Below, piece by piece: positions 1-64,000 of a stretch of DNA of 64,000 bases. How positions within the stretch are numbered: the first letter of the stretch is position 1; every line of letters begins with the position of its first letter. Both the position numbers and the translations under genes were made by a program. The notes under the pieces are model-generated. The model made no database searches and was not told the origin of the DNA. It saw only the letters and a list, made by a program, of their open reading frames with translations. The DNA is from Bacteroidaceae bacterium. Lineage in GTDB: Bacteria; Bacteroidota; Bacteroidia; Bacteroidales; Bacteroidaceae. The stretch lies in the NCBI GenBank assembly GCA_017442855.1, contig JAFSPM010000030.1, forward strand, positions 16,575 to 80,574, given 5' to 3'.

Positions 1-673
1 TTGTCATCTTATTCTTGAAAATCATCAACTCATTACGCCCCTCAAAATACATCTCCCTGATAGTCCAGGCTCCATTGGTGATGATGACATATCCTTCCAC
101 CAGCTGATAACTAACCACCTTGGGGTGGAAGTTCACCTTATAATGCTGGACATTTCCCCTATAAAAGACGGAGTCCATAGTATAGGTGTAATATTTGTTC
201 CTATTAGGGGATAGCGGTGAAATCAGCTTGTCCTGCAACAACATGTGATTATAGGGTGTGATGTGGAAAAAGTCAGACAACCTACCGTCTGCTTCAAAGA
301 AGCTATTAGTGGTGCCCAGCATAGCCTCTGTTCGTTGGTCGTAGATATCCGGTGAAGTAAAATGCACCTGATTGATGGTCTCGATAAAGAATTTCCGTTG
401 TCCTTTCTTACTGACACGGAACATACCTGGTATCTGGTGATAGAACACATTCTTCTTGCGCACATTTACCTGCCCTTTGATATAGAGTTGCGCATTGTAT
501 TCACTCGCTAAGCCCACGCTGCCTGTGGCTCTTTTGACCGTCAGTTGCATTAGGCTATCGGCCAACACATCGATGACTTCATGTTGCTTCGCACTGACAG
601 AAACTGCTGTCAGCGAGAAAGTCATCAACAAGACTATCCACGAGATGAATCCTATTTTGTGCTCTTTTTTCAT
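1..673 (-). CDS. DUF5686-like outer-membrane-associated protein (N-terminal part, runs off left edge)
   Basis: An open frame runs from an ATG at 671-673 to the window edge, giving about 224 residues. It begins MKKEHKIGF with a hydrophobic signal segment and an SVSAKQ cleavage-like region. The following text (IKGQVNVRKKNVFYHQIPGMF, then TPYNHMLLQDKLISPLS further on) resembles the Bacteroidetes DUF5686 family. Those proteins are large, exported and probably beta-barrel associated, usually with a CarboxypepD_reg-like domain. Here the N-terminal CarboxypepD_reg domain seems absent, or this is a shorter family member. A minus-strand -7 box (TACTTTTG read on the minus strand, 685-692) sits just upstream, diverging from the glutamine synthetase gene. 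The family call comes from remembered sequence character only. Confidence 0.6.
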   Translation of the reverse strand, partial: MKKEHKIGFISWIVLLMTFSLTAVSVSAKQHEVIDVLADSLMQLTVKRATGSVGLASEYNAQLYIKGQVNVRKKNVFYHQIPGMFRVSKKGQRKFFIETINQVHFTSPDIYDQRTEAMLGTTNSFFEADGRLSDFFHITPYNHMLLQDKLISPLSPNRNKYYTYTMDSVFYRGNVQHYKVNFHPKVVSYQLVEGYVIITNGAWTIREMYFEGRNELMIFKNKMT

Positions 674-705
674 AATCTAATTAGCAAAAGTATAAATTAA
701 ATTTG

Positions 706-713
706 TACTTTTG
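706..713 (+). promoter_or_regulatory. Bacteroidetes -7 box for glnN
   Basis: TACTTTTG matches TAnnTTTG exactly. It lies 29 nt before the ATG at 743 and overlaps the alternative GTG at 713, which argues against that GTG as the start. No good -33 element is seen 19-21 nt upstream. A divergent minus-strand box lies at 685-692. Confidence 0.6.
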
Positions 714-742
714 TGGCAAATTACCGTAAAAGATATACTGAC

Positions 743-2932
743 ATGTCAAAAATGAGATTTTTTGCCCTGCAAGAGTTGGCCAACAGGAAACCTGTGGAAG
801 TGACCCTCCCGTCTGATAAGCTGAATGACTACTATGGTACCCATGTATTTGATCAGCAGAAGATGCAGGAGTTTCTTCCCAAAGAGGCATATAAAGCTGT
901 GCAAGATGCCATTGAGAAAGGAAAGCCTATCAGCATCGAAACGGCCGACCTGATTGCCAATGGCATGAAGAGCTGGGCAAAAACCCTCAACGTTACACAC
1001 TATACCCACTGGTTCCAACCATTGACCGACGGTACAGCTGAGAAGCATGACGGTTTTATTGATTTCGACAAAAATGGCGATGTGATAGAGCGCTTCTCAG
1101 GCAAGCTGCTTATCCAACAGGAGCCTGATGCCTCATCTTTCCCCAGTGGTGGCATACGCAACACCTTCGAAGCTCGTGGCTACACAGCTTGGGACGTTTC
1201 TTCTCCTGCCTTTGTGGTGGACGATACGCTCTGTATTCCTACCATCTTCATCTCTTATACAGGTGAAGCTTTGGATTACAAGACTCCTTTGCTGAAAGCG
1301 TTGGCTGCTGTGGATAAAGCAGCTACCTCTGTATGCAAGTTTTTTGACACAAAGGTTAAACGTGTACATGCCAACCTAGGTTGGGAGCAGGAGTATTTCC
1401 TAGTGGATCTCGCTTTGTATAATGCACGCCCTGACCTTTGTCTGACGGGTCGTACACTGATGGGACACTCATCAGCTAAAGACCAACAGTTAGACGACCA
1501 CTATTTCGGCTCCATCCCTGCCCGTGTCACTGCTTTCATGAAAGAAGTAGAGATTGAGTGCTACAAGTTGGGCATCCCTGTAAAGACCAGACATAACGAA
1601 GCTGCACCCAACCAGTTTGAGTTGGCTCCTATCTTTGAAAATGTCAACCTCGCCAATGACCACAACCAAGTGGTGATGGATCTGATGAAGCGCATCGCAG
1701 GTAAGCATAACTTTGCCGTGTTGCTGCACGAAAAGCCTTTCAATGGCGTAAATGGTTCAGGTAAGCACAATAACTGGTCGCTCTGCACCGATACGGGCAT
1801 CAACCTGTTTGCCCCAGGTAAAAACCCACAGGGCAATATGCTGTTTCTCACCTTCCTGGTGAACGTGCTGATGATGGTTTATAAGAACCAAAATCTATTG
1901 AGGGCTTCCATCATGAGTGCCACCAACTGCTATCGACTGGGCGCAAACGAGGCACCTCCTGTCATCTTGTCTATTTTCTTGGGCAAACAGCTGACGGCTG
2001 TATTGGATGAGTTTGTTAAACAAGACTATAGCAGCAAAAGTGACAAGGCAGAAAACCTGACCTTGAAATTGGGTATCGACCGTATTCCTGAGATATTATT
2101 GGATACCACCGACCGTAACCGCACCTCACCCTTTGCTTTCACAGGCAACCGCTTTGAGTTCCGTGCCGTAGGTTCTTCAGCCAACAATGCAGGTGCTATG
2201 ATAGCCATCAATGCTGCTATGGCCAACCAGTTACAGGAGTTCAGGGCCACCATCGACAGTTATATGGAAGAAGGTATGAGCAAGACAGAAGCCTTGTTCC
2301 ACGCACTGAAAGAGGCAATCATCGAATCTGCTCCTATTCATTTTGAAGGTGATGGTTACTCTGAAGAATGGAAGAAGGAAGCTGCCAAGAGAGGCTTAAG
2401 TATGATCAATAACGTGCCTGAGGCCTTGATGCATTATGAGAGCAAGCAGTCGAGGGCTGTCTTGATTGGCGAACATATTTTCAACGAGACCGAATTGGCA
2501 AGTCGTCTGGAAGTAGAGTTAGAGAAATTCACCAAGAAAGTACAGATTGAAAGCCGTGTCTTGGGCGACTTGGCCATCAACCATATTGTACCTATAGCTG
2601 TTACTTACCAAAACCGACTCTTAGAGAATGTGCGTGGCTTGCGTGAAGTGTTTGATGATGCAGAATATGAAACACAGAGTGCCGACCGCAAGGAACTGAT
2701 TCGTGAAATTTCTTTCCGTATAACAGAAATCAAAAGACTGGTGAAGGAAATGACAGAGGCTCGCAAGAAAGCCAATCACATGGAGAACTACCAGGAACGT
2801 GCATTTGCTTATGAGCAAGAAGTGAAGCCTTACTTGGAGGAGATTCGTGAGCACATCGACAAACTCGAGATGGAGATTGACGATGAGATATGGCCTTTGC
2901 CAAAATATCGTGAGTTGTTGTTTACCAAATAA
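743..2932 (+). CDS. glnN: glutamine synthetase type III (GSIII)
   Basis: A 729-residue protein of typical GSIII length. It condenses glutamate and ammonia to glutamine using ATP, in the cytoplasm. It starts MSKMRFFALQELANRK, a family-typical N terminus. Visible GSIII blocks include LGWEQEYFL, KTRHNEAAPNQFELAPI, GVNGSGKHNNWS and NRTSPFAFTGNRFEFR, the ammonia, ATP and glutamate binding segments. The C terminus is helical (EITEIKRLVKEMTEARKKAN region), as in other GSIII enzymes. An in-frame GTG at 713 would add ten residues, but it overlaps the -7 box, so the ATG at 743 is chosen. It is monocistronic: a repeat cluster follows, and then a convergent operon. Confidence 0.96.
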   Translation: MSKMRFFALQELANRKPVEVTLPSDKLNDYYGTHVFDQQKMQEFLPKEAYKAVQDAIEKGKPISIETADLIANGMKSWAKTLNVTHYTHWFQPLTDGTAEKHDGFIDFDKNGDVIERFSGKLLIQQEPDASSFPSGGIRNTFEARGYTAWDVSSPAFVVDDTLCIPTIFISYTGEALDYKTPLLKALAAVDKAATSVCKFFDTKVKRVHANLGWEQEYFLVDLALYNARPDLCLTGRTLMGHSSAKDQQLDDHYFGSIPARVTAFMKEVEIECYKLGIPVKTRHNEAAPNQFELAPIFENVNLANDHNQVVMDLMKRIAGKHNFAVLLHEKPFNGVNGSGKHNNWSLCTDTGINLFAPGKNPQGNMLFLTFLVNVLMMVYKNQNLLRASIMSATNCYRLGANEAPPVILSIFLGKQLTAVLDEFVKQDYSSKSDKAENLTLKLGIDRIPEILLDTTDRNRTSPFAFTGNRFEFRAVGSSANNAGAMIAINAAMANQLQEFRATIDSYMEEGMSKTEALFHALKEAIIESAPIHFEGDGYSEEWKKEAAKRGLSMINNVPEALMHYESKQSRAVLIGEHIFNETELASRLEVELEKFTKKVQIESRVLGDLAINHIVPIAVTYQNRLLENVRGLREVFDDAEYETQSADRKELIREISFRITEIKRLVKEMTEARKKANHMENYQERAFAYEQEVKPYLEEIREHIDKLEMEIDDEIWPLPKYRELLFTK

Positions 2933-2956
2933 TAATACCCCTCCCCCCTTCGGGTA

Positions 2957-3082
2957 CCTCCCCTAATCAGGGGAGGAATTATTTATAGCCCTTGAGTTGC
3001 TCCCCTGATTAGGGGATTGCAGGAGGTAAGCAGGAAACTTTCACTATTTATAGTCCTTGAGTTGCTCCCCTGATTAGGGGAG
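2957..3082. repeat. cluster of three CTCCCC...GGGGAG hairpin repeats
   Basis: Three near-palindromes lie between glnN and the convergent Crp gene: CTCCCCTAATCAGGGGAG at 2958-2975, CTCCCCTGATTAGGGGA at 3000-3016 and CTCCCCTGATTAGGGGAG at 3065-3082. The second and third sit at the ends of a 37-bp direct repeat (2980-3016 and 3045-3081) with one mismatch. The hairpins may act as a bidirectional terminator between convergent genes. A related CTCCCCC hairpin occurs at 32578-32597. Confidence 0.8.
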
Positions 3083-3124
3083 CTGTCACGAAGAGACTGA
3101 GGGGTACTCAAGTGGGATTATTTT

Positions 3125-3826
3125 TTATCCGATTTTAGAGATCTTCTTTAATTTTTCCTCATCGATAATCTTGATCTTGCGCCCATCAATGGCAATCAGT
3201 TTTTCCGAAGCGAATTGCGACAAGGTACGGATAGCGTTCGAGGTAGTCATATTCGAAAGGTTGGCCAAATCCTCACGCGAAAGATATATACTCAGCGTAG
3301 AGTTGTCTTCTTCCAACCCATAGCTCTCCTTCAGGAACAATAGTGATTCAGCCAATCGGCCACGAATATGCTTTTGCGTCAGGTTCACTGTGCGACGATC
3401 GGCCACACCCAATGAAGCCGACAGGTTGCGGATAAAAAAACAAGCCAGACGGATATTCTCTTTCACCAGTTCATCAATGAGCGACAAAGGTATCAGACAT
3501 ACTACAGAAGACTCAACGGCAGCGGCAGCATTGACATAGGTCTCGTTGGCAAAGAAGGCACGGAAACCAAAGTACTCTACGGGCTTGATCATACGCACAA
3601 TCTGACTTCTACCACCTACACCTTCCCTAAACACTTTCACCTTGCCCTTCAGTAAGCAGTACAGGTGAGTGGGCGTTTCATCTTCACTATGCACAATTTC
3701 GTTCTTCTTATATGTCTGGAGCGTAAAACTACCAGCCAAACGTTCACGTTGTTCAAGAGTCAATGGTGCCCAAAGATCCGAAATCATCTCAGGGATATTA
3801 AAATCCGAAATATTAATCTTCACCAT
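3125..3826 (-). CDS. Crp/Fnr-family transcriptional regulator
   Basis: 233 residues. Residues about 25-125 look like a cyclic-nucleotide-binding (cNMP) beta-roll (HLYCLLKGKVKVFREG, MIKPVEYFGFRAFFANE). Residues about 150-225 form a Crp-type winged helix (HIRGRLAESLLFL, YLSREDLANLSNMTTSNAIRTLSQF). There are no Fnr-type N-terminal cysteine clusters, so an iron-sulfur oxygen sensor is unlikely; the ligand cannot be told from sequence. It starts 4 nt after the trxB stop on the same strand, so it is probably the last gene of the ftsK-lolA-trxB-crp transcript, which may link it to redox or envelope state. Confidence 0.9.
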   Translation of the reverse strand: MVKINISDFNIPEMISDLWAPLTLEQRERLAGSFTLQTYKKNEIVHSEDETPTHLYCLLKGKVKVFREGVGGRSQIVRMIKPVEYFGFRAFFANETYVNAAAAVESSVVCLIPLSLIDELVKENIRLACFFIRNLSASLGVADRRTVNLTQKHIRGRLAESLLFLKESYGLEEDNSTLSIYLSREDLANLSNMTTSNAIRTLSQFASEKLIAIDGRKIKIIDEEKLKKISKIG

Positions 3827-3830
3827 TGTC

Positions 3831-4769
3831 TTATCCGTTTAGTAAGAATCTTTCTGCTTCGATAGCCGCCTTACAACCACTACCCGCAGCTGTAATAGCC
3901 TGACGATAATGGGGATCTGCCACATCACCAGCCGCAAACACACCAGGAACATTGGTTCTCGGACTGCTTCCCTCGGTCACGATATAACCCGCTTCATCGG
4001 TCTGCACATACTCTTTGAAGATGTCTGAGCTGGGCTTATGACCAATAGCCAGGAAGAAGCCGTCGATAGGCAGGTCATAATGACGCTCATCAGCCTCACC
4101 CCTACGATGTACCAAGTGCACACCTTCCACACCGTTGTCACCAAAGAGTCCTTCGGCATTGTGTTCAAAGAGCACCTCGATCTTCGGATGGTTCATCACA
4201 CGCTCCTGCATAATCTTCGAAGCACGGAGGAAAGGTTTGCGTACTACCAGATACACCTTAGCAGCCAAGCCAGCCAGATAGGTAGCCTCCTCGCAGGCGG
4301 TATCGCCACCACCTACCACAGCTACCACTTTCTTACGATAGAAGAAACCATCACAAGTGGCACAAGCACTCACACCCATGCCTGCATATTTCTTTTCATC
4401 CTCCAAGCCCAAATACTTGGCAGCTGCACCCGTAGCAATTATCAATGCCTCTGCCTCAATCACCTTTTCGTCGTCAATGGTAATCTTAAACGGACGCTGG
4501 CCTAAATCGGCCTTAGTAGCCACACCTTGACGAAGATCTGCGCCAAAGCGTTCGGCTTGCTGACGCAAGTCTTCCATCAGCTGGTTGCCATCCACCCCTT
4601 GAGGATACCCTGGAAAATTCTCAACTTCTGTTGTTGTCGTCAGCTGACCTCCAGGTTGCAAACCTGCATACAACACGGGCTGAAGGTTGGCACGCGATGC
4701 ATAGATAGCAGCTGTATAGCCTGCCGGACCCGAACCGATAATCAGCAATCTTACTTTTTCTGTTTCCAT
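3831..4769 (-). CDS. trxB: thioredoxin-disulfide reductase
   Basis: 312 residues, normal for low-Mr bacterial TrxB, a cytoplasmic NADPH-dependent flavoenzyme that reduces thioredoxin. FAD-binding GSGPAG lies at residues 12-17, the redox-active CATC at C136 and C139, an NADPH-binding GGGDTACEEA follows, and a C-terminal FAD motif (GVFAAGDV) near residue 275. The gene lies between a lolA-like gene and a Crp-type regulator, all on the minus strand with short gaps, a gene order often seen in Bacteroidales downstream of ftsK. Confidence 0.96.
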   Translation of the reverse strand: METEKVRLLIIGSGPAGYTAAIYASRANLQPVLYAGLQPGGQLTTTTEVENFPGYPQGVDGNQLMEDLRQQAERFGADLRQGVATKADLGQRPFKITIDDEKVIEAEALIIATGAAAKYLGLEDEKKYAGMGVSACATCDGFFYRKKVVAVVGGGDTACEEATYLAGLAAKVYLVVRKPFLRASKIMQERVMNHPKIEVLFEHNAEGLFGDNGVEGVHLVHRRGEADERHYDLPIDGFFLAIGHKPSSDIFKEYVQTDEAGYIVTEGSSPRTNVPGVFAAGDVADPHYRQAITAAGSGCKAAIEAERFLLNG

Positions 4770-4790
4770 ATCTTTTTGTTTTTAATTTCT

Positions 4791-5465
4791 TCACCTCAGG
4801 TCGATGACCTCTATACCAGGGTACTGACTCTTGTCAAACACAAAAGCAGTAGCAGGAAGAGGACGTTTTTTTACTTCAAACTTATTAATATCTATCACCA
4901 CCACATCCAAACCGCCACGACTCGCCATACTCAACCTAACGGGGTAGAGTTCCTTCTGATGTATCAACAGCACGATGCTCTGCATCTCCTCGCGAGGGAT
5001 GGTGGTTGTCATAATCACCTTCCTTACATCAGACACACCCGTCTCGCCAAATTTCAGTTCGTAGCCTTGCTGATAAAGCGATATCCATGCGTAGGGGTTC
5101 AGTGCCTGCAACTCTTCGTCAGTAGGTTCAGACACATTCACCTCCTCGTTTTCCTCCACCAAAGTCCACTGCGTCTTGCCATCAAACCATGTCTTCATAC
5201 CTGGTGTGTCCAACACAAATTGCTTGCCCTGCACAGAGATATGTCCTTGCGATTGTTGATCATCCATATACACTGTAAAGTCTATCTCCACACGCCCCTC
5301 GGCAAAGGCCTTTTGCAACACCTCATCCAACAACTCCTTAGGCGTCTGAGCCATTGAAAACTGAAAGTTGAACATTGAAAATAGGAACATAAAGAGAGCT
5401 GTACTTAATAAGTGCCTACGCATCCCTTCCCCTACAGTTTTTTCACCCATTCGCTTCATCTTCAA
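4791..5465 (-). CDS. lolA: LolA-like outer-membrane lipoprotein carrier protein
   Basis: Up to 224 residues. A signal peptide (LLSTALFMFLFSMFNFQFSMAQ) ends near residue 40, followed by a LolA-type body (KELLDEVLQKAFAEG, GKQFVLDTPGMKTWFDGKTQWTL, LNPYAWISLYQQGY). LolA proteins carry lipoproteins across the periplasm to the outer membrane. The ftsK stop lies 3 nt upstream of the longest start. The ATG at 5423 (MRRHLLSTA) gives a more compact signal peptide and could be the real start. It is the second gene of the ftsK operon. Confidence 0.85.
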   Translation of the reverse strand: MKMKRMGEKTVGEGMRRHLLSTALFMFLFSMFNFQFSMAQTPKELLDEVLQKAFAEGRVEIDFTVYMDDQQSQGHISVQGKQFVLDTPGMKTWFDGKTQWTLVEENEEVNVSEPTDEELQALNPYAWISLYQQGYELKFGETGVSDVRKVIMTTTIPREEMQSIVLLIHQKELYPVRLSMASRGGLDVVVIDINKFEVKKRPLPATAFVFDKSQYPGIEVIDLR

Positions 5466-5468
5466 TTA

Positions 5469-7937
5469 TCAATTCTTGAAATTGGCCAATTTCTCCTCCA
5501 ACGCCATTTCGTCCACACACAGCACATCACGCGGCTTACTGCCCATAGCAGGACCCACGATGCCCGCTTTCTCTAACTGGTCCATCAATCGTCCGGCACG
5601 ATTATAACCTATAGAGAACTTACGTTGTATCAACGACGTTGACCCTTGCTGATGAATCACCAACAAACGGGCAGCATCCTCGAACAGAGAGTCGAGCTTA
5701 TCCATATCCACATCGGCACCACCACCTTCTGAGTCGGTATCATCCGCCACCTCTGGCAGGTAGAACGGCGTGGTATAGCCTTGTTGCTCGGCAATAAACT
5801 TCACAATATTCTCTATCTCAGGCGTATCGATAAATGCACACTGTACACGCACTGGGTCGTTGCCTTGCAGGAACAGCATATCACCCTTACCAATCAACTG
5901 GTTGGCACCCGGACGATCAAGGATGGTACGCGAGTCGATCATCGCAGCCACACGGAAAGCTATACGAGCAGGGAAGTTCGCCTTGATGGTACCAGTGATG
6001 ATGTTCGTAGTAGGACGCTGGGTAGCGATAATCATGTGAATACCCACAGCACGAGCCAACTGTGCGATACGTGCAATAGGCAACTCCACTTCCTTACCAG
6101 CCGTCATGATCAAGTCACCAAACTCATCAATCACCACCACGATATACGGCAAGAAACGATGTCCATGGTTAGGATTCAGACGGCGACTATTGAATCGTTC
6201 GTTATATTCCTTAATATTGCGCACCTTGGCCATCTTCAGCAAGTCGTAGCGGGCATCCATCTCAGCACACAACGAGTTAAGCGTACGCACTACTTTCTTC
6301 ACATCCGTCACCACAGGCTCCTTGGCATCTTCCAGTTGTGCCAGGAAATGATGGTCAAGCTCGCTATACACGCTAAACTCCACTTTCTTTGGATCCACCA
6401 GCACCAATTTCAGCTCAGCAGGATGCTTCTTATACAGCAACGAGGCAATCATGGCATTCAAGCCCACCGACTTACCCTGACCTGTGGCACCGGCTACCAA
6501 CATGTGCGGCATCTTGGCCAAGTCAATCACAAATGGTTCGTTGCTAATGGTCTTACCCAGCACCATCGGCAGGTCGGCCTTGCTCTCCTGAAACGCCTTG
6601 CTACCCACTACACTCTGGCCAGACACCACCCTTGGCGTCTTATTAGGCACCTCAATACCGATGGTACCCTTACCTGGGATAGGAGCAATGATACGGATAC
6701 CCAATGCAGCCAACTGCAAAGCGATGTCATCTTCCAGATTGCGCACCTTGGCGATACGAATACCTTCGGCCAATGTCAACTCATACAGTGTGATAGTAGG
6801 ACCTACTGTAGCCGTAATGGTCTTTATCTCAATGCCAAAGCTACGCAACACCTCCACGATGCGGTTCTTGTTCTCTTGCTGTTCCTCCATATCCACACTT
6901 GGACCGTCATTGTCGAAGTGCTTCATCAAGTCCAGTGTTGGGAACTTATAGTGAGACAAGTCTAACCTTGGATTATAAGGCTCCAGCTCTACCATCTCCT
7001 CGTCTTCAGGCACATCCACATCAAAATCAGGGTCTGAGCCATCCTCCTTTTCAACCTCGGTCTCATCATCAGGCTCCTCCATAAACAATTCCATATCATC
7101 TTCACGAGTGGCCTCAGCAGCTGGGTTCAGTACCACAAAGCTGTCATCATCAGGGCCACCCAGGTCTATTTCTGCTGGCTTCGTATCTTCCACCACCTTA
7201 TCTGTCAGGTCAACAGTCATAGGCTGTTCCTCTTCAGTTGGAATACTTTCTGCCTCATCCGCAAGTTTCTCTTTCTTTCTACGTTTCAGATAACCGAAGC
7301 CCAACAGTTTACGTAACCAGATGATGGTTTGCGTACTGAGATAAGCCAACAGACATACGGCGGTAAAGAACAAAATCATCAGTACCCCAGGCACACCCAC
7401 CTGGCTCTCCAGCCAACTGTTCACATTAAAGCCGTGCAAGCCACCCAGATAGAAGAATGTGTCCTCGTACATACCTTTGAACATGAAGCCAAAGAATACC
7501 GAGAACCACACCATCAGTAGTGCACACCCAATGAACCATTTCCACAGTCTTACCTTCACCACGCGCATCAGTTTCAAACCCATCACGAGGAAGAAGATGA
7601 CCATAAAGAGCGATGGTGCACCAAATTGTTGGTTAATGAAGTAGTCGGCCAACTGCGCCCCACGAATGGCACCCATATTCTGCACATCCCCCTCACCCGC
7701 CAGTAGCTGTTCAGAGGTATTATTGTCAATCACACTTTGGTCAGCTGCACCATAGAGGAAGAACGAACCAAATGACACAAGGGCAAATGCAGCCATCAGC
7801 GCAACAGCCAGTCCCAGAATGAAATGCAAGGTCTCACTCTTTAGAAAAGCCTTGATAGCGCCCACTTTTCCAAGCGGTTGCTCTTGCTGTATCTTGCTCT
7901 TAGCTTTCTTATTATCTTTGTTTTCTGCTTTCATCAC
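5469..7937 (-). CDS. ftsK: FtsK/SpoIIIE-family DNA translocase
   Basis: 822 residues. Four hydrophobic segments lie in residues about 35-215, then an acidic linker (about 230-330, rich in D/E and P). The motor follows, with Walker A GATGQGKSVGLNA near residue 480, Walker B YIVVVIDEFGDLI near 600 and TQRPTTNIITG. The end is a gamma winged helix (ISIHQQG-like LLVIHQQGSTSLIQRKFSIG; RAGRLMDQLEKAGIVG) for reading KOPS-type polarity sequences. It acts at the septum to clear chromosome termini and activate Xer recombination. It is the first gene of the ftsK-lolA-trxB-crp operon; no clear -7 box was found upstream. Confidence 0.96.
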   Translation of the reverse strand: MMKAENKDNKKAKSKIQQEQPLGKVGAIKAFLKSETLHFILGLAVALMAAFALVSFGSFFLYGAADQSVIDNNTSEQLLAGEGDVQNMGAIRGAQLADYFINQQFGAPSLFMVIFFLVMGLKLMRVVKVRLWKWFIGCALLMVWFSVFFGFMFKGMYEDTFFYLGGLHGFNVNSWLESQVGVPGVLMILFFTAVCLLAYLSTQTIIWLRKLLGFGYLKRRKKEKLADEAESIPTEEEQPMTVDLTDKVVEDTKPAEIDLGGPDDDSFVVLNPAAEATREDDMELFMEEPDDETEVEKEDGSDPDFDVDVPEDEEMVELEPYNPRLDLSHYKFPTLDLMKHFDNDGPSVDMEEQQENKNRIVEVLRSFGIEIKTITATVGPTITLYELTLAEGIRIAKVRNLEDDIALQLAALGIRIIAPIPGKGTIGIEVPNKTPRVVSGQSVVGSKAFQESKADLPMVLGKTISNEPFVIDLAKMPHMLVAGATGQGKSVGLNAMIASLLYKKHPAELKLVLVDPKKVEFSVYSELDHHFLAQLEDAKEPVVTDVKKVVRTLNSLCAEMDARYDLLKMAKVRNIKEYNERFNSRRLNPNHGHRFLPYIVVVIDEFGDLIMTAGKEVELPIARIAQLARAVGIHMIIATQRPTTNIITGTIKANFPARIAFRVAAMIDSRTILDRPGANQLIGKGDMLFLQGNDPVRVQCAFIDTPEIENIVKFIAEQQGYTTPFYLPEVADDTDSEGGGADVDMDKLDSLFEDAARLLVIHQQGSTSLIQRKFSIGYNRAGRLMDQLEKAGIVGPAMGSKPRDVLCVDEMALEEKLANFKN

Positions 7938-8085
7938 AAGTCTTTATCGTTTCTTTGAATTTGTAAATTTAGAAACATTTTGTCAAATCACAAAACAATT
8001 ACCCCAAAATCTTGTTTTACAACACTATCCTAAAACATTAATAATGCCTTGGATTAAATAAACCCAAATGGTTTTCCACGACAGC

Positions 8086-8640
8086 TTACTTATAATCACT
8101 CCCATCGTCAGCAGCTATAAAAGGCTGAGTCTCTTGCTCCCCATACATTTTTACACGTTTATCCTGTAGGAATATCTCATTGAGTGTATAAGCCAAAGAA
8201 TCCAATGTTGCTTCACGCTTTGCAGACTTCAGTTCACATTCCCAGATGGTGATGCAGTTCCACCCCATTGCATTCAGTTGGTGCTTTACCTCCAAATCCC
8301 GCTCTTGGTTCCTCTTTATTTTTTTCACCCAAAACTCAGTGTTCGTCTTAGGAATCTTACAACATGCAGAATTATTTATTCTCCAATCACCATTATCCAT
8401 TTCAGGCAAAGTCACATTGTGACCATGCCAGAAACAACCATTGATAAATATACAAGTCTTATATTTGCGAAGCACCAGGTCAGGATGCCCAGGCAACCGC
8501 TTATGATTGAGTCGATATCTGAAACCCCTACTCCACAACCCACGCCTTACAATCATTTCTGGCTTGGTGTCTTTAGCATGGATAGCAGCCATGTTAGCGT
8601 GTCGCTGCTGTGGAGATAATTTATCCATAGGCAAATTCAC
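8086..8640 (-). CDS. vsr: very short patch repair endonuclease (Vsr)
   Basis: 184 residues. Family motifs are clear: LSPQQRHANMAAIHAKDTKPE at the N terminus, PGHPDLVL (metal-binding Asp), FINGCFWHGH (His pair) and KTNTEFWVKKIKRNQERDLE. Vsr nicks at T:G mismatches that arise from 5-methylcytosine deamination and normally travels with a cytosine methyltransferase. No methyltransferase gene is visible in this window. It overlaps the upstream broken gene by 4 nt (ATGA), so it looks like the last member of the island chain. About 30 extra C-terminal residues after the nuclease fold are not recognised. Confidence 0.93.
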   Translation of the reverse strand: MNLPMDKLSPQQRHANMAAIHAKDTKPEMIVRRGLWSRGFRYRLNHKRLPGHPDLVLRKYKTCIFINGCFWHGHNVTLPEMDNGDWRINNSACCKIPKTNTEFWVKKIKRNQERDLEVKHQLNAMGWNCITIWECELKSAKREATLDSLAYTLNEIFLQDKRVKMYGEQETQPFIAADDGSDYK

Positions 8641-9136
8641 AATCTATAATCCATCAGTTCCTTCCCTGTAGGATAGATGGGCGCCCCTTCAACAAAACTA
8701 TTGTCAAAAATACGATGAGTAGAGATTAACCTGTTGATGTCAAAATGCCCTATTGACACTTCTTCGTCAAAACGGAAAACGAAATAGTCACCCTTGGGCT
8801 CTCTTGGATAAAGGGCATTACGCATTCTTTCCTCACTCATCTCTGCATAATCATGGATACGGAATACATGATATTTATTCTCTTGCTCGTGTCCCTCTTC
8901 ATAAAGGATAGCGAATTTTGGCCGCATCTTCCTGATTCTGGTCTTTGGCATTGAGCCCTGACGATCAGGGGCAAGTCGCACGTTGTAAATCAACGTACCA
9001 CTATCGTTCTTGCCTGTTATTTACACACATACTGCACGCTCACTTTCTTGTCAACTTCCTGCAAGACATAGATGTCCTTCAGGACCTTCTCTACAAGGCG
9101 GCTATCGTACTGGTGTTCTTCAAACAGAATGTACAT
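8637..9136 (-). pseudogene. unrecognised protein of about 166 codons broken by a one-base frameshift
   Basis: Reading from an ATG at 9136 (which overlaps the stop of the preceding gene as TAATG) gives MYILFEEHQY through VSVQYVCK and then a stop at 9017-9019. A shift of one base there continues as ITGKNDSGTLIYNVRLAPD and runs to the stop at 8637, overlapping vsr by 4 nt. The junction reads TGTAAATAACA; one more A would restore a single frame. The joined protein is charged, with no membrane segment and no motif I recognise. Position suggests a partner of the flanking nucleases. The downstream piece alone would have to start at a TTG (8993). This could be a real mutation or a homopolymer sequencing error. 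Confidence 0.6.
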
Positions 9137-10299
9137 TATACCTTATCGTTTTGAAGTCTGAAAAACTCCTTTTGCTGCTCTATTTCTCTACGCAGTTCCT
9201 CTTGCGTAGGCATATAAGTCAGGTATTTTGCAGCATAGAGTTGGTCGCTACCATTCAATACAGAATAATGGGCCACATCCTCATCTGTTTCCGCACAGAG
9301 CAAAATACCGATAGTTGGATTATGACCTTTTGGACGCATTAAGTCATCATACATCTTAACATACATGTCCATCTGTACCACATCCTGATATCTCAGTTTA
9401 GTTGTTTTCAGGTCTATCAATACAAATGTAATTATAAAACACGAGATCAATGTAATAATCCTCTTTCTCCGTATGGATATGTTTCTGTCTGTCAACGAAA
9501 GCAAATCCCTTGCCCAATTCCATCAGAAAGGGTATCAAGTGGTCTATAATACTCTGCTCCAAATCACTCTCCGTATAGTCCGTATTGTTCTTGGATCCCA
9601 GAAACTCAGCCACCACAGGGTTCTTCATGTATTCCAACTTATCTTGAAGTGGTGCAGTTAGTTTCTGCATTTCGTCATGCACAGCCTCCTTGTCTTGTGA
9701 GCGAAGCAGACGATGATAGTACTGACTGCTCACGTTACGCTGGAGCGTACGAGTACTCCACTTTTCACGAGTCGCCTCTTGTTCATACCAGCCGCGAGCC
9801 TCCTTGCTGCTTTCCTGCAGAATGATACGATAATGTGTCCAAGAAAGTCTGATTGGAGATTGTGCAGTCAACGATTGCAAAATTAGAGTCATTGAGGATT
9901 GTGAACTCGTTGCGTTCACAATCTCCAAACTTTCAAATTTTTCCGTCAGTGATGGGACTATTTCTGATTTTCCACTCATTGCGTGGAAAAAGTCTGAATG
10001 CTTCAAGTAAAAATCAACAAAATGATGAAGATTCCTTTTTATAAAGCCCTCACCATACTTCTTTGTCAATCTTTTACCCAAATTCTCAATTACCTGCTCA
10101 CCATACTCTGCACGTTTGTCCTTCAGTACCTCATGTTGGATACGCATACCCAATAGTTCCGTTTGATCAGCGTCTCATTTACTGCGCGATAAGCCGCAAC
10201 CTGTGCTTGTTCAATAATGGTACAAGCATCTTGATAAAGAACATCATAGTTGGAATTCTCTACCAACGAACCTTGCTTTTTTATAATATCCTCGCTCAT
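9136..10299 (-). pseudogene. DUF1016 (YhcG-type) PD-(D/E)XK nuclease, two frameshifts
   Basis: Three frame segments read in order as one DUF1016 protein. Segment 1 (ATG 10299, MSEDIIKKQGSLV to VNETLIKRN) stops making sense near 10160. Segment 2 (from about 10153, LGMRIQHEVLKDKRAEYGEQV to DYYIDLVFYNYI) fails near 9430. Segment 3 (FVLIDLKTTKLRYQDVVQMDMYV to FFRLQNDKV) ends at 9136. The second break lies inside the nuclease core, between the YYIDLVFYN strand and the DLK motif, where about ten bases appear missing. The first looks like a four-base loss. DUF1016 proteins are predicted nucleases often found near restriction genes. The final stop overlaps the next ATG by one base. Confidence 0.75.
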
Positions 10300-10306
10300 T
10301 TCTCTA

Positions 10307-10384
10307 TCAGTTGTTCTCTTCGATTGTCTTTTTCCAGTTCATCACTTTCTTCACGATGTCAGTTAGCCGTTCCGTGTTCACCAT
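10307..10384 (-). CDS. 25-codon ORF between Nudix and DUF1016 genes
   Basis: ATG GTG... gives MVNTERLTDIVKKVMNWKKTIEENN, then TGA. Its start overlaps the end of the Nudix gene by 7 nt and it stops 7 nt before the DUF1016 ATG, so it is coupled within the chain. It may be a real micropeptide, a leader or a remnant of a longer gene. No family is recognised. Confidence 0.35.
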   Translation of the reverse strand: MVNTERLTDIVKKVMNWKKTIEENN

Positions 10385-10776
10385 TTTTCCCGTTCGTCGT
10401 ACTTTAGTGTTTCGATAAGCAACAGATCCGCAGGTAGCCACTTCACGTTGTCCAGCTCATCTTTCAACAGCCACTTCGCTGCTTCGTGTTCGTTCAGATG
10501 CAGTGTCTCTGTTAACAAAGAACAAAGGTAGCAATGCATTGTGAGATGAAAATTGGAGTAATCGTATTCGACGGTACACAGAAACTCATCCACGTTGATC
10601 TCCGTCGATAATTCTTCGCGAATCTCTCGCTTCAGCGCCTCCTCCGGTGTTTCGCCAGTTTCCATCTTTCCGCCAGGGAACTCCCACCAATCCTTAAAAT
10701 CGCCGTACCCTCGCTGAGTGGCGAAGATTTTATCTCCCTTGCGAATTATCGCTGCTACGACTTCTATCTGTTTCAT
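10378..10776 (-). CDS. Nudix hydrolase (MutT-like)
   Basis: 132 residues, the size of MutT-type (deoxy)nucleoside triphosphate pyrophosphohydrolases. It starts MKQIEVVAAIIRKGDKIFATQRG. The Nudix box is clear: GGKMETGETPEEALKREI then REEL, with the catalytic Glu pairs present; the terminal Gly of the consensus is replaced. The WWEFPGGK segment matches the MutT/8-oxo-dGTPase subgroup. It overlaps the upstream DUF2075 gene by 4 nt and the following small ORF by 7 nt. Its place in a nuclease-helicase chain suggests a role in nucleotide processing tied to that system rather than general housekeeping, but this is inference. Confidence 0.93.
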   Translation of the reverse strand: MKQIEVVAAIIRKGDKIFATQRGYGDFKDWWEFPGGKMETGETPEEALKREIREELSTEINVDEFLCTVEYDYSNFHLTMHCYLCSLLTETLHLNEHEAAKWLLKDELDNVKWLPADLLLIETLKYDEREKW

Positions 10777-12872
10777 ATTTCCTCTAAACCAATAGATTTC
10801 AAATAGAAGTATGTACTATTATAAAATATTGGCAAACGGGTATGATCGTCTGGATTGCCGTTGGGCACACAAATAATCATTCCTTGGCGAGCACGAGTCA
10901 TTAACACTCGGTAAGCATTCAGTTGGTATGATTGGGCTTCTGCCTGACGAATCTTCATCCACTTACTTCCTCTGAATGCATTATGGTCCCAACCATCGGG
11001 CGTGTAGCGGAAATCACCATCCCAAACTAAGCACGTCCAATCGAGCTCTAAACCCTGTATATCAAACTCTGTGGCAGCATCTTCCAAAAACAAAGAAGAG
11101 CGTACGTCCATTTTGTCTGCAAGAAACCAACTCTCTATATCGGGCTGCAATCTTACATCAATAGCCAAAGGTTTCAAACGATAGGCTTGCGAAGATACTA
11201 CTATACCATATCTTTCAGAACCACGAGCCTTCTCTTCTAACCATTTCTTGGCCTTGTCCAAATCACGAGTCAGTACAACAGGATACTTGTCTTTGAACGA
11301 CTTATAAAGCTTTTTTGCCTGTTCTATATCTCTGTCCAGTACGTAATGAACAAACTTCGACATGTTTTCCGCACGGAAAGAACGCATCGAAACAGCCAAA
11401 TGCAGTTGATCAACCTGTAGCGCATTAGGATTATGGCTGACCAATTCCGCGACATTACCCTCTGCGTATTCTTTATCTGTAAGGTGTTTCGAAAGATAAA
11501 CTTTCCAGTTGGGGAATGTCTCATTGACAGCACGGATCCATTCACCAATACCTGCCTCACCCGTATTGATTTCTTGACCACCTCCGACGAGACAGACGAT
11601 TACAGCCCAGTCTTTTCTTAGATCAAGCGACCATATTAGAAATTCGGCTTCAGACATAGGAAAGTTAGGGACTTTCTTCATACCACCCCTGCTTCCGCCT
11701 CGTGCCAACCATCCAGCAAGATGTTCCAAATCCCAAGAACGCTGAGCCTCATCGAAGATAGCCACATGTTCCACTTCACCATGTCCTGCAGTCTGGTGAG
11801 CTACAGATTTCGTCGCGTCAATTTCCAATCGGGCATTGGTTATCGGCAGTTTGATTTTTGCTAGCATGTTTCCACGATAGCGATGGATAATCTGAATAAA
11901 TTGCGACACCTCACGCTTGGCATCTGTAATGTTACACTTATTACCCTTTTCATGTTCTCGTCTTTGTTTATCCTTGGCCAATGCTGCCGTTAATACTTTC
12001 ACCAGTGGGTCGTTACCTGATAGATATACAGCCAGATTACGTTCACCCTCTGTTTCGTTTTCTGCTTTTATTGATTGTTGAATAGCGACATTCAAACCAA
12101 CAAGAGTTTTTCCCGCCCCAGGTACACCAGTAACAAAGCAAATGCTTTTCTCTTTATGCTCTTTACTATGATTAATAACATCCAAAACAAATTGAGTAGT
12201 ATCTTCCAATGCCGCACCTGCAGCTTCATGGCGGGTGATATCCTCAACAGAATGATTTTGATACAATGCGCTGGCAGCCTCAATGATAGTTGGTGTTGGT
12301 GAATACCTACTAATAGCCCACTCAGAAAACTCACTTATAGAAGAAGGCTGTGCATTTTCACGTTCTATTACAGCTTCTATCAGTTCTTTTAGATTATCAT
12401 TGTTGGTCAGCAGAGGATTATAGATATGATCGTCATAAACAGAAAAGCACAACTCATGGCTGCTTTGTTTTGCCTCTGTCGCAACAAGGATAGGAACAAT
12501 GATACGCTTATGGCTATCTAAATGAAAATTTTTTAGGTCGAGTGCATAATCCAGCACCTGTTCCATATCAGCCTGCAAATAGGTATTCTGACCAGCTTTA
12601 AACTCTATAGTAAATACTATTCCACGTAGCAGCAACACAACGTCTATTCGTTTCCCCAATCGGGGAATAGAGTATTCAAAAATAATTTCTCCATTTTCTT
12701 CTTTCCAAGGCCGCAATACACTTTGCATAATCTCTATCTCTTCAGACCATGCAAACTTTTGTTCAGCGATACTATCGCCCTCATCATTTCGAGAAATACT
12801 CCCAAAGATAGCATCAACGGAACTGTTGATAAAAACAGATAATGACGCTCTGTAGAAATATCTATTTATCAT
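10773..12872 (-). CDS. DUF2075 superfamily 1 helicase-like ATPase with N-terminal PD-(D/E)XK domain
   Basis: 699 residues. The N-terminal part carries a nuclease-like core: D77 in RIDVVLL, then E90 and K92 in TIEFKAG (D-x12-E-x-K). The ATPase follows: Walker A GVPGAGKT at 249-256, DEAQ box at 374-377 in FDEAQRSWD, and a late helicase motif NAYRVLMTRARQG near residue 665. This is the DUF2075 (Schlafen-type or SF1 AAA) architecture. It is the first gene of the minus-strand island and overlaps the Nudix gene by 4 nt. The gene is intact while two genes downstream are broken. Probable role: DNA or RNA unwinding with cleavage, in defence or repair. No -7 box was found in the 90 nt upstream. Confidence 0.85.
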   Translation of the reverse strand: MINRYFYRASLSVFINSSVDAIFGSISRNDEGDSIAEQKFAWSEEIEIMQSVLRPWKEENGEIIFEYSIPRLGKRIDVVLLLRGIVFTIEFKAGQNTYLQADMEQVLDYALDLKNFHLDSHKRIIVPILVATEAKQSSHELCFSVYDDHIYNPLLTNNDNLKELIEAVIERENAQPSSISEFSEWAISRYSPTPTIIEAASALYQNHSVEDITRHEAAGAALEDTTQFVLDVINHSKEHKEKSICFVTGVPGAGKTLVGLNVAIQQSIKAENETEGERNLAVYLSGNDPLVKVLTAALAKDKQRREHEKGNKCNITDAKREVSQFIQIIHRYRGNMLAKIKLPITNARLEIDATKSVAHQTAGHGEVEHVAIFDEAQRSWDLEHLAGWLARGGSRGGMKKVPNFPMSEAEFLIWSLDLRKDWAVIVCLVGGGQEINTGEAGIGEWIRAVNETFPNWKVYLSKHLTDKEYAEGNVAELVSHNPNALQVDQLHLAVSMRSFRAENMSKFVHYVLDRDIEQAKKLYKSFKDKYPVVLTRDLDKAKKWLEEKARGSERYGIVVSSQAYRLKPLAIDVRLQPDIESWFLADKMDVRSSLFLEDAATEFDIQGLELDWTCLVWDGDFRYTPDGWDHNAFRGSKWMKIRQAEAQSYQLNAYRVLMTRARQGMIICVPNGNPDDHTRLPIFYNSTYFYLKSIGLEEI

Positions 12873-12990
12873 ATGTAGTCTAAATCATAATTTATCGACC
12901 TATTTTTGAGTTTCCCACTAACTACTTTATAATTACTTATTAAGTATAATAGAGTTACCCAACAACTCGAAATATGTATGTTTTACAACT

Positions 12991-13217
12991 TCACTTCGAT
13001 ATGTTATTCACCAAAAACTCCTTCAACGGCTCCAAATACTCTGCATCCAAATTCCAGTGCTGGGTGTTCTCGTAGTAACGCTCTGCCTCTTTCACCAACG
13101 AGACACGATATTTTTGCACTTGTCTATCTGTTCGGCAAGCCATCTGCTTATTTTTCCTTGTTCTACAAGTACCACTTTAACACGATTATAGCATTCGCCT
13201 TGTTGACTATTCGTCAT
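12991..13217 (-). pseudogene. fragments of an XRE-type HTH gene fused to another gene's tail
   Basis: An ATG at 13217 reads MTNSQQGECYNRVKVVLVEQ then GKISRWLAEQI...NIVSRW and stops at 13092; this resembles the first 40 residues of XRE/Cro HTH regulators. A second frame from an ATG at 13143 overlaps it and reads 50 residues ending ERYYENTQHWNLDAEYLEPL...VNNISK, stop at 12991. Neither is a full gene; they look like remnants joined by a deletion. The remaining 641 nt up to the aldA gene contain no gene I can support, only palindromes, a hairpin and a promoter box. Confidence 0.4.
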
Positions 13218-13509
13218 ATTCAGTTAAATTTTCAGCTGTAAATATACAAAAAAAACACGAATTAAGCACTAATTTCAAAAAAAACACATAAAAGATAGTA
13301 ATGGTTACCCAAAAGATCTTCAACAGCAAGATATTTGGCAATTAAACTAAACCATCTTTGCATAAATTACGTCCCTCGTCAACGAATATGAGTTCATGAA
13401 GTGTGTTGGTCATAGTTACATAGTTACACTATGCTTGTTAATCACTTGATACTTAATAGTTTTATATGAGTGTAGCTTTGTTCAGAAGTTACACTGTTTT
13501 TGCTTGCAA

Positions 13510-13596
13510 CAAAACAAGTTGTTTTGCTGTGGTTCGATACTATCTAACACCCTGTAAGGAGCATCATAGCGACACCAAAACAAGTTGTTTTGGTGT
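13510..13596. repeat. two copies of a CAAAACAA-G-TTGTTTTG palindrome
   Basis: A 17-nt inverted repeat (8-bp arms, central G) occurs at 13510-13526 and again at 13576-13592, where the arms extend to 12 bp (ACACCAAAACAA / TTGTTTTGGTGT, 13572-13596). Both lie in non-genic DNA between the helicase island and aldA. Confidence 0.75.
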
Positions 13597-13760
13597 GACG
13601 CATTACTTCTTCTTAATGAGGATAACAGAACCCTGACTTTGGCGTTTACGTATGCAACCTGATATGCTCTCGCCTCGCTTGAGATGTCCTGCACACCTCT
13701 TTCAACTCATTTAGACCTAAATCGGGACAATATATTTCTTCGAACTCACGTTAAATTATC

Positions 13761-13800
13761 AAAAAGAGGCGAGTTCACACTCGTAGGGTGACTCTTTTTT
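13761..13800 (+). terminator. terminator-like hairpin upstream of aldA
   Basis: AAAAAGAG, then GAGTTCAC (13771-13778), a loop, GTGACTC (13788-13794) and a run of six T. It is shaped like an intrinsic terminator on the plus strand, with an A-run at the other side, so it may work both ways. No plus-strand gene precedes it here, so it could also end a small RNA. Confidence 0.4.
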
Positions 13801-13802
13801 AT

Positions 13803-13810
13803 TATATTTG
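13803..13810 (+). promoter_or_regulatory. -7 box of the aldA-lutABC operon
   Basis: TATATTTG matches TAnnTTTG exactly, 48 nt before the aldA ATG and directly after the hairpin. No good TTTG lies 20 nt upstream. Confidence 0.6.
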
Positions 13811-13858
13811 CTCACAAGAACAAAATACATCATTTACTAACCTAAAAAAACTAAAAAC

Positions 13859-15301
13859 ATGAAAGACTTACAAATGTATATCAATGGTCAGTTCTGCGAA
13901 AGCTCGAACGGAAAATGGATTGATGTACTAAACCCGTCAACCGAGGAAGTGATCTCACGTCAGCCCGAAGGCACGATTGAGGATGTGAACCGTGCACTGG
14001 ACGCTGCCCGTGCAGCTCAGAAGGCATGGGGAAAGACGCCTGCCATAGAGCGTGCACAGTACCTGCTGAAAATGGCTGAAGGTATCAAGAAGCGTGAAAA
14101 GGAATTCACTGAGATTATCATGCGCGAGCAAGGTAAGACACGCACATGGGCCAGCATCGAGGTGGGCGCTACCATTGCCTACTTTGAGTATATGGCTACC
14201 TTCGCACGTCATATCGAGGGTGAGATTATCCCCAGCGACCGTCCCAACGAGACCATCCTGCTGACAAAGAAGCCAATCGGTGTCGTAGCAGGTATTCTGC
14301 CCTGGAACTTCCCATTCTTCCTTATTGCCCGTAAGGCTGGTGCTGCATTGATAGCTGGTTGTACGATTGTCATCAAACCTTCTCAGCTCACTCCTGAGAA
14401 CTGTACTGAATTTGCAAAGGTGGTAGCCGAAACAGGACTTCCTGCAGGCGTCATCAATATTGTGACAGGTAAGGGTTCTGTTATCGGTAACGAGATGGCT
14501 GGCTCGCCAAAGATTGATATTGTCAGCGTGACAGGTTCTGTAAGTGCAGGCGAAAGCATCATGGCTGCAGCTGCGAAGAACATCACTAAGGTATCGCTCG
14601 AACTGGGCGGCAAGGCCCCTGCTATCGTCATGAAGGATGCCGACCTGGAGCGTGCTGCACAATGGATAGTTGACAGCCGTATCGGTAATAACGGACAAAT
14701 CTGTAATAATGCCGAACGCGTTTATGTGCAGAAGGAAGTGAAGAAGCAGTTTACGGATATTCTTGTGGCTAAGATGAGTGCCGTAAAAGTAGGCGATCCT
14801 TGCGCTGATGAGAGCGTAGATATGGGTCCATTGGTGGAACAGCGTGCTCTGGAGAGCGTTACTGAAAAGGTGGAACGTGCCATCAAGCAGGGTGCCAAGT
14901 TGCTGTGCGGTGGTCATAGGGTTGGCGAAAAGGGCTATTTCTATGCTGCTACGGTACTTGACAATTGTCGTCAGGATATGGACATCATCCACGAGGAGAC
15001 CTTCGGTCCTGTGATACCGTTGATTGAATTCTCTGATATCGACGAAGTGATTGCTATGGCCAACGATTGTGAATATGGTTTGGCATCAAGCATCTTCACG
15101 AAGGACCTGAACGTAGCTGTGAAGGCTTGCCGCGAGTTGGAGTTTGGTGAGACCTATGTCAACCGCGAACACTTCGAGGCTATTCAGGGTTTCCACGCTG
15201 GCGTGAAGAAGAGTGGCATCGGTGGTGCCGACGGTAAGCATGGCGTTGAGGAATATCTCGTAACCCATGTGACCTATCTGGATACTTATGAAGATATGTA
15301 A
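13859..15301 (+). CDS. aldA: lactaldehyde/glycolaldehyde dehydrogenase (AldA-type)
   Basis: 480 residues, very close in layout to Escherichia coli AldA. Matching blocks include MYINGQF, DVLNPSTEEVISR, SDRPNETILL, ILPWNFPFFLIARK, SVTGSVSAGE, the Glu motif LELGGKAPAIVM and the Cys motif GQICNNAERVYVQ. These place it with NAD-dependent lactaldehyde dehydrogenases, which oxidise L-lactaldehyde from fucose or rhamnose breakdown to L-lactate. It is followed after 3 nt by lutA, so the product lactate could be passed to the LutABC oxidase. Substrate is inferred from family resemblance and context; related aldehydes are possible. Confidence 0.88.
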   Translation: MKDLQMYINGQFCESSNGKWIDVLNPSTEEVISRQPEGTIEDVNRALDAARAAQKAWGKTPAIERAQYLLKMAEGIKKREKEFTEIIMREQGKTRTWASIEVGATIAYFEYMATFARHIEGEIIPSDRPNETILLTKKPIGVVAGILPWNFPFFLIARKAGAALIAGCTIVIKPSQLTPENCTEFAKVVAETGLPAGVINIVTGKGSVIGNEMAGSPKIDIVSVTGSVSAGESIMAAAAKNITKVSLELGGKAPAIVMKDADLERAAQWIVDSRIGNNGQICNNAERVYVQKEVKKQFTDILVAKMSAVKVGDPCADESVDMGPLVEQRALESVTEKVERAIKQGAKLLCGGHRVGEKGYFYAATVLDNCRQDMDIIHEETFGPVIPLIEFSDIDEVIAMANDCEYGLASSIFTKDLNVAVKACRELEFGETYVNREHFEAIQGFHAGVKKSGIGGADGKHGVEEYLVTHVTYLDTYEDM

Positions 15302-15304
15302 TCT

Positions 15305-16039
15305 ATGAAGATTGGATTATTCGTTCCTTGCTATGTCGATGCGCTCTACCCTGAGGTGGGCGTATCGACATACAGGCTTTTAAAAAGCTTGGGACTTGAT
15401 GTGGAGTACCCCGAACGGCAAACGTGTTGCGGACAACCTATGGGGAATGCGGGCTTTGAACACATGGCAGAGCCGTTGGCAAAGAAGTTCGACGAACTAT
15501 TTGCTCCATACGATTATGTGGTAGCTCCGTCGGCCAGTTGTGCGGCTTATGTGCGTTGCTTTCATCCCCATCTGATGAAAGGTCGTTCGTGTGATGCAGC
15601 TGCCAAGACAACAGATATCGTAGAGTTTCTGCACGATGTCATCCAGGTGAAGAGCTTGCCTGCCAAGTTTCCCCATAAGGTAAGCGTTCACAACTCTTGC
15701 CACGGAGTGAGGGAATTGGGACTCTCATCGCCATCAGAGCGCAACGTGCCTCGTTTCAATAAGATAATTGACCTGTTGCAACTGGTGGAAGGTATCGAGA
15801 TAGTCGAACCGGAACGCCCTGACGAGTGTTGCGGTTTCGGAGGTATGTTTGCCGTCGAAGAGCAAGCCGTCAGCCGCAGGATGGGCATCGACAAGGTGAA
15901 ACGACATATCGCTACGGGTGCCGAATATGTGACTGGTCCCGACTCATCTTGTCTGATGCACATGCAAGGCGTAGCTGAAAAAGAGCATCTGCCTATACAG
16001 TTTATTCATGTTGCACAAATACTTGCTTCCGGCCTATGA
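15305..16039 (+). CDS. lutA: lactate utilization protein LutA, CCG-domain Fe-S subunit
   Basis: 244 residues with two cysteine-rich CCG-type domains: ERQTCCGQPMGNAGF near residue 40 and PDECCGFGGMFAVEEQ near residue 175, plus NSCHGVRE between them. This matches LutA/YkgE, one of three subunits of the flavin-free L-lactate oxidising complex, which oxidises L-lactate to pyruvate in the cytoplasm. The stop overlaps the lutB start by 4 nt. Confidence 0.93.
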   Translation: MKIGLFVPCYVDALYPEVGVSTYRLLKSLGLDVEYPERQTCCGQPMGNAGFEHMAEPLAKKFDELFAPYDYVVAPSASCAAYVRCFHPHLMKGRSCDAAAKTTDIVEFLHDVIQVKSLPAKFPHKVSVHNSCHGVRELGLSSPSERNVPRFNKIIDLLQLVEGIEIVEPERPDECCGFGGMFAVEEQAVSRRMGIDKVKRHIATGAEYVTGPDSSCLMHMQGVAEKEHLPIQFIHVAQILASGL

Positions 16040-17427
16040 GTACACAACATTCTAAAGCTGCTGAAGTTTACCAGCAGCACCCAGAGGTGGTACAGCGTCA
16101 TGACCAGACTTTCTTTGGTGTCCGTCAGAAGCGCGACCGCATGGCCCAGGCTTTACCCGAATGGGAGGACTTGCGCGAAGCTGCCAGTCAGATTAAGAAG
16201 CATACCATCACCCATCTGGCCGATTATCTGGAAAAGTTTGAGAGCAATGCCGTCAAAAACGGTGTTCAGGTCCATTGGGCGACCGATGCCGATGAATACA
16301 ACCGCATTGTCTTCGACATATTATCGAAGCATCAGGTGAAAAAGGTAGTAAAGAGCAAGAGTATGCTCACTGAGGAGTGCCATCTGAACGAGCATCTGGA
16401 GAAGTGTGGCATTGATGTTGTTGAGACCGACCTGGGTGAACGCATCCTCCAACTGATGAAGTTAGCCCCCAGCCACATTGTAATGCCAGCTCTTCATGTG
16501 CATCGTGAGGACATCGGCGACTGCTTCCGCAAAAAGGGACTGATGGATAATCCCGACCTGAATAGTAATCAGAGCGATGACCCCAACGATCCTACCTTCC
16601 TTACCTACGTGGCCCGTATGCATTTGCGCCAGCAGTTTGCCGAGGCAGAAGCGGGTATGACAGGAGCCAACTTCGGTATTGCAGAGACGGGCGATGTGGT
16701 GGTTTGCACCAATGAGGGCAACGCTGATATGTCGACTTCATTCCCCAAGCTGCATATCGTGTCGATGGGCATCGAGAAGCTTATTCCGAACTATGAGGCG
16801 ATGGGAGTGTTCCAACGACTGTTGGCACGCAACGGAACGGGTCAGGAGACCACCGTCTATACCAGTCATTTCCGTGGACCTCGCCCTGGTGGTGAGATGC
16901 ACATCATCCTCGTGGATAATGGGCGCAGCTCAATGCTTGGCAACGAGGAACATTGGCAGACACTGAAATGTATGCGCTGTGGTGCCTGCATGAATACATG
17001 TCCTGTCTATCGCCGTTCGGCTGGCTATAGCTACACTTATTTCATTCCCGGACCTATTGGCATCAATCTGGGCATGTTGCGTGATGCCAAGCAGTATTCC
17101 GACAATGTGTCGGCTTGTTCGCTTTGCTGTTCATGCGACAATGTGTGTCCTGTCAAGGTCGACCTTTCTACGCAGGTCTATCGTTGGCGCCAACAACTCG
17201 ACTCGCTCGGCAAGGCTGATCCTATGAAGAAAATGATGTCGAAGGGCATGTCGTTCCTGTTCAATCACCCATCAGTCTATAAAGGAGCCCTGTGGTTGTC
17301 ACCGATGGTCAACTGGGTGCCTGACTCACTGATCAATATGAAACTGAATCCTTGGGCCTACGGTCATCAGATGATGACATTCCCCAAGAAGTCGTTCCAC
17401 GAATTATGGAAGGAGGAAGAACTATGA
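16036..17427 (+). CDS. lutB: lactate utilization protein LutB (LUD domain, 2x[4Fe-4S])
   Basis: 463 residues. An N-terminal LUD domain (KSKSMLTEECHLNEHLEKCG, ANFGIAETGDVVVCTNEGN) is followed by ferredoxin cysteines CMRCGACMNTCPVYR near residue 315 and CSLCCSCDNVCPVKVDL near residue 360, then a C-terminal tail typical of LutB/LldF. It carries electrons in the L-lactate oxidising LutABC complex. It overlaps both neighbours by 4 nt, so translation of lutA, lutB and lutC is likely coupled. Confidence 0.95.
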   Translation: MSTQHSKAAEVYQQHPEVVQRHDQTFFGVRQKRDRMAQALPEWEDLREAASQIKKHTITHLADYLEKFESNAVKNGVQVHWATDADEYNRIVFDILSKHQVKKVVKSKSMLTEECHLNEHLEKCGIDVVETDLGERILQLMKLAPSHIVMPALHVHREDIGDCFRKKGLMDNPDLNSNQSDDPNDPTFLTYVARMHLRQQFAEAEAGMTGANFGIAETGDVVVCTNEGNADMSTSFPKLHIVSMGIEKLIPNYEAMGVFQRLLARNGTGQETTVYTSHFRGPRPGGEMHIILVDNGRSSMLGNEEHWQTLKCMRCGACMNTCPVYRRSAGYSYTYFIPGPIGINLGMLRDAKQYSDNVSACSLCCSCDNVCPVKVDLSTQVYRWRQQLDSLGKADPMKKMMSKGMSFLFNHPSVYKGALWLSPMVNWVPDSLINMKLNPWAYGHQMMTFPKKSFHELWKEEEL

Positions 17428-18023
17428 GTGCGAGAGAAGAAATATTGGAAAGGCTGCGGAAGAATACGCGTGAAACCTACGACTTTCCTGACCTGAGTGG
17501 ATTGAATCCCATTACGTTTCCTGATCCTGTGGCCGAATTCATCAAGAAGACCACCACAACAGCTGGGGCCAAGCTCATCGAGATGGAAGAGAGCGACAAT
17601 CTGAATGAGCTCATTCGCAAGGCCTATCCTGAGGCAAAGGTGCTGGCAAGCAATCTTCCAGGCATCGAGGCCGACTTGAATCCTGATACTGTTGAACATG
17701 TCGAAGATTTGATGAAGGTGGACGTAGGCATCATTGAAGGTCGCATAGGTGTGGCTGAAAATGCCTGCATCTGGATTCCGCAACAGATGAAGGAGAAGGC
17801 CGTCTGCTTTGCATCTGAGTATCTGGTCATCATCCTGAGACGTGATGATATTGTGAACAACATGCATGAAGCCTATGCACGATTAGCAACGTCAGCAGAA
17901 TACTTCCAGCAATACAAGTTCGGCACCTTCATCAGCGGTCCAAGCAAGACGGCCGATATTGAGTCGGCTCTCGTTTATGGCGCTCAAGCCGCCCGTGGAG
18001 TTACCGTTGTGCTAAAGAAGTGA
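17424..18023 (+). CDS. lutC: lactate utilization protein LutC (LUD domain)
   Basis: 199 residues from the ATG at 17424 (MSAREEILERLRKNT), chosen because it overlaps the lutB stop (ATGA) and has a rare strong Shine-Dalgarno run AAGGAGGAAG about 6 nt upstream. A longer in-frame start at 17352 would lie inside lutB. A single LUD domain (VGIIEGRIGVAENACIWI, ISGPSKTADIESALVYGAQAARG) matches LutC/YkgG, third subunit of the lactate oxidising complex. A strong terminator follows. Confidence 0.94.
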   Translation: MSAREEILERLRKNTRETYDFPDLSGLNPITFPDPVAEFIKKTTTTAGAKLIEMEESDNLNELIRKAYPEAKVLASNLPGIEADLNPDTVEHVEDLMKVDVGIIEGRIGVAENACIWIPQQMKEKAVCFASEYLVIILRRDDIVNNMHEAYARLATSAEYFQQYKFGTFISGPSKTADIESALVYGAQAARGVTVVLKK

Positions 18024-18027
18024 AAAC

Positions 18028-18071
18028 AAAGTGAACCCCGATAGTTTTGTCTAACTATCGGGGTTCACTTT
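18028..18071. terminator. strong hairpin terminator after lutC
   Basis: AAAGTGAACCCCGATAGT (18028-18045) pairs perfectly with ACTATCGGGGTTCACTTT (18054-18071) around an 8-nt loop. The flanking A and T runs suit termination of both lutC and the convergent purU. Confidence 0.85.
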
Positions 18072-18102
18072 ATATAACGATGGGATCACCAAAATGGAAG
18101 AA

Positions 18103-18960
18103 TCAGTTAAAGATCACCGTCTTGTTCTTGAAAGTAAGTATCTTGCGCTCGATGTGCTTCTGAACGGCACGTGAGAGGACAATCTTCTCAAGGTCCTTGC
18201 CCTTGTTGACCAGCGTCTCGATGCTGTCCTTATGGGTGACACGCACCACATCCTGCTCGATGATAGGGCCAGCATCCAACTCGGTAGTGATATAGTGGGC
18301 CGTAGCACCGATAATCTTGACACCACGCTCGAAAGCAGCATGGTAGGGCTTGGCACCGATGAAAGCTGGCAAGAACGAATGATGGATATTGATAATCTTA
18401 TGACGGTAGTGGGCAATCATCTCCTCAGAGATGACCTGCATATATCGAGCCAGTACGATGAAGGTGACACCATTATCGCGCAACAGCTGCATCTCTACCT
18501 CCTCCTGCTTGGCCTTGTTGTCCTTGGTGATGGGCAAGCAGTAGTAAGGAATGCCAAATTGCTGAGCCACAGGACGCATATCCTCGTGGTTGCTGATGAT
18601 AAGCGGTATCTCCACATCCCACTCACCTGCACTGTAGCGTGCCAACAGGTCGTAGAGGCAGTGCGACATCTTGGATACAAAGATGGCCATGCGGGGCTTC
18701 TGGTCGGAGAAATACAGACGGAAGTGCATCTGGTACTTCTGACCATAAAGGGTATTGAAATAGTCTTCTATCTTCTCTTCAGGGATGGCAAACTTCTCGA
18801 GTTGCCACTCAATACGCATGAAGAATATGTTCTCTACCCTATCGACATACTGGTCGAGGTAGATGATGTTTCCCTGGTTGACCGTGATGAAGTTGGTGAC
18901 ATCGGAGATGATGCCAGGCCTGTCAGGGCAGTACAACAATATGATTGCAGTTCGTTTCAT
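18103..18960 (-). CDS. purU: formyltetrahydrofolate deformylase
   Basis: 285 residues. The N-terminal ACT domain (ILLYCPDRPGIISDVTNFIT) covers residues about 1-85. A formyltransferase-fold catalytic domain follows (HHSFLPAFIGAKPYHAAFERG, ATAHYITTELDAGPII, with the catalytic Asn-His-Asp set represented by NIHHSF and the late Asp). PurU hydrolyses 10-formyl-THF to THF and formate, feeding formate to purine synthesis. Its start overlaps the end of the tricorn-like protease gene by 4 nt. The convergent lutC terminator lies beyond its stop. Confidence 0.95.
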   Translation of the reverse strand: MKRTAIILLYCPDRPGIISDVTNFITVNQGNIIYLDQYVDRVENIFFMRIEWQLEKFAIPEEKIEDYFNTLYGQKYQMHFRLYFSDQKPRMAIFVSKMSHCLYDLLARYSAGEWDVEIPLIISNHEDMRPVAQQFGIPYYCLPITKDNKAKQEEVEMQLLRDNGVTFIVLARYMQVISEEMIAHYRHKIINIHHSFLPAFIGAKPYHAAFERGVKIIGATAHYITTELDAGPIIEQDVVRVTHKDSIETLVNKGKDLEKIVLSRAVQKHIERKILTFKNKTVIFN

Positions 18961-21900
18961 TTTACTTCTTTCATCATTTCTTTAACAGCGGTTTCCAACT
19001 GGCGGTCATAGCCATTCATCACATCCTCTGGAGTATTATAGACGGTGATGTCAGGCTTGAGTTCGGTATTCTCACCATAAACGCCATTCATATCTACACA
19101 ACCCACCTGAGGGATGCCAAATACGAGGGTGTTGTCCATCAGTGTCTCCCACCACACAGCAGTCATGGTGCCTGCTACAGGTGAGCCGATAAGCTTACCA
19201 ATGCCTAAAGTCTTATATACCAACGGGAAGCCGTGTCCATTGCTATAGTCGTTCTCACAGATAAGCACACACGATGGCTTGGTCCATTTGTTATAGGGGT
19301 CGTAGCCGATGTACTGGTTGCGAGGCACGAAATGCTGGTACTCCTTGCCATCCAACAGGGTGCAGAGGTCATCGTGCAACCAACCACCACCGTTGTTGCG
19401 CTCATCAACGATAACGGCCTGCTTCTGACGGTTCTCATCGCTGAGGATATCAGCATACACCTGACGGAAGCTCTGGCTATCCATCGCACGAACATGCACG
19501 TAGGCCACCTTACCGCCTGAGAGTTTCTCGACCAACTTCTTGTTGCGATCTACCCAACGCTTGTAGAGCAGGTCGGTAAGCTCGGAAGCAGATACAGGCT
19601 TCACGGTCACATCGAAGCGCTTGCCGGTACTGGGGTTATAGACGCTCACAAGTACTGGCTTGCCAGCCTTGCCATCCAGCATAGGATAGTAGTCGGTGTC
19701 CTTGCCGATGGGTTGACCATCAATCTTCTCGATGATGCTACCCTCGCCTACGTCGGTCTTCTTCACAGCAAACGGACCTTTGGCAACGACTTCCTTCACC
19801 TTGAGGCCATCGCCCGTATAGCTCCAGTCGTAGAACAAGCCCAACGAAGCAGTTGTGAGCTGAGGACCTGCAGGACTATAGCGCGTACCAGTATGCGAAG
19901 CGTTGAGCTCGCCCAACATCTCGCTGGTCATCTCGGCAAAGTCGTAGTTATTGTTGATGTAGGGCAAGAAACGGCGATAGTTGTCGCGCATCTTGTTCCA
20001 ATCGGTCCCGTGCAGGTTGACATCATAGAATTTATCGAGTACCTGTTGCCAGATATGGTCGAAGAAGTATTCACGCTCCTGGGCAGGACGATAGTTGAAG
20101 TTGGCCTCAAAGTCGATATTCTTGCTGCTCTTCTTCTCCAGATCCACCTCCTTGATGCCACCCTGGGTAGCGAGGTAGAGCTTCTTGAAATCCTTATCTG
20201 GCACCAACTCAGCACGACCCACATTCTTCAGCACAATAGAGGTACTGCCCTCCTTGAGATCGTGCATCCAAAGGTCGGCCCCTGCCTCGAACGAAGCGGT
20301 GTAGTAGAGTTTGTCGCCCTTGGTGTTGAGCACAGCATCTGCCAGATGGGAAGAGTTGACGGTGAGGCGTATCACACGGTCCTTGCAATTGTCGAAGTCG
20401 AACTGCAAAGGCTCAACCTCCTTCTTATCTGAATCACCATTATCCTTTGATTTGGTGTCTTTAGCATCTTTCTTACCAGCAGCCTTGTCATCTTTTTCTT
20501 TATCTTTGTCCTTGTCTTTCTCGGCTTCTTCACGCAGAGCGGTTTCTTCCTTTGTCTGACGGAACTGTTCGTAAGCATCGAGGTCGAAGAACATGATATA
20601 GACGTCATCCTCAGCGCCCCAGCTACCATGACTGCGGTAGCCAGCACGGTCGGAGGCAAAGATCATCGCCTTACCACCCAGTACCCACTTGGCACTTACA
20701 TCGTTATAGCCACTCTGAGTGAGGTTGTGTATCTCGCCATTGCCAGAGGCATTGACCAGTGCCACATCCTTGTTGTTCCAACCACCATAACCAATGTAGT
20801 TTGTGAGCAACCAACGACTATCAGGGCTCCACTGGAACCACTGGTCGCCATCGCTGTAGCTGTATTCATACTTGCCATCCATAGCGGTAACAACCTTCTT
20901 CGTAGCGAGGTCAATGACACGCAAGGTGGTACGGTTCTCCAAGAAAGCTACTTTCTTGCCATCAGGACTGTAGTAAGGCTGGAAAGACGTTATCTTGGTA
21001 TTGGTGAGGCGCTCTTCCTTGATATCAGTAGCATAGGTAAACAACTTCTCGTCTTCCTTGCCCAACTTGGCCTGATAGATCTGCCAATAGCCATCACGCT
21101 CGGCTGCATAGACCAATGCACGACCATCAGGGGCGAAATCAATGCCTCGCTCTTGCTGAGGGGTATCGGTAATGCGCTTGGTAGTATTATACTCCACAGA
21201 GGTTACATACACATCGCCATGCATGATGAAAGCCACTTCTTTGCCATTGGGTGATACGGCCACATCAGTAGCCCCACGGCTCTGCACCTGACGAATCAGG
21301 TCTTTGTCGTTGCGGTCGGTCACCACGGTGACATTCACCTTCTGTGGCTGGGCACCTTCTTTCAAGGTATAGAGTTCGCCATTATACCCAAAGCACAAGG
21401 TACCGTTGTTGGCCACACTGAGGAAACGCACGGGATGGTCCTTCATGGTGGTAAGCTGCACATCATTGCTATCGTTGATACCACGCTTGAACACGTTGAA
21501 CGTGCCTTTCTGCTCGCTCAGGTAGTAGAACGATTGTCCATCTGGTGCCCATACAGGGTTACGGTCTTCGCCGTAATAGGTGGTGAGCTGTTTGTATTCA
21601 TACGCCTTGCCCTTAGGAGTAGCCATCCACACATCGCGTGTCACCGACGATTCGTGATGCTTGCGCCACTGGTCTTCCATACCTTTCCTATCGTGATAGA
21701 GCAACACACCATTCTTGCCCACATTGACATCTTCCAACGTCACTGACGAGAACAGATGAGGGCGTCCACCCTGAATGCTCACCGTATAAACCTGCTGGTA
21801 ACGCTGGGGGAAGATGACCGACTCTGCATCGGGCATCAAATTCGCCTGGAACAGGACAGTGTTGGCATCCAAGAAAGCCATAGGCAGCTCATTGCCCGAG

Positions 21901-22214
21901 TGGGTGGTGAGGCGACGAGGAGTACCCCCGTCACGACTCATGATATAGAGGTCGTAGCCACCTTCACGTGCCGAAGCAAATACAATCTGCTTGCTATCGG
22001 GGCTCCACACAGGATAGGAGTCCTGTGCAGCATTGGTGGTAAGCTGGGTAGCCTTGCCACCGCCAACGGGTACGGTAAAGATATCACCTTTATACGAGAA
22101 GGCTATGACGGTGCCATCGGGAGAGATGGCGTTATGACGCATCCACAGGGGATTGTCCTGGGCAACGGCACCCGCTGTTACCAGGAGTGCCAGAAACAAA
22201 CACTTTACTTTCAT
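18957..22214 (-). CDS. tricorn-like S41 peptidase, secreted
   Basis: 1085 residues with an N-terminal signal peptide (MKVKCLFLALLVTAGAVAQ). Beta-propeller-like repeats cover the first half (SPDGTVIAFSYKGDIF, WSPDSKQIVFASAREGG, SPDGKKVAFLENR). A charged low-complexity linker rich in K and D lies near residues 560-605. Then come the tricorn core, a PDZ-like segment (GEGSIIEKIDGQPIG) and an S41 catalytic domain with the probable nucleophile Ser in NDYSNGHGF near residue 990. It probably degrades peptides in the periplasm. It is followed directly by purU (4-nt overlap), although the functions seem unrelated. Confidence 0.92.
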   Translation of the reverse strand: MKVKCLFLALLVTAGAVAQDNPLWMRHNAISPDGTVIAFSYKGDIFTVPVGGGKATQLTTNAAQDSYPVWSPDSKQIVFASAREGGYDLYIMSRDGGTPRRLTTHSGNELPMAFLDANTVLFQANLMPDAESVIFPQRYQQVYTVSIQGGRPHLFSSVTLEDVNVGKNGVLLYHDRKGMEDQWRKHHESSVTRDVWMATPKGKAYEYKQLTTYYGEDRNPVWAPDGQSFYYLSEQKGTFNVFKRGINDSNDVQLTTMKDHPVRFLSVANNGTLCFGYNGELYTLKEGAQPQKVNVTVVTDRNDKDLIRQVQSRGATDVAVSPNGKEVAFIMHGDVYVTSVEYNTTKRITDTPQQERGIDFAPDGRALVYAAERDGYWQIYQAKLGKEDEKLFTYATDIKEERLTNTKITSFQPYYSPDGKKVAFLENRTTLRVIDLATKKVVTAMDGKYEYSYSDGDQWFQWSPDSRWLLTNYIGYGGWNNKDVALVNASGNGEIHNLTQSGYNDVSAKWVLGGKAMIFASDRAGYRSHGSWGAEDDVYIMFFDLDAYEQFRQTKEETALREEAEKDKDKDKEKDDKAAGKKDAKDTKSKDNGDSDKKEVEPLQFDFDNCKDRVIRLTVNSSHLADAVLNTKGDKLYYTASFEAGADLWMHDLKEGSTSIVLKNVGRAELVPDKDFKKLYLATQGGIKEVDLEKKSSKNIDFEANFNYRPAQEREYFFDHIWQQVLDKFYDVNLHGTDWNKMRDNYRRFLPYINNNYDFAEMTSEMLGELNASHTGTRYSPAGPQLTTASLGLFYDWSYTGDGLKVKEVVAKGPFAVKKTDVGEGSIIEKIDGQPIGKDTDYYPMLDGKAGKPVLVSVYNPSTGKRFDVTVKPVSASELTDLLYKRWVDRNKKLVEKLSGGKVAYVHVRAMDSQSFRQVYADILSDENRQKQAVIVDERNNGGGWLHDDLCTLLDGKEYQHFVPRNQYIGYDPYNKWTKPSCVLICENDYSNGHGFPLVYKTLGIGKLIGSPVAGTMTAVWWETLMDNTLVFGIPQVGCVDMNGVYGENTELKPDITVYNTPEDVMNGYDRQLETAVKEMMKEVK

Positions 22215-22283
22215 ATCTTTATTATTTTATTTTCATCTATTAGACGGAACCGATGGCCACAGAAGTTGCTGCTGGCAGCTATT

Positions 22284-22898
22284 TTATCCGAAATCTAATT
22301 CTTTGGGGCCCTCACGCAACACTTCTGGTTCGCCAGTGGTACAGTCAATGACGGCAGAGCCTACAGTATCGCCAAAGCCTCCGTCGATGACGATATCTAC
22401 CTGATTGCCCAAACGCTCGTCCATCAGTTCGGGGTTCACCAGGTAATCTACCTCATCCTCCTCGCTGAAAGGTAACGATGCCACCATCAACGGGGCATCG
22501 AGCACACTGCATATCTCACGCACAATGGCATTGTCGGGCATGCGGAAGCCCACCTCCTTACGGTTGCGGAAGATGCGGGGCAAGCGACTTGTGGCGTTTA
22601 GGATGAAGGTAAAAGGCCCAGGAAGGTTGCGCTTCATCAACTTGAACGAGTTGTTGTCCACCTTGGCATACTCGCTGATGGTACTCATGTCATAGCAAAT
22701 CACCGAGAGGTGGTTCTTGCGCGGGTCGATGTCCTTCAAACGGCATACCTGCTCCACCGCACGCTCTTTCAAGGCATTGCAAGCCAAAGCATACTTGGTA
22801 TCGGTGGGCATAATGATGATACCCCCATCGTTCAGCACATCCACTACCTCCTGTATGTCGGCAGGGTTGTTGTTCTTTTCATAGAGTTTCAGTATCAT
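22284..22898 (-). CDS. Sua5/YciO/TsaC-family protein (threonylcarbamoyl-AMP synthase fold)
   Basis: 204 residues with the YrdC-like fold motifs: GGIIIMPTDTKYALAC, KNHLSVICYDMSTISEYAKV, LPGPFTFILNAT and EVGFRMPDN. Family members make threonylcarbamoyl-AMP for the tRNA t6A modification, but the length and sequence are nearer to the YciO subgroup, whose role is less certain. It starts 4 nt after the stop of the HAD phosphatase gene and precedes the tricorn-like gene by 69 nt. Confidence 0.88.
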   Translation of the reverse strand: MILKLYEKNNNPADIQEVVDVLNDGGIIIMPTDTKYALACNALKERAVEQVCRLKDIDPRKNHLSVICYDMSTISEYAKVDNNSFKLMKRNLPGPFTFILNATSRLPRIFRNRKEVGFRMPDNAIVREICSVLDAPLMVASLPFSEEDEVDYLVNPELMDERLGNQVDIVIDGGFGDTVGSAVIDCTTGEPEVLREGPKELDFG

Positions 22899-22902
22899 GG
22901 TT

Positions 22903-23700
22903 CTATCCTATTACTCCAAAATGTCTCAAGGCATTCGCAATGCCATCCTCGTCAACGGTATCGGTAATATAGTCGGCTACGGCCTTCACGCTGTCAAGGG
23001 CATTGCCCATAGCCACACCTATAGCAGCATGTTGTATCATGGAGATGTCGTTGCCTCCATCGCCAAAGGCCATCGTTTCCTCAAGGCTGATGCCGAAGTG
23101 ACGGATAATCTCATCTATGCCCTGTTGCTTGGTGCATCCTTTGGTGGTGATATCCACAAAGGCAGGATGCCAGCGTCCCATCTCGCAATCGGGCACTAAT
23201 GGTTGCAGTTCGGCTTCCTGCTTCTCATTCACAAAGGTGGTGAGCTGAATGATGTCCTTGCCCTCGGCAATGGCCTCAGCCACTGTCTTCTCTTCAAGCT
23301 GCACACCTACCTTTAATTGTCGGTAGAATAATTCTTCAAAGATTTCTCCGCTATCGCAAATCACCATATTGTGCTCCCCTACTATCAAGTTGGGTATGCC
23401 ACGCTCGGTGGCATAACGAGTGATGATTTCTATACTGCGGTGTGAGATGGGGTGCTTGCTGATGACGGTGTCGCCAGCAAAGCAATAGCCTCCGTTCATG
23501 GTGATATAACCATCGATAAGGTTACGTTCCTCCAACGCTTGGACATTGTTAATGATAATCTTGGGTCGCCCCGTAGAAATAAAAATCTGCACACCGCGGG
23601 CTTTCGCCTCCGCAATGGCAGACACGGTAGAAACGGGTATCTGGTGAGTCTTAAAGCTCACCAGTGTCCCGTCTATATCGAAGAACAATGCCTTAATCAC
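22903..23700 (-). CDS. Cof-type HAD-IIB phosphatase
   Basis: 265 residues. HAD motif I is [10 protein letters not shown] near residue 8, motif [10 protein letters not shown], and motif [16 protein letters not shown] near residue 215, with a C2-type cap between. This is the Cof/YbiV group, cytoplasmic phosphatases acting on sugar phosphates and other small phosphomonoesters; the substrate is not predictable. The start overlaps the nagB stop by 4 nt, so it may serve amino sugar metabolism. Confidence 0.92.
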
Positions 23701-24491
23701 AACAGGTTGCCTGCTTCAATATCCTTGAAGTAACGGTAAGTACCTACTTTCAGTTCCTCGCAAGCAGCGTCGTCGCACACAATGATGCCCTTTGGATGCA
23801 TCTGCAAGGCGCTGACTGTCCACATGTGGGTTACACCGCCCTCAATAGCATGTTGCAATGCGCGGGCCTTATTGTGACCATTGACGATAATCATCACTTC
23901 CTTGGCATCCATCACAGTACCTACACCTACGGTCAGCGCCGTCTTTGGCACTTTATTAATATCGTTGTCAAAGAAACGAGAGTTAGCGATGATAGTATCA
24001 GTGGTCAGTGTTTTCTGACGAGTGCGTGAAGTCAGTGAAGAGCCTGGCTCATTGAAAGCGATATGTCCGTCAGGACCAATGCCACCCATGAACAGATCAA
24101 CACCACCGTAAGCCTTGATCTTTGCCTCGAAGCGAGCACACTCAGCCTCCAGGTCAGGAGCGTTACCATTCAGGATATTGGTATTTTCAGCCTTGATATT
24201 GATATGGCCGAAGAAGTTGTTCCACATAAAGCTGTAGTAGCTCTCAGGGTGTTCCTTTGGCAAACCTACATATTCGTCCATGTTGAAGGTAACGACGTTT
24301 TCAAAAGACACCTTACCTTGTTTGTTCAGTTCAATCAATTCGTGGTACATGCCCAGGGGTGATGAGCCAGTAGGACAGCCAAGTACGAAAGGCTTCTCTG
24401 CCGTTGGTTTAGCGGCATTAATCTTTGAAGCCACATAGTTGGCAGCCCATTTGGATACCAACTGATAGTTCGGTTCAATAATTACTCTCAT
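23697..24491 (-). CDS. nagB: glucosamine-6-phosphate deaminase
   Basis: 264 residues, normal NagB length. Family blocks include [53 protein letters not shown] with the catalytic His, and [12 protein letters not shown]. It converts glucosamine 6-phosphate to fructose 6-phosphate and ammonia in the cytoplasm. It overlaps the HAD phosphatase by 4 nt and lies 26 nt after the flavodiiron gene on the same strand. Confidence 0.96.
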
Positions 24492-24517
24492 TGTCTTAAA
24501 AAATTTAATGTGTTTAT

Positions 24518-25711
24518 TTAGTTGTTATTTATCGCTTTCGCCATTGCTTCTGCCAACGCCTCACACTGTTCTTCAACAGACGCCAGCATGCCCTGCTTCA
24601 TCTCCACAGGTTCGCCCACTAATGTAAAGTGGCTCTTCTCGGCAAACTCACCCAGCAGTCCCACTGCCTTACCAGCCCAGCTGAAGGAACCAAACCAGCC
24701 CAGGCAACGGCCCTTGATGTCGCGCATCAGAATCTTGCTCAAGATGGCTTCAATCTCAGGATAGAGCTGGGTGTTATACGTCGGACTACCGATAATCAGT
24801 CCGTTATATTTGAAGATATCTTCCAAGATATACGACGGATGACTCTTGCTGACGTTGTGCATCACCACATTCTTCACGCCATTGGCCGTGAGATGTTTGG
24901 CAATGAGCTCAGCCATCTGCTCGGTGTGTCCATACATGCTGCCATAGACAATCACCACACCCTTGTCGGCATCATAGCGACTCAGTCGGTCGTAGATACC
25001 TACCACCTTGGCGATGTTCTCCGTCCATACAGGACCATGGGTAGAGCAGATCATCTGAATAGGAAGTGCACCCAACTTCTGCAAGGCCTTCTGCACAGGT
25101 GAGCCATACTTGCCCACGATGTTGGCATAGTAGCGCACCATCTCGTCCCAGTACTTGTCGAGGTTTATCTGGGTATCTATCGGGCCACCATCTACTGTGC
25201 CATAGGTGCCAAAGGCATCGGCAGAGAAGAGTACCTGCTCGCTTGCGTCATAGGTCACCATCACCTCGGGCCAGTGTACCATAGGTGCCATGTAGAACGA
25301 CAACTTATGATGCCCCAATTCAAGGGTATCACCCTCTTTCACTACAAGGCGCTGACTCTCCACGCCATAGTACCCATCAATCATGCCAAAGGTCTTCACA
25401 TTGCCCACCAGAGTTACCTCAGGATAATATTGCTTAATCAAAGCAATCGAACTGGAATGGTCGGGCTCCATGTGGTTCACTATCAGGTAGTCGATAGGGC
25501 GTTCGCCCAAGATAGCCTTAATTTGCTGCAAGAAGATGTCGAAGTAGCCAATCTCAACGGTATCTATCAATGCTACTTTCTCATCTACAATAAGATATGA
25601 GTTATAGGACACGCCATAGGGAATGGGCCACATACCCTCAAACAGATGGGTGTTGCGATCGTTCACACCCACATAATGTATCTTGCCTTTCAGCAGAGAG
25701 AGATCTTTCAT
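24518..25711 (-). CDS. fprA: flavodiiron protein (FprA-type A flavoprotein)
   Basis: 397 residues. The N-terminal metallo-beta-lactamase-like domain keeps the di-iron ligands: NHMEPDHSS near residue 80, HWPEVM near 147, SADAFG near 165 and CSTHGPVW near 225. A C-terminal flavodoxin domain follows ([30 protein letters not shown]). Such proteins reduce O2 to water or NO to N2O, protecting anaerobes. It has its own -7 box upstream (25738-25745) and is followed by nagB 26 nt later. Confidence 0.95.
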
Positions 25712-25737
25712 GTTACGTCTTTATTAGTTCCAAACCG

Positions 25738-25745
25738 CAAAAATA
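25738..25745 (-). promoter_or_regulatory. -7 box of fprA
   Basis: TATTTTTG on the minus strand, 26 nt before the fprA ATG. No TTTG lies 20 nt further upstream. Confidence 0.5.
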
Positions 25746-25760
25746 GGAAAAATATTCGTT

Positions 25761-26534
25761 TTACTCATCATTTTTCTGCTGTTTTTTTGCTTGATCGAAC
25801 CTCTGCCAAGCTAAATCGGCATAAACATACCGCTGTACATCCTTTGTAGGCAATAGTGCCGTATAAAAAAAACGCTGATTTGCCCACTTGCGAAGCGTCT
25901 CAATACTACCTCCACCAGACACCACAGCTATTGTGCCACGATTATAGGCCGTAGCCACCAGACGCACTTGCTCTTCTACAGGCAAATCAGCCAACCCCTG
26001 ATAATCTATGTAGGTGAGTTTGATGAACATGGCCACATACACACATTGCCATATTTCATCCTCTATACGGCTCAATCGCACCCTGCGGGCCATGCGGGTA
26101 TCGTCGGTATCAAAATAAGCATCATATTGTGAGGGGTAAGCACTTTTCATCCAACGTTTTTCCAACCGTTCCACAAACGAGGGTTTCATCTGGAAGCGTC
26201 CAATGCTGAAGTCAAAGCCCTTGCTGCCCATGGTGACATAGGTGCCACCCACTGCTGTGGTCTCAAGCTGGTCTTGCAAAGCACTATAGCGCAGCATCTC
26301 AGGAAACACGATGGCCTCTGCCACATCAGCAGGCACGTCGAACGCCGTCCATATCTCGTTCCAAGCCTCACGGTGACTATCAGCAAAACGGGCTGCCTCT
26401 TCCCATGCCTGTGTCAAGGCGGAGACATCATTTTGTGCATCAGCAGCAACAAAAGGACATGTAGAGAGAAAAGCGGTTGCGCCCATAAAGAGCACAACCG
26501 CCATCTGTTTCTGAAGCTTCTTCACAGTCTTCAT
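25761..26534 (-). CDS. secreted lysozyme-like/SLT-like protein
   Basis: 257 residues with a signal peptide (MKTVKKLQKQMAVVLFMGAT, then TAFLSTCPFVAADAQ). The mature part shows the three spaced motifs of lytic transglycosylases in altered form: a Glu in AIVFPEMLRYS, SIGRFQMKPSFVE in place of the GLMQI-type block, and LVATAYNRGT in place of AYNAG. This suggests a lysozyme-like fold acting on peptidoglycan, but the assignment is inferential. It follows the large secreted protein gene by 3 nt, so the two are co-transcribed. Confidence 0.6.
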   Translation of the reverse strand: MKTVKKLQKQMAVVLFMGATAFLSTCPFVAADAQNDVSALTQAWEEAARFADSHREAWNEIWTAFDVPADVAEAIVFPEMLRYSALQDQLETTAVGGTYVTMGSKGFDFSIGRFQMKPSFVERLEKRWMKSAYPSQYDAYFDTDDTRMARRVRLSRIEDEIWQCVYVAMFIKLTYIDYQGLADLPVEEQVRLVATAYNRGTIAVVSGGGSIETLRKWANQRFFYTALLPTKDVQRYVYADLAWQRFDQAKKQQKNDE

Positions 26535-26537
26535 CCA

Positions 26538-28403
26538 TCAAAGCTTATAGGTGCATTTCTTAATCTGCAAGGTTTCATCACCTGTTGTATCGTCAATAGA
26601 GATATAGTAATCCACCCAGATAATTCGACTACTACTTACTTCCCATGCACGCGGAGCCACCTCATCGCCCTCTGGCAGACTAATAAAGCCACCCTCAGCA
26701 TTATAGCGCACGGTACGTTTGCCATCTTGAGAGGTCCATGTTGCACTCTCTGGCTTTTGCACTTTCTTGATGTCATTCATAGCTGCTTTGTATTCCACAG
26801 CCTTCCAGCTACCGTTGTTCCACTCGTAGAATTCACCGGCACTATTGGTTTTGTATAAGCCTTTGCCTCTCAAAGCATCATCCACGCTGGCCGACACTTG
26901 CGACTCAGGATACATGAATCCGTAACCGTCAGTAATCTTGATGGTCTGCACCACCTCTTCATTATACATAGGAGGATATTCGCTTGGGAACTCAGCGTAG
27001 GCCTCGCCCAACACATCAGTAGCATGAATCACCAAATTCAAAGGCACACGCCACAAAGCGCACTCAGGAATGAGTTCGTCCTTGATGGCCTGACGCTGGA
27101 TACTGATGGCTTGGGGCATATTCTGCTTGAGCTGATTGACACGCTTCACCAAATCATCATGCCACAGCTTGGCCACTCGCTGGCGGTAAGTCTTAATCAT
27201 TTCCAGTGCTTGCAGATACAATGGATTATATACACTGGCATTGTCGGTGCTGTAAATCTGCTTCTTCAAATCCTCCACCTTCTTGCGTTCAGCGGCAGCA
27301 AACGACACGTCACCTGCAGCCAATTCAGATTCTGGCAGCAGTTTCTGAATCTTGTTCACGTACTGGTTCATGGCCTGCTGGGTCTGCTGTATGCTTGCCA
27401 TCTTGCTTTGCATCTGGTTGACATTGTTCATTAAGTCGTTCAGATTGCCCATGCCCGCCATAGGTGAAGCACTTTGCTGTGCCTGCATCAGCTCGGCACT
27501 CAGTTTCTGGCCAAACGCCTTGGCCTCTTTTTCAAGGTTTGGATCAGTAGCCGACTTTTGTTTGCTGTAAGCCTGTGCCCTTTTCGAAAGTGCATCCATC
27601 TGCTTATCGGCAGCATCGGGGTTGGTAGCTGCCATAGCGCTGGCCTTTTTGTATTCAGAGGCAGGGATACCCGTATATTTACGCAACTGGGCATCGTACT
27701 TGTCGTAGATGGCATCAGTCTTCGAAGTCATCTGCCGTATCATGGCGTTCTCGTCCATGCTCTCCATATTATCCAACGCACTCATGTCGAAGCCGTCGCC
27801 CAACACAGCCTTCGCCACCTTCTGTGAGATGCGCTCACGCTCAGCATCCGACAGGTTATCGTTCTCAAGCGCCTTGATATCCGCATCCGACAATCCTAAG
27901 TCTTTTAAGATTTGGTTAGCCTTATCTCGCCACTGTTTGGTGTATTCGTCGTCGCAGGTGGCATCCTCATTCAGCTCCTCTGCACGGATCGAGACCTTCT
28001 TGATAGCACGATAATAGAGAATCTGCGTGTCTTCATCGGGTTCTATCAACTGAGCCACTGAAGGCACTGCTGGCAGTTCCTTCATCAAGGCATCAGCTGA
28101 TGATGCCGTGCTGGGCACCACAGCCTCATCCCACGTAAGGGTGCTTTGGCGCTTGGGCTGCAATTGCTCTTTGGCAGAAGCCACTCCTAAGCCTCCGTCA
28201 TCGTCGCTGTTACTGCGAGAAGAACGACTTGTGCTTCTTGAGCTGGAATCGTCTTCCTCTTCCTCCTCCTCTTCAACTGTTTGGGTTGATTTTGTCAGTT
28301 CCTTAGCTTTGTTGAGGGCTTTCTTCAGGAACCCTTGTGCATCGGCCTGCTGGGCAGGGACCAACAGCAGAGCCATTACCAATAAAGTTATCAGTTTCTT
28401 CAT
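26538..28403 (-). CDS. secreted hypothetical protein with QGFLKK N terminus
   Basis: 621 residues. A signal peptide ends at ADAQ, followed by GFLKKALNKAKELTKS, then an acidic run and a Ser/Arg-rich low-complexity stretch (about residues 45-75). A long Lys/Asp/Ala-rich, mostly helical region spans about 120-430. The C-terminal part has Trp and Gly and could be beta-rich (YEWNNGSWKAVEYK, GKRTVRYNAEGGF). No family is recognised. The N terminus resembles that of the OmpA-domain protein just upstream, so the two may be related lineage-specific surface or periplasmic proteins. It is followed after 3 nt by the SLT-like gene, which hints at a cell-wall role. Confidence 0.75.
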   Translation of the reverse strand: MKKLITLLVMALLLVPAQQADAQGFLKKALNKAKELTKSTQTVEEEEEEEDDSSSRSTSRSSRSNSDDDGGLGVASAKEQLQPKRQSTLTWDEAVVPSTASSADALMKELPAVPSVAQLIEPDEDTQILYYRAIKKVSIRAEELNEDATCDDEYTKQWRDKANQILKDLGLSDADIKALENDNLSDAERERISQKVAKAVLGDGFDMSALDNMESMDENAMIRQMTSKTDAIYDKYDAQLRKYTGIPASEYKKASAMAATNPDAADKQMDALSKRAQAYSKQKSATDPNLEKEAKAFGQKLSAELMQAQQSASPMAGMGNLNDLMNNVNQMQSKMASIQQTQQAMNQYVNKIQKLLPESELAAGDVSFAAAERKKVEDLKKQIYSTDNASVYNPLYLQALEMIKTYRQRVAKLWHDDLVKRVNQLKQNMPQAISIQRQAIKDELIPECALWRVPLNLVIHATDVLGEAYAEFPSEYPPMYNEEVVQTIKITDGYGFMYPESQVSASVDDALRGKGLYKTNSAGEFYEWNNGSWKAVEYKAAMNDIKKVQKPESATWTSQDGKRTVRYNAEGGFISLPEGDEVAPRAWEVSSSRIIWVDYYISIDDTTGDETLQIKKCTYKL

Positions 28404-28488
28404 AATCTTAATTTAATACCCGAAACATTACTATCGTTTGGTCTTAGATATTAGTAATGTTCATGCTTACACATTAGTAATGTATATT

Positions 28489-29805
28489 TTACTTCTTTAT
28501 AAACTCCACACGTCTGTTTTGTGCACGGCCAGCTTCGGTGCTATTATCAGCTACTGGCTCATGACTACCTTTGCCTACCGGGCGCAGGTTGAAAGGATCA
28601 ACACCCTGACCTTCGAGCGCCTTCACCACAGCCTCTGCACGCTCCTGGCTTAATGGGTCGTTAATCTTGTCAGAACCCTGATTGTCAGTATGGCCTTGTA
28701 CCTCAAAGCGAGCTGTTGGGTTCTTCTTCATATACTCTGCCACCTTCTGGATTTCCTCCATTGACTCTGGCTTCAAGGTTGCCTTGCCAGTTTCAAACAG
28801 GATATTGTTGGTAACAAACTTTCCTGTCTCGGCAATGGCTTTCTCAACGGCAGACATATTTTGTGCATTGCGGTCGTATAGCTCAACAGCACCCTTTGCC
28901 AATACCACGTTGCGAACAAAGGTCAGATTCTCATAATCGTAAGGTACCTGAAAGCAGAACCAAGTAGGTTGTTGTACTCTTGGCAGGTTCACCACACGAT
29001 TGCCATCAATATAAGCTTTCAAAGCGCGTTTGTTGAAAGATATTGCTATTTTGTGCCAACCTTGCTTGAATTTATATTCAAATCCAGTAGATTTAACTTC
29101 ACTTAAAGAACCATTGTTGTATTCATAATGGTGTTGGTAATCTGCACAAACACTATGAACTAAAGAAAATGCATGGTCAGTAGGACTTAATGGATTTGCA
29201 TTTCGATCGGTAGTATTTGCAAGTACTAACTTGATATCGTTCAGGCCAATATCATCTTTCTGGTTCCAATAGTAGAATTCATATTCTATGGTAAATTCTT
29301 CAGGCAAATAGGCGCCTTGCTCTATAATCAAAGGAGTGATGATACCACCGTTGGTTATCTCGACAGCTTTCACGCCACCAATGGTTTTTATTTCGGCATT
29401 ACCCTCTATCAAGTCCCACTTGGAAGGAAATTCGCCCAATTGTTCACCCTTGAAATCATCTTCGAACATGATGACGTCGCCACGTTTGAAATCAGAAACA
29501 GTAGCTGTAGCAGGGTCAGTCTCGCCAATCTCTATCTCATCAGCATCGGATTTTTTGCTCTTCTTGGTAACAATCTCGTCTGATTCTTCAGCTTCGACTT
29601 CACCTTCAGAGTTGCCTTCTAGTACGCCATCCAGCACACTATCCATAGCCTTGTCAGCCTTTTCCTCCACCTTCTGCTCCACTTTATCCTTAGCTTTCTC
29701 TACCAGTTTCTTTCCCAAATTCTTCAAGAAACCTTGTGCTTCCACATCGGCTGAGTAGCTCAACGCCAATGCCAGCAACGTCACAAACATCAATATTCTT
29801 TTCAT
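28489..29805 (-). CDS. OmpA-family protein with coiled-coil N terminus and concanavalin-like middle
   Basis: 438 residues. A signal peptide ends at DVEAQ, then GFLKNLGKKLVEKAKDKV and an amphipathic, charged helical stretch to about residue 95. The middle part (FEDDFKGEQLGEFPSKWD, IEYEFYYWNQKDD, GWHKIAISFNKRALKAYIDG) looks like a LamG or concanavalin-type sandwich. The C-terminal OmpA-like domain (residues about 330-438) has TGKATLKPESMEEIQKVAEY, VQGHTDNQG, LSQERAEAVVKAL and QNRRVEF, which bind peptidoglycan. It probably links envelope and cell wall. It diverges from the histidine kinase gene. Confidence 0.9.
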   Translation of the reverse strand: MKRILMFVTLLALALSYSADVEAQGFLKNLGKKLVEKAKDKVEQKVEEKADKAMDSVLDGVLEGNSEGEVEAEESDEIVTKKSKKSDADEIEIGETDPATATVSDFKRGDVIMFEDDFKGEQLGEFPSKWDLIEGNAEIKTIGGVKAVEITNGGIITPLIIEQGAYLPEEFTIEYEFYYWNQKDDIGLNDIKLVLANTTDRNANPLSPTDHAFSLVHSVCADYQHHYEYNNGSLSEVKSTGFEYKFKQGWHKIAISFNKRALKAYIDGNRVVNLPRVQQPTWFCFQVPYDYENLTFVRNVVLAKGAVELYDRNAQNMSAVEKAIAETGKFVTNNILFETGKATLKPESMEEIQKVAEYMKKNPTARFEVQGHTDNQGSDKINDPLSQERAEAVVKALEGQGVDPFNLRPVGKGSHEPVADNSTEAGRAQNRRVEFIKK

Positions 29806-29836
29806 AGCTATAATACTTTATATTAATTCGTGTTTA

Positions 29837-29867
29837 CAAAATTATCTGATATCCGCCTAACACACAA
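29837..29867 (-). promoter_or_regulatory. promoter of the OmpA-domain gene
   Basis: On the minus strand TTG (29867-29865), 20 nt, then TAATTTTG (29844-29837), a good Bacteroidetes match, 31 nt before the ATG. Confidence 0.6.
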
Positions 29868-29887
29868 CCCCCCAATTGGGGGTTTTT
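29868..29887 (+). terminator. C6-AATT-G5 hairpin with T-run
   Basis: CCCCCC AATT GGGGG followed by TTTTT, in the divergent region between the OmpA-domain gene and the histidine kinase. Terminator-shaped, though no plus-strand gene ends here; it could attenuate kinase transcription or shape the divergent promoter. Confidence 0.4.
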
Positions 29888-29956
29888 GCGACTACTTATT
29901 CTAAAAAGAAGAAAAAAACATAGGGATATAATAACAAAAAGCATTACCTTAGCGGT

Positions 29957-31888
29957 ATGAAATTAGAATCGAATTACGCCATTTATATTTTTTTCATTGG
30001 AGTGATGGCCATGTTAGCGCCCACAGCCTTGATGGGGCAATATGCCGACCATCGAGGACGCTATGTTGACTCTATAGAAACGGTCTTGACGAGTACTACT
30101 CCCCCTAAAGGAGACGACTTGCTCCGTGCCTATCGTGACTTGGCATGGGGTTATTTGCAAAAAGACGGCAAAAAGTCGGAAGAGAATGCCCGCAAACTAT
30201 TAGCGTTGACTTACCCAGCCAAGGCGATGATGCTTCGAGTAGATGCTTTGCGCATATTGGGACTTCATGCATATGGAAAGAATGACTATGCTACTGCGTT
30301 GGAATACTTTGACCAGGCATTGGCAGTGAATGACTCCATGCGTTCAGAGAGTCGCTACACAGAGAAGAACATTGACGATAACCTCTCATCGTTGTATGGC
30401 TCAATAGCAAACTTGTACAATATACAAGACCAGGCGTTGCTTGCCATTGAATATTATCAGAAGGCATTACCTATATTCGAAAAGTATAATTGGCTTGAGA
30501 GTCAGACCATCCTCTACCACAACATTGGCGAACTCTATCTGAGCATGGGCAATACAGATGAGGCTAAGCGCAACTACGAATTAGCGGTAAAGAAAGGAAC
30601 GGAAACGGGGGATTCACTGATGGTAGCATTACCCACCAGGGGATTGATGAAGATACACATCGGAAACAACGATTACGAGCAGGCTCTCAAGGCAGCCAAC
30701 ACTTGTTACGCCTATTATCATCCACACAGAGAAGAAGAGCCAAACGACTATTTGCAGGTACTGGCTGGTTTGACCAGGATACATCTGATGGAAGGACATA
30801 CCGACTTGTTGTTAGCAGAGAAAACTATTACAGAGGCATTGTCTCTGTTGGATGAGGATGCCGACTCTGAAACATTGTCTGATGTATATAGCGCTACAGC
30901 AGAGTTGGCGATGGCGAATCACGACTGGAAAAAAGCTGCCGATTATTCATTGAAGGCGATAGATGCAGACCCTAATGAGACCTTCAATGACATGGACAAC
31001 TACGCTCTGTTGACCGAAATATATGCTATGATGGGACAAAAGGATAAAGCTGCTGAATACGTCCACAAGTTGCATCAAGGCATGGAACGATTCTCTACAG
31101 AGCACTATCAGAGTGGCATATCTCAAATGGAAGTAAGGTATCAAACTTTAAAGAAAGAAGCTGAGATAGAACAACTTAAAATAGAAAAGAGATGGTGGAC
31201 ATGGGGCACTTCTTTAGTATGTGTCATCTTGCTATTAGTGATTCTTTTGTTCATTATTGTCAGTCGATGGTACAAGCTGCGCCATCAGCATAAGGAAGTT
31301 TTGGTGCGGATAGATGCAGAGGCCAAGGAAAGAGAACGTATTGGCCGAGACTTGCACGACCGCATGGGAGCTTTGCTCACTGGTATCAAGCTGAACTTAG
31401 AAGTGTTTGCCAAGAACCACCAAGACACCATTGCCAAAGACAATGCCCTGAAACTGACAGACGAGGCTGTCGTGGAAATGCGCAATGTGGCGCATCATCT
31501 CATGCCCGACTCTCTGAAACGTTATGGTTTACATACAGCACTTATGAACTTCTGCCAATCGGTGCCTACAGTAAGCTTTACTTTCGTTGGAAAGGAACAC
31601 CGCTTACCCAAACCTAAAGAGGAGGCTATCTATTATATCGTGCATGAATTGGTGAACAATGCTGCCAAGAACGCCCATGCCAACAACATTTATGTACAGC
31701 TCATCATAAACGAGGGCTACACAGCCGTTAACGTGAGTGACGACGGACAAGGCTTGCCAGAGCAAACACAGTCGTTGCGGTTTGGCATGCAAAGCATAGA
31801 ACAACGTGTAAAAGCCATTGACGGAAAATTGGATATTTACTCTAAACCTGGCGAAGGTACTGAAGTAAACATTGAAATAAAGGAATGA
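29957..31888 (+). CDS. TPR-sensor histidine kinase (HisKA_3 type)
   Basis: 643 residues. A signal sequence or first membrane segment (IYIFFIGVMAMLAPTALMGQ) precedes a long periplasmic TPR region (residues about 50-390; ALRILGLHAYGKNDYATALE, TILYHNIGELYLSMGNTDEA). One transmembrane helix lies at 413-436. The cytoplasmic part holds a HisKA_3 dimerisation box ERERIGRDLHDRMG with the phosphorylated His at 467, and an HATPase domain (VNNAAKNAHANNIYV, DDGQGLPEQ). It is paired with the NarL-type regulator that starts 3 nt after its stop. The signal sensed is unknown. Confidence 0.93.
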   Translation: MKLESNYAIYIFFIGVMAMLAPTALMGQYADHRGRYVDSIETVLTSTTPPKGDDLLRAYRDLAWGYLQKDGKKSEENARKLLALTYPAKAMMLRVDALRILGLHAYGKNDYATALEYFDQALAVNDSMRSESRYTEKNIDDNLSSLYGSIANLYNIQDQALLAIEYYQKALPIFEKYNWLESQTILYHNIGELYLSMGNTDEAKRNYELAVKKGTETGDSLMVALPTRGLMKIHIGNNDYEQALKAANTCYAYYHPHREEEPNDYLQVLAGLTRIHLMEGHTDLLLAEKTITEALSLLDEDADSETLSDVYSATAELAMANHDWKKAADYSLKAIDADPNETFNDMDNYALLTEIYAMMGQKDKAAEYVHKLHQGMERFSTEHYQSGISQMEVRYQTLKKEAEIEQLKIEKRWWTWGTSLVCVILLLVILLFIIVSRWYKLRHQHKEVLVRIDAEAKERERIGRDLHDRMGALLTGIKLNLEVFAKNHQDTIAKDNALKLTDEAVVEMRNVAHHLMPDSLKRYGLHTALMNFCQSVPTVSFTFVGKEHRLPKPKEEAIYYIVHELVNNAAKNAHANNIYVQLIINEGYTAVNVSDDGQGLPEQTQSLRFGMQSIEQRVKAIDGKLDIYSKPGEGTEVNIEIKE

Positions 31889-31891
31889 GCT

Positions 31892-32518
31892 ATGTATAAG
31901 ATTATCATTTCAGACGACCATCAGATTGTAACAGAAGGCATTGCCCGTATCATTAAGGAAATGACCATAGACGGACAACCTTTCGGAGAGGTATTAGCCA
32001 GCGTGCATACCTTGGCCGACTGCTTGGTGGCCTGCAGAGACCTACAACCTGACCTGCTATTGCTGGATGTAGCACTGAGCGATGGTGACGGCATCGACGC
32101 ACTGCCCTTGCTATTGCAATCAACACCTGACATGAAAGTCATCATTCTGACCTCCTATTCTGAAAGTGCCGTGATTGACCGTGCCATCTCAAACGGAGCG
32201 CATGGCTATATGCTCAAGACCACCGACATACAAGAATTCACTGAGGGCATCAAGATGGTTATGAAAGGCGAGAACTACATCTGTCAAGAGGCAAAGCAGC
32301 AATGTGGCAAGCCTGAGAATATTGCCATCAAACTTACCTTACGTGAAAAAGAAATACTAAAACTGATTGTCGAAGGATATACCATGAAAGAAATCTCGTC
32401 TAAACTCTGCTTGGGATTTGAGACCATACACAGCTATACAAAATACCTGCGCGAGAAACTTCATGCCAACAACACAGCCACACTGGTTCGTAAAGCTTTA
32501 GAGTATCACCTGGTGTAA
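31892..32518 (+). CDS. NarL/FixJ-type response regulator
   Basis: 208 residues. The receiver domain has the acidic pair D8-D9 (IISDDHQ), phospho-acceptor D59 in LLLLDVALSDGDG, a conserved Thr/Ser (ILTSYSE) and Lys (MLKTTD). The C-terminal LuxR-type HTH (LTLREKEILKLIVEGYTMKE then FETIHSYTKYLREKL) binds DNA. It is the partner of the preceding kinase. Confidence 0.95.
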   Translation: MYKIIISDDHQIVTEGIARIIKEMTIDGQPFGEVLASVHTLADCLVACRDLQPDLLLLDVALSDGDGIDALPLLLQSTPDMKVIILTSYSESAVIDRAISNGAHGYMLKTTDIQEFTEGIKMVMKGENYICQEAKQQCGKPENIAIKLTLREKEILKLIVEGYTMKEISSKLCLGFETIHSYTKYLREKLHANNTATLVRKALEYHLV

Positions 32519-32520
32519 AA

Positions 32521-32565
32521 CGGCGCCTCAACAAAACCAAATTAAATACTTTTATTTGCTTTTGT
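32521..32565 (+). repeat. first copy of duplicated 45-bp promoter segment
   Basis: Identical to 32632-32676 except for one base. It contains the same TTTG (32555-32558) as the real promoter, but its -7 part (TATCTTTA, from about 32613) has been moved away by an inserted hairpin and has lost the final G. Confidence 0.85.
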
Positions 32566-32577
32566 CCCCTCTCCTGG

Positions 32578-32597
32578 CTCCCCCGTTATCGGGGGAG
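32578..32597. repeat. CTCCCCC hairpin repeat inserted in duplicated promoter
   Basis: CTCCCCCG TTAT CGGGGGAG: perfect 8-bp arms and a 4-nt loop. It belongs by shape and flanking TTGCTC context (read on the minus strand) with the repeats at 2957-3082. Confidence 0.75.
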
Positions 32598-32631
32598 AGC
32601 AACAGCTTGCACTATCTTTAGATAAGATAGG

Positions 32632-32676
32632 CGGCGCCTCAACAAAGCCAAATTAAATACTTTTATTTGCTTTTGT
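32632..32676 (+). repeat. second copy of duplicated 45-bp promoter segment
   Basis: 44 of 45 bases match 32521-32565. This copy supplies the -33 TTTG of the intact promoter for the dipeptidyl peptidase gene. Confidence 0.85.
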
Positions 32677-32697
32677 GTTCGGCTTGCACTATCTTTG
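32666..32697 (+). promoter_or_regulatory. promoter of the dpp4-lipA operon
   Basis: TTTG (32666-32669), 20 nt, TATCTTTG (32690-32697): a full Bacteroidetes consensus, 32 nt before the ATG at 32730. Confidence 0.75.
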
Positions 32698-32729
32698 TAG
32701 TCACAATAAATAAAGAAATAATTAAGACT

Positions 32730-34943
32730 ATGAAGCATATTGGCATTACTTTTATGTTGTGTCTGTGCACTGTGATGGCATGGGCACAGGGCAGAAACCT
32801 TGAATTGAACGACGTGTTAAGAGGAGAGTTTACTCCTCGTAACATCTATGGTGTAACCCCTATCCCTGGCGATGGCGAGCACTATTCGCAGATGAACCAG
32901 GAACGTACGCAGGTCATCAAGTATTCGTTTAAGACAGGCCAGCAAGTGGAGGTGCTGTTCGATGTGGCTACGGCTCGCGATTGCCCATTCAAGCGCTTCG
33001 ACAGCTACGAGTATTCTCCCGATGGACAGACACTGCTCATTGCTACAGAAAGTGAATCTATCTATCGCCGTTCTTTCAAGGCAGTATATTATCTCTACAG
33101 CCTTCGCCGTAACACCAACGGTCAGATACGCAATGCCGTAGAGCGACTTTCTGATGGTGGTCCTCAACAGGCTCCTGTATTCTCGCCCGATGGCTCGATG
33201 GTGGCATTCATGCGCGACAACAATATCTTCTTGGTGAAGCTGCTCTTTGGCAATAGCGAGAGTCAGGTGACGGAGGACGGTCAGCGTAATGCCATTATCA
33301 ACGGTGTACCCGACTGGGTATATGAGGAGGAGTTCTCGATGAGTCGTGCGATGGAGTTCAGTGCCGACAGCAAGATGCTGGCATTCATCCGCTACGACGA
33401 GAGCAAGGTGCCTACCTACTCGTTCCCTCTGTTTGCAGGTGCATCTCCCAAGTATGACGAATATGCCAAATATCCTGGTGCCTATACCTATAAATATCCC
33501 AAGACAGGTGAAGCCAACAGCAAGGTGGAGGTGCGTACATTCGACATACAGAGCAAGGTGACGCGCACCATGCAGGTGCCTTTGGAAGAAGGGGCTTACA
33601 TCCCTCGCATCTACTTTACCAAGCAACCCGACCAGCTGGCAATTATCACCATGAATCGCCACCAGAACCGCTTGGATATGTATATGGGCAATGCGCGTAG
33701 CACTGTCTGCAAACTGGTGTTGCGTGACGAGAGCGATACCTATATCAAGGAGGAGGTGTTGGACGATATCCATTTCTACGACAACAACTTCACATTCACC
33801 AGCGAGAAGAGTGGCTTCAATCATCTGTATTGGTACACCTTGCAAGGCAACTTGGTAAAGCAGGTAACAGCCGGCAACTACGAGGTAAAGGAATTCTTGG
33901 GCTACTCGCCTGCTGACGAAACCTTCTATTTTACCAGCAACGAGGAGAGTCCATTGCGAAAGGCAGTGTATAAAGTGGATAAGAAAGGCAAGAAGACCAA
34001 ACTCTCACAACAGGCAGGTGTAAACAACGCACTCTTCAGCAGTAACATGAAGTATTACCTGAATCGCTATACCAACCTCACCACCCCAACGGTGATTACC
34101 CTGAACGACAACAACGGCAAGGTACTGACCACCTTGATTGACAATGCCGAGCTGAAGCAAAAACTGGCTCAATACAACATGCCGAAGAAGGAGTTCTTTA
34201 CCTTCACCACTTCTCGTGGTACCCAGCTGAATGGTTGGATGATGAAGCCTGCCAACTTTGATGCTTCACAGAAATATCCTGTGTTGCAGTATCAGTATAG
34301 CGGTCCTGGTTCTCAGCAAGTACAAGACCAGTTCAGTGTATCTTGGGAAACCTACATGGCTTCACAGGGATACATAGTAGTGTGTGTGGATGGTCGAGGC
34401 ACCGGTGGCAGAGGCGCTGACTTTGAGAAGCAGACTTATCAGAACCTGGGTGTGAAAGAAGCGCAGGATCAAGTGGCGGTGGCCGAGTATATGGGTCAGC
34501 AACCCTACGTTGACAAAGGGCGCATCGGCATCTGGGGATGGAGCTATGGTGGCTATATGACACTGATGAGCATGAGCGAGGGAACGCCTGTTTTCAAGGC
34601 AGGTGTGGCTGTGGCTCCTGTGACCGACTGGAACTATTACGACACCGTATATGGCGAGCGTTATATGCGTACGCCACAGGAGAACCCTGACGGCTACAAG
34701 GCTGCTTCAGCAATGGAGCGTGCCGACAAGCTGAGTGGCAACCTGCTGCTGATTCATGGTATGGCCGACGATAATGTGCATTTCCAGAACTCAGCCGAAT
34801 ATGCCGAGACACTGGTACAGAAAGGCAAGCAGTTTGATATGCAGGTATATACCAACCGTAACCATAGCATAGCTGGTGGCAATACGCGCCAGCATCTCTA
34901 TACCAAGATAACTAACTTCTTCAATAGCCAGTTGAAGAAATGA
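32730..34943 (+). CDS. S9B dipeptidyl peptidase IV-like protease
   Basis: 737 residues from the ATG at 32730. An upstream in-frame start would lie inside the promoter, and this ATG begins a clean signal peptide (MKHIGITFMLCLCTVMAWAQ). A DPP IV N-terminal beta-propeller is followed by an alpha/beta hydrolase domain with Ser605 in GWSYGGYM, Asp680 in MADDNVHF and His712 in NRNHSI, the correct S-D-H order and spacing. It also has the acidic propeller motif DWVYEEEF that binds the substrate amino terminus in DPP IV. Periplasmic or surface removal of X-Pro dipeptides is likely. It overlaps lipA by 4 nt. Confidence 0.94.
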   Translation: MKHIGITFMLCLCTVMAWAQGRNLELNDVLRGEFTPRNIYGVTPIPGDGEHYSQMNQERTQVIKYSFKTGQQVEVLFDVATARDCPFKRFDSYEYSPDGQTLLIATESESIYRRSFKAVYYLYSLRRNTNGQIRNAVERLSDGGPQQAPVFSPDGSMVAFMRDNNIFLVKLLFGNSESQVTEDGQRNAIINGVPDWVYEEEFSMSRAMEFSADSKMLAFIRYDESKVPTYSFPLFAGASPKYDEYAKYPGAYTYKYPKTGEANSKVEVRTFDIQSKVTRTMQVPLEEGAYIPRIYFTKQPDQLAIITMNRHQNRLDMYMGNARSTVCKLVLRDESDTYIKEEVLDDIHFYDNNFTFTSEKSGFNHLYWYTLQGNLVKQVTAGNYEVKEFLGYSPADETFYFTSNEESPLRKAVYKVDKKGKKTKLSQQAGVNNALFSSNMKYYLNRYTNLTTPTVITLNDNNGKVLTTLIDNAELKQKLAQYNMPKKEFFTFTTSRGTQLNGWMMKPANFDASQKYPVLQYQYSGPGSQQVQDQFSVSWETYMASQGYIVVCVDGRGTGGRGADFEKQTYQNLGVKEAQDQVAVAEYMGQQPYVDKGRIGIWGWSYGGYMTLMSMSEGTPVFKAGVAVAPVTDWNYYDTVYGERYMRTPQENPDGYKAASAMERADKLSGNLLLIHGMADDNVHFQNSAEYAETLVQKGKQFDMQVYTNRNHSIAGGNTRQHLYTKITNFFNSQLKK

Positions 34944-35797
34944 GTGAGCATTTGAGAAAGCCTGATTGGCTAAAGGTAAACTTCGGTGCCAACGAGCGAT
35001 ATACCAACACCAAGCGCATCGTAGATACCCACCGTCTGCACACGATTTGCAGCAGTGGACGATGCCCTAACATCGGTGAGTGTTGGGGTCGAGGTACTGC
35101 TACCTTTATGATTGGGGGCAACATCTGTACGCGTTGCTGTAAGTTCTGCAATACCAACAGCGGGAAGCCCCTGCCCTTGGACGAGGCTGAACCCATGCAT
35201 GTGGCAGAGTCTATCCAACTGATGCAACTCAACCATGCTGTCATCACCTCGGTTGATAGAGATGACCTGCCCGACTACGGAGCAGCACACTGGGTGGCCA
35301 CCATCAAGGCCATCAAGGGACTCAACCCATCGGTAACGATGGAGGTGCTGATACCTGACTTTATGGGGCGAGAAGAGCTTATTGCCAGCATTATTGAAGC
35401 TAAGCCCGATGTGATATCACATAACATGGAGACGGTGCGACGACTGACGCCAGTAGTGCGCAGTGTGGCCACCTACGACCGAAGTCTGCAAGTGCTCAAG
35501 CAGGTAGCTGAGAGTCCCATCCCTGCCAAGACAGGCATCATGGTGGGCTTGGGCGAGACAATAGCTGAGGTAGAGGAAACGATGGACGACTTGTTGGCTG
35601 TGGGTTGTTCCATCCTTACCATCGGGCAATACCTACAACCCACCCACAAGCACTATCCCGTGCAAGAGTATGTCGCCCCGCAACAATTTGATTCCTATAA
35701 GGAAACAGCCCTTGCCAAAGGTTTCAAGATGGTGGAGAGCGGACCGTTAGTACGATCGTCTTATTATGCAGAACGAGCCTTAATGAAGAAGATATGA
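34940..35797 (+). CDS. lipA: lipoyl synthase
   Basis: 285 residues. The auxiliary cluster cysteines are C37, C42 and C48 (CSSGRCPNIGEC) and the radical-SAM cluster C63-x3-C67-x2-C70 (CTRCCKFC). FMIGG and the C-terminal RSSY (VRSSYYAE) complete the LipA signature. It inserts sulfur into octanoyl groups to make lipoate on 2-oxoacid dehydrogenase and glycine cleavage proteins. It overlaps the peptidase gene upstream and the methyltransferase gene downstream by 4 nt each. Confidence 0.97.
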   Translation: MSEHLRKPDWLKVNFGANERYTNTKRIVDTHRLHTICSSGRCPNIGECWGRGTATFMIGGNICTRCCKFCNTNSGKPLPLDEAEPMHVAESIQLMQLNHAVITSVDRDDLPDYGAAHWVATIKAIKGLNPSVTMEVLIPDFMGREELIASIIEAKPDVISHNMETVRRLTPVVRSVATYDRSLQVLKQVAESPIPAKTGIMVGLGETIAEVEETMDDLLAVGCSILTIGQYLQPTHKHYPVQEYVAPQQFDSYKETALAKGFKMVESGPLVRSSYYAERALMKKI

Positions 35798-36498
35798 AGA
35801 CTGCCTTATACTTAATACCTGTGCTGTTAGGCAATACTACCGTAGAGCGGGTGTTGCCCTCCTATAACAAGGAGGTAATTCTGGGCATCCGCCATTTCAT
35901 TGTGGAAGACGTGCGTTCGGCACGTCGTTTCCTGAAGACGGTGGATAAAGATATCAACATCGACGAGTTGCAGTTCTACCCTCTGAACAAACATACTTCT
36001 CCGCAAGACATCAGTGGTTACCTGAAGCCATTGGAAGAGGGCAACCCGATGGGCGTAATATCTGAGGCAGGTTGTCCTGCGGTAGCTGATCCAGGAGCCG
36101 ATGTTGTGGCAATAGCACAACGCAAGAACTTGCCTGTGGTGCCGTTGGTAGGACCGTCAAGTATCATACTGAGTGTGATGGCGAGTGGGTTCAACGGACA
36201 GAGTTTTGCCTTCAACGGCTATCTTCCCATAGAGCCCACCGAGCGAGCCAAGAAGCTGAGAATCTTAGAGCAACGTGCAGCTACAGAGCATCAGACGCAA
36301 ATCTTTATCGAGACACCTTATCGTAATAACAAGATGGTGGAGGATATCTTGAAAAGCTGTCGCCCGCAAACCAGACTCTGCATCGCTGCCAACATCACCT
36401 GCGAGGATGAATACATCAAGACCAAGACCTTGAAGGAATGGAAAGGACAGGTACCTGACCTGAGCAAAATACCATGCATATTCTTATTGTACGTTTAG
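35794..36498 (+). CDS. RsmI-like tetrapyrrole-methylase-fold SAM-dependent methyltransferase
   Basis: 234 residues. Tetrapyrrole-methylase fold motifs are present: LYLIPVLLGNTTV, GVISEAGCPAVADPGADVV (AdoMet-binding GxPxxxDPG type), PLVGPSSIILSVMASG and FIETPYRNNKM. RsmI methylates C1402 of 16S rRNA, but this sequence belongs to the shorter Bacteroidetes paralogue group, so the exact target is uncertain. It is in an operon with lipA (4-nt overlap) and a HAD gene 14 nt downstream. Confidence 0.85.
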   Translation: MKTALYLIPVLLGNTTVERVLPSYNKEVILGIRHFIVEDVRSARRFLKTVDKDINIDELQFYPLNKHTSPQDISGYLKPLEEGNPMGVISEAGCPAVADPGADVVAIAQRKNLPVVPLVGPSSIILSVMASGFNGQSFAFNGYLPIEPTERAKKLRILEQRAATEHQTQIFIETPYRNNKMVEDILKSCRPQTRLCIAANITCEDEYIKTKTLKEWKGQVPDLSKIPCIFLLYV

Positions 36499-36512
36499 GA
36501 AGATTGAACCCT

Positions 36513-37163
36513 ATGAAAAAACTCGTCATATTCGACTTGGATGGTACGCTCATCAACACCATCGCCGATCTGGGCGCCAGTACCAACTACGCCCTGCAGC
36601 GACTGGGCTATCCCACGCACGATTTAGAAAGCTATAAGCTGAAGGTGGGCAATGGCATCAACAACTTGTTCCGTCGTGCCTTGCCTGAAGGAGAAAAGAT
36701 TGACGAGAATGTGTTGCGTGTAAGGCGTGAGTTCATACCTTATTATAATGCCCACAACACCGACCTCAGTCGCCCCTACCCTGGCATGATTGAATTGTTG
36801 GAAGCGTTGCAAGGCGAAGGAGTCTTATTGGCAGTAGCCAGCAACAAATACCAGGAAGCTACCTCTAAGATTATTACTGAATTATTACCAACCATAAGAT
36901 TTTCAGCTATATTAGGACAGCGTGAGGGCATCAATATCAAACCCGATCCACAGATAGTCTATGACATCCTAGCCACTACCAATATGGCCAAAGATGATGT
37001 GTTCTATATAGGCGACTCAGGGGTGGATATGCAGACAGGCCTCAATGCTGGAGTAGAGACTTGTGGCGTTACTTGGGGCTTCCGTTCTCGCGAAGAACTG
37101 GAGTCATTCCATCCACAACATATTGTTGACAGTGTTCAGGAACTAAAGCACATCATATTATAA
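36513..37163 (+). CDS. HAD-IA phosphatase, phosphoglycolate phosphatase-like
   Basis: 216 residues from the ATG at 36513 (MKKLVIFDLDGTLINT), preferred to an upstream start inside the previous gene. Motif I is DLDGT, motif II VASNKY, and motif III/IV KPDPQIVYDIL with YIGDSGVDMQTG. This is the Gph/PgmB-like HAD group; glycolate-2-phosphate is a likely but unproven substrate. Followed by the DUF3667 gene after 12 nt. Confidence 0.9.
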   Translation: MKKLVIFDLDGTLINTIADLGASTNYALQRLGYPTHDLESYKLKVGNGINNLFRRALPEGEKIDENVLRVRREFIPYYNAHNTDLSRPYPGMIELLEALQGEGVLLAVASNKYQEATSKIITELLPTIRFSAILGQREGINIKPDPQIVYDILATTNMAKDDVFYIGDSGVDMQTGLNAGVETCGVTWGFRSREELESFHPQHIVDSVQELKHIIL

Positions 37164-37175
37164 GTAGCTTAATTT

Positions 37176-38354
37176 ATGGGCAAGAGGAAAGGTAGTATAT
37201 GGCATAGATATAAGGTCTGGGCAAGGGCTGTACACATTAGGCAAATCAAGGGACCAGTATATACGTCGGTAAAACTTAATGCAAATCACTGCGAAAACTG
37301 CGGTTTTGATTTTAGTGGCGAGTATTGCCCCCGATGCGGACAGACCATCCATGTAAAGAGGTTCCAGATGCGAAACATCCTGAAGAGCATCTACAAAGAC
37401 CTGTTCAACCTGGAAGACGGCTTTCTGTTTACCATTAAAGAGCTTTTCTGGCGACCTGGCTACATGATTCGCGACTACCTGAACGGTAAGCGCAAGCCAT
37501 ATTTTAAACCGTTCCAGCTATTGTTTGTATTAGGAACCCTCTACTTCATCCTTACCAGGGTGATTGACCCCAGTGCAGGAAGCAGTAACGTCACCAACTA
37601 CTATGCACTTACAGAGCAACTTAACGCTTTAAAAGGGATTGCACTGACAGACCAAGGCAAGGAGTACTTAGACAAGATGCAACTGTATGCCGACAGTACT
37701 TTTATGGTGGAAAGGGTAGCCATGGAGGAGAGTTTGCTGAACACTGGCGAGATAAGCAACTTCGGCATGAGCGACTATTACCTTCGTAATCTGAACAGGC
37801 TTCAACCCGAGACGGAGGAAGAACAGGCAAGAATTGACAGCTTGAAAAACCAATACCTAAGAGGTTGGGTAAGGATGTCGCAAAACCAAAGAGAACTTAG
37901 TAACCAGTACCTGAGCGATGACACTTGGTATGGGGCTTCCATCAACATGATACGTGAAGCTGTGGCTGAGAACCAAGGGGTAAGCATCTTCGCCATGTTA
38001 CCTGTCTTCCTGTTGTGCTTCTGGTTAGCTTTTAGGAAAACCAAGGTAGGCAAGCAAATGAACTTGGCGGAATATATTATGGTATTTGTTTACCAGAACT
38101 GCCAGTTGATGATTGTTCACACAGCTCGTTTGCTATTGACAAGCACCTTTGGTATTACCAACGGCATTATGCTTGCCTGGCTTTCCGTGCTGCCATTCCT
38201 GATTTGGGACTATAAACAGTTGTTCTGCATCTCGTGGTGGAGCAGTTCGTGGCGAACGATTCTATTCATCGTCGGCGGTCAACTGCTCATTCTTAGATTC
38301 CTGTTGGGAGCAGCGAGAACTGCCCAAATTTGGAGTGCCTTTTGGCTGAGTTAA
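37176..38354 (+). CDS. DUF3667 membrane protein
   Basis: 392 residues. An N-terminal zinc-ribbon-like set CENCGFDFSGEYCPRCGQ near residue 40 and the following FNLEDGFLFTIKELFWRPG and YLNGKRKPYFKPFQLLF are the DUF3667 signature. One hydrophobic segment follows directly (LLFVLGTLYFILT), and three or four more are near the C terminus (VSIFAMLPVFLLCFW onward), with a charged helical stretch between. The function of the family is unknown. It is last in the dpp4-lipA operon. Confidence 0.9.
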   Translation: MGKRKGSIWHRYKVWARAVHIRQIKGPVYTSVKLNANHCENCGFDFSGEYCPRCGQTIHVKRFQMRNILKSIYKDLFNLEDGFLFTIKELFWRPGYMIRDYLNGKRKPYFKPFQLLFVLGTLYFILTRVIDPSAGSSNVTNYYALTEQLNALKGIALTDQGKEYLDKMQLYADSTFMVERVAMEESLLNTGEISNFGMSDYYLRNLNRLQPETEEEQARIDSLKNQYLRGWVRMSQNQRELSNQYLSDDTWYGASINMIREAVAENQGVSIFAMLPVFLLCFWLAFRKTKVGKQMNLAEYIMVFVYQNCQLMIVHTARLLLTSTFGITNGIMLAWLSVLPFLIWDYKQLFCISWWSSSWRTILFIVGGQLLILRFLLGAARTAQIWSAFWLS

Positions 38355-38464
38355 GCCTCGTTATTTCGTTTTGAGGTCGTTCTTTTCATTTTGAGTAGGA
38401 AATGCTTTCTAAATTGGAAGATTATTTCTAACTTTACACCAAAGTTCGAAGTTTAAAGTTAACG

Positions 38465-39271
38465 ATGGCATTTGACCCGAAGACAGTAATTATTGAGGAC
38501 AAGCTGGATGGACTGACATCTGGCAGATATGATTCCTATATTGCCCACGTTTATTGTTACGAGGGCGAATGCGATTTTGCCTTCAACGGCATGGACTATA
38601 CCATTAGTCGCGACAATTCCATGATTATCATTATGCCTGCATTGACAGCCAACCTTAGGCCTTCGTCAGATTTCAAGGTAAAGGTCATCTATGTCTTAGG
38701 TCCTTTCCTCGAAGCCAGTTCACCTCGAAGTAACTATGGCATCAAAGGCTCGCTTTCGCTATATCTGAACCCTGTTATCAAGCTCCTACCCGAAGAACAG
38801 GAGCGTTGCAAGGCTGACTTTGATATGGTGGAGAAAAGGCTTCAACACGAGAACCATCTTTTCCAAGAGGAGATGATGATGTGCACCCTGCAAGCTTTGT
38901 TCCTTGACTATTTCGATTTTCACGCCCGAGTGTATGGCAACGATCCCATCTCTTTTCAGAACGCTGACATCATGCAACGCTTCTTCAACCTGCTTGAATC
39001 GGGTGTCTATAAAGAGCATCGCGAAATCAGCTATTACGCTTCAGAGCTTTGCATTACATCCAAGTACTTAAGTGAAGTATGTAAGAAGATTACTGGCCTT
39101 TCTGCCAACTACTGGATTAACCGCTTCACCATTCGAGAAATAAACGCCTTGCTCAACAATAGACGGATGAGCATCCCCGACATCGTTGAGCAGTTCAATT
39201 TCTCCTCACAAGCCTACTTTACCCGCTATGTGCAGAACTATTTAGGGCAATCACCATCGGATTATCGGTAA
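38465..39271 (+). CDS. AraC-family transcriptional regulator
   Basis: 268 residues. The N-terminal half is a cupin-like sensor domain (YEGECDFAFNGMDYTISRDN). The C-terminal HTH_18 region (residues about 165-268) has SYYASELCITSKYLSEVCKK, SANYWINRFTIREINALL and a second HTH ending FNFSSQAYFTRYVQNYLG then SPSDYR. It is closest in layout to the regulator at 56353. No effector can be predicted. Confidence 0.93.
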   Translation: MAFDPKTVIIEDKLDGLTSGRYDSYIAHVYCYEGECDFAFNGMDYTISRDNSMIIIMPALTANLRPSSDFKVKVIYVLGPFLEASSPRSNYGIKGSLSLYLNPVIKLLPEEQERCKADFDMVEKRLQHENHLFQEEMMMCTLQALFLDYFDFHARVYGNDPISFQNADIMQRFFNLLESGVYKEHREISYYASELCITSKYLSEVCKKITGLSANYWINRFTIREINALLNNRRMSIPDIVEQFNFSSQAYFTRYVQNYLGQSPSDYR

Positions 39272-39312
39272 GATACTTTACATGTGCATATCAGTTACTC
39301 AGGCAAGAATCG

Positions 39313-40233
39313 TTAAACAGCAGCAAGTTTCATATATTGTTTAGGAGTCATACCTGTAACGGTTTTGAAGATTCTGGTGAGATGATGGGGATATTGGAAG
39401 CCCATCTTATCTGCTATCTGATTGATGGTCAACTTGCTCTGCTGCATCATACGCTTCACTATCTGAACTTCTATTTCGTGGATAATCTGTATAGGGCTTC
39501 TGCCAGTGATTGATTTCACCACATCTCCCAGATAGTTGGGTGTAAGGTGCAGCTGGTTGGCTATGAATGCCACCGTTGGCAAGCCCTGTTTTTGAGGTAG
39601 GTCAGAATCGAAGTAATCACCCAATAATGCGTGGAAATCAGCTACGATACGCTGGGTATCAGCCGCATGTACCTTCTCAGACTTCCTGCCACACTGATGT
39701 TCATATAATCTATGGCAGAAATCAAGCAGCACCCCAATCAGTCCGGCCAAGACAGCCTTGTTTTGAGGCTCATGAGCATGGTGTTGCTCCTTATTAATAA
39801 TATGGAATAAATCAAGGATGGTTTGCCGCTCCTCTTCATTCATATACAAAGGTTCGTTGAAGTTGTAGGAAAAGAAAGGGTAATTGCCGATGCGTTTCTC
39901 TAAATCGGTTCCGTGCAATAGCTTGGGGTCAAAAACCAACGCATAGCCTTGGGGATTGTAAAACTCAACGCAATCTTCATTAGGTCCTACTGTATGACCT
40001 GGACGTACAAACAACATACATCCCTGCTTATAGTCTAAAATAATATTTCTCCGCTCCAAGGTTCCGGCATAGTCGTCTTTCAGAAAAATGCCATAAATGG
40101 AGTATGCCTTCATCTGAAGCGTCATGGAGGGCAATGTGGAATAATCCACAAAGCTCAATAAAGGATTACAAGTCTCTATACGTAAGGAATTATTGTAATC
40201 ACGAACCGTTTTTACTGGATAAATGCGTGCCAT
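39313..40233 (-). CDS. AraC-family transcriptional regulator
   Basis: 306 residues from the ATG at 40233 (MARIYPVKTVRDY). A start six codons earlier is disfavoured because a -7 box lies between. The C terminus is an AraC-type double HTH (PTVAFIANQLHLTPNYLGDV, LTINQIADKMGFQYPHHLTR, MTPKQYMK). It diverges from the ferredoxin-flavodoxin gene across 131 nt, so it is a candidate regulator of that gene and the aldo/keto reductase. The -7 box is so close that the message may be leaderless. Confidence 0.9.
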   Translation of the reverse strand: MARIYPVKTVRDYNNSLRIETCNPLLSFVDYSTLPSMTLQMKAYSIYGIFLKDDYAGTLERRNIILDYKQGCMLFVRPGHTVGPNEDCVEFYNPQGYALVFDPKLLHGTDLEKRIGNYPFFSYNFNEPLYMNEEERQTILDLFHIINKEQHHAHEPQNKAVLAGLIGVLLDFCHRLYEHQCGRKSEKVHAADTQRIVADFHALLGDYFDSDLPQKQGLPTVAFIANQLHLTPNYLGDVVKSITGRSPIQIIHEIEVQIVKRMMQQSKLTINQIADKMGFQYPHHLTRIFKTVTGMTPKQYMKLAAV

Positions 40234-40237
40234 AGGG

Positions 40238-40245
40238 CAAATATA
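40238..40245 (-). promoter_or_regulatory. -7 box very close to AraC start
   Basis: TATATTTG on the minus strand ends only 4 nt before the ATG at 40233. Confidence 0.5.
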
Positions 40246-40323
40246 ACACACTTTTTTTATCCCTAAAAGTAAAATGGGTGTTTTTTCGTTGTTTTGTCTA
40301 TTTATAGATGCATTAAAAGCCTC

Positions 40324-40331
40324 TACCTTTG
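40324..40331 (+). promoter_or_regulatory. -7 box of the EFR1-like gene
   Basis: TACCTTTG, 33 nt before the ATG at 40365; a TTTA lies 19 nt upstream of it. Confidence 0.55.
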
Positions 40332-40364
40332 CAACATCAAAATAAACAATTTACATTAACTGTT

Positions 40365-41237
40365 ATGAAAAGAAGAGATTTTATCAAATTTATGGCTGCA
40401 GCTATGGCTGCTACGGCAGTAGGAGTAAACGTAACCTCATGTGGTGAATCTAATGGAAAGAAGCGTCTCATTTTCTTCTTTACCGGTACAGGAAACAGCC
40501 TTTTTGTGGCTAAAGAGATTGGCGGACAGCTAATCAGTATTCCTCAAGCTTTGAAACAAGATGAACTTTCTTACACCGCCGACGAGATTGGCATCGTTTG
40601 TCCTCTCTATGGACACACTCCCCCAAATCAAGTGCGTGAATTCCTGAAGCGTGCCAAGCTGAACGCTCCTTATATGTTTGTAGTGCAGACCTATGGTGCG
40701 CGCAAGTGCAACGCTGTAGAGATATTCGACGCCTTGGCACAGAAGGAAGGCATTAAATTTGATTACCTGACTACCATCATCATGGTCGACAACTTCTTGG
40801 TAAGCCACGACATCGACGAGGAAATCCAGATGGAGAAGCATATTGAGGAGAACCTGGCGCAAATCAAGGCCGATATCGCAGAGCAGAAACATTGGATGCA
40901 GCCTGTAACTGAGGTGGAGCGCCAACAACACTGGGAGCGCTATGGACATGACTTCGAGCGCTATTCCTATCAGAATCCTTCCAGAACTTTCAGGGTAGAA
41001 CGCGATCTCTGTGTGGGCTGTGGTGCCTGCACTCGGGTTTGTCCGAAGAGCAACTGGAAATTCACTAACAATGGTCTCGAAGTGGATGGCGATTGCCAGA
41101 TGTGCTTCGCCTGCATCAACAACTGTCCACAGAAAGCTATCAAGCTGAATGGGCGCGAGGCTAACCCCAACGCTCGTTGGCGTCATCCGAAAATAACTTT
41201 GCAGGAGCTGCAGCGAGCGAATCATATTATAGCATAG
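40365..41237 (+). CDS. EFR1-like flavodoxin/2x[4Fe-4S] ferredoxin protein with Tat-type lipoprotein signal
   Basis: 290 residues from the ATG at 40365, after the -7 box. The N terminus KRRDFIKFMAAAMAATAVG followed by NVTSC looks like a twin-arginine signal with a lipobox Cys. A flavodoxin-like half follows (IFFFTGTGNSLFVAKEI, VCPLYGHTPPNQVREFL). Two ferredoxin motifs lie near residues 216-250 (CVGCGACTRVCPK and CQMCFACINNCPQKAI). This is the EFR1 family architecture, here apparently exported and membrane anchored. It is followed by an aldo/keto reductase that also has a Tat-like signal, suggesting an extracytoplasmic redox pair. Confidence 0.88.
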   Translation: MKRRDFIKFMAAAMAATAVGVNVTSCGESNGKKRLIFFFTGTGNSLFVAKEIGGQLISIPQALKQDELSYTADEIGIVCPLYGHTPPNQVREFLKRAKLNAPYMFVVQTYGARKCNAVEIFDALAQKEGIKFDYLTTIIMVDNFLVSHDIDEEIQMEKHIEENLAQIKADIAEQKHWMQPVTEVERQQHWERYGHDFERYSYQNPSRTFRVERDLCVGCGACTRVCPKSNWKFTNNGLEVDGDCQMCFACINNCPQKAIKLNGREANPNARWRHPKITLQELQRANHIIA

Positions 41238-41281
41238 TTACAAGCTACGAGTTACGAGTTTTTTTGAAGAGAAGGAAGATT

Positions 41282-42274
41282 ATGGATAGACGAAACTTTT
41301 TAAGACTGATGACATTGGTAATGGCTGGATCAGCTGTGACAAGCAAGGCATTTGCCAATATGAATGAATGGATGCAAATAGCTGATGCAGTGAACGATGT
41401 ACCCAGAGTAAAACTGAACAATGGCGTGAAGATGCCTCGCTTAGGATTGGGTACTTTCGCTCAACCTAACAATGAGGTGTGCCGCAACTCGGTATTAGCT
41501 GCATTGAATGCCGGCTTTCGTCATATTGATACCGCTCACGGCTACAACGATGAGCGTGGTGTGGGCCAGGGCATGAAGGACAGCGGCGTGGCTCGCGACC
41601 AGATATGGATCACCAGCAAGTTGTGGATCGGCGACTATGATAATGGGAAAACCATGGAGAATATCGACAAGATGTTACAACGTTTGCAAACCGACTATAT
41701 CGACTTGCTATACATCCACCATCCAGTGGGTGAGGTAATCCCCTGTTGGCAGGCCATGGAGAAGGCAGTGGAGCAAGGCAAGGTACATGCGTTGGGTATC
41801 AGCAACTTCGACTACCCCGACAAGGTGGTGCAGGACTACTTCCATGAAATCTGCGAACACCAGAAGATGAAACCACAGGTTATCCAATTGGAATGTAACA
41901 TCTATGCCCAGCGCAAGGATATGCGTAAGAAAATCAAGCCTTACGACCTACAGTTGGAATGCTGGTTCCCATTGGGTGGAGCCATGGGTGTGCAGCGTCT
42001 CTCGCAAGATCCTGTCATCCAGCAGATAGCCAAGGCTCATGGAAAATCTGCAGTTCAGACCATGCTGCGTTGGCATATTCAGGAGGGTTTCTCTGTGATC
42101 CCGGGTTCGAAAAACCCTGACCACATCCAAGAGAATATCAACATCTTCGACTTTGAACTCAGCGAGGCAGAGATGAATCAAATTCGTGCTTTGGATAAGG
42201 GACAGCGAACATTTGTAAGTAGCTATGATAGTGTAGAACAGCGCCAGCGTACACGTCGGATAGATGACTTATAA
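41282..42274 (+). CDS. aldo/keto reductase with Tat-type signal
   Basis: 330 residues from the ATG at 41282 (MDRRNFLRLMTLVMAGSAVT), chosen because an earlier in-frame start lies inside the previous gene and this one gives a clear twin-arginine signal. The AKR tetrad is complete: D83 in HIDTAHGY, Y88, K113 in ITSKLW and H146 in IHHPV. The NADPH-binding C-terminal VIPGSKNPDHIQENI is also present. Substrate unknown. It starts 44 nt after the EFR1-like gene; a hairpin terminator follows. Confidence 0.92.
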   Translation: MDRRNFLRLMTLVMAGSAVTSKAFANMNEWMQIADAVNDVPRVKLNNGVKMPRLGLGTFAQPNNEVCRNSVLAALNAGFRHIDTAHGYNDERGVGQGMKDSGVARDQIWITSKLWIGDYDNGKTMENIDKMLQRLQTDYIDLLYIHHPVGEVIPCWQAMEKAVEQGKVHALGISNFDYPDKVVQDYFHEICEHQKMKPQVIQLECNIYAQRKDMRKKIKPYDLQLECWFPLGGAMGVQRLSQDPVIQQIAKAHGKSAVQTMLRWHIQEGFSVIPGSKNPDHIQENINIFDFELSEAEMNQIRALDKGQRTFVSSYDSVEQRQRTRRIDDL

Positions 42275-42317
42275 TCCCAAAACGACATAACAGTCGTAAT
42301 TTGTTTATTTTGAAGAG

Positions 42318-42354
42318 CTGCCCTGCAAGTGGAGATCATCCGACTACAGGGCAG
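42318..42354 (+). terminator. hairpin terminator after aldo/keto reductase
   Basis: CTGCCCTG (42318-42325) pairs with CAGGGCAG (42347-42354), followed by TTTGTTTG. Confidence 0.65.
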
Positions 42355-42383
42355 TTTGTTTGATATTGCAGAGAATAAACATA

Positions 42384-42420
42384 GTTAATCAAAGTAGAAG
42401 TCGTTTTCAGCAAACCTCGA
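42384..42420 (+). repeat. 37-bp dispersed repeat, copy 1
   Basis: GTTAATCAAAGT...CAGCAAACCTCGA; 33 of 37 bases match 60788-60824. Both copies lie in intergenic DNA after a plus-strand operon. Confidence 0.75.
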
Positions 42421-42453
42421 ATTGATGGCTACTACAAATCCCTGTTCAGCACC

Positions 42454-42828
42454 TCACTCACATCGGGCGTTGGTCAGCGTATGTAGGTAGCAGCCATCGT
42501 CTGTGCGCGACATGCTGCAAAGGAGGGTTTCATCCAGGTAAGTCTCGTGCAACCAGTGTACGGTAATTGACGACAATGTCTGAGATGCCAGTACCTCATC
42601 GGGCATGGTTAGCAGGGCAATGCTGACATAGCTGCGGTTGCTGACATGGAAATTGAAATCCAGGTCAAGACGGGTGACACGGTGCTCCACCTGCATGTCA
42701 GACGATTGCATCTTCGGGAAGCGTACTTTCTTATGACTGGCGGTCATCAGCATGGCATTGGGCATAAGCCTATATAGTGGTGTGATGTCCGATGCTGTCG
42801 ATGTGTAGGTATGTCTGTATTTATTCAT
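42454..42828 (-). pseudogene. truncated acyl-ACP thioesterase-like protein
   Basis: 124 residues corresponding only to the second hotdog half of Bacteroidales acyl-ACP thioesterases (VTRLDLDFNFHVSNRSYVSI for the usual D-N-HVN-YI block; VHWLHETYLDETLLCSM). The first half is absent, and an ATG opens directly before the remnant (MNKYRHTYTSTASDI). It is either a remnant or a single-hotdog protein. A full-length thioesterase lies at 46036. It is followed by the alpha/beta hydrolase gene upstream on the same strand, 11 nt away. Confidence 0.5.
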
Positions 42829-42839
42829 TGATTGCTTTT

Positions 42840-43826
42840 TTATTTCTGCTTGATATGTGCCTTGATAAAAGCTATAGTATTATCAAGCACCTCACTGCTC
42901 TCAGGAGTAGCACGGCCAAGCGGAGCGAAAGCATGGAAGCACTCGGGATAAGCCTTGAAGTGACACTCAATACCTTGCTTGAGGAACTTCTGTACCAGCA
43001 CCTCTGAGTCAACTCCCAGATGCTCGTTCATGTCCCATGCCAGCAACGTTGGAGGCATGCCATGCATATCGTCGTAGTAAGGAGACACATATTTGTTCTT
43101 CAGATTATCGGGCGTGGTATAAAGTTTTGCCATATGATCCAAGCCTTCCTTCGTAACAGTAAAATCGTGGTCAGCTTCAAGGGTGCGATCAAGTGCCCCA
43201 CTCATATCAATCACTGGAGAATATGGCATGATAGCAGCAGGCATGGTCACTCCATTGTCGCGAGCCATCATGGCCGTAGTGATGCACAGATAGGCACCCC
43301 CACTCTCGCCCAATAAGAAAACGGGCTTGCCTGGGTGACGTTTCAGGATGTCCTGATAGGCGTTGAAGCAATCATCCACAGCTGCAGGGAAGGAATCTTC
43401 GGGAATCAGTCTGTAAGTAAATGTATAAACAGGATAGCCCGTTTCGCTAGCATAAATAGCAGCATAACCTCGGGAAGAGGCTGCATTGCCACACATCAGA
43501 CCTCCACCATGAATATACACCAATATAGCCTCATCGTTGCCGCCATCCATATAGCAATACTCGCCATCAATGTCACCTATCTTTATGGGATCGGCATGGA
43601 AACCAGGAATGTTAGTAGGCATACCAGCCTGAGCCCTCTCTGTGATACGACGCAACTCCATAGGATCGGTATCACCGCTGAATTTAGGCATAATGCCCTG
43701 ATCAATTTGCATCTTTACGGTTCCCCTAACCTGCTCCATCACCGGACTAGCCTTGAGCTGGCTCTGCGCCATCGCTCCTACTACAGACATGGCCAAAGCC
43801 GCTGCTGCTACAAAAAACTTTCTCAT
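42840..43826 (-). CDS. secreted alpha/beta hydrolase (HSL/esterase family)
   Basis: 328 residues from the ATG at 43826 (MRKFFVAAAALAMSVVGAMAQ, a clean signal peptide). A longer start at 43874 lies between this ATG and the -33 region and overlaps the promoter, so it is rejected. Oxyanion motif VYIHGGGLMCG, nucleophile GESGG with Ser, late Asp and His (CHFKAYPECFHAF) fit the hormone-sensitive lipase or carboxylesterase group. Probably acts on acetyl or short acyl esters in the periplasm. Confidence 0.92.
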   Translation of the reverse strand: MRKFFVAAAALAMSVVGAMAQSQLKASPVMEQVRGTVKMQIDQGIMPKFSGDTDPMELRRITERAQAGMPTNIPGFHADPIKIGDIDGEYCYMDGGNDEAILVYIHGGGLMCGNAASSRGYAAIYASETGYPVYTFTYRLIPEDSFPAAVDDCFNAYQDILKRHPGKPVFLLGESGGAYLCITTAMMARDNGVTMPAAIMPYSPVIDMSGALDRTLEADHDFTVTKEGLDHMAKLYTTPDNLKNKYVSPYYDDMHGMPPTLLAWDMNEHLGVDSEVLVQKFLKQGIECHFKAYPECFHAFAPLGRATPESSEVLDNTIAFIKAHIKQK

Positions 43827-43855
43827 TTTATTATAATAATTAGTTTCATTTGAGG

Positions 43856-43887
43856 CAAAAATAATGACAAACAATCATTTCGCCAAA
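43856..43887 (-). promoter_or_regulatory. promoter of the alpha/beta hydrolase gene
   Basis: On the minus strand TTTG (43887-43884), 20 nt, TATTTTTG (43863-43856): exact Bacteroidetes consensus, 29 nt before the ATG at 43826. Confidence 0.75.
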
Positions 43888-44001
43888 CAAATGAGGCTTT
43901 ATAAATAGCAAAAGTACCCTTTAGAGCAGAAATGTATACAAAAAGACTGTAATCCATTACTCCCCTACCCTGAACTCCTGCGGACTGTTGTCCGTTTGGT
44001 C

Positions 44002-44511
44002 TTATTCTACTTGTTCCGTCTGAAAACTGTTCAGCTCCTGCTGATAGATAACCCCTCGTTCCTTCGAGAAGAAGTCGATGGTGAGGGCGGCGAGGGCTAT
44101 CAGGATGAGTGCTAATGCCGAGGCTCGCAGCCACGGTTTGTCACAGAAGGCGAACACACAGATGGCGACGACCATCATGATGGCAGAGACGATGATGGTC
44201 TGCGGATAGATCTTCATGAAGTCGGCCACGCGGGCCTTCTCGCTTTCTAGGAACTTCTCGGGCGACTCCTGGTATTGCTCCACGAACTGCGCACGGCGCG
44301 TGTGGTTGCTGTAGGCCAACGAGCCGCCGAGTGCGACGAGGATGACCGCCACCACCGTCAGCGGCAGGATGATGGCGCGAGCCGACTCCGACGTGCCCCA
44401 GCGCCAAGCCACAAGGACCAGTACGAGGCATGCCACGCCTCCGACAATCATGGCAAAATCTTCCATGATTTCGCCCGATACCCATTTGTTTGTGTAGTCA
44501 ATCAGTTCCAT
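44002..44511 (-). CDS. small membrane protein, unrecognised family
   Basis: 169 residues. It starts MELIDYTNKWVSGEIMEDFA, then has hydrophobic segments at about residues 20-36, 46-64, 104-121 and 129-147, with a charged stretch between (HTRRAQFVEQYQESPEKFLES). No family is recognised. The first 15 residues recur almost identically at the start of a truncated ORF at 45909. Base composition is a little more GC-rich than its neighbours, which may indicate transfer. The 115-bp repeat lies 61 nt upstream. Confidence 0.7.
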   Translation of the reverse strand: MELIDYTNKWVSGEIMEDFAMIVGGVACLVLVLVAWRWGTSESARAIILPLTVVAVILVALGGSLAYSNHTRRAQFVEQYQESPEKFLESEKARVADFMKIYPQTIIVSAIMMVVAICVFAFCDKPWLRASALALILIALAALTIDFFSKERGVIYQQELNSFQTEQVE

Positions 44512-44572
44512 AATCGTTTATGTTTTAAGTTTCTGGGTGCAATGATGCGATTAAGCGAGAGCAGAGTCGAAC

Positions 44573-44687
44573 TGTAAATAGTAATTGAAAAGTATACCAC
44601 CATAATAATCGTATATACTTTCAGCACTCCATTGATTTACGATATCTCATAGATATTATCAGGTTTACTTATACGTTATTATTTACA
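44573..44687. repeat. 115-bp MITE-like element, copy 1
   Basis: Starts TGTAAATA and ends ATTTACA; 112 of 115 bases match 57991-58105. The two ends form an imperfect inverted repeat of about 26 bp (19 matches); in this copy the perfect outer arms extend to AACTGTAAAT / ATTTACAGTT. It contains no ORF. It directly abuts a partial copy of another repeat (44549-44572). Confidence 0.85.
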
Positions 44688-44745
44688 GTTAGGTGCAAAT
44701 ATAAGAAAAAAAAATATCATATGTTTACATTTGGGACTTTTTTCA

Positions 44746-44753
44746 TACCTTTG
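44746..44753 (+). promoter_or_regulatory. -7 box of the CDF transporter gene
   Basis: TACCTTTG, 38 nt before the ATG; no ideal -33 element. Confidence 0.5.
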
Positions 44754-44791
44754 TATTGTGATTATGAAATCAAATTAAAACAAGTGGAATA

Positions 44792-45895
44792 ATGAATCGT
44801 TCTCAGAAAATAATACGTACTAGCATCATTGGCATTACTGCCAATATATTGTTGGCTGCTTTTAAAGCTGTGGTGGGCATACTTGCCAGCAGTGTGGCTA
44901 TTGTGATGGATGCTGTCAACAACCTCAGTGATGCCTTGTCAAGTGTCATCACCATTATTGGTACCAAACTTTCGGAGCGTCCTGCCGACCGTGAGCATCC
45001 TTTCGGCTTTGGGCGCGTAGAATATTTCAGTGCTATCCTCATTGCTGTATTGGTGCTGACTGCCGGCGTTACTTCGCTAATTGAATCGGTAAAAAAAGTT
45101 ATCGAACCTACAGAACCAGAATATACCACAGTGACGCTGATAGTCATCATTGTAGCTATTGTGGTGAAACTGATTTTAGGTCAATATGTCAAGAAACAGG
45201 GGCAACAGTTAAAGAGTGATGCTCTGATTGCTTCAGGTAGTGATGCATTGTTTGATGCCGTCATCACATTGTCCACTCTGGTGTCGGTTGGAATCATGCT
45301 TCTATGGAATGTGTCACTCGATGGTATCTTGGGCGCACTGATATCCTTAGTCATCATCAAAGCAGGTATTGAGATGCTGGCTTCACCAATCAATGAACTG
45401 CTGGGTGCCAGAATCTCTCCTGATCTGATTCATGACATCAAGCAAGAAGTATGCGCTTTTGAGGGGGTATATGGTGTTTATGACATCATCCTCCACAATT
45501 ATGGTCCCAATGTGTTGATTGGTTCATTGCACATCAATGTATATGATACGATGGATGCCCATGAGATTCATGGCTTGACACGACGCATTGCTGAAGAGAT
45601 GTTTGCCAAGCACGGCATCATTATGACGGTAGGCATTTATGCCATAGCTACGGGTACCAACAAACGGACAGATTTGCAAACAGCAGTGATGCATACGCTT
45701 GGCCGACATAAAGACATCACGCAGGTGCATGGCTTCTATTACTTTGAGCGCGAGAACCGTGTGTCAGTCGATGTGGTACCCGATATCTCCATTCACGACG
45801 AGCCTGCCTTCTGCCGCCAGCTGACAGAAGAGTTGAAGGCCGTAATACCCAACACGATTGTCAGCATAGTGATAGACCATAATTACAGTGAATAA
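44792..45895 (+). CDS. cation diffusion facilitator (CDF) family transporter
   Basis: 367 residues. Six predicted membrane helices fill residues about 10-205, with the metal-site motifs AIVMDAVNNLSDALSS (D-x3-D type) and ALIASGSDALFDAVI. EHPFGFGRVEYFSAI is the family signature, and a cytoplasmic C-terminal domain follows (GPNVLIGSLHINVYDTMDAH). It probably exports zinc, iron or manganese by proton antiport; the metal cannot be assigned. An extra C-terminal extension of about 75 residues (TDLQTAVMHTLGRHKDI...) follows the usual domain. Confidence 0.94.
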   Translation: MNRSQKIIRTSIIGITANILLAAFKAVVGILASSVAIVMDAVNNLSDALSSVITIIGTKLSERPADREHPFGFGRVEYFSAILIAVLVLTAGVTSLIESVKKVIEPTEPEYTTVTLIVIIVAIVVKLILGQYVKKQGQQLKSDALIASGSDALFDAVITLSTLVSVGIMLLWNVSLDGILGALISLVIIKAGIEMLASPINELLGARISPDLIHDIKQEVCAFEGVYGVYDIILHNYGPNVLIGSLHINVYDTMDAHEIHGLTRRIAEEMFAKHGIIMTVGIYAIATGTNKRTDLQTAVMHTLGRHKDITQVHGFYYFERENRVSVDVVPDISIHDEPAFCRQLTEELKAVIPNTIVSIVIDHNYSE

Positions 45896-45908
45896 TACAA
45901 ATAAGTTT

Positions 45909-46004
45909 ATGGAGCTGATTGACTACACAAACAAATGGGTTTCAGGCGAAATCCTGGAAGATTGGGCTGAAATTACACATCTCTGTTCAAAAAAAAGTAT
46001 ATAA
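45909..46004 (+). pseudogene. 31-codon ORF repeating the start of the membrane protein at 44511
   Basis: MELIDYTNKWVSGEI, then LEDWAEITHLCSKKSI and stop. The first 14 codons are nearly identical in DNA to the 5' end of the gene at 44511, after which the sequences diverge. It lies between the CDF transporter and the thioesterase. Probably a truncated paralogue, though it could be a short peptide. Confidence 0.5.
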
Positions 46005-46035
46005 TAAGGTGCTAATAAAAAGAAAATGATAGAAC

Positions 46036-46743
46036 ATGTACAGCTTAAAATATAAGGTAACGACAAGTACCTGCGACAGTGAGGGACGGCTGAAACTCTA
46101 TTCGGCCCTACAGATGATGCAGGACTGCTCAGAGATGTGGATTGACTCAGAGCCTGGTGTGAAGAAGTATTTTGCTGAGCAAAATATGGCTCAGCTGTTA
46201 GCTTCGCGACAGGTGGAGGTGATCCGAGTGCCGGAATACAAAGAAGAACTGATGGTGACATCGACCGTCTATGGTATGAAGCCGATGTTCGGTTTCCGTA
46301 ATACTTTCATCTACGATGCGGAAGGAAAGCCCTGCTACAAGACTTGGAGCATGGGCGCTTTCGTGGACAAGTCGAACGGCAAGCTGAAACGTGTCGATGA
46401 TGCCACCATCGCCTCGATGACGCTGGAGCCTCAGTTGGAGATGAACTACAAAGATTGTCGTATCATCCTGCCAAAAGAGGGTGGAACAACGCTTGACCCC
46501 ATCCGTGTGCTTCGTGCCGACATCGACTACAACAAGCACCTGAACAACGCCAACTACATCCGCATGGCGATGGAACTGCTGCCAGAGGACTTCGAGGTGA
46601 AGGGTCTGAGAGTTGAATATCGTGTACCAGCCAAGTTGGGTGACCAACTCATTCCGACATTGTTCCAGATTGACGGAGGTCTTATCGTCTCACTATCTAT
46701 CGGTAGTGAGGTCAGTGCTATCATCGAGTTCACAAAAGAATAA
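46036..46743 (+). CDS. acyl-ACP thioesterase
   Basis: 235 residues forming two hotdog halves: SLKYKVTTSTCDSEGRLKLY for the first, and LRADIDYNKHLNNANYIRMAM for the second (the D-x-N-x-H-x-N-N motif). It resembles Bacteroidales FatA/FatB-like thioesterases that release fatty acids from acyl carrier protein. It heads a gene run with a DUF1349 lipoprotein, an acyltransferase-fold protein and a glycerate kinase, spaced 28, 0 and -4 nt. Confidence 0.9.
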   Translation: MYSLKYKVTTSTCDSEGRLKLYSALQMMQDCSEMWIDSEPGVKKYFAEQNMAQLLASRQVEVIRVPEYKEELMVTSTVYGMKPMFGFRNTFIYDAEGKPCYKTWSMGAFVDKSNGKLKRVDDATIASMTLEPQLEMNYKDCRIILPKEGGTTLDPIRVLRADIDYNKHLNNANYIRMAMELLPEDFEVKGLRVEYRVPAKLGDQLIPTLFQIDGGLIVSLSIGSEVSAIIEFTKE

Positions 46744-46771
46744 CGCTTTTTATTATAAAACAAAGAACCAA

Positions 46772-47509
46772 ATGAGAAAGATACTTTTCAGTATTGTAAC
46801 ATCCTGTTTGATGTTCACAGCTTGTGGACATCAGCCACAAAATGAAACAAACATGGAGTTTACAGACAATGTGAAAGAGGCCCTCGCAGACAGTGGCCGA
46901 ATCGATTTGAACAGTCTTCAGTGGACGAGGGAACCAGGTGGATTCGAGGTGAAGGGTGACACCATTCTCATCACCACCGCACCGCACACCGACCTCTGGC
47001 AGCGCACGTACTATCACTTCCAGAACGACAATGCCCCTGTGTTACAGATGAAGACGCGCGAAAAGTTCTTCAGCTTTGTGGTGAAGACAGACTTTACACA
47101 GAGTCATCAGCGCTTTGACCAGTGCGGTATTGTGATGTACCTGGATAGCGAGAACTGGCTAAAAGGCTCTGTGGAATATGAGAACGACGAGTTCCAGCAC
47201 CTGGGCAGCGTAGCCACCAACAAAGGCTATTCTGATTGGGCTACAACGGCTATTCCTGCAGATGTAAAGACCATGTGGTATCGCTTCTCACGTCGAGAGG
47301 ATGACTATTGCATCGAGTGTTCCACCAACGGCATCGATTTCAGTCAGATGCGCATCTGCCACATGTATGCCGGTGCCGACGAAATCAGCTTTGGCATCTA
47401 TGCTTGTTCGCCAGAGGATTCATCTTTTACGGCAATCTTCTCGGACATGAGGATTACCGAATGTGCATGGAAGGCTCACGATGGCCAGCAACCTGATGAA
47501 GAGAAGTAA
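46772..47509 (+). CDS. DUF1349 concanavalin-like lipoprotein
   Basis: 245 residues from the ATG at 46772. A lipoprotein signal (MRKILFSIVTSCLMFTAC, lipobox FTAC) is followed by a DUF1349 domain (WTREPGGFEVKGDTILITT, TDLWQRTYYHF, FDQCGIVMYLDSENWLKGSVEYE, SFGIYACSPEDSSF). This domain has a jelly-roll, concanavalin-type fold thought to bind carbohydrates. Membrane anchoring in the periplasm or outer membrane is likely. It directly precedes the HxxxD acyltransferase-fold gene. Confidence 0.88.
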   Translation: MRKILFSIVTSCLMFTACGHQPQNETNMEFTDNVKEALADSGRIDLNSLQWTREPGGFEVKGDTILITTAPHTDLWQRTYYHFQNDNAPVLQMKTREKFFSFVVKTDFTQSHQRFDQCGIVMYLDSENWLKGSVEYENDEFQHLGSVATNKGYSDWATTAIPADVKTMWYRFSRREDDYCIECSTNGIDFSQMRICHMYAGADEISFGIYACSPEDSSFTAIFSDMRITECAWKAHDGQQPDEEK

Positions 47510-48805
47510 ATGATGAAGCGCCTATATATTGAACGATTTTACTTAAACCGGGCAGACAACGAGTACCCTATGACGGTGCGCGTCATGCTGCGATTAACAG
47601 ACAAGGTAGATGAGCAGGTTCTCGCTGATGCCCTGATGGCTACACAACTACGATACCCCTATCTCTGTGTTAAGCTGGGCATTGTGCGTGATGCCGATGG
47701 CTGTGAACACTTCGTATATGAGGATAATTCTAAGCCTTGGGTACTCAGTAAAGGAGAACGGCCCGTTTGCCTGTTCGGTGAAGAAGCCAATGAGCATCTG
47801 TTGGCTTTCTCCTGGTGGGACGACTGCGTCGCATTGGATTTCTCACATGTTCTTATCGACGGCGACAGTGCCTATCGCCTGTTGCGCACACTCCTCTACG
47901 AGTATTGCCAAAGGCGTTATGACCATGATTTGAGCCGTGAGGGGGTATGGTTGGCTGGCGATGCCATCGACGAAGCAGAATGGACAGACCCTGCCACACT
48001 GCCAAGACCTGCTGAAATTCATCCTCTTACGCTGCCTGAACGGCCTAAAGTCATCAATCTCATGACGGAGGCTGTCAGTCCCATTGCAGAACGGAAAGAA
48101 GTGGTGCAGATACGCATAGCCGAGGAGCAGTTGATGCAGCAGGTACGGGCCTGCGGTGCGACGCCAGCCACCTTCCTCTCGCTGGCTTTGGCACGTGCCA
48201 TAGCACGGCTTCATCCTGACAGTGCGCCATCGGTTCCAACGGTATGCATGGCCGTTAACCTGAGAAAAGCCATGGGCACTCCTCTGGCTCATCACTCCAT
48301 GGTAGGCGGTCTGTTTCTCCCGTTAGGACAGGAACTGGCCGAAAAGAGTTTCTCCGATCAGGCGAAAGTCTTTAGGGAGATGGTGACCGAGCAGACTTAT
48401 CCAGACAATTTGCAAGCCTACTTCTGGCAGACACAAGACCGCATGGACATGATGGAGAAGCTGCCCACGGTCAATGCCCGACACCAGGCCTTTGCCCCTG
48501 TGAACACGCTGATGGGGCAGATGGCCTCCTGTATGCTGAGTTATGTGGGGAAAGCCGATCTGGGAGCCGCAGAGCAATATGTCAAGGAGATGGTAGCCGA
48601 GGCCGACGCCGCCTATATGATTGTGCTGGAGGCCAGTGCTGCAGGCGGCATGTTTACCATCAGCTTCAGCCATCGGTTTACCGACGATGCTTATCTCGAT
48701 GCTTTCCTCGATGAACTGCGTAGGCAGAACCTGACCTGTGAGATTGCTGACCGCCATCCGTTGCAGTTGGCACCAATCGCTGACTATCGAAACAAATTGT
48801 TATGA
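47510..48805 (+). CDS. condensation/acyltransferase-superfamily protein (HxxxDG motif)
   Basis: 431 residues; the start may be one codon later (double ATG). It has the N-terminal MKRLYIERFYLNRADNEYPM block and the catalytic HxxxDG as SHVLIDGDSAY near residue 115. A later LRKAMGTPLAHHSMVGGLF resembles the bridging region of alcohol acetyltransferase or NRPS-condensation-fold enzymes, and a C-terminal SFSHRFTDDAYLDAFLDELR is present. It has no carrier-protein domain. It probably transfers an acyl group to an alcohol or amine; the thioesterase upstream and glycerate kinase downstream (4-nt overlap) suggest lipid or glycerate-linked chemistry, but the product is unknown. Confidence 0.75.
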   Translation: MMKRLYIERFYLNRADNEYPMTVRVMLRLTDKVDEQVLADALMATQLRYPYLCVKLGIVRDADGCEHFVYEDNSKPWVLSKGERPVCLFGEEANEHLLAFSWWDDCVALDFSHVLIDGDSAYRLLRTLLYEYCQRRYDHDLSREGVWLAGDAIDEAEWTDPATLPRPAEIHPLTLPERPKVINLMTEAVSPIAERKEVVQIRIAEEQLMQQVRACGATPATFLSLALARAIARLHPDSAPSVPTVCMAVNLRKAMGTPLAHHSMVGGLFLPLGQELAEKSFSDQAKVFREMVTEQTYPDNLQAYFWQTQDRMDMMEKLPTVNARHQAFAPVNTLMGQMASCMLSYVGKADLGAAEQYVKEMVAEADAAYMIVLEASAAGGMFTISFSHRFTDDAYLDAFLDELRRQNLTCEIADRHPLQLAPIADYRNKLL

Positions 48806-49857
48806 TGAAAATAATAGTCGCAATAGATTCATTCAAGGGGTGCCTGACCTCGAAAGAGGCTAATCAGGCAGCAGCTGAGGGTATCAGGAACCGATATCCT
48901 GACGCGGATGTTGTGCAAGTGCCAGTCAGCGATGGCGGTGAAGGCTTTATGGAAGCTTTCCATGCGGCTATCGGTGGGGAGTTAATAGAGTTGACGGTAA
49001 GAGATCCGTTAATGAGGCCAGTCATAGCCCATTATTTGCTTGAAGAAAAGCTGGCCGTGATAGAAATCGCACAAGCCAGTGGATTGACGCTGCTTACCAG
49101 AGAGGAACGGAATCCTATGGTGGCTACCAGTTACGGTACGGGCCAGTTGGTGGCCGATGCTGTCCGAAAAGGCGCAGAGCACATCATTTTAGGACTTGGC
49201 GGCAGCGCAACCAGTGACGCAGGTGTTGGAATGCTCCGTGCACTCATTGATAGTTTCGCGAAACATGGCGAGTGGGATGACATCGAGGAGCTGAAGCATG
49301 TCCGTTTTACGATAGCTTCCGACGTCAAGAATCCGCTCTGTGGCGAGAACGGAGCGGCACACGTCTTTGCTCCACAAAAAGGTGCGACGCCAGAAATGGT
49401 ACTTCAACTCGACAAACGCGCCAGGAAGTTTGCAGATATTTCTGCCAAGCATTTCGGCTATGACCGCTCTGAACAGGAGGGCGCAGGAGCTGCTGGCGGT
49501 TTGGGATATGCTTTCCTGCAATATTTGAATGCAGATTGCAAACCAGGCATTGAACTGTTGCTTGACACCATCCGGTTTCGTGAGATAGTCAAGGATGCCA
49601 GCCTCGTTATCACAGGCGAAGGCTCTGCTGACCGTCAGACGCTGATGGGCAAGCTTCCCGTGGGAATCCTGAAGCAATCAGGCAATGTGCCCGTTTGTCT
49701 TATAGCAGGCAGAATCAGCGACAGACAGGAACTGTTGAATGCAGGTTTTGCCCATGTTGAGTGCATTAATCCAGAATGTATCACCCTCGAAGAAGCCATG
49801 CGCAAGGAGGTGGCCACTCAAAATATCATCGATACCGTAAGGAAGATTATTTCATAG
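48802..49857 (+). CDS. glycerate 2-kinase (GlxK/GarK family)
   Basis: 351 residues; start overlaps the previous stop (ATGATGA), the second ATG also being possible. Family motifs: IVAIDSFKGCLTSKEANQA, VPVSDGGEGFMEAF, IILGLGGSATSDAGVGMLRAL and GAGAAGGLGYAFLQYL, ending with VITGEGSADRQTLMGKLPVG. It phosphorylates D-glycerate to 2-phosphoglycerate in the cytoplasm. Directly after its stop a fragment of a GNAT gene begins. Confidence 0.93.
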   Translation: MMKIIVAIDSFKGCLTSKEANQAAAEGIRNRYPDADVVQVPVSDGGEGFMEAFHAAIGGELIELTVRDPLMRPVIAHYLLEEKLAVIEIAQASGLTLLTREERNPMVATSYGTGQLVADAVRKGAEHIILGLGGSATSDAGVGMLRALIDSFAKHGEWDDIEELKHVRFTIASDVKNPLCGENGAAHVFAPQKGATPEMVLQLDKRARKFADISAKHFGYDRSEQEGAGAAGGLGYAFLQYLNADCKPGIELLLDTIRFREIVKDASLVITGEGSADRQTLMGKLPVGILKQSGNVPVCLIAGRISDRQELLNAGFAHVECINPECITLEEAMRKEVATQNIIDTVRKIIS

Positions 49858-50007
49858 AAGCACGGCTTCACCTATTGTGGTATCATCTATCTTGCCAACG
49901 GACGGAGCAGCGAGAGCCGCCAAGCTCGCTTGGATGGCCGAGTCGTGACGGACGAAGGCGAAGCCAACGGTGATGAGCGTCTCGCTTATCAGAAAAGGAC
50001 AAAGTAA
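49858..50007 (+). pseudogene. C-terminal remnant of a GNAT acetyltransferase with inserted element
   Basis: Immediately after the glycerate kinase stop the same frame reads KHGFTYCGIIYLANG, then 22 odd residues, then DERLAYQKRTK and stop. KHGF...GIIYLANGDERLAYQK is the familiar tail of GNAT acetyltransferases; the rest of the gene is gone. The inserted residues are encoded by the hairpin element at 49902-49970. Confidence 0.6.
49902..49970 (+). repeat. in-frame hairpin element, family A, copy 1 (in GNAT remnant)
   Basis: 69 bp including one copy of the flanking repeat; GCCAACGG stands at both edges (49894-49901 and 49963-49970). The stem is CAAGC-TC-GCTTG near 49921-49932. It adds 23 codons without breaking the frame and encodes SSES...LDGRV...EGEAN. 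Confidence 0.7.
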
Positions 50008-50402
50008 TGCAGATAATACTCGCTTCCGCAAAAATTATGAATGTTTCGATTAAGCGAGAACAAAGTGAACTTGTTCGCTTTGTCGAGCGTGAGAAACATG
50101 GGACGAAGTCCAACGATAAGCTTAAGGCTGTACCGGATGTTAGCTTGTCAACGCCTCGTTTCCAAAATGAGGCAGAGTCCTTTGCTAGGGATATGACTCA
50201 GTATTCGGCAGAGGCGATAGCCGAAATGCTGGGCTGTGCGGAGAACGGCTACGCTGTCCTTCAGGCCACTGTCAAGGGCTACAGGGAGGAGCAGACCATC
50301 GTCGGTACGACGAAAGCTCTGGCATACTCCATCCACAACATGGTGGTGCTGAAGCGCAATACCCGTCTGAAAGAGCGCCTAAAAGAACAATCCAGTTCAT
50401 AA
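50007..50402 (+). pseudogene. YaaA (UPF0246) N-terminal piece with inserted element and foreign C terminus
   Basis: 131 codons. It begins MQIILASAKIMN, continues after 24 odd codons as DKLKAVPDVSLSTPRFQNEA then ESFARDMTQYSAEAIAEMLGC, the start of the YaaA peroxide-stress family (normally about 250 residues). After that the text (AENGYAVLQATVKGYREEQT...LKEQSSS) no longer follows YaaA and I do not recognise it. The odd codons are the family-B hairpin element at 50043-50114. The start ATG overlaps the GNAT remnant stop (TAATG). It is most likely a chimeric, non-functional gene. Confidence 0.55.
50043..50114 (+). repeat. in-frame hairpin element, family B (in yaaA piece)
   Basis: 72 bp between the codons for MN and DKLK. 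It contains AAAGTGAAC-TT-GTTCGCTTT, a near-perfect hairpin around 50062-50081. The beginning CGATTAAGCGAGAACAAAGT resembles 44548-44567 upstream of the 115-bp element. No clear target duplication. Confidence 0.55.
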
Positions 50403-50462
50403 ACAATTATAAATAATAGGGAAAAGTTACTGAAAAATGCTCGGAATCTCGACTTTTTTCAC

Positions 50463-50470
50463 TATATTTG
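50463..50470 (+). promoter_or_regulatory. -7 box of the DUF362 gene
   Basis: TATATTTG, 55 nt before the chosen ATG. Confidence 0.55.
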
Positions 50471-50525
50471 CGACGTCTTTTAATGGACTTACAACACTAT
50501 AACAATGAAGCAAAAAGGTATCATT

Positions 50526-51512
50526 ATGAAGAAGTCATTGATAATTGCTGTATTGGTGCTGGTGGCATCGACAGCAGCTCTTGCACAGAGCACGGTATAT
50601 CTGACCAGGGAGATTAGCCCCGAGTCGTTAGTGAAAATCTACAAGGCACTGGGCGTTCCTGCCAAAGGTCGTGTAGCTGTCAAGATGAGCACTGGCGAAG
50701 GTAGCAATCCCAACTACCTAAAACCCGAACTTGTCAAGGATTTGATTTTCGAGGTAGACGGCACTATCGTGGAATGTAACACCGCCTACGGCAATGCACC
50801 TGCTGACAAGAAGGATGACCGCAACAACTCTGCTAACCACTGGAAGGTAATCGAGCGCCACGGATTCACGAAGTACTTCCCCGTGGACATCATGGACGAA
50901 TATGATGAGATTCGCATTCCCGTGAAGGACCAGACAAACATCAAGTTCGACATTGTGGGAGGCCACATGGCCAACTACGACTTCATGATTGCGCTGAACC
51001 ACTTCAAAGGTCACCCCATGGGCGGCTACGGCGGTGCGCTGAAGAACCTCAGCATCGGCTGTGCCAGTCAGAACGGCAAGGCCTACATCCACTCAGCAGG
51101 CAAGATGGAGAAGCTGGACATGTCAAAACTCTGGACACCTGAGTACATCGGCAACCAGGACGGATTCCTCGAATCGATGGCGGCTGCTGCACAGGCTGTG
51201 GTGAACTACTTCCAGAGGCAGAACGGCATCATCTATATCTCGGTGATGAACAACATGTCGATAGACTGCGACTGCGTGGACCATCCAGCACCCGTGAAAC
51301 TGGAAGATTTTGGCATCCTTGCATCAACAGACCCTGTGGCTCTCGACCAGGCTTGTATCGACATCATCAATAACCAGCAGGTGACTGCAAAGAACGACCC
51401 TACCGACCTGCTGAACCGTATCAACAAGCAACACGGTATCCACACCATCGAACATGCCGAAAAGATTGGTCTTGGCAGCCGCCAGTACACGTTGGTAAGT
51501 ATTGATAAATAG
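50526..51512 (+). CDS. DUF362 secreted protein
   Basis: 328 residues from the ATG at 50526 (MKKSLIIAVLVLVASTAALAQ, a standard signal peptide); an ATG seven codons earlier (50505) is also possible. The body has DUF362 blocks: VAVKMSTGEGSNPNYLKPELV, EVDGTIVECNTAYG, VGGHMANYDFMIALNHFKGH and GGYGGALKNLSIGCAS, then DCDCVDHPAPVKLEDFGILASTDPVALDQA. The usual ferredoxin-type cysteine motif of many DUF362 proteins is missing; only CDC and scattered Cys remain. Function is unknown; periplasmic location is inferred from the signal. Confidence 0.88.
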   Translation: MKKSLIIAVLVLVASTAALAQSTVYLTREISPESLVKIYKALGVPAKGRVAVKMSTGEGSNPNYLKPELVKDLIFEVDGTIVECNTAYGNAPADKKDDRNNSANHWKVIERHGFTKYFPVDIMDEYDEIRIPVKDQTNIKFDIVGGHMANYDFMIALNHFKGHPMGGYGGALKNLSIGCASQNGKAYIHSAGKMEKLDMSKLWTPEYIGNQDGFLESMAAAAQAVVNYFQRQNGIIYISVMNNMSIDCDCVDHPAPVKLEDFGILASTDPVALDQACIDIINNQQVTAKNDPTDLLNRINKQHGIHTIEHAEKIGLGSRQYTLVSIDK

Positions 51513-51550
51513 AAATTACAACTATGGATAATAGCTTTTTCATGGTTCTA

Positions 51551-52801
51551 TCATAGTTCATCCCAACGCATGGAATATGCACCAAACAGTTTGATGGGTA
51601 TTTGCAGTTCTGTGGCTGTATTGCGCCAGTCTTTGATGGCGGCGCGAACCTCTTCGACAATCTCGGTGGCTTCCTGCCTTTCAAGCATATAGCTTTCGCT
51701 TGCGGAGAGTAGGACGTTGATGTCCGACTCTTCTGTGTATGAGTCGATGAGCAGGCATTGGTGTGACTTTGCTCCTGGGTTGATGTCGTATGCTGGCGAT
51801 AGCGTCCAGCCTTTCGGGGTAAGCAGGAAACCATGATTGCGGAAGTGGTCATCAGTGTTGCCGAACATGATGTTGAAAGCCACTCTGCGATAGAGTTCTC
51901 TGAGATTCTGTTGCACATCGGTGCAAGCGTGCAGAATGAAATCCACGATGTCAAGATAACCATTGCCCGTGCTGCTGCCGGCTCCGTCATCAAGACCAAG
52001 CAATGACATAGCAGAGGCGAAATGGATACGACGGCCATCCTTTGTCCTGTCGAAACGTTCGGAGAGCAGCAGGTCGCGGTCTTTTGAAATCCTGATAGTG
52101 CGCGTCTTTGCCACATGGATGCCAGCCTTGGCAGCGAGCTGATGCGAGAAATGCTCAATGAGTTCCGTATTCTCCAAATCCTTTTTTGACGGGAACTTGG
52201 CCACATATAGTGTGCCATCGGTATCGACCACATTAGCCTTTGGACGAGCGCCACCGAGCGAGGTTCCTGGGTCAATCAACTGGTCGAGCCAACGTTGTTC
52301 CGGCAATTCGTTGCGTTCTTCCGCCAACTCAATCTCATGGCATGCATCGCACAAGGCACGAAGGCTTTCAATTGGAGGAACAAGGTATTTTTCGCTTGTA
52401 TTGATGAAGCCATTGTTTTCTTCTTCCTTGTAGCGTATGCCACCCATACGGGTGAAGTCCTCAATGCCGATAAGGTAGTCGTAGTTGGTGAGCATACGTG
52501 TCGGCCTCCCTTCCGTCTGGGCCGTCAGTCGTTCCCTGCGGTCAAGCAACAAGCGTCCCCAACGGTCGGGGAAGGAATCCTTGACGAAACCGAATACATT
52601 GTCATTACCACGAGGATGCTGCAACGAAGGAACATTCATCAGGTCACCGCTCAGCAGAATCCCGCCATATTGCTTCAGCCAATCGCGAGAATACTCAAAG
52701 ACAAAGTGATCCTTGCCACGAACATGCTCGTAGCCCAGTATTCCTATCTCCTGAGGTGTAGAAAGGAAGTCGAAATCTGCGTAAACCGTAATCTTTTTCA
52801 T
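51551..52801 (-). CDS. hipA: HipA-type serine/threonine kinase toxin
   Basis: 416 residues. An N-terminal HipA_N-like segment (YGGILLSGDLMNVPS, FGFVKDSFPDRWGRLLL) precedes the kinase: GTSLGGARPKANV (P-loop-like), YVAKFPSKKD with Lys, NIMFGNTDDHFRNHGF near residue 312 with the catalytic Asp and Asn, and LSPAYDINP as the metal-binding Asp. HipA kinases phosphorylate a tRNA synthetase or other targets and cause dormancy. The gene overlaps hipB by 4 nt. Confidence 0.93.
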   Translation of the reverse strand: MKKITVYADFDFLSTPQEIGILGYEHVRGKDHFVFEYSRDWLKQYGGILLSGDLMNVPSLQHPRGNDNVFGFVKDSFPDRWGRLLLDRRERLTAQTEGRPTRMLTNYDYLIGIEDFTRMGGIRYKEEENNGFINTSEKYLVPPIESLRALCDACHEIELAEERNELPEQRWLDQLIDPGTSLGGARPKANVVDTDGTLYVAKFPSKKDLENTELIEHFSHQLAAKAGIHVAKTRTIRISKDRDLLLSERFDRTKDGRRIHFASAMSLLGLDDGAGSSTGNGYLDIVDFILHACTDVQQNLRELYRRVAFNIMFGNTDDHFRNHGFLLTPKGWTLSPAYDINPGAKSHQCLLIDSYTEESDINVLLSASESYMLERQEATEIVEEVRAAIKDWRNTATELQIPIKLFGAYSMRWDEL

Positions 52802-53097
52802 TTCCTCAGCAATTCTGCATCCTGAAGCTGACGGCCAAGAGCGTCATCGGCAGCAAGCAGGGTGATGTCGTTTTCCAGATTCAGCGCAAAGAGTACGCGT
52901 GCATAAATGCCCATGGAGACTGTCGGGTCGCCATGTTCTACTTTAGAGACAGTCAGGCGTGTCACTGTCGCCCTGTCTGCTATGTCCTGCATGGACAGAT
53001 GCCTGCGCTTGCGAGCCAGCATAATCTGTTCGCCCATGATTTTCAGGTTCTGGCTCAATGCCCTTGGCATCGTCTTCCCAAATGTATTCTTACCCAT
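52798..53097 (-). CDS. hipB: HipB-type XRE antitoxin
   Basis: 99 residues with an XRE HTH (IMLARKRRHLSMQDIADRAT then VTRLTVSKVEHGDPTVSMGI). It should neutralise HipA and repress its own promoter. A full consensus promoter lies directly upstream (53117-53148); palindromic operators are not obvious. Confidence 0.92.
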   Translation of the reverse strand: MGKNTFGKTMPRALSQNLKIMGEQIMLARKRRHLSMQDIADRATVTRLTVSKVEHGDPTVSMGIYARVLFALNLENDITLLAADDALGRQLQDAELLRK

Positions 53098-53116
53098 AAT
53101 TGTACTTTATTGGGTG

Positions 53117-53148
53117 CAAAAATAAGAAATAATGTTTAATATAACAAA
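53117..53148 (-). promoter_or_regulatory. promoter of hipBA
   Basis: On the minus strand TTTG (53148-53145), 20 nt, TATTTTTG (53124-53117): exact consensus, 19 nt before the hipB ATG. Confidence 0.75.
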
Positions 53149-53236
53149 CATTTTGAGAAAAATCTACATTTCGTACTTCTATAATTCCTAATTTTTCCCA
53201 AAACTTCCTTCAAAAACAGCAATATTTCGGCTTTTC

Positions 53237-53806
53237 TTGCTAATTTTGTACTCAGATTTAAGTGAATTTATACCAAAAGAGCGAAACAAAGCAGACGATT
53301 ACCGCGAGAAAGCGTATCAGGGCGATACCAAGGCGATGAATAACCTCGGTGTCTGCTATGATCGTGGTACTGGCGTGAAGGTCAGCCTTGAACTTGCTTT
53401 TGAATGGTATATGAAGGCTGCTGACAAGGGTGATATGCAGTCGCAAGTGAACGTGGCCAACGCCTATTACCTTGGTGATGGCGTTGATTGTGACCACCAT
53501 AAAGCATTCCTATGGTATCGTGAGGCTGCTTTCCAAGGGCATGTCCTCTCCCAAAAGAACTGTGGAGCAGCCTACTGGAACGGCGATGGTGTAGAGAAAA
53601 ACCTCGAAGAGTGTGTCTTTTGGTATAAGTTGGCTGCCAATGGCGGCGATGCCCAGGCACAGTTTGCCACAGGCTGGTTCCTGATGACTGGCACAGGCGT
53701 ACCACAGGACGAGCGCAAGGGATTGAAGTGGATTCACAAGTCCATATTCCAAGGCTATCAGCCTGCAATAGACTATTGCAAGGAGCACGGTTACAAGTGG
53801 TATTGA
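53237..53806 (+). CDS. Sel1-like repeat protein (start uncertain)
   Basis: Up to 189 residues with four Sel1/TPR-like repeats of 36 residues: AMNNLGVCYDRGTGVKVSLE, SQVNVANAYYLGDGVDCDHH, SQKNCGAAYWNGDGVEKNLE and AQFATGWFLMTGTGVPQDER. These repeats usually mediate protein contacts. The only early in-frame starts are TTG at 53237 and 53246; both overlap a -7 box (TAATTTTG, 53241-53248), so either the box is chance, the start is a non-standard codon further down, or the 5' end is lost. The first in-frame ATG lies inside repeat 1. It is followed by DUF1294 after 4 nt. Confidence 0.75.
   Translation: MLILYSDLSEFIPKERNKADDYREKAYQGDTKAMNNLGVCYDRGTGVKVSLELAFEWYMKAADKGDMQSQVNVANAYYLGDGVDCDHHKAFLWYREAAFQGHVLSQKNCGAAYWNGDGVEKNLEECVFWYKLAANGGDAQAQFATGWFLMTGTGVPQDERKGLKWIHKSIFQGYQPAIDYCKEHGYKWY
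53241..53248 (+). promoter_or_regulatory. -7-like box overlapping the Sel1 start region
   Basis: TAATTTTG matches TAnnTTTG, in the intergenic region divergent from hipB. Confidence 0.4.
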
Positions 53807-53810
53807 GCGT

Positions 53811-54074
53811 ATGACACAGACGATAGTATATATACTCATTTGCATCAATGTAGTGACCTTCGTTGTCTATGGCATTGATAAGTGGAATGCCAAGCAAGGC
53901 AGCTGGCGCATATCAGAGGCCACTTTGCTTTCTCTCGCAGTTATCGGTGGAAGTATCGGGGCGTTGTTGGGCATGAAAGTCTGGCATCACAAGACAATGC
54001 ACAAGAAGTTCAAATATGGACTTCCTCTGATTCTGTTAGCTCAAATAGCCCTCATATATTTCATGAACAAATAA
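53811..54074 (+). CDS. DUF1294 small membrane protein
   Basis: 87 residues. Helix 1 (IVYILICINVVTFVVYGID), then the DUF1294 signature KWNAKQGSWRISEATLLSLA, GGSIGALLGMKVWHHKT and KKFKYGLPLILLAQIALIYF. The function of the family is unknown. It sits between Sel1 and SDR genes with gaps of 4-5 nt. Confidence 0.92.
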   Translation: MTQTIVYILICINVVTFVVYGIDKWNAKQGSWRISEATLLSLAVIGGSIGALLGMKVWHHKTMHKKFKYGLPLILLAQIALIYFMNK

Positions 54075-54079
54075 GAGAT

Positions 54080-54892
54080 ATGGTTGATTACGGATTAAAG
54101 GACAGAGTGGCTCTGGTTACGGGAGCGAACAACCCGCAAGGCATTGGAGCGACCACGGCGTTTGCCTTTGCTCGTGAAGGTGCAAAGGTGGTTTTGGTCT
54201 ATAAGAGAATTCCAAGACCCTTTGATGTGACTAAGACAGACAAGAATGGAGCCGATAGATATTTCCAGGCTAATGCAGGAAATGCTGATATTGTGGAAAG
54301 CAAGCTTCAGGAAATGGGCGCTGACTACCTGATTATTGAGAGCGACATCTCCAATGAAGATGCCGTCAAGGAAATCTTCTTGAAAACGCTTGAACGATAC
54401 GGGAAGGTGGATATCCTCGTCAACAATGCGGCAGACGGCGACATGGATGGACTTGATACCATCGAGAAAATTACGCAGAATGTTATTGACGAAACCTTTG
54501 CTGTCAATGTCCGTGGGAGTATTCTGATGACACATGAATTCATTAAGCATCGTGGCGATTACGGCAGAATAATCAATCTTTCCACCGATGCAGCACAGGT
54601 CTTTGCCGGTCAGATTACATACGGAGCAAGCAAGGCGACTTTGGAAGCCCTTACCCGTAGTATCGCCCTTGAAGTGGCGAAGTACGGCATTACCGTGAAT
54701 TGTGTGGCTCCTGGTCCGACGCAGACAGGATGGATTGACGATGATTTCGCAAAAGAAGTGATACCTATTATTCCGATGGGTAAACTGATCCAACCGCAGG
54801 ATATTGCCGATACTATCCTGTTTTTGGCAAGTGAACAGGCACGGATGCTTACGGGACAAGTCATAAAGGTATCAGGAGGACATGCGCTTTAA
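54080..54892 (+). CDS. short-chain dehydrogenase/reductase (SDR)
   Basis: 270 residues from the ATG at 54080 (MVDYGLKDRVALVTGANNPQ); a longer frame upstream lies inside DUF1294. The NAD(P)-binding TGANNPQGIG is the glycine-rich loop. NNAADGD, the Ser of NLSTDAAQ and YGASKA (Tyr-x3-Lys) complete the catalytic set. It is a classical SDR of 3-oxoacyl-ACP reductase or glucose dehydrogenase type; substrate unknown. It has gaps of 5 nt on both sides within the operon. Confidence 0.92.
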   Translation: MVDYGLKDRVALVTGANNPQGIGATTAFAFAREGAKVVLVYKRIPRPFDVTKTDKNGADRYFQANAGNADIVESKLQEMGADYLIIESDISNEDAVKEIFLKTLERYGKVDILVNNAADGDMDGLDTIEKITQNVIDETFAVNVRGSILMTHEFIKHRGDYGRIINLSTDAAQVFAGQITYGASKATLEALTRSIALEVAKYGITVNCVAPGPTQTGWIDDDFAKEVIPIIPMGKLIQPQDIADTILFLASEQARMLTGQVIKVSGGHAL

Positions 54893-54897
54893 GAAGC

Positions 54898-55638
54898 ATG
54901 GATGAGATGTGGAACCTGTGGCACGGCTGCCACAAGAAGAGCGAGGGCTGCCAACACTGCTATGTGTTTAGGCGCGATGCGGAGTTCGAGAAGGACTCCA
55001 ACGTCGTAACCAAAACCTCCAGCTTCAATCTTCCCATCCGTCGTGACCGCAGCGGAAACTGGAAAGTGCCGTCGGGTACGCTGATGTGGACATGCTTTAC
55101 ATCAGACTTCTTCATCGAGGAAGCTGACCAATGGCGCGAAGATGCCTGGCTGATGATTCACAGGCGCAGTGATTTGCATTTCTTCATGATCACGAAACGA
55201 CCGGAGCGGATTCTCCAATGCCTGCCGAAGGATTGGGGTGACGGCTATGAAAATGTCACCATCTGCTGTACAATGGAAAACCAGCGGCGAGTGGATGAGC
55301 GGTTGCCGATATACCGCGAACTGCCCATCCGTCATAAATCAATCATCTGTGAACCTTTACTGGAGTGCATTGACTTCCACAATGGTCTCGGCTCATGGTG
55401 TGAACAAGTGACGGTCGGCGGCGAGTCAGGCTCTGAAGCTCGTATCTGTGATTATGCTTGGGTGCTCGGCATCCGTGAGCAATGCATCGCGGCCAACGTG
55501 CCGTTCCACTTCAAACAGACTGGTGCGCACTTCCGCAAAGATGGCCGTATCTACAATATCCCAAGAAACCAGCAGATGAAGCAGGCACATCGGGCTGGAA
55601 TTGATTATAACACTAACATCATAGAGCCATCTACATAA
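54898..55638 (+). CDS. DUF5131 (phage Gp37/Gp68-like) protein
   Basis: 246 residues. Early cysteines WHGCHKKSEGCQHCYVFRRD resemble the C-x-n-C-x2-C site of radical-SAM-like DUF5131 proteins. LMWTCFTSDFFIEEADQWRE, FFMITKRPERI, VTICCTMENQRRVDERLP and QVTVGGESGSEAR then FHFKQTG are typical blocks. The family occurs in phages and bacterial genomes with unclear function. It is last in the Sel1-DUF1294-SDR run; its end overlaps the convergent flavin reductase by 8 nt. Confidence 0.88.
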   Translation: MDEMWNLWHGCHKKSEGCQHCYVFRRDAEFEKDSNVVTKTSSFNLPIRRDRSGNWKVPSGTLMWTCFTSDFFIEEADQWREDAWLMIHRRSDLHFFMITKRPERILQCLPKDWGDGYENVTICCTMENQRRVDERLPIYRELPIRHKSIICEPLLECIDFHNGLGSWCEQVTVGGESGSEARICDYAWVLGIREQCIAANVPFHFKQTGAHFRKDGRIYNIPRNQQMKQAHRAGIDYNTNIIEPST

Positions 55639-56203
55639 ACTTCCGGCCTTCCACCCAAGCGTTTCCGGCTTTTTCACCAAGCGAGAAATACTGGTTGTTG
55701 AACGACTCGTAGAATATCATGCCGATTTTTGACGTGTCTATCTTGCCATTGGCACCAAGCACCGACTCGTCGGCCTTCATATTAACCACACGGGCCACGA
55801 TGCAGTTGAAGTTGGGGGTGTCCACAAACTCTATCACCTCGCACTCCAGCACCACCTTGCTGCCTACGATGATGGGGGCATCAACCAGGTTACTCTTCAC
55901 GGCCTTCATGCCGGCTTTCTCAAACTTGTCTGGCACACGATAGCCCGACACCGTACCCATATAATCCACCTCGGCCATCATGTCCTTAGTGGCCAGTGTC
56001 AGCGTAAATGCCCCACGCTTCTCGATGTTCTCGTGCGTCTTTTTGGGCTTGCCGATGCACAGTGCCAGATGACCTGCGTTTGTGCGGGTACACTCATGCA
56101 GATTCATCACATTTACGCTACCGTCGTCGTTATACGTAGCTACCATCAAAACTGGACTTGCATAACCGTAGTTGAATGCTCTTGCTCCTAAATCTTTCAT
56201 CAT
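55631..56203 (-). CDS. flavin reductase-family FMN-binding protein
   Basis: 190 residues from the ATG at 56203 (MMKDLGARAFNYGYASP); a TTG three codons earlier is less likely. The flavin-reductase-like split barrel is shown by PVLMVATYNDDGSVNVMNLH, GHLALCIGKPKKTHENI, FTLTLATKDMMAEVDYMGTV and VDAPIIVGSKVVLECEV. It probably binds FMN and acts as a flavoredoxin-type electron carrier or reductase. It diverges from the AraC regulator at 56353, a candidate controller. A minus-strand TAATTTTG lies at 56233-56240. Confidence 0.9.
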   Translation of the reverse strand: MMKDLGARAFNYGYASPVLMVATYNDDGSVNVMNLHECTRTNAGHLALCIGKPKKTHENIEKRGAFTLTLATKDMMAEVDYMGTVSGYRVPDKFEKAGMKAVKSNLVDAPIIVGSKVVLECEVIEFVDTPNFNCIVARVVNMKADESVLGANGKIDTSKIGMIFYESFNNQYFSLGEKAGNAWVEGRKFM

Positions 56204-56304
56204 ATCTTTCAAAAATTAATTGTTTTCGGCTGCAAAATTACAACAAATATCTGATAGCGATGTAACACAAAATCTCGCAATAATGTCACTTTTCTAAGAT
56301 TTCC

Positions 56305-56336
56305 TGTTGTTACATCGAAAAATATGCGTATCTTTG
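56305..56336 (+). promoter_or_regulatory. promoter of AraC gene at 56353
   Basis: TGTTG (56305-56309), 19 nt, TATCTTTG (56329-56336), 16 nt before the ATG. Confidence 0.65.
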
Positions 56337-56352
56337 CCAAAATTATCGATGT

Positions 56353-57216
56353 ATGGCAGACGCAAACACCATAAATACAGGGCAGTATATCATCTGTGAA
56401 GACGATATTGTTTTCACGGAAGACATCGTCAAAGCTATGAGCGACAGGTATATTCACACCTGCCTTCATTTTGTGGTATTAGCTGGAAATGTGACATTCT
56501 CTGTCGGCACAAAGATCTTCAGCGCACAGGTGAACGATTGCGTGATTATTCCCAATCGTCCAGAGGTTTCCAATCTCCATCCCTCGGCAGATTTCAGAAT
56601 GACGGGTGTCATCGTCTCCCGTGAGTTCATGCAGGTGTCGCTCCCTAAGAGCAGCTACGAGACGGCTGGTTTGACGGCGATGGCTCAGAATCCCGTCATG
56701 CCGTTGACAGATGACGAAGCCGTTCAGATTCTCGATGATTTCCGACATGTGCAGCATCGTTTTCATCAGGTGGGTCATGCCTATTATGCCGACATGGTGT
56801 CAAGATGTGTCGAGATGATGGTGCTCGACATGTATCATATCCATGCCCTCCAGTATTCTGACGACCTGAAAGGCGTCGACCAGAGCGCGTGGATCATGCG
56901 GCGGTTCATCGACCTGTTGCAGCAAGGACTCATCCGCCAGCATCGCACCGTAGAGTATTACGCCTCGCGCCTCAATATCACGCCAAATTACCTCACAGAA
57001 TGCTGCCTCAAGACGAGCCGTCATAATGCAAGTTTCTTCATCGAGCACTTCACCGCCGAGGAGATAGCCCGCCTGCTGAAACGCGAAGACCTGTCAATCA
57101 CGGATGTAGCCTATCAGCTGGATTTCAACACCACCAATTACTTCACCCGCTACGTGAAGCGCGTTCTCGGCATGACTCCCAGCCAGTATAAGGCGAAATT
57201 CAGCGTAAAGAAATAA
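56353..57216 (+). CDS. AraC-family transcriptional regulator
   Basis: 287 residues. The sensor half is cupin-like (LHFVVLAGNVTFSVGTKIFS, DCVIIPNRPEV). The C-terminal HTH_18 has VEYYASRLNITPNYLTECCL, LSITDVAYQLDFNTTNYFTR and MTPSQYKAKF. It resembles the regulator at 38465 in overall plan. Divergent from the flavin reductase gene, which it may control. Confidence 0.93.
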   Translation: MADANTINTGQYIICEDDIVFTEDIVKAMSDRYIHTCLHFVVLAGNVTFSVGTKIFSAQVNDCVIIPNRPEVSNLHPSADFRMTGVIVSREFMQVSLPKSSYETAGLTAMAQNPVMPLTDDEAVQILDDFRHVQHRFHQVGHAYYADMVSRCVEMMVLDMYHIHALQYSDDLKGVDQSAWIMRRFIDLLQQGLIRQHRTVEYYASRLNITPNYLTECCLKTSRHNASFFIEHFTAEEIARLLKREDLSITDVAYQLDFNTTNYFTRYVKRVLGMTPSQYKAKFSVKK

Positions 57217-57302
57217 TGGACGGCGAGCAGACCATCGAGCGTTCAGACTCCCTGATTTACGAGTTCATGTATCCCGGTGCCGACTACCGCAGTCATGTTT
57301 AA
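57216..57302 (+). CDS. 28-codon ORF of unknown meaning
   Basis: ATG overlaps the AraC stop (TAATG). It reads MDGEQTIERSDSLIYEFMYP then GADYRSHV and stops. It looks like a leftover gene end or a coupled micropeptide; no family recognised. The next 100 nt hold only a weak -7-like TATCTTCG (57374-57381). Confidence 0.25.
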   Translation: MDGEQTIERSDSLIYEFMYPGADYRSHV

Positions 57303-57403
57303 TTGCTGATCGGTGATTCGCTAATAAATTCCAAATCTTCTGCCGTTTCCATCGCGGTACGGGGATTTTTTCGTATCTTCGCAGCAGATTACTTTCAAAC
57401 AAT

Positions 57404-57985
57404 ATGGAGAAGACTCAATTTAAAAAGATGCGGAGTGAAGAGTTCTATGACTTCACGAACGAAGAATGTCTGACAAGTTTTTTCAGAGCCAAGCATCTCT
57501 GCGCTAAGCTGCAAACCATGACCGTAGAGGATGATGACTACAGGAAGACGATAGAAGAGTTGATACCAGGCATTCCTGAATCATCCACGGTATCTCCGCC
57601 CTTTCATTGCGACCATGGGCATGGCATAAAACTGGGTGAGAACGTATTTATCAACTACAACGGTACTATGCTCGACGGAGGGCTGATCACCATCGGTTCC
57701 AACACGCAGATTGGCCCGAACTGCCAGTTCCTGACTCCGAACCATCCTATTGATTACGTCGAACGCAAAAAAACCATAGAGCGATGTTCTCCGATAACCA
57801 TTGGTGAAGATTGTTGGCTGGGAGGCGGTGTGACGGTGTGCCCTGGAGTAACCATTGGCGACCGCTGTATCATTGGTGCAGGAAGCGTGGTGGTCAAGGA
57901 TATTCCTTCTGATTCTATGGCCGTAGGCAATCCTTGTCGTGTCATCCGCAAGATAGATACAGTTAAATCAAGATTAGATATATAA
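57404..57985 (+). CDS. sugar O-acetyltransferase (maltose/galactoside acetyltransferase type)
   Basis: 193 residues. An N-terminal Mac-like region (MRSEEFYDFTNEE, CAKLQTMT) precedes hexapeptide-repeat beta-helix text: HGIKLGENVFINYNGTMLDG, ITIGSNTQIGPNCQFLTPNH with the active-site His, and CWLGGGVTVCPGVTIGDRC then VIGAGSVV-like IIGAGSVVVKDIPSDSMAVG. It uses acetyl-CoA to acetylate a sugar hydroxyl; the acceptor is unknown. The 115-bp repeat begins 5 nt after its stop. Confidence 0.93.
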   Translation: MEKTQFKKMRSEEFYDFTNEECLTSFFRAKHLCAKLQTMTVEDDDYRKTIEELIPGIPESSTVSPPFHCDHGHGIKLGENVFINYNGTMLDGGLITIGSNTQIGPNCQFLTPNHPIDYVERKKTIERCSPITIGEDCWLGGGVTVCPGVTIGDRCIIGAGSVVVKDIPSDSMAVGNPCRVIRKIDTVKSRLDI

Positions 57986-57990
57986 TGAGA

Positions 57991-58105
57991 TGTAAATTGT
58001 AATTGAAAAGTATACCACCATAATAATCGTTTATACTTTCAGCACTCCATTGATTTACGATATCTCAGAGATATTATCAGGTTTACTTATACGTTATTAT
58101 TTACA
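57991..58105. repeat. 115-bp MITE-like element, copy 2
   Basis: 112 of 115 bases identical to 44573-44687, in the same orientation, starting TGTAAAT and ending ATTTACA. It lies just after the acetyltransferase stop. No target duplication is evident. Confidence 0.85.
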
Positions 58106-58142
58106 CGACTCGTAAATCTCTTTGTTAGAAACACCTCTTCAT

Positions 58143-58174
58143 CTCCCAAGTCCTTGCGATTTGGGAGTTTTTTT
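58143..58174 (+). terminator. CTCCCAA hairpin terminator, copy 1
   Basis: CTCCCAA (58143-58149), 11-nt loop, TTGGGAG (58161-58167), then seven T. The same hairpin with nearly the same loop recurs at 63501 and, decayed, at 62323. Confidence 0.75.
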
Positions 58175-58241
58175 ATGGCATCAGCAATTTGTATCGCACA
58201 CGATTTATCGTTAAATAACCTTAAAGAATCAGATAAATCGC

Positions 58242-58270
58242 TTGCGATATAAATTATTATTGTACCTTTG
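58242..58270 (+). promoter_or_regulatory. promoter of the peroxide-response operon
   Basis: TTG (58242-58244), 18 nt, TACCTTTG (58263-58270), 50 nt before the glutathione peroxidase ATG. Confidence 0.6.
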
Positions 58271-58320
58271 CAGAAGAAATAAGTCGCGAACGATAGAAAT
58301 AATATAAAAAACATAAAGGT

Positions 58321-58866
58321 ATGACTAAGATTTATGATTTCAAGGCTCAGACGAGCAAAGGTAAAGAGATTGACTTCAAGCAGTTTGAAGGTAAGGTGCT
58401 GCTGATTGTAAACACAGCCAGCAAGTGTGGTTTTACACCTCAGTTTGCAGGACTGGAGGAGCTGAACCAGAAGTACAAAGAGAAGGGTTTGGTGATTATC
58501 GGCTTCCCCTGCAACCAGTTTAAGGAGCAAGATCCGGGCACTGACGGACAGATTGAGGAGTTCTGCCAGTTGAACTACGGCGTTTCCTTCCAGATTATGA
58601 AGAAAACCGATGTGAATGGGCCGGATGCAGAGCCCATATTCGAGTATCTGAAGGAGCAGGCTCCTACTGAGGAGTACCATGGATTGAAGGCCAAAGGGAT
58701 GGCTATGCTCATCAAGAAGCTTAGCAAGAGTGTGGAGAAAGACTGCGATATCAAGTGGAACTTCACCAAGTTCTTGATTTCAAAGGATGGTGAGACCATC
58801 AAGCGCTATGCTCCCACCACTGAGCCCAAGGACTTTGAGAAGGATGTAGAAGCGATACTTAATTGA
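58321..58866 (+). CDS. glutathione peroxidase-family thiol peroxidase (cytoplasmic)
   Basis: 181 residues with C36 in NTASKCGFTPQ, FPCNQFKEQDPG and WNFTKFLI, the GPx signature (Cys rather than selenocysteine). It reduces hydroperoxides, in bacteria usually with thioredoxin. First gene of a run with an OhrR-like regulator, a small Cys protein, a secreted GPx and a TlpA protein. Confidence 0.94.
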   Translation: MTKIYDFKAQTSKGKEIDFKQFEGKVLLIVNTASKCGFTPQFAGLEELNQKYKEKGLVIIGFPCNQFKEQDPGTDGQIEEFCQLNYGVSFQIMKKTDVNGPDAEPIFEYLKEQAPTEEYHGLKAKGMAMLIKKLSKSVEKDCDIKWNFTKFLISKDGETIKRYAPTTEPKDFEKDVEAILN

Positions 58867-58885
58867 GAATTGACAATTGAGAATT

Positions 58886-59350
58886 ATGGCTCACACAGAA
58901 TTACAACTGGATAATCAGATTTGCTTCAGGCTCTACACGGCCACGAGGCTGATAACGCAGGCTTACACGCCGATGCTGACGGAACTGGGTATCACCTATC
59001 CGCAGTATCTGGTGCTGATGGTACTTTGGGAGAAGGACAACCTGCCTGTGAATGACATTGCACATAGGCTGATGCTGGAAACCAACACGGTTACTCCCCT
59101 ACTCCAACGCATGGAGAAACAGGGAATCGTCAGTCGCATGAAGGGCGAACAGGACAAACGTCAGCAGATTGTAAGTCTGACAGAGAAAGGCAAGGACATG
59201 GAGGAAAGGGCCTTCGAACTTATTCCTGCCGGCATGGGCAAACGCCTCGCTGCCTGTCCACTGAAGCTGGAAGACTATATGATCCTGGCTCAAGAACTGG
59301 ATTCGATTATTAACTCATTAAAAAATAAAAATTATGGCACATCCATGTGA
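58886..59350 (+). CDS. MarR/OhrR-type regulator
   Basis: 154 residues from the ATG at 58886 (MAHTELQLDNQICFRLYTAT). C13 in DNQICF is at the place of the peroxide-sensing Cys of OhrR proteins. The winged helix is YPQYLVLMVLWEKDNLPVND, then LETNTVTPLLQRMEKQGIVS. It probably senses organic hydroperoxides by Cys oxidation and controls this operon. Its end overlaps the next small gene by 17 nt. Confidence 0.9.
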   Translation: MAHTELQLDNQICFRLYTATRLITQAYTPMLTELGITYPQYLVLMVLWEKDNLPVNDIAHRLMLETNTVTPLLQRMEKQGIVSRMKGEQDKRQQIVSLTEKGKDMEERAFELIPAGMGKRLAACPLKLEDYMILAQELDSIINSLKNKNYGTSM

Positions 59351-59525
59351 AAATTGCAAATTCCGTGCGAATTATGACGCCAAACCTAACTCACTGTTGG
59401 GACGCTTCTGGCGTTGGCACATCAACTTCTGTCCGGGCTGGAAAGCCTACTTCACCTCACTCCCTGCCGACCAGCAACAGGCACTGCGTGAGAAGTATCA
59501 ATTTGTGAAATATCAAACCAAATAA
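59334..59525 (+). CDS. small Cys-containing conserved protein
   Basis: 63 residues beginning MAHPCENCKFRANYDAKPNS, with C-x2-C and a later Cys in WHINFCPGWKAYF. Soluble and rich in aromatic residues; it may bind a metal. No function known. It is coupled to the regulator gene by a 17-nt overlap and precedes the secreted GPx by 11 nt, so it belongs to the peroxide-response operon. Confidence 0.8.
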   Translation: MAHPCENCKFRANYDAKPNSLLGRFWRWHINFCPGWKAYFTSLPADQQQALREKYQFVKYQTK

Positions 59526-59536
59526 AAACAAGATTT

Positions 59537-60145
59537 ATGAAGAAAGTATTATTTGCATTGCTGTCGTTCGTAGCTATGACAGTGGCTGCACAAAACAGTC
59601 TGTATGATTACACAGTAAAGGATCTGGACGGCAAGAATGTGTCGCTGAAGGACTATTCTGGCAAGGTATTGCTGATTGTAAACACGGCAACCAAGTGTGG
59701 CTTTACGCCCCAATACAAGGAGCTGGAAGCGCTGTATGAGAAGTATGAGGCCAATGGCTTTACGATTCTGGATTTTCCCTGCAACCAGTTTGGCGAACAG
59801 GCTCCAGGCACCAACGAAGAGATTCACGAGTTCTGCACACTGAACTACAACACCCAGTTTCCTCAGTTCGACAAGATTGATGTGAACGGCGAGAACCAGT
59901 CGCCGCTGTTTGCCTTCCTGAAAGAGAGACAAGGCTTCAAGGGTTTCGAGCAGAACGATACCGGAAAGATGATGGAGCAGATGTTGACACGCAGAGACCC
60001 CGATTTCAAGAACAAATCGGATATTAAGTGGAACTTCACTAAATTTTTGGTAAATCAGCAAGGTGAAGTGATAGCACGCTTTGAACCATCTGATAGTTTG
60101 ACAAAACTGGAAGAGATGATAGACGCTTTGTTGGCTAACAAATAA
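59537..60145 (+). CDS. secreted glutathione peroxidase-family protein
   Basis: 202 residues with a signal peptide (MKKVLFALLSFVAMTVAAQ). C54 is in NTATKCGFTPQ, with FPCNQFGEQAPG and WNFTKFLV following. It is a periplasmic counterpart of the GPx at 58321 and probably takes electrons from a periplasmic thioredoxin-like protein such as the TlpA protein encoded 15 nt downstream. Confidence 0.93.
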   Translation: MKKVLFALLSFVAMTVAAQNSLYDYTVKDLDGKNVSLKDYSGKVLLIVNTATKCGFTPQYKELEALYEKYEANGFTILDFPCNQFGEQAPGTNEEIHEFCTLNYNTQFPQFDKIDVNGENQSPLFAFLKERQGFKGFEQNDTGKMMEQMLTRRDPDFKNKSDIKWNFTKFLVNQQGEVIARFEPSDSLTKLEEMIDALLANK

Positions 60146-60160
60146 AACAGTCATCAGTTT

Positions 60161-60655
60161 ATGAAAAAGCTTTTATTTACCCTGATGGCTGCCATCTGCT
60201 GCACGTTGGTAGCACGTGCGCAGCAGGAGCCGGCTTCCATGCCACAGGTGGGCGACAAGGTGCCATCTTTCACAGTGAAGGATGCCGACGGCAAGGAAAA
60301 GACATTGGCCGACTTGTGCCAGGGCAAGAAGTATATCATGATAGACTTCTGGGCCACGTGGTGTGTGCCTTGCCGCCAGGAGATGCCCAATGTCAAGGAG
60401 CAGTATGCGAAATATGCTGCCAAGGGGTTTGAGGTTATCGGTATCTCTGAAGACCGCAGCAAGCCTACCATGGATGAATATGTGCAAAAGGAAGGCATTA
60501 AGTGGCCTGTCTTTCGCGACCAGACCAAAATTGCTTCGCTCTATGGGGTGACCATGATTCCCACCACCTTCATCATCAATGCCGAGGGTGTGGTGGTGGC
60601 AAAAGACCTGCGAGGTGATGACCTGGGGCTCAAGTTGGCACAGCTGTTTCCCTGA
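60161..60655 (+). CDS. TlpA-type periplasmic thioredoxin
   Basis: 164 residues with a signal peptide (MKKLLFTLMAAICCTLVARA). The active site is WCVPC with C68 and C71, and there is a cis-Pro loop at TMIPTTFII. AhpC-TSA/Redoxin fold (GDKVPSFTVKDADGKEKTLA). It may reduce the secreted GPx encoded just upstream. End of the operon. Confidence 0.93.
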   Translation: MKKLLFTLMAAICCTLVARAQQEPASMPQVGDKVPSFTVKDADGKEKTLADLCQGKKYIMIDFWATWCVPCRQEMPNVKEQYAKYAAKGFEVIGISEDRSKPTMDEYVQKEGIKWPVFRDQTKIASLYGVTMIPTTFIINAEGVVVAKDLRGDDLGLKLAQLFP

Positions 60656-60787
60656 AGTTTGAGCAGTATTGAGTAAGAGAAACAGACCGTCCGGAAGATG
60701 ATTCATAAGGTCATGCGCTGGGTTGGACCAAGAATGGTATTTACCACAAAAGTTACCAATGGTTACCTAATTACCATATTGCACTAT

Positions 60788-60824
60788 GTTAATCAAAGTT
60801 AAAGTCGTTCTCAGCAAACCCCGA
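60788..60824 (+). repeat. 37-bp dispersed repeat, copy 2
   Basis: 33 of 37 bases match 42384-42420. It lies in the 289-nt gap between the TlpA and MBL-like genes, which otherwise holds only a hairpin and a promoter. Confidence 0.75.
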
Positions 60825-60840
60825 TTACATCCCTATTCCT

Positions 60841-60869
60841 ACTTTTTGGTAACTATGGCACCAAAAAGT
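60841..60869. terminator. ACTTTTTGGT hairpin
   Basis: Perfect 10-bp arms ACTTTTTGGT (60841-60850) and ACCAAAAAGT (60860-60869) with a 9-nt loop; no T-run follows, so termination is uncertain. Confidence 0.45.
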
Positions 60870-60875
60870 GCCTTC

Positions 60876-60906
60876 TTGCAAAACTCGCGCTAACCAAGTA
60901 ATTTTG
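60876..60906 (+). promoter_or_regulatory. promoter of the MBL-like lipoprotein gene
   Basis: TTG (60876-60878), 20 nt, TAATTTTG (60899-60906), 38 nt before the ATG. Confidence 0.65.
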
Positions 60907-60944
60907 CATCGAAATTAAAAAGCAACAAAAAAAACGATAGCATT

Positions 60945-61820
60945 ATGAAAAAGTATTTCGCAATTGCACTGGCAGCTATGGCTATGATGAGCTGCAATGG
61001 CAACAAGAATCAGCAAGTTGCTGATGAGCAGGAAGTGGTGAATGAAACTTTGGTTGGTGCATTCCAGAGCTATAATCTGGATGGTTTCAAACTGCATGTA
61101 TATAATTCTAATGATGTGATGGGCGACTGCAGCTACATAATCGAGGGCAACAACGGCCTTGTAGTAATGGAGTATCCGCTTTTCAAAGTGAACGCTCAGG
61201 AGTTTACCGACTATATTGCTAAATTAGGCAAACCGATCGTGACTGATATAACTGATTATCATTTGGGTGGTTCCGACAAATTGCCATTGATTATGCCTGA
61301 GGGTATGCCTGCATTCATTGAGGGTCCTGTTTATGGTGGTATGATGAAGAGCTTTGCCGATCGTTTTGGTGACACAATGGTAGAACTGCCCACTCAGAAG
61401 GCTGCTGAGGTTCCTTTCGGACAGACTCAGAACTGGGCCGGTGTAGAATTTGACTTCGAGCATGGTGCTACCTCCGACTTCCCCGGTGCTTCCATCATCA
61501 TTGGCAAGCAGGTTTATTACACCCACTGGACTCCCGCAGAGGCACATATCAGTCCGCTTCAGGTTGGCAATGCCGCAGCTGTTGATGCTGAACTGGCTGA
61601 AGCACAGAAGTCGCTCGCATCAGGAGCAAAGTACTTCATCGGAGGTCATGGCGGTCTGGCTGAGAAGGCTCAGGTGGAGTTCAAGATTGCCTATCTCCAG
61701 AAGGTGAAGGAACTGCTGGCTGCCAACAAGGATGCTGCTACATTCGCCGAAGCTCTGAAGGTTGCTTATCCTGAACTTCCAGGTGATGCTGACGCCCTGG
61801 CACAGGCGTTGTATAGGTAA
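60945..61820 (+). CDS. metallo-beta-lactamase-fold-like lipoprotein lacking the HxHxDH motif
   Basis: 291 residues. A lipoprotein signal (MKKYFAIALAAMAMMSC, lipobox MMSC) is followed by an MBL-like text: SYIIEGNNGLVVMEYPLFKV, IVTDITDYHLGGSDKL where HxHxDH would be expected, VYYTHWTPAEAHISP and KYFIGGHGGLAEK. The zinc ligands are mostly lost, so it may bind rather than hydrolyse its ligand. It is followed by an FMN-barrel gene after 33 nt. Confidence 0.7.
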   Translation: MKKYFAIALAAMAMMSCNGNKNQQVADEQEVVNETLVGAFQSYNLDGFKLHVYNSNDVMGDCSYIIEGNNGLVVMEYPLFKVNAQEFTDYIAKLGKPIVTDITDYHLGGSDKLPLIMPEGMPAFIEGPVYGGMMKSFADRFGDTMVELPTQKAAEVPFGQTQNWAGVEFDFEHGATSDFPGASIIIGKQVYYTHWTPAEAHISPLQVGNAAAVDAELAEAQKSLASGAKYFIGGHGGLAEKAQVEFKIAYLQKVKELLAANKDAATFAEALKVAYPELPGDADALAQALYR

Positions 61821-61853
61821 TAAAACATATAACCAGCAAAGCAATCAAGAACT

Positions 61854-62306
61854 ATGATGCAACAGGCATTACAATTCCTGCAGGACCACAACGAGATTGC
61901 CTTCGCCACGTGCGAGGGCAATCTGCCTAAAATCCGCATGTTCCAGATTATGAAGCAGGAGGGCACGGTGCTCTACTTCTCCACCTCTGCCGAGAAAGCT
62001 GTCTGGAAGGAACTACAGGCTAACCCCAACGTGGAGGTGTTGGCTTATGTAGACAACATTTCTGTCCGCTGCTCTGGTATGGTGAACTTCGATGTAAAGG
62101 ACGATGTCAAGCGGTGGATCTACGAGCATAACCCCGTTCTGCCCCGTCTCTACAGCAGTTACGACCAACTGGTCTATTTCTGCCTGCCCATAGCCGAGAT
62201 GGATTATTTCGACCTCACGCCCACGCCTCCCATCTTCAAACACTTCGACTTAATAGCAGGAAATGTTGGCGACGGATTCGTCGGTGCAAGGTTCAAGATT
62301 CAATAA
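61854..62306 (+). CDS. pyridoxamine 5'-phosphate oxidase-family FMN-binding protein
   Basis: 150 residues; start at the first or second of a double ATG. The split-barrel motif text is ALQFLQDHNEIAFATCEGNL, PKIRMFQIMKQEGTVLYFST and EKAVWKELQANPNVEVLAYV. Such proteins bind FMN or F420; the reaction is unknown. It probably shares a transcript with the MBL-like lipoprotein gene. Confidence 0.88.
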   Translation: MMQQALQFLQDHNEIAFATCEGNLPKIRMFQIMKQEGTVLYFSTSAEKAVWKELQANPNVEVLAYVDNISVRCSGMVNFDVKDDVKRWIYEHNPVLPRLYSSYDQLVYFCLPIAEMDYFDLTPTPPIFKHFDLIAGNVGDGFVGARFKIQ

Positions 62307-62322
62307 TAATCCACTAAATCAT

Positions 62323-62346
62323 CTCCCAAGTCCTTGTGATTTGGCA
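62323..62346 (+). repeat. decayed CTCCCAA hairpin, copy 2
   Basis: CTCCCAAGTCCTTGTGATTT then GGCAG: same as the hairpin at 58143 but with one stem base changed and no T-run. Its loop supplies the -33 TTG of the next promoter. Confidence 0.65.
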
Positions 62347-62363
62347 GAATTATTGTATATTTG
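62334..62363 (+). promoter_or_regulatory. promoter of the small HTH gene
   Basis: TTG (62334-62336), 19 nt, TATATTTG (62356-62363), 37 nt before the ATG at 62401. Confidence 0.65.
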
Positions 62364-62400
62364 CCAAAGCAATTTCGTTAAATACTAAATCAATCGAACT

Positions 62401-62577
62401 ATGAAAGAGAAAGTATTACAGGCTATGCGCGAGGCTGGGAAGCCCGTTTCAGCAGACGACGTGACAAAGGCACTGGGTGCTGATCGTAAGGAAGTGGACA
62501 AGGCTTTTGCCGAGTTGAAGAAGGAGGGCGCTATCGTATCGCCCGTCCGTTGTAAGTGGGAGCCGAAGGAGCAGTGA
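62401..62577 (+). CDS. small winged-helix protein
   Basis: 58 residues: MKEKVLQAMREAGKPVSADD, VTKALGADRKEVDKAFAELK, then KEGAIVSPVRCKWEPKEQ. Helix-turn-helix-wing pattern of small DNA-binding proteins in Bacteroidales. The last codons and stop (GAGCAGTGA) coincide with the start of a family-A hairpin element, so the original C terminus may have been altered. It has its own promoter. Confidence 0.75.
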   Translation: MKEKVLQAMREAGKPVSADDVTKALGADRKEVDKAFAELKKEGAIVSPVRCKWEPKEQ

Positions 62578-62631
62578 GAGGAAAGCCAAGCTTGCTTGAG
62601 CTGTCCCGAGTCGTGACTGAGGAAGAAAGAA
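62569..62631 (+). repeat. hairpin element family A, divergent copy (3' end of small HTH gene)
   Basis: GGAGCAGTGAGAG, GCCAAGC-TT-GCTTG and CCGAGTCGTGAC line up with the copy at 49902-49970. The CAAGC/GCTTG stem is kept. Here the element is read in another frame and ends the gene. Confidence 0.6.
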
Positions 62632-62656
62632 TTTCAACCAGCAAAACAAAAGAATT

Positions 62657-63475
62657 ATGGAAATCAAAGCAATCAGAATGTTCGACGGCGGGTTCATGAA
62701 CCAGTCGTTCGCTTTCGGAGGAGAAAGCAAGGAGGGTTTGGATGAACAGATCATCTATCGCAGTTCGCTACAGAATTTCCTCATCGATACAGGTGAGGAG
62801 GTGATTCTCGTGGACACAGGTTTCAAAACAGGTATGGCGGCTCCCGCCAAGAAACTCGGTGCACCGCTCTATATGGGCGAAAAGGTGGCTGACTATATGG
62901 ATGCCTTCGCTGCCCTCGGCTACAAGCCTGAGCAGGTGACGAAGATCCTCATCACCCACAAGCACCCCGACCATACGGCAGCCCTGGAGTACTTCCCCAA
63001 TGCCAAGGTGTATATCTCGCCTGAGGATGCCGATGCCATGAAACTTCCGAGCAGCGAGAGCCATCCGAGCTCGCTCGAAGATGGCCGAGTCGCGAGGAAG
63101 GAAGGCGAAGCCAAACTTCCTGAAGGCGGAAACATCATTCGTGCCCAATATGGCAAGGCCTACAAGAACTTCCCCAATGCACAGGAAGTGGCAGCCGGCA
63201 TCTGGTTCATCGAGGCTAAGGGCCACACCAATGGCAACAGCATCATCATTGCTGAAGATGGTGACCTATACTATATGTTCCACGGCGACGTGACCTACTG
63301 CGATGCAGCCCTGAAGGCCAACAAACTCAGCATCGTCTTCGAGGACATCAAGGCAGCCCGCCAGACGCTCGACCGTGTGCGCGAATTCATCAAGAACCAA
63401 CCCACAGTCTATCTCTCCACCCACTGCCCAGAGGGCTACGAAAACTTGGAGATGAAGCGCGTGATGACGCTTTGA
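62657..63475 (+). CDS. MBL-fold metallo-hydrolase with inserted element
   Basis: 272 residues. The zinc motif ITHKHPDHTAAL (HxHxDH) is near residue 100, followed by EAKGHTNGNSII, MFHGDVTYCD and a late His in STHCPEGYENL, so both metal sites look complete. Residues about 132-155 (SSESHPSSLEDGRVARKEGEAKLP, in part) are an in-frame insertion from the hairpin element at 63049-63120, between the strand ending YISPEDADAM and the next block NIIRAQYGKAYKNFP. N-acyl homoserine lactonase-like or other hydrolase; substrate unknown. Confidence 0.9.
   Translation: MEIKAIRMFDGGFMNQSFAFGGESKEGLDEQIIYRSSLQNFLIDTGEEVILVDTGFKTGMAAPAKKLGAPLYMGEKVADYMDAFAALGYKPEQVTKILITHKHPDHTAALEYFPNAKVYISPEDADAMKLPSSESHPSSLEDGRVARKEGEAKLPEGGNIIRAQYGKAYKNFPNAQEVAAGIWFIEAKGHTNGNSIIIAEDGDLYYMFHGDVTYCDAALKANKLSIVFEDIKAARQTLDRVREFIKNQPTVYLSTHCPEGYENLEMKRVMTL
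63049..63120 (+). repeat. in-frame hairpin element, family A, copy in MBL hydrolase gene
   Basis: 64 bp plus an 8-bp direct repeat AAACTTCC (63041-63048 and 63113-63120); 24 codons are added in frame. The hairpin is CCATC-CGAGC-TC-GCTCG-AA-GATGG. Reads SSES...LEDGRV...EGEAK in the host frame, the same frame as in the GNAT remnant. Confidence 0.8.
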
Positions 63476-63500
63476 GCCTTACAAACATCCACAAAATTAA

Positions 63501-63531
63501 CTCCCAAGTTCCTGCGATTTGGGAGTTTTTT
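63501..63531 (+). terminator. CTCCCAA hairpin terminator, copy 3
   Basis: CTCCCAA / TTGGGAG stem with the near-identical loop GTTCCTGCGAT, followed by a T-run and ATGCCATCAGCAAAT, which also matches the text after copy 1. Ends the MBL hydrolase transcript. Confidence 0.75.
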
Positions 63532-63639
63532 ATGCCATCAGCAAATTATATACACCTTTCGAATATTTGTTTAGAGGGTATTTGATAGAAATACTGTATC
63601 TCCTGATCGATGATAAAAGAGGTCAAAGTCCCAGCTGTT

Positions 63640-64000
63640 CTAATCAATAGATGACAGCACCTCTGTCAAGTCTTCTGTGAAGGAAATAAACCTATTTATT
63701 CCGACAGTTGTCAATTGTGGATAGTCGCGGTTGAAGCGTACGAGGGTGGTTTGCGGAAACTCTGCAGCCATGCGCTCGAAGGGGAAGCGGATAATGACGG
63801 GGGTGTTGAAGCCTACACCCAGCTCTAAAAGCAACAGCCGTTTATCGTATGCATCAGCTACAAAAGCTTGATAGCGACTACTTTGCTCATGCCAATGGTA
63901 ATCTTCTACAAAAGTGTTATCACTGCGCAGATTCATTGACACAGGCTTGCCTTCTGGAGTATAGGGAATTAACGCTGTAGGGATGCGGCAATCTTTGATG
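63640..64000 (-). CDS. SIR2-family NAD-dependent deacetylase-like protein (C-terminal part, runs off right edge)
   Basis: The frame is open to the window edge; 120 C-terminal residues are seen. GKPVSMNLRSDNTFVED, then YHWHEQSSRYQAFVADAYDK, LLLLELGVGFNTPVIIRFPF and LVRFNRDYPQL resemble the C-terminal half of Bacteroidales SIR2-type proteins (cofactor-binding end with a Gly-x-Gly strand). A Cys lies just before (KDCRIPTALIPYTPEG), but a full zinc site is not visible in this part. The real start lies outside the window. Confidence 0.7.
   Translation of the reverse strand, partial: IKDCRIPTALIPYTPEGKPVSMNLRSDNTFVEDYHWHEQSSRYQAFVADAYDKRLLLLELGVGFNTPVIIRFPFERMAAEFPQTTLVRFNRDYPQLTTVGINRFISFTEDLTEVLSSID

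Follow-up and report, generated by a model that had tools for sequence, protein, structure and literature searches.

Nostoc SDR repeats, reportedly described by Elhai et al. in 2008, are said to be very small, structured cyanobacterial sequences of 21-27 nt that carry compensatory changes, sit within tandem heptamers and nest mutually within one another. Rickettsia palindromic elements (RPEs) are palindromic mobile repeats, given as ~150 bp, that settle in frame in unrelated genes and add a peptide to the product (PMC10969869). REPIN/RAYT systems comprise hairpin repeats that are believed to be mobilised in trans (PMC3116915). Finally, the heptanucleotide TAACTGA repeats are 7-bp direct repeats that also occur in a few Bacteroidetes and which, according to the authors, could conceivably mark transposon excisions (PMC4679880). 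Here we consider a 64,000-nucleotide stretch of DNA from a Bacteroidaceae bacterium, referred to throughout as the window.

The MBL-fold gene and its surroundings

An MBL-fold hydrolase gene in the window is open throughout and carries, in frame, a 64-bp insert between two copies of the same 8 bp, exactly as the preliminary description had reported (Table 1). Identical 8-mers exactly 72 bp apart start at five of 63,920 positions in the window, the MBL site among them. The covariance model R1 matches 63042-63112 at 82.6 bits, a score obtained with the MBL copy itself in the R1 alignment. A tblastn search (E<=1e-30) of 60 other genomes detected orthologues in three (G006, G008 and G023); in a MAFFT alignment the residues of the insert are absent from all of them. 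The gain had been put at 24 codons, of which the in-frame gain stands and the exact count does not, the net difference from the orthologues being 25: where they read KLEG the MBL gene reads KLP...KLPEG (KLP-24 codons-PEGG), and thus holds one codon beyond the 24. This 25th codon may be an older change. An AlphaFold model of the protein, built from 4 sequences, with a mean pLDDT of 61 and low confidence elsewhere in the protein too, shows the insert as coil of low confidence, with a helix on one side and a strand on the other.

Table 1. Features of the MBL-fold gene and element copies in the window
Feature	Position	Strand	Details
MBL-fold hydrolase gene, host of insert	62657..63475	+	272 codons, open; Pfam Lactamase_B E 1.5e-13; orthologues 248-249 aa
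5' copy of duplicated 8 bp AAACTTCC	63041..63048	+	final 5 bases form the outer stem's 5' arm
A-type element body	63049..63112	+	internal strand GAGCAGCGAG, inner hairpin, GAGTCGCGA, 3' arm, terminal GGC-GAA-GCC hairpin
3' arm GGAAG	63096..63100	+	pairs with CTTCC of the duplicated target
Terminal mini-hairpin GGC-GAA-GCC	63104..63112	+	
3' copy of duplicated 8 bp AAACTTCC	63113..63120	+	
Second A-type copy	49897..49973	+	flanks AACGGACG (49897-49904) and AACGGTGA (49966-49973); R1 68.6 bits
Third A-type copy	62562..62633	+	R1 64.5 bits; 23 bp upstream of MBL start codon
B-type copy	50041..50111	+	perfect 7-bp outer stem ATGTTTC/GAAACAT; R2 83.2 bits (copy in R2 alignment)
B-type copy, left part, cut off by 115-bp repeat	44542..44572	+	read by eye, without model match

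The inner hairpin first proposed, CCATC-CGAGC-TC-GCTCG-AA-GATGG, is present but proved to be only part of the structure: the prediction adds a middle helix, the terminal GGC-GAA-GCC and, outside these helices, a stem of CTTCC with GGAAG. For 63041-63112 the predicted fold reaches -29.2 kcal/mol (z -2.3), a value equalled or bettered by 4 of 200 shuffles. The related copy that had been noticed near 49902 is real (49898-49965) and lies in frame inside a C-terminal fragment, GIIYLANG..GDERLAYQK, which reads by eye like the end of a GNAT; its two flanks agree at 5 of 8 bases. The small gene before the third A-type copy runs into a TGA inside that copy, and the interval folded around it, 62568-62642, which does not coincide exactly with the copy, shows no folding advantage over shuffles.

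Several other repeats share the window. The 115-bp repeat that truncates one B-type copy occurs at 44573-44687 and 57991-58105 (97% identical; the first copy has ends TGTAAATA/TATTTACA) and is perhaps a separate MITE. A terminator-like repeat, CTCCCAAGT..GATTTGG.AG, is found three times (58139-58174, 62319-62354 and 63497-63532), twice followed by a T run. A 71-nt inverted repeat, 87% complementary, at 44457-44527 and 45893-45963 encloses a gene that reads by eye like a cation efflux protein. Heptamer tandem arrays stand at 5353-5382 (ATTGAAA), 41236-41260 (AGTTACG) and 58861-58885 (AATTGAG), with no R1 or R2 match listed at any of them.

Structure and distribution of the element family

The element has two structural subtypes, A and B, the latter (CGATTAAGCGAGAG...CGAGCGTGAG) modelled from 11 copies as R2, whose matches are partly shared with those of R1. 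From 5' to 3', a variable 5' arm of 5-7 nt is followed by a conserved internal strand, the inner hairpin, a second conserved strand, the 3' arm and a terminal mini-hairpin, the loop of which is frequently GAA-like, after which a direct repeat starting AA often follows. Terminal inverted repeats are absent: the 5' arm pairs with the internal 3' arm, and the 3' terminus is formed by the separate mini-hairpin.

Compensatory change runs through this structure. Both sides vary in 13 of 19 pairs in subtype A and in 17 of 22 in subtype B, the latter against a shuffle mean of 9.8 and 3 to 6 with the partners slid; none of 500 shuffles of subtype B scored as high on any of five covariation measures. 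Comparisons drew on 123 unique copies kept with 60 bp of flank on each side, of which the A flank test parsed 94 and the A arm test 101, and on a B list of 73 copies (67 used, 65 parsed). Outer arms match their own partners better than re-paired ones, at 4.37 of 5 positions versus 3.58 in subtype A (19 distinct arm pairs) and 6.45 of 7 versus 4.25 in subtype B (29 distinct arm pairs, three of them mis-parsed, with the 3' arm placed where it pairs best, a choice that biases towards this outcome), values reached by none of 5000 re-pairings in either subtype. The mini-hairpin was recovered by a loose search in 107 of 123 real windows against 37 to 97 of 123 shifted windows at equal score, so that the claim of a mini-hairpin rests on covariation. 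In the stems of the sense strand G.T outnumbers A.C by 89:6 (alignment A3), 81:14 (A2) and 40:20 in three partly overlapping alignments, a single column pair supplying 63 of the 89 G.T in A3 and another 34 of the 81 in A2. This excess hints that the sense strand folds on its own.

Further copies are plentiful: R1, built from 12 copies, gave 51 matches at E<0.001 in the 2.76-Mb assembly (4 of them partial, covering the inner hairpin only) and 64 at E<=1, counts that are lower bounds since 150 of 731 candidates were scored. Neither outcome that the preliminary description had named as refuting it thus arose, given the orthologues without the residues and these further copies. Full-length matches among those listed are mostly 66-80 nt. 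Beyond the assembly the family is patchy and, to judge by the names of relatives, one of Bacteroidales. Subtype A was found in 12 of 119 genomes of a genus sample (E<=1e-12) and subtype B in 13 of 119 (E<=1e-10); in an order sample, A occurred in 7 of 295 genomes at 1e-11 (6 of 183 genera) and B in 13 of 295 at 1e-10 (12 of 183 genera); and a phylum sample yielded 2 of 345 genomes at 1e-9, all of these counts including G000. Copies from relatives were picked, non-randomly, from the strongest matches listed. Six viral contigs matched one of two search patterns, and one viral contig, L249, bears two tandem B-type copies amid AACATTG heptamers with a 5-bp GATGT-GAA-ACATC mini-hairpin. In two genomes, elements (L025, L036, L152 and L154) appear by eye to lie within a bigger unit, the outer parts of which look like GGATGTG..CACATCC. 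A literature search, thin in its coverage of subscription papers, turned up no published report in which we recognised this element family.

Flank repeats, heptamer arrays and probable movement

The reading towards which we lean, as moderately probable, is that of a non-autonomous structured mobile element, moved in trans with a 7-8-bp target duplication and translated as a tolerated loop where it lands in a gene. Under such a scheme, the sense strand of a miniature element of ~60-75 bp would fold into its conserved structure, a putative trans-acting enzyme would recognise that fold, insert copies and duplicate 7-8 bp of the target, and an insertion within a gene would survive if the frame were kept and the loop tolerant, thereafter being translated, in the MBL protein as 24-25 extra residues. 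We infer the enzyme itself, its recognition of the element in single-stranded form (RNA or ssDNA), that the insert is translated and that enzyme function is retained.

Movement is supported by elements that have fallen into one another and by identical copies. In L126 a B-type insert lies between two AAAATTG in an A-type tail that in the sibling copy L123 reads GCGATAAAATTGATGC uninterrupted; L146, set against its sibling L140 in another genome, presents a like insertion between AAAATCG and AAAATTG, with one mismatch; and the series is extended by the other L126 pair and by three sister cases that match less well. In each the empty state is that of a sibling copy, as distinct from the same locus in another strain, and the target resembles an arm of the incoming element. 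In G013 five contigs share an identical 72-mer and three an identical 71-mer, which speaks for recent movement. Insertion of one copy into another, duplicating 7 bp, and identical copies at separate places are evident from the sequences compared, and the spread claimed in the preliminary description of a self-spreading palindromic element is supported; that it spreads unaided is a part of the claim which nothing shows.

How general is the duplication? Of 94 A copies, 53 have immediately ahead of the 7-nt arm a sequence of 8 bases that agrees at >=7/8 with the one following the mini-hairpin, against 16% under unmatched pairing, and of the registers only this one and its period-7 shadow are raised. 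With controls matched for genome and for hairpin class, the figure becomes 49 of 72 versus 39 expected, and A copies free of a heptamer array show the repeat before the arm in 6 of 33 cases. Taken together, these two results indicate that the A flank repeat mainly reflects the local heptamer class, and the case for copy-specific duplication as a general rule in subtype A loses much of its strength under this matching. The MBL copy stands apart, as its duplication includes the 5' arm (8/8) and it is the sole one of 94 A copies to reach >=7/8 in that register. In subtype B, repeats of >=7/8 occur before the arm in 8 of 67 copies (period-7 shadow 6) and including the arm in 7 of 67, with ~0.5 expected for each from unmatched cross-pairing and some of the copies being sisters. 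A target-site duplication is seen in the MBL gene, in the nested cases and at some B copies, with A copies mostly following the local heptamer class; in a more distant genome, G321, a flank repeat is clear by eye in 1 of 17 copies read, 7 of which are identical.

Five B copies (L059, L062, L195, L205 and L214), from three genomes of different genera, stand just before an NVPxLRFPEF-like peptide in proteins that read by eye like type I restriction S subunits. The host bases duplicated at L059 are not those duplicated at L195, and the 3' arm changes with them.

Where the duplication takes in the arm, the 5' side of the outer stem comes from the target, and the 3' arm may thus pick the target by base pairing. 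A more speculative extension, which we hold to be possible though rather doubtful, is that the 3' arm pairs with host DNA to choose the target, that the host 7-mer duplicated there then serves as 5' arm, rebuilding the outer stem at the new site, and that repeated insertion and loss leave 7-mers behind, so that heptamer arrays would be footprints of the element.

The converse order of events, in which the array came first, strikes us as unlikely. On that account heptamer arrays would grow by slippage with the hairpins as passengers that enter or move between arrays via homologous recombination, and the apparent duplication in most copies would be no other than the array unit. It draws strength from the 61 of 94 A copies that adjoin a tandem heptamer (>=6/7 bases) on at least one side, from the modest size of the matched copy-specific excess and from a threonine synthase loop after GYF, in which G013 has an A and a B element together with heptamers, G006 and G089 have heptamer-like sequence alone, and the other six of 9 aligned have neither. 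Arrays of one heptamer class also occur in 19 of 107 genomes that lack strong A-type matches. They are, however, more frequent in element-bearing genomes, at 8 of 12 (Fisher p 0.0007, relatedness not removed), and both the duplications outside arrays, at the MBL copy and some B copies, and the 7-bp duplications made by nested insertion into an A-type tail speak against passengers.

As for what might move a non-autonomous element, Y1 transposases and reverse transcriptases were considered and set aside, since across 24 genomes their presence does not track copy abundance. Among these incomplete MAGs Y1_Tnp occurs in 6 of 24 and RVT_1 in 9 of 24; neither was found in the richest genome, G013, and G000 has three RVT_1 matches. 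Y1_Tnp was found in G006, G089, G138 and G259, and in neither G000 nor G013 (80% and 89% complete).

Residence in genes and comparison with known systems

The element was said to tolerate residence in coding genes, which is supported by its presence in long open frames and qualified by the 98 of 128 copies (52 own and 76 from relatives) that lie outside frames open for 40 codons on both sides. The remaining 30 lie in one frame open for at least 40 codons on each side, and 17 of 128 reach at least 100 codons, in 15 frames and with 16 of the 17 in sense orientation. For B copies the former figure is 8 of 73, in a set partly overlapping the 128, and in G321 no copy of 17 lies in a frame open for more than 15 codons on both sides. 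Pfam names ten of these host frames, among them threonine synthase, CbiD-CbiJ, ACR_tran and domains binding pterin and B12 of the kind that methionine synthase has, and also peptidase U32, which hosts the element in two genomes at what is by eye an equal place. In-frame residence in conserved enzymes is accordingly apparent at the level of the reading frames.

A stop-free sense strand is not supported as the cause of the sense bias, as the antisense strand is the more open in both A (1.83 antisense versus 1.52 sense frames, 95 copies) and B (1.34 versus 0.91, 68 copies). Heptamer arrays may explain it. The bias could also be taken, with the G.T excess of the sense strand and the RVT_1 matches in G000 and G008, as a sign of RNA-mediated copying, in which a folded transcript would be reverse-transcribed and inserted by target priming, as SINEs are; yet stop codons in reversed heptamer arrays could produce the same bias and no RVT_1 match was found in G013, G006, G027, G089 or G081 (all incomplete MAGs), and we regard this route as improbable.

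If a conserved enzyme houses a strongly folding insert, the insert might instead be removed after transcription, whether in the manner of an intron or by ribosome bypassing, so that the enzyme would never contain it. Because frames are kept, we think this highly unlikely: among 123 copies (47 own and 76 from relatives, short partial matches and near-duplicates left out), 35 are flanked on either side by 50 or more open codons, and in 22 of these the frame is maintained (19 sense, 3 antisense). Eight of the 13 that differ in frame were read, and they fall at gene ends or junctions (L026, L044, L055, L060 and L123), where no gene is recognisable (L131 and L138), or, in L149, beside an in-frame stop in a gene that is perhaps broken. 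No clear case of a gene split across frames was found among these eight, so translation of the insert would be the simplest reading. It is likewise very improbable that the element is a cis-regulatory RNA or terminator-like motif retained for function and not spreading, as its conserved structure, the position of most copies outside long open frames and the stop codons that some provide might suggest, given its varied gene contexts, its identical and nested copies, its presence within coding loops and the lack of any Rfam match in the window above gathering thresholds.

Should the favoured reading of a mobile element moved in trans be true, tiny structured mobile elements would be adding new peptide loops to conserved enzymes in a separate, independent lineage, one of gut-type bacteria as opposed to reduced intracellular ones. 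Heptamer tandem arrays would then be tied to a mobile element whose duplication size can be tested, and annotation would receive a warning, namely that extra enzyme residues in element-bearing bacteria can be element insertions.

Set beside described systems, the element is like MITEs in being short, by our reading non-autonomous, and perhaps in the target duplication of some copies, and unlike them in lacking terminal inverted repeats, its 3' end being a hairpin of its own. It differs from REPIN/RAYT in that no Y1_Tnp match was found in G000 or G013, and we know of no 7-8 bp duplication in that system. With Nostoc SDR it shares compensatory changes and a heptamer context, unlike them in length (mostly 66-80 nt versus 21-27 nt); to our knowledge, in-frame residence in enzymes has no counterpart there. 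The TAACTGA repeats come, in the part of the source available, with no description of a structured element of such a kind (PMC4679880). The behaviour is one known from RPEs and from heptamer-embedded cyanobacterial repeats, in an element without terminal inverted repeats and without an Rfam match in the window. The likeness in concept to RPEs that was first suggested holds when the two are compared by description, both being dispersed palindromic repeats that lie in frame in unrelated genes; the present element is set apart, as far as the available account of RPEs (~150 bp) extends, by its 60-75 bp, its terminal mini-hairpin, its often heptameric flanks and its home in another phylum.
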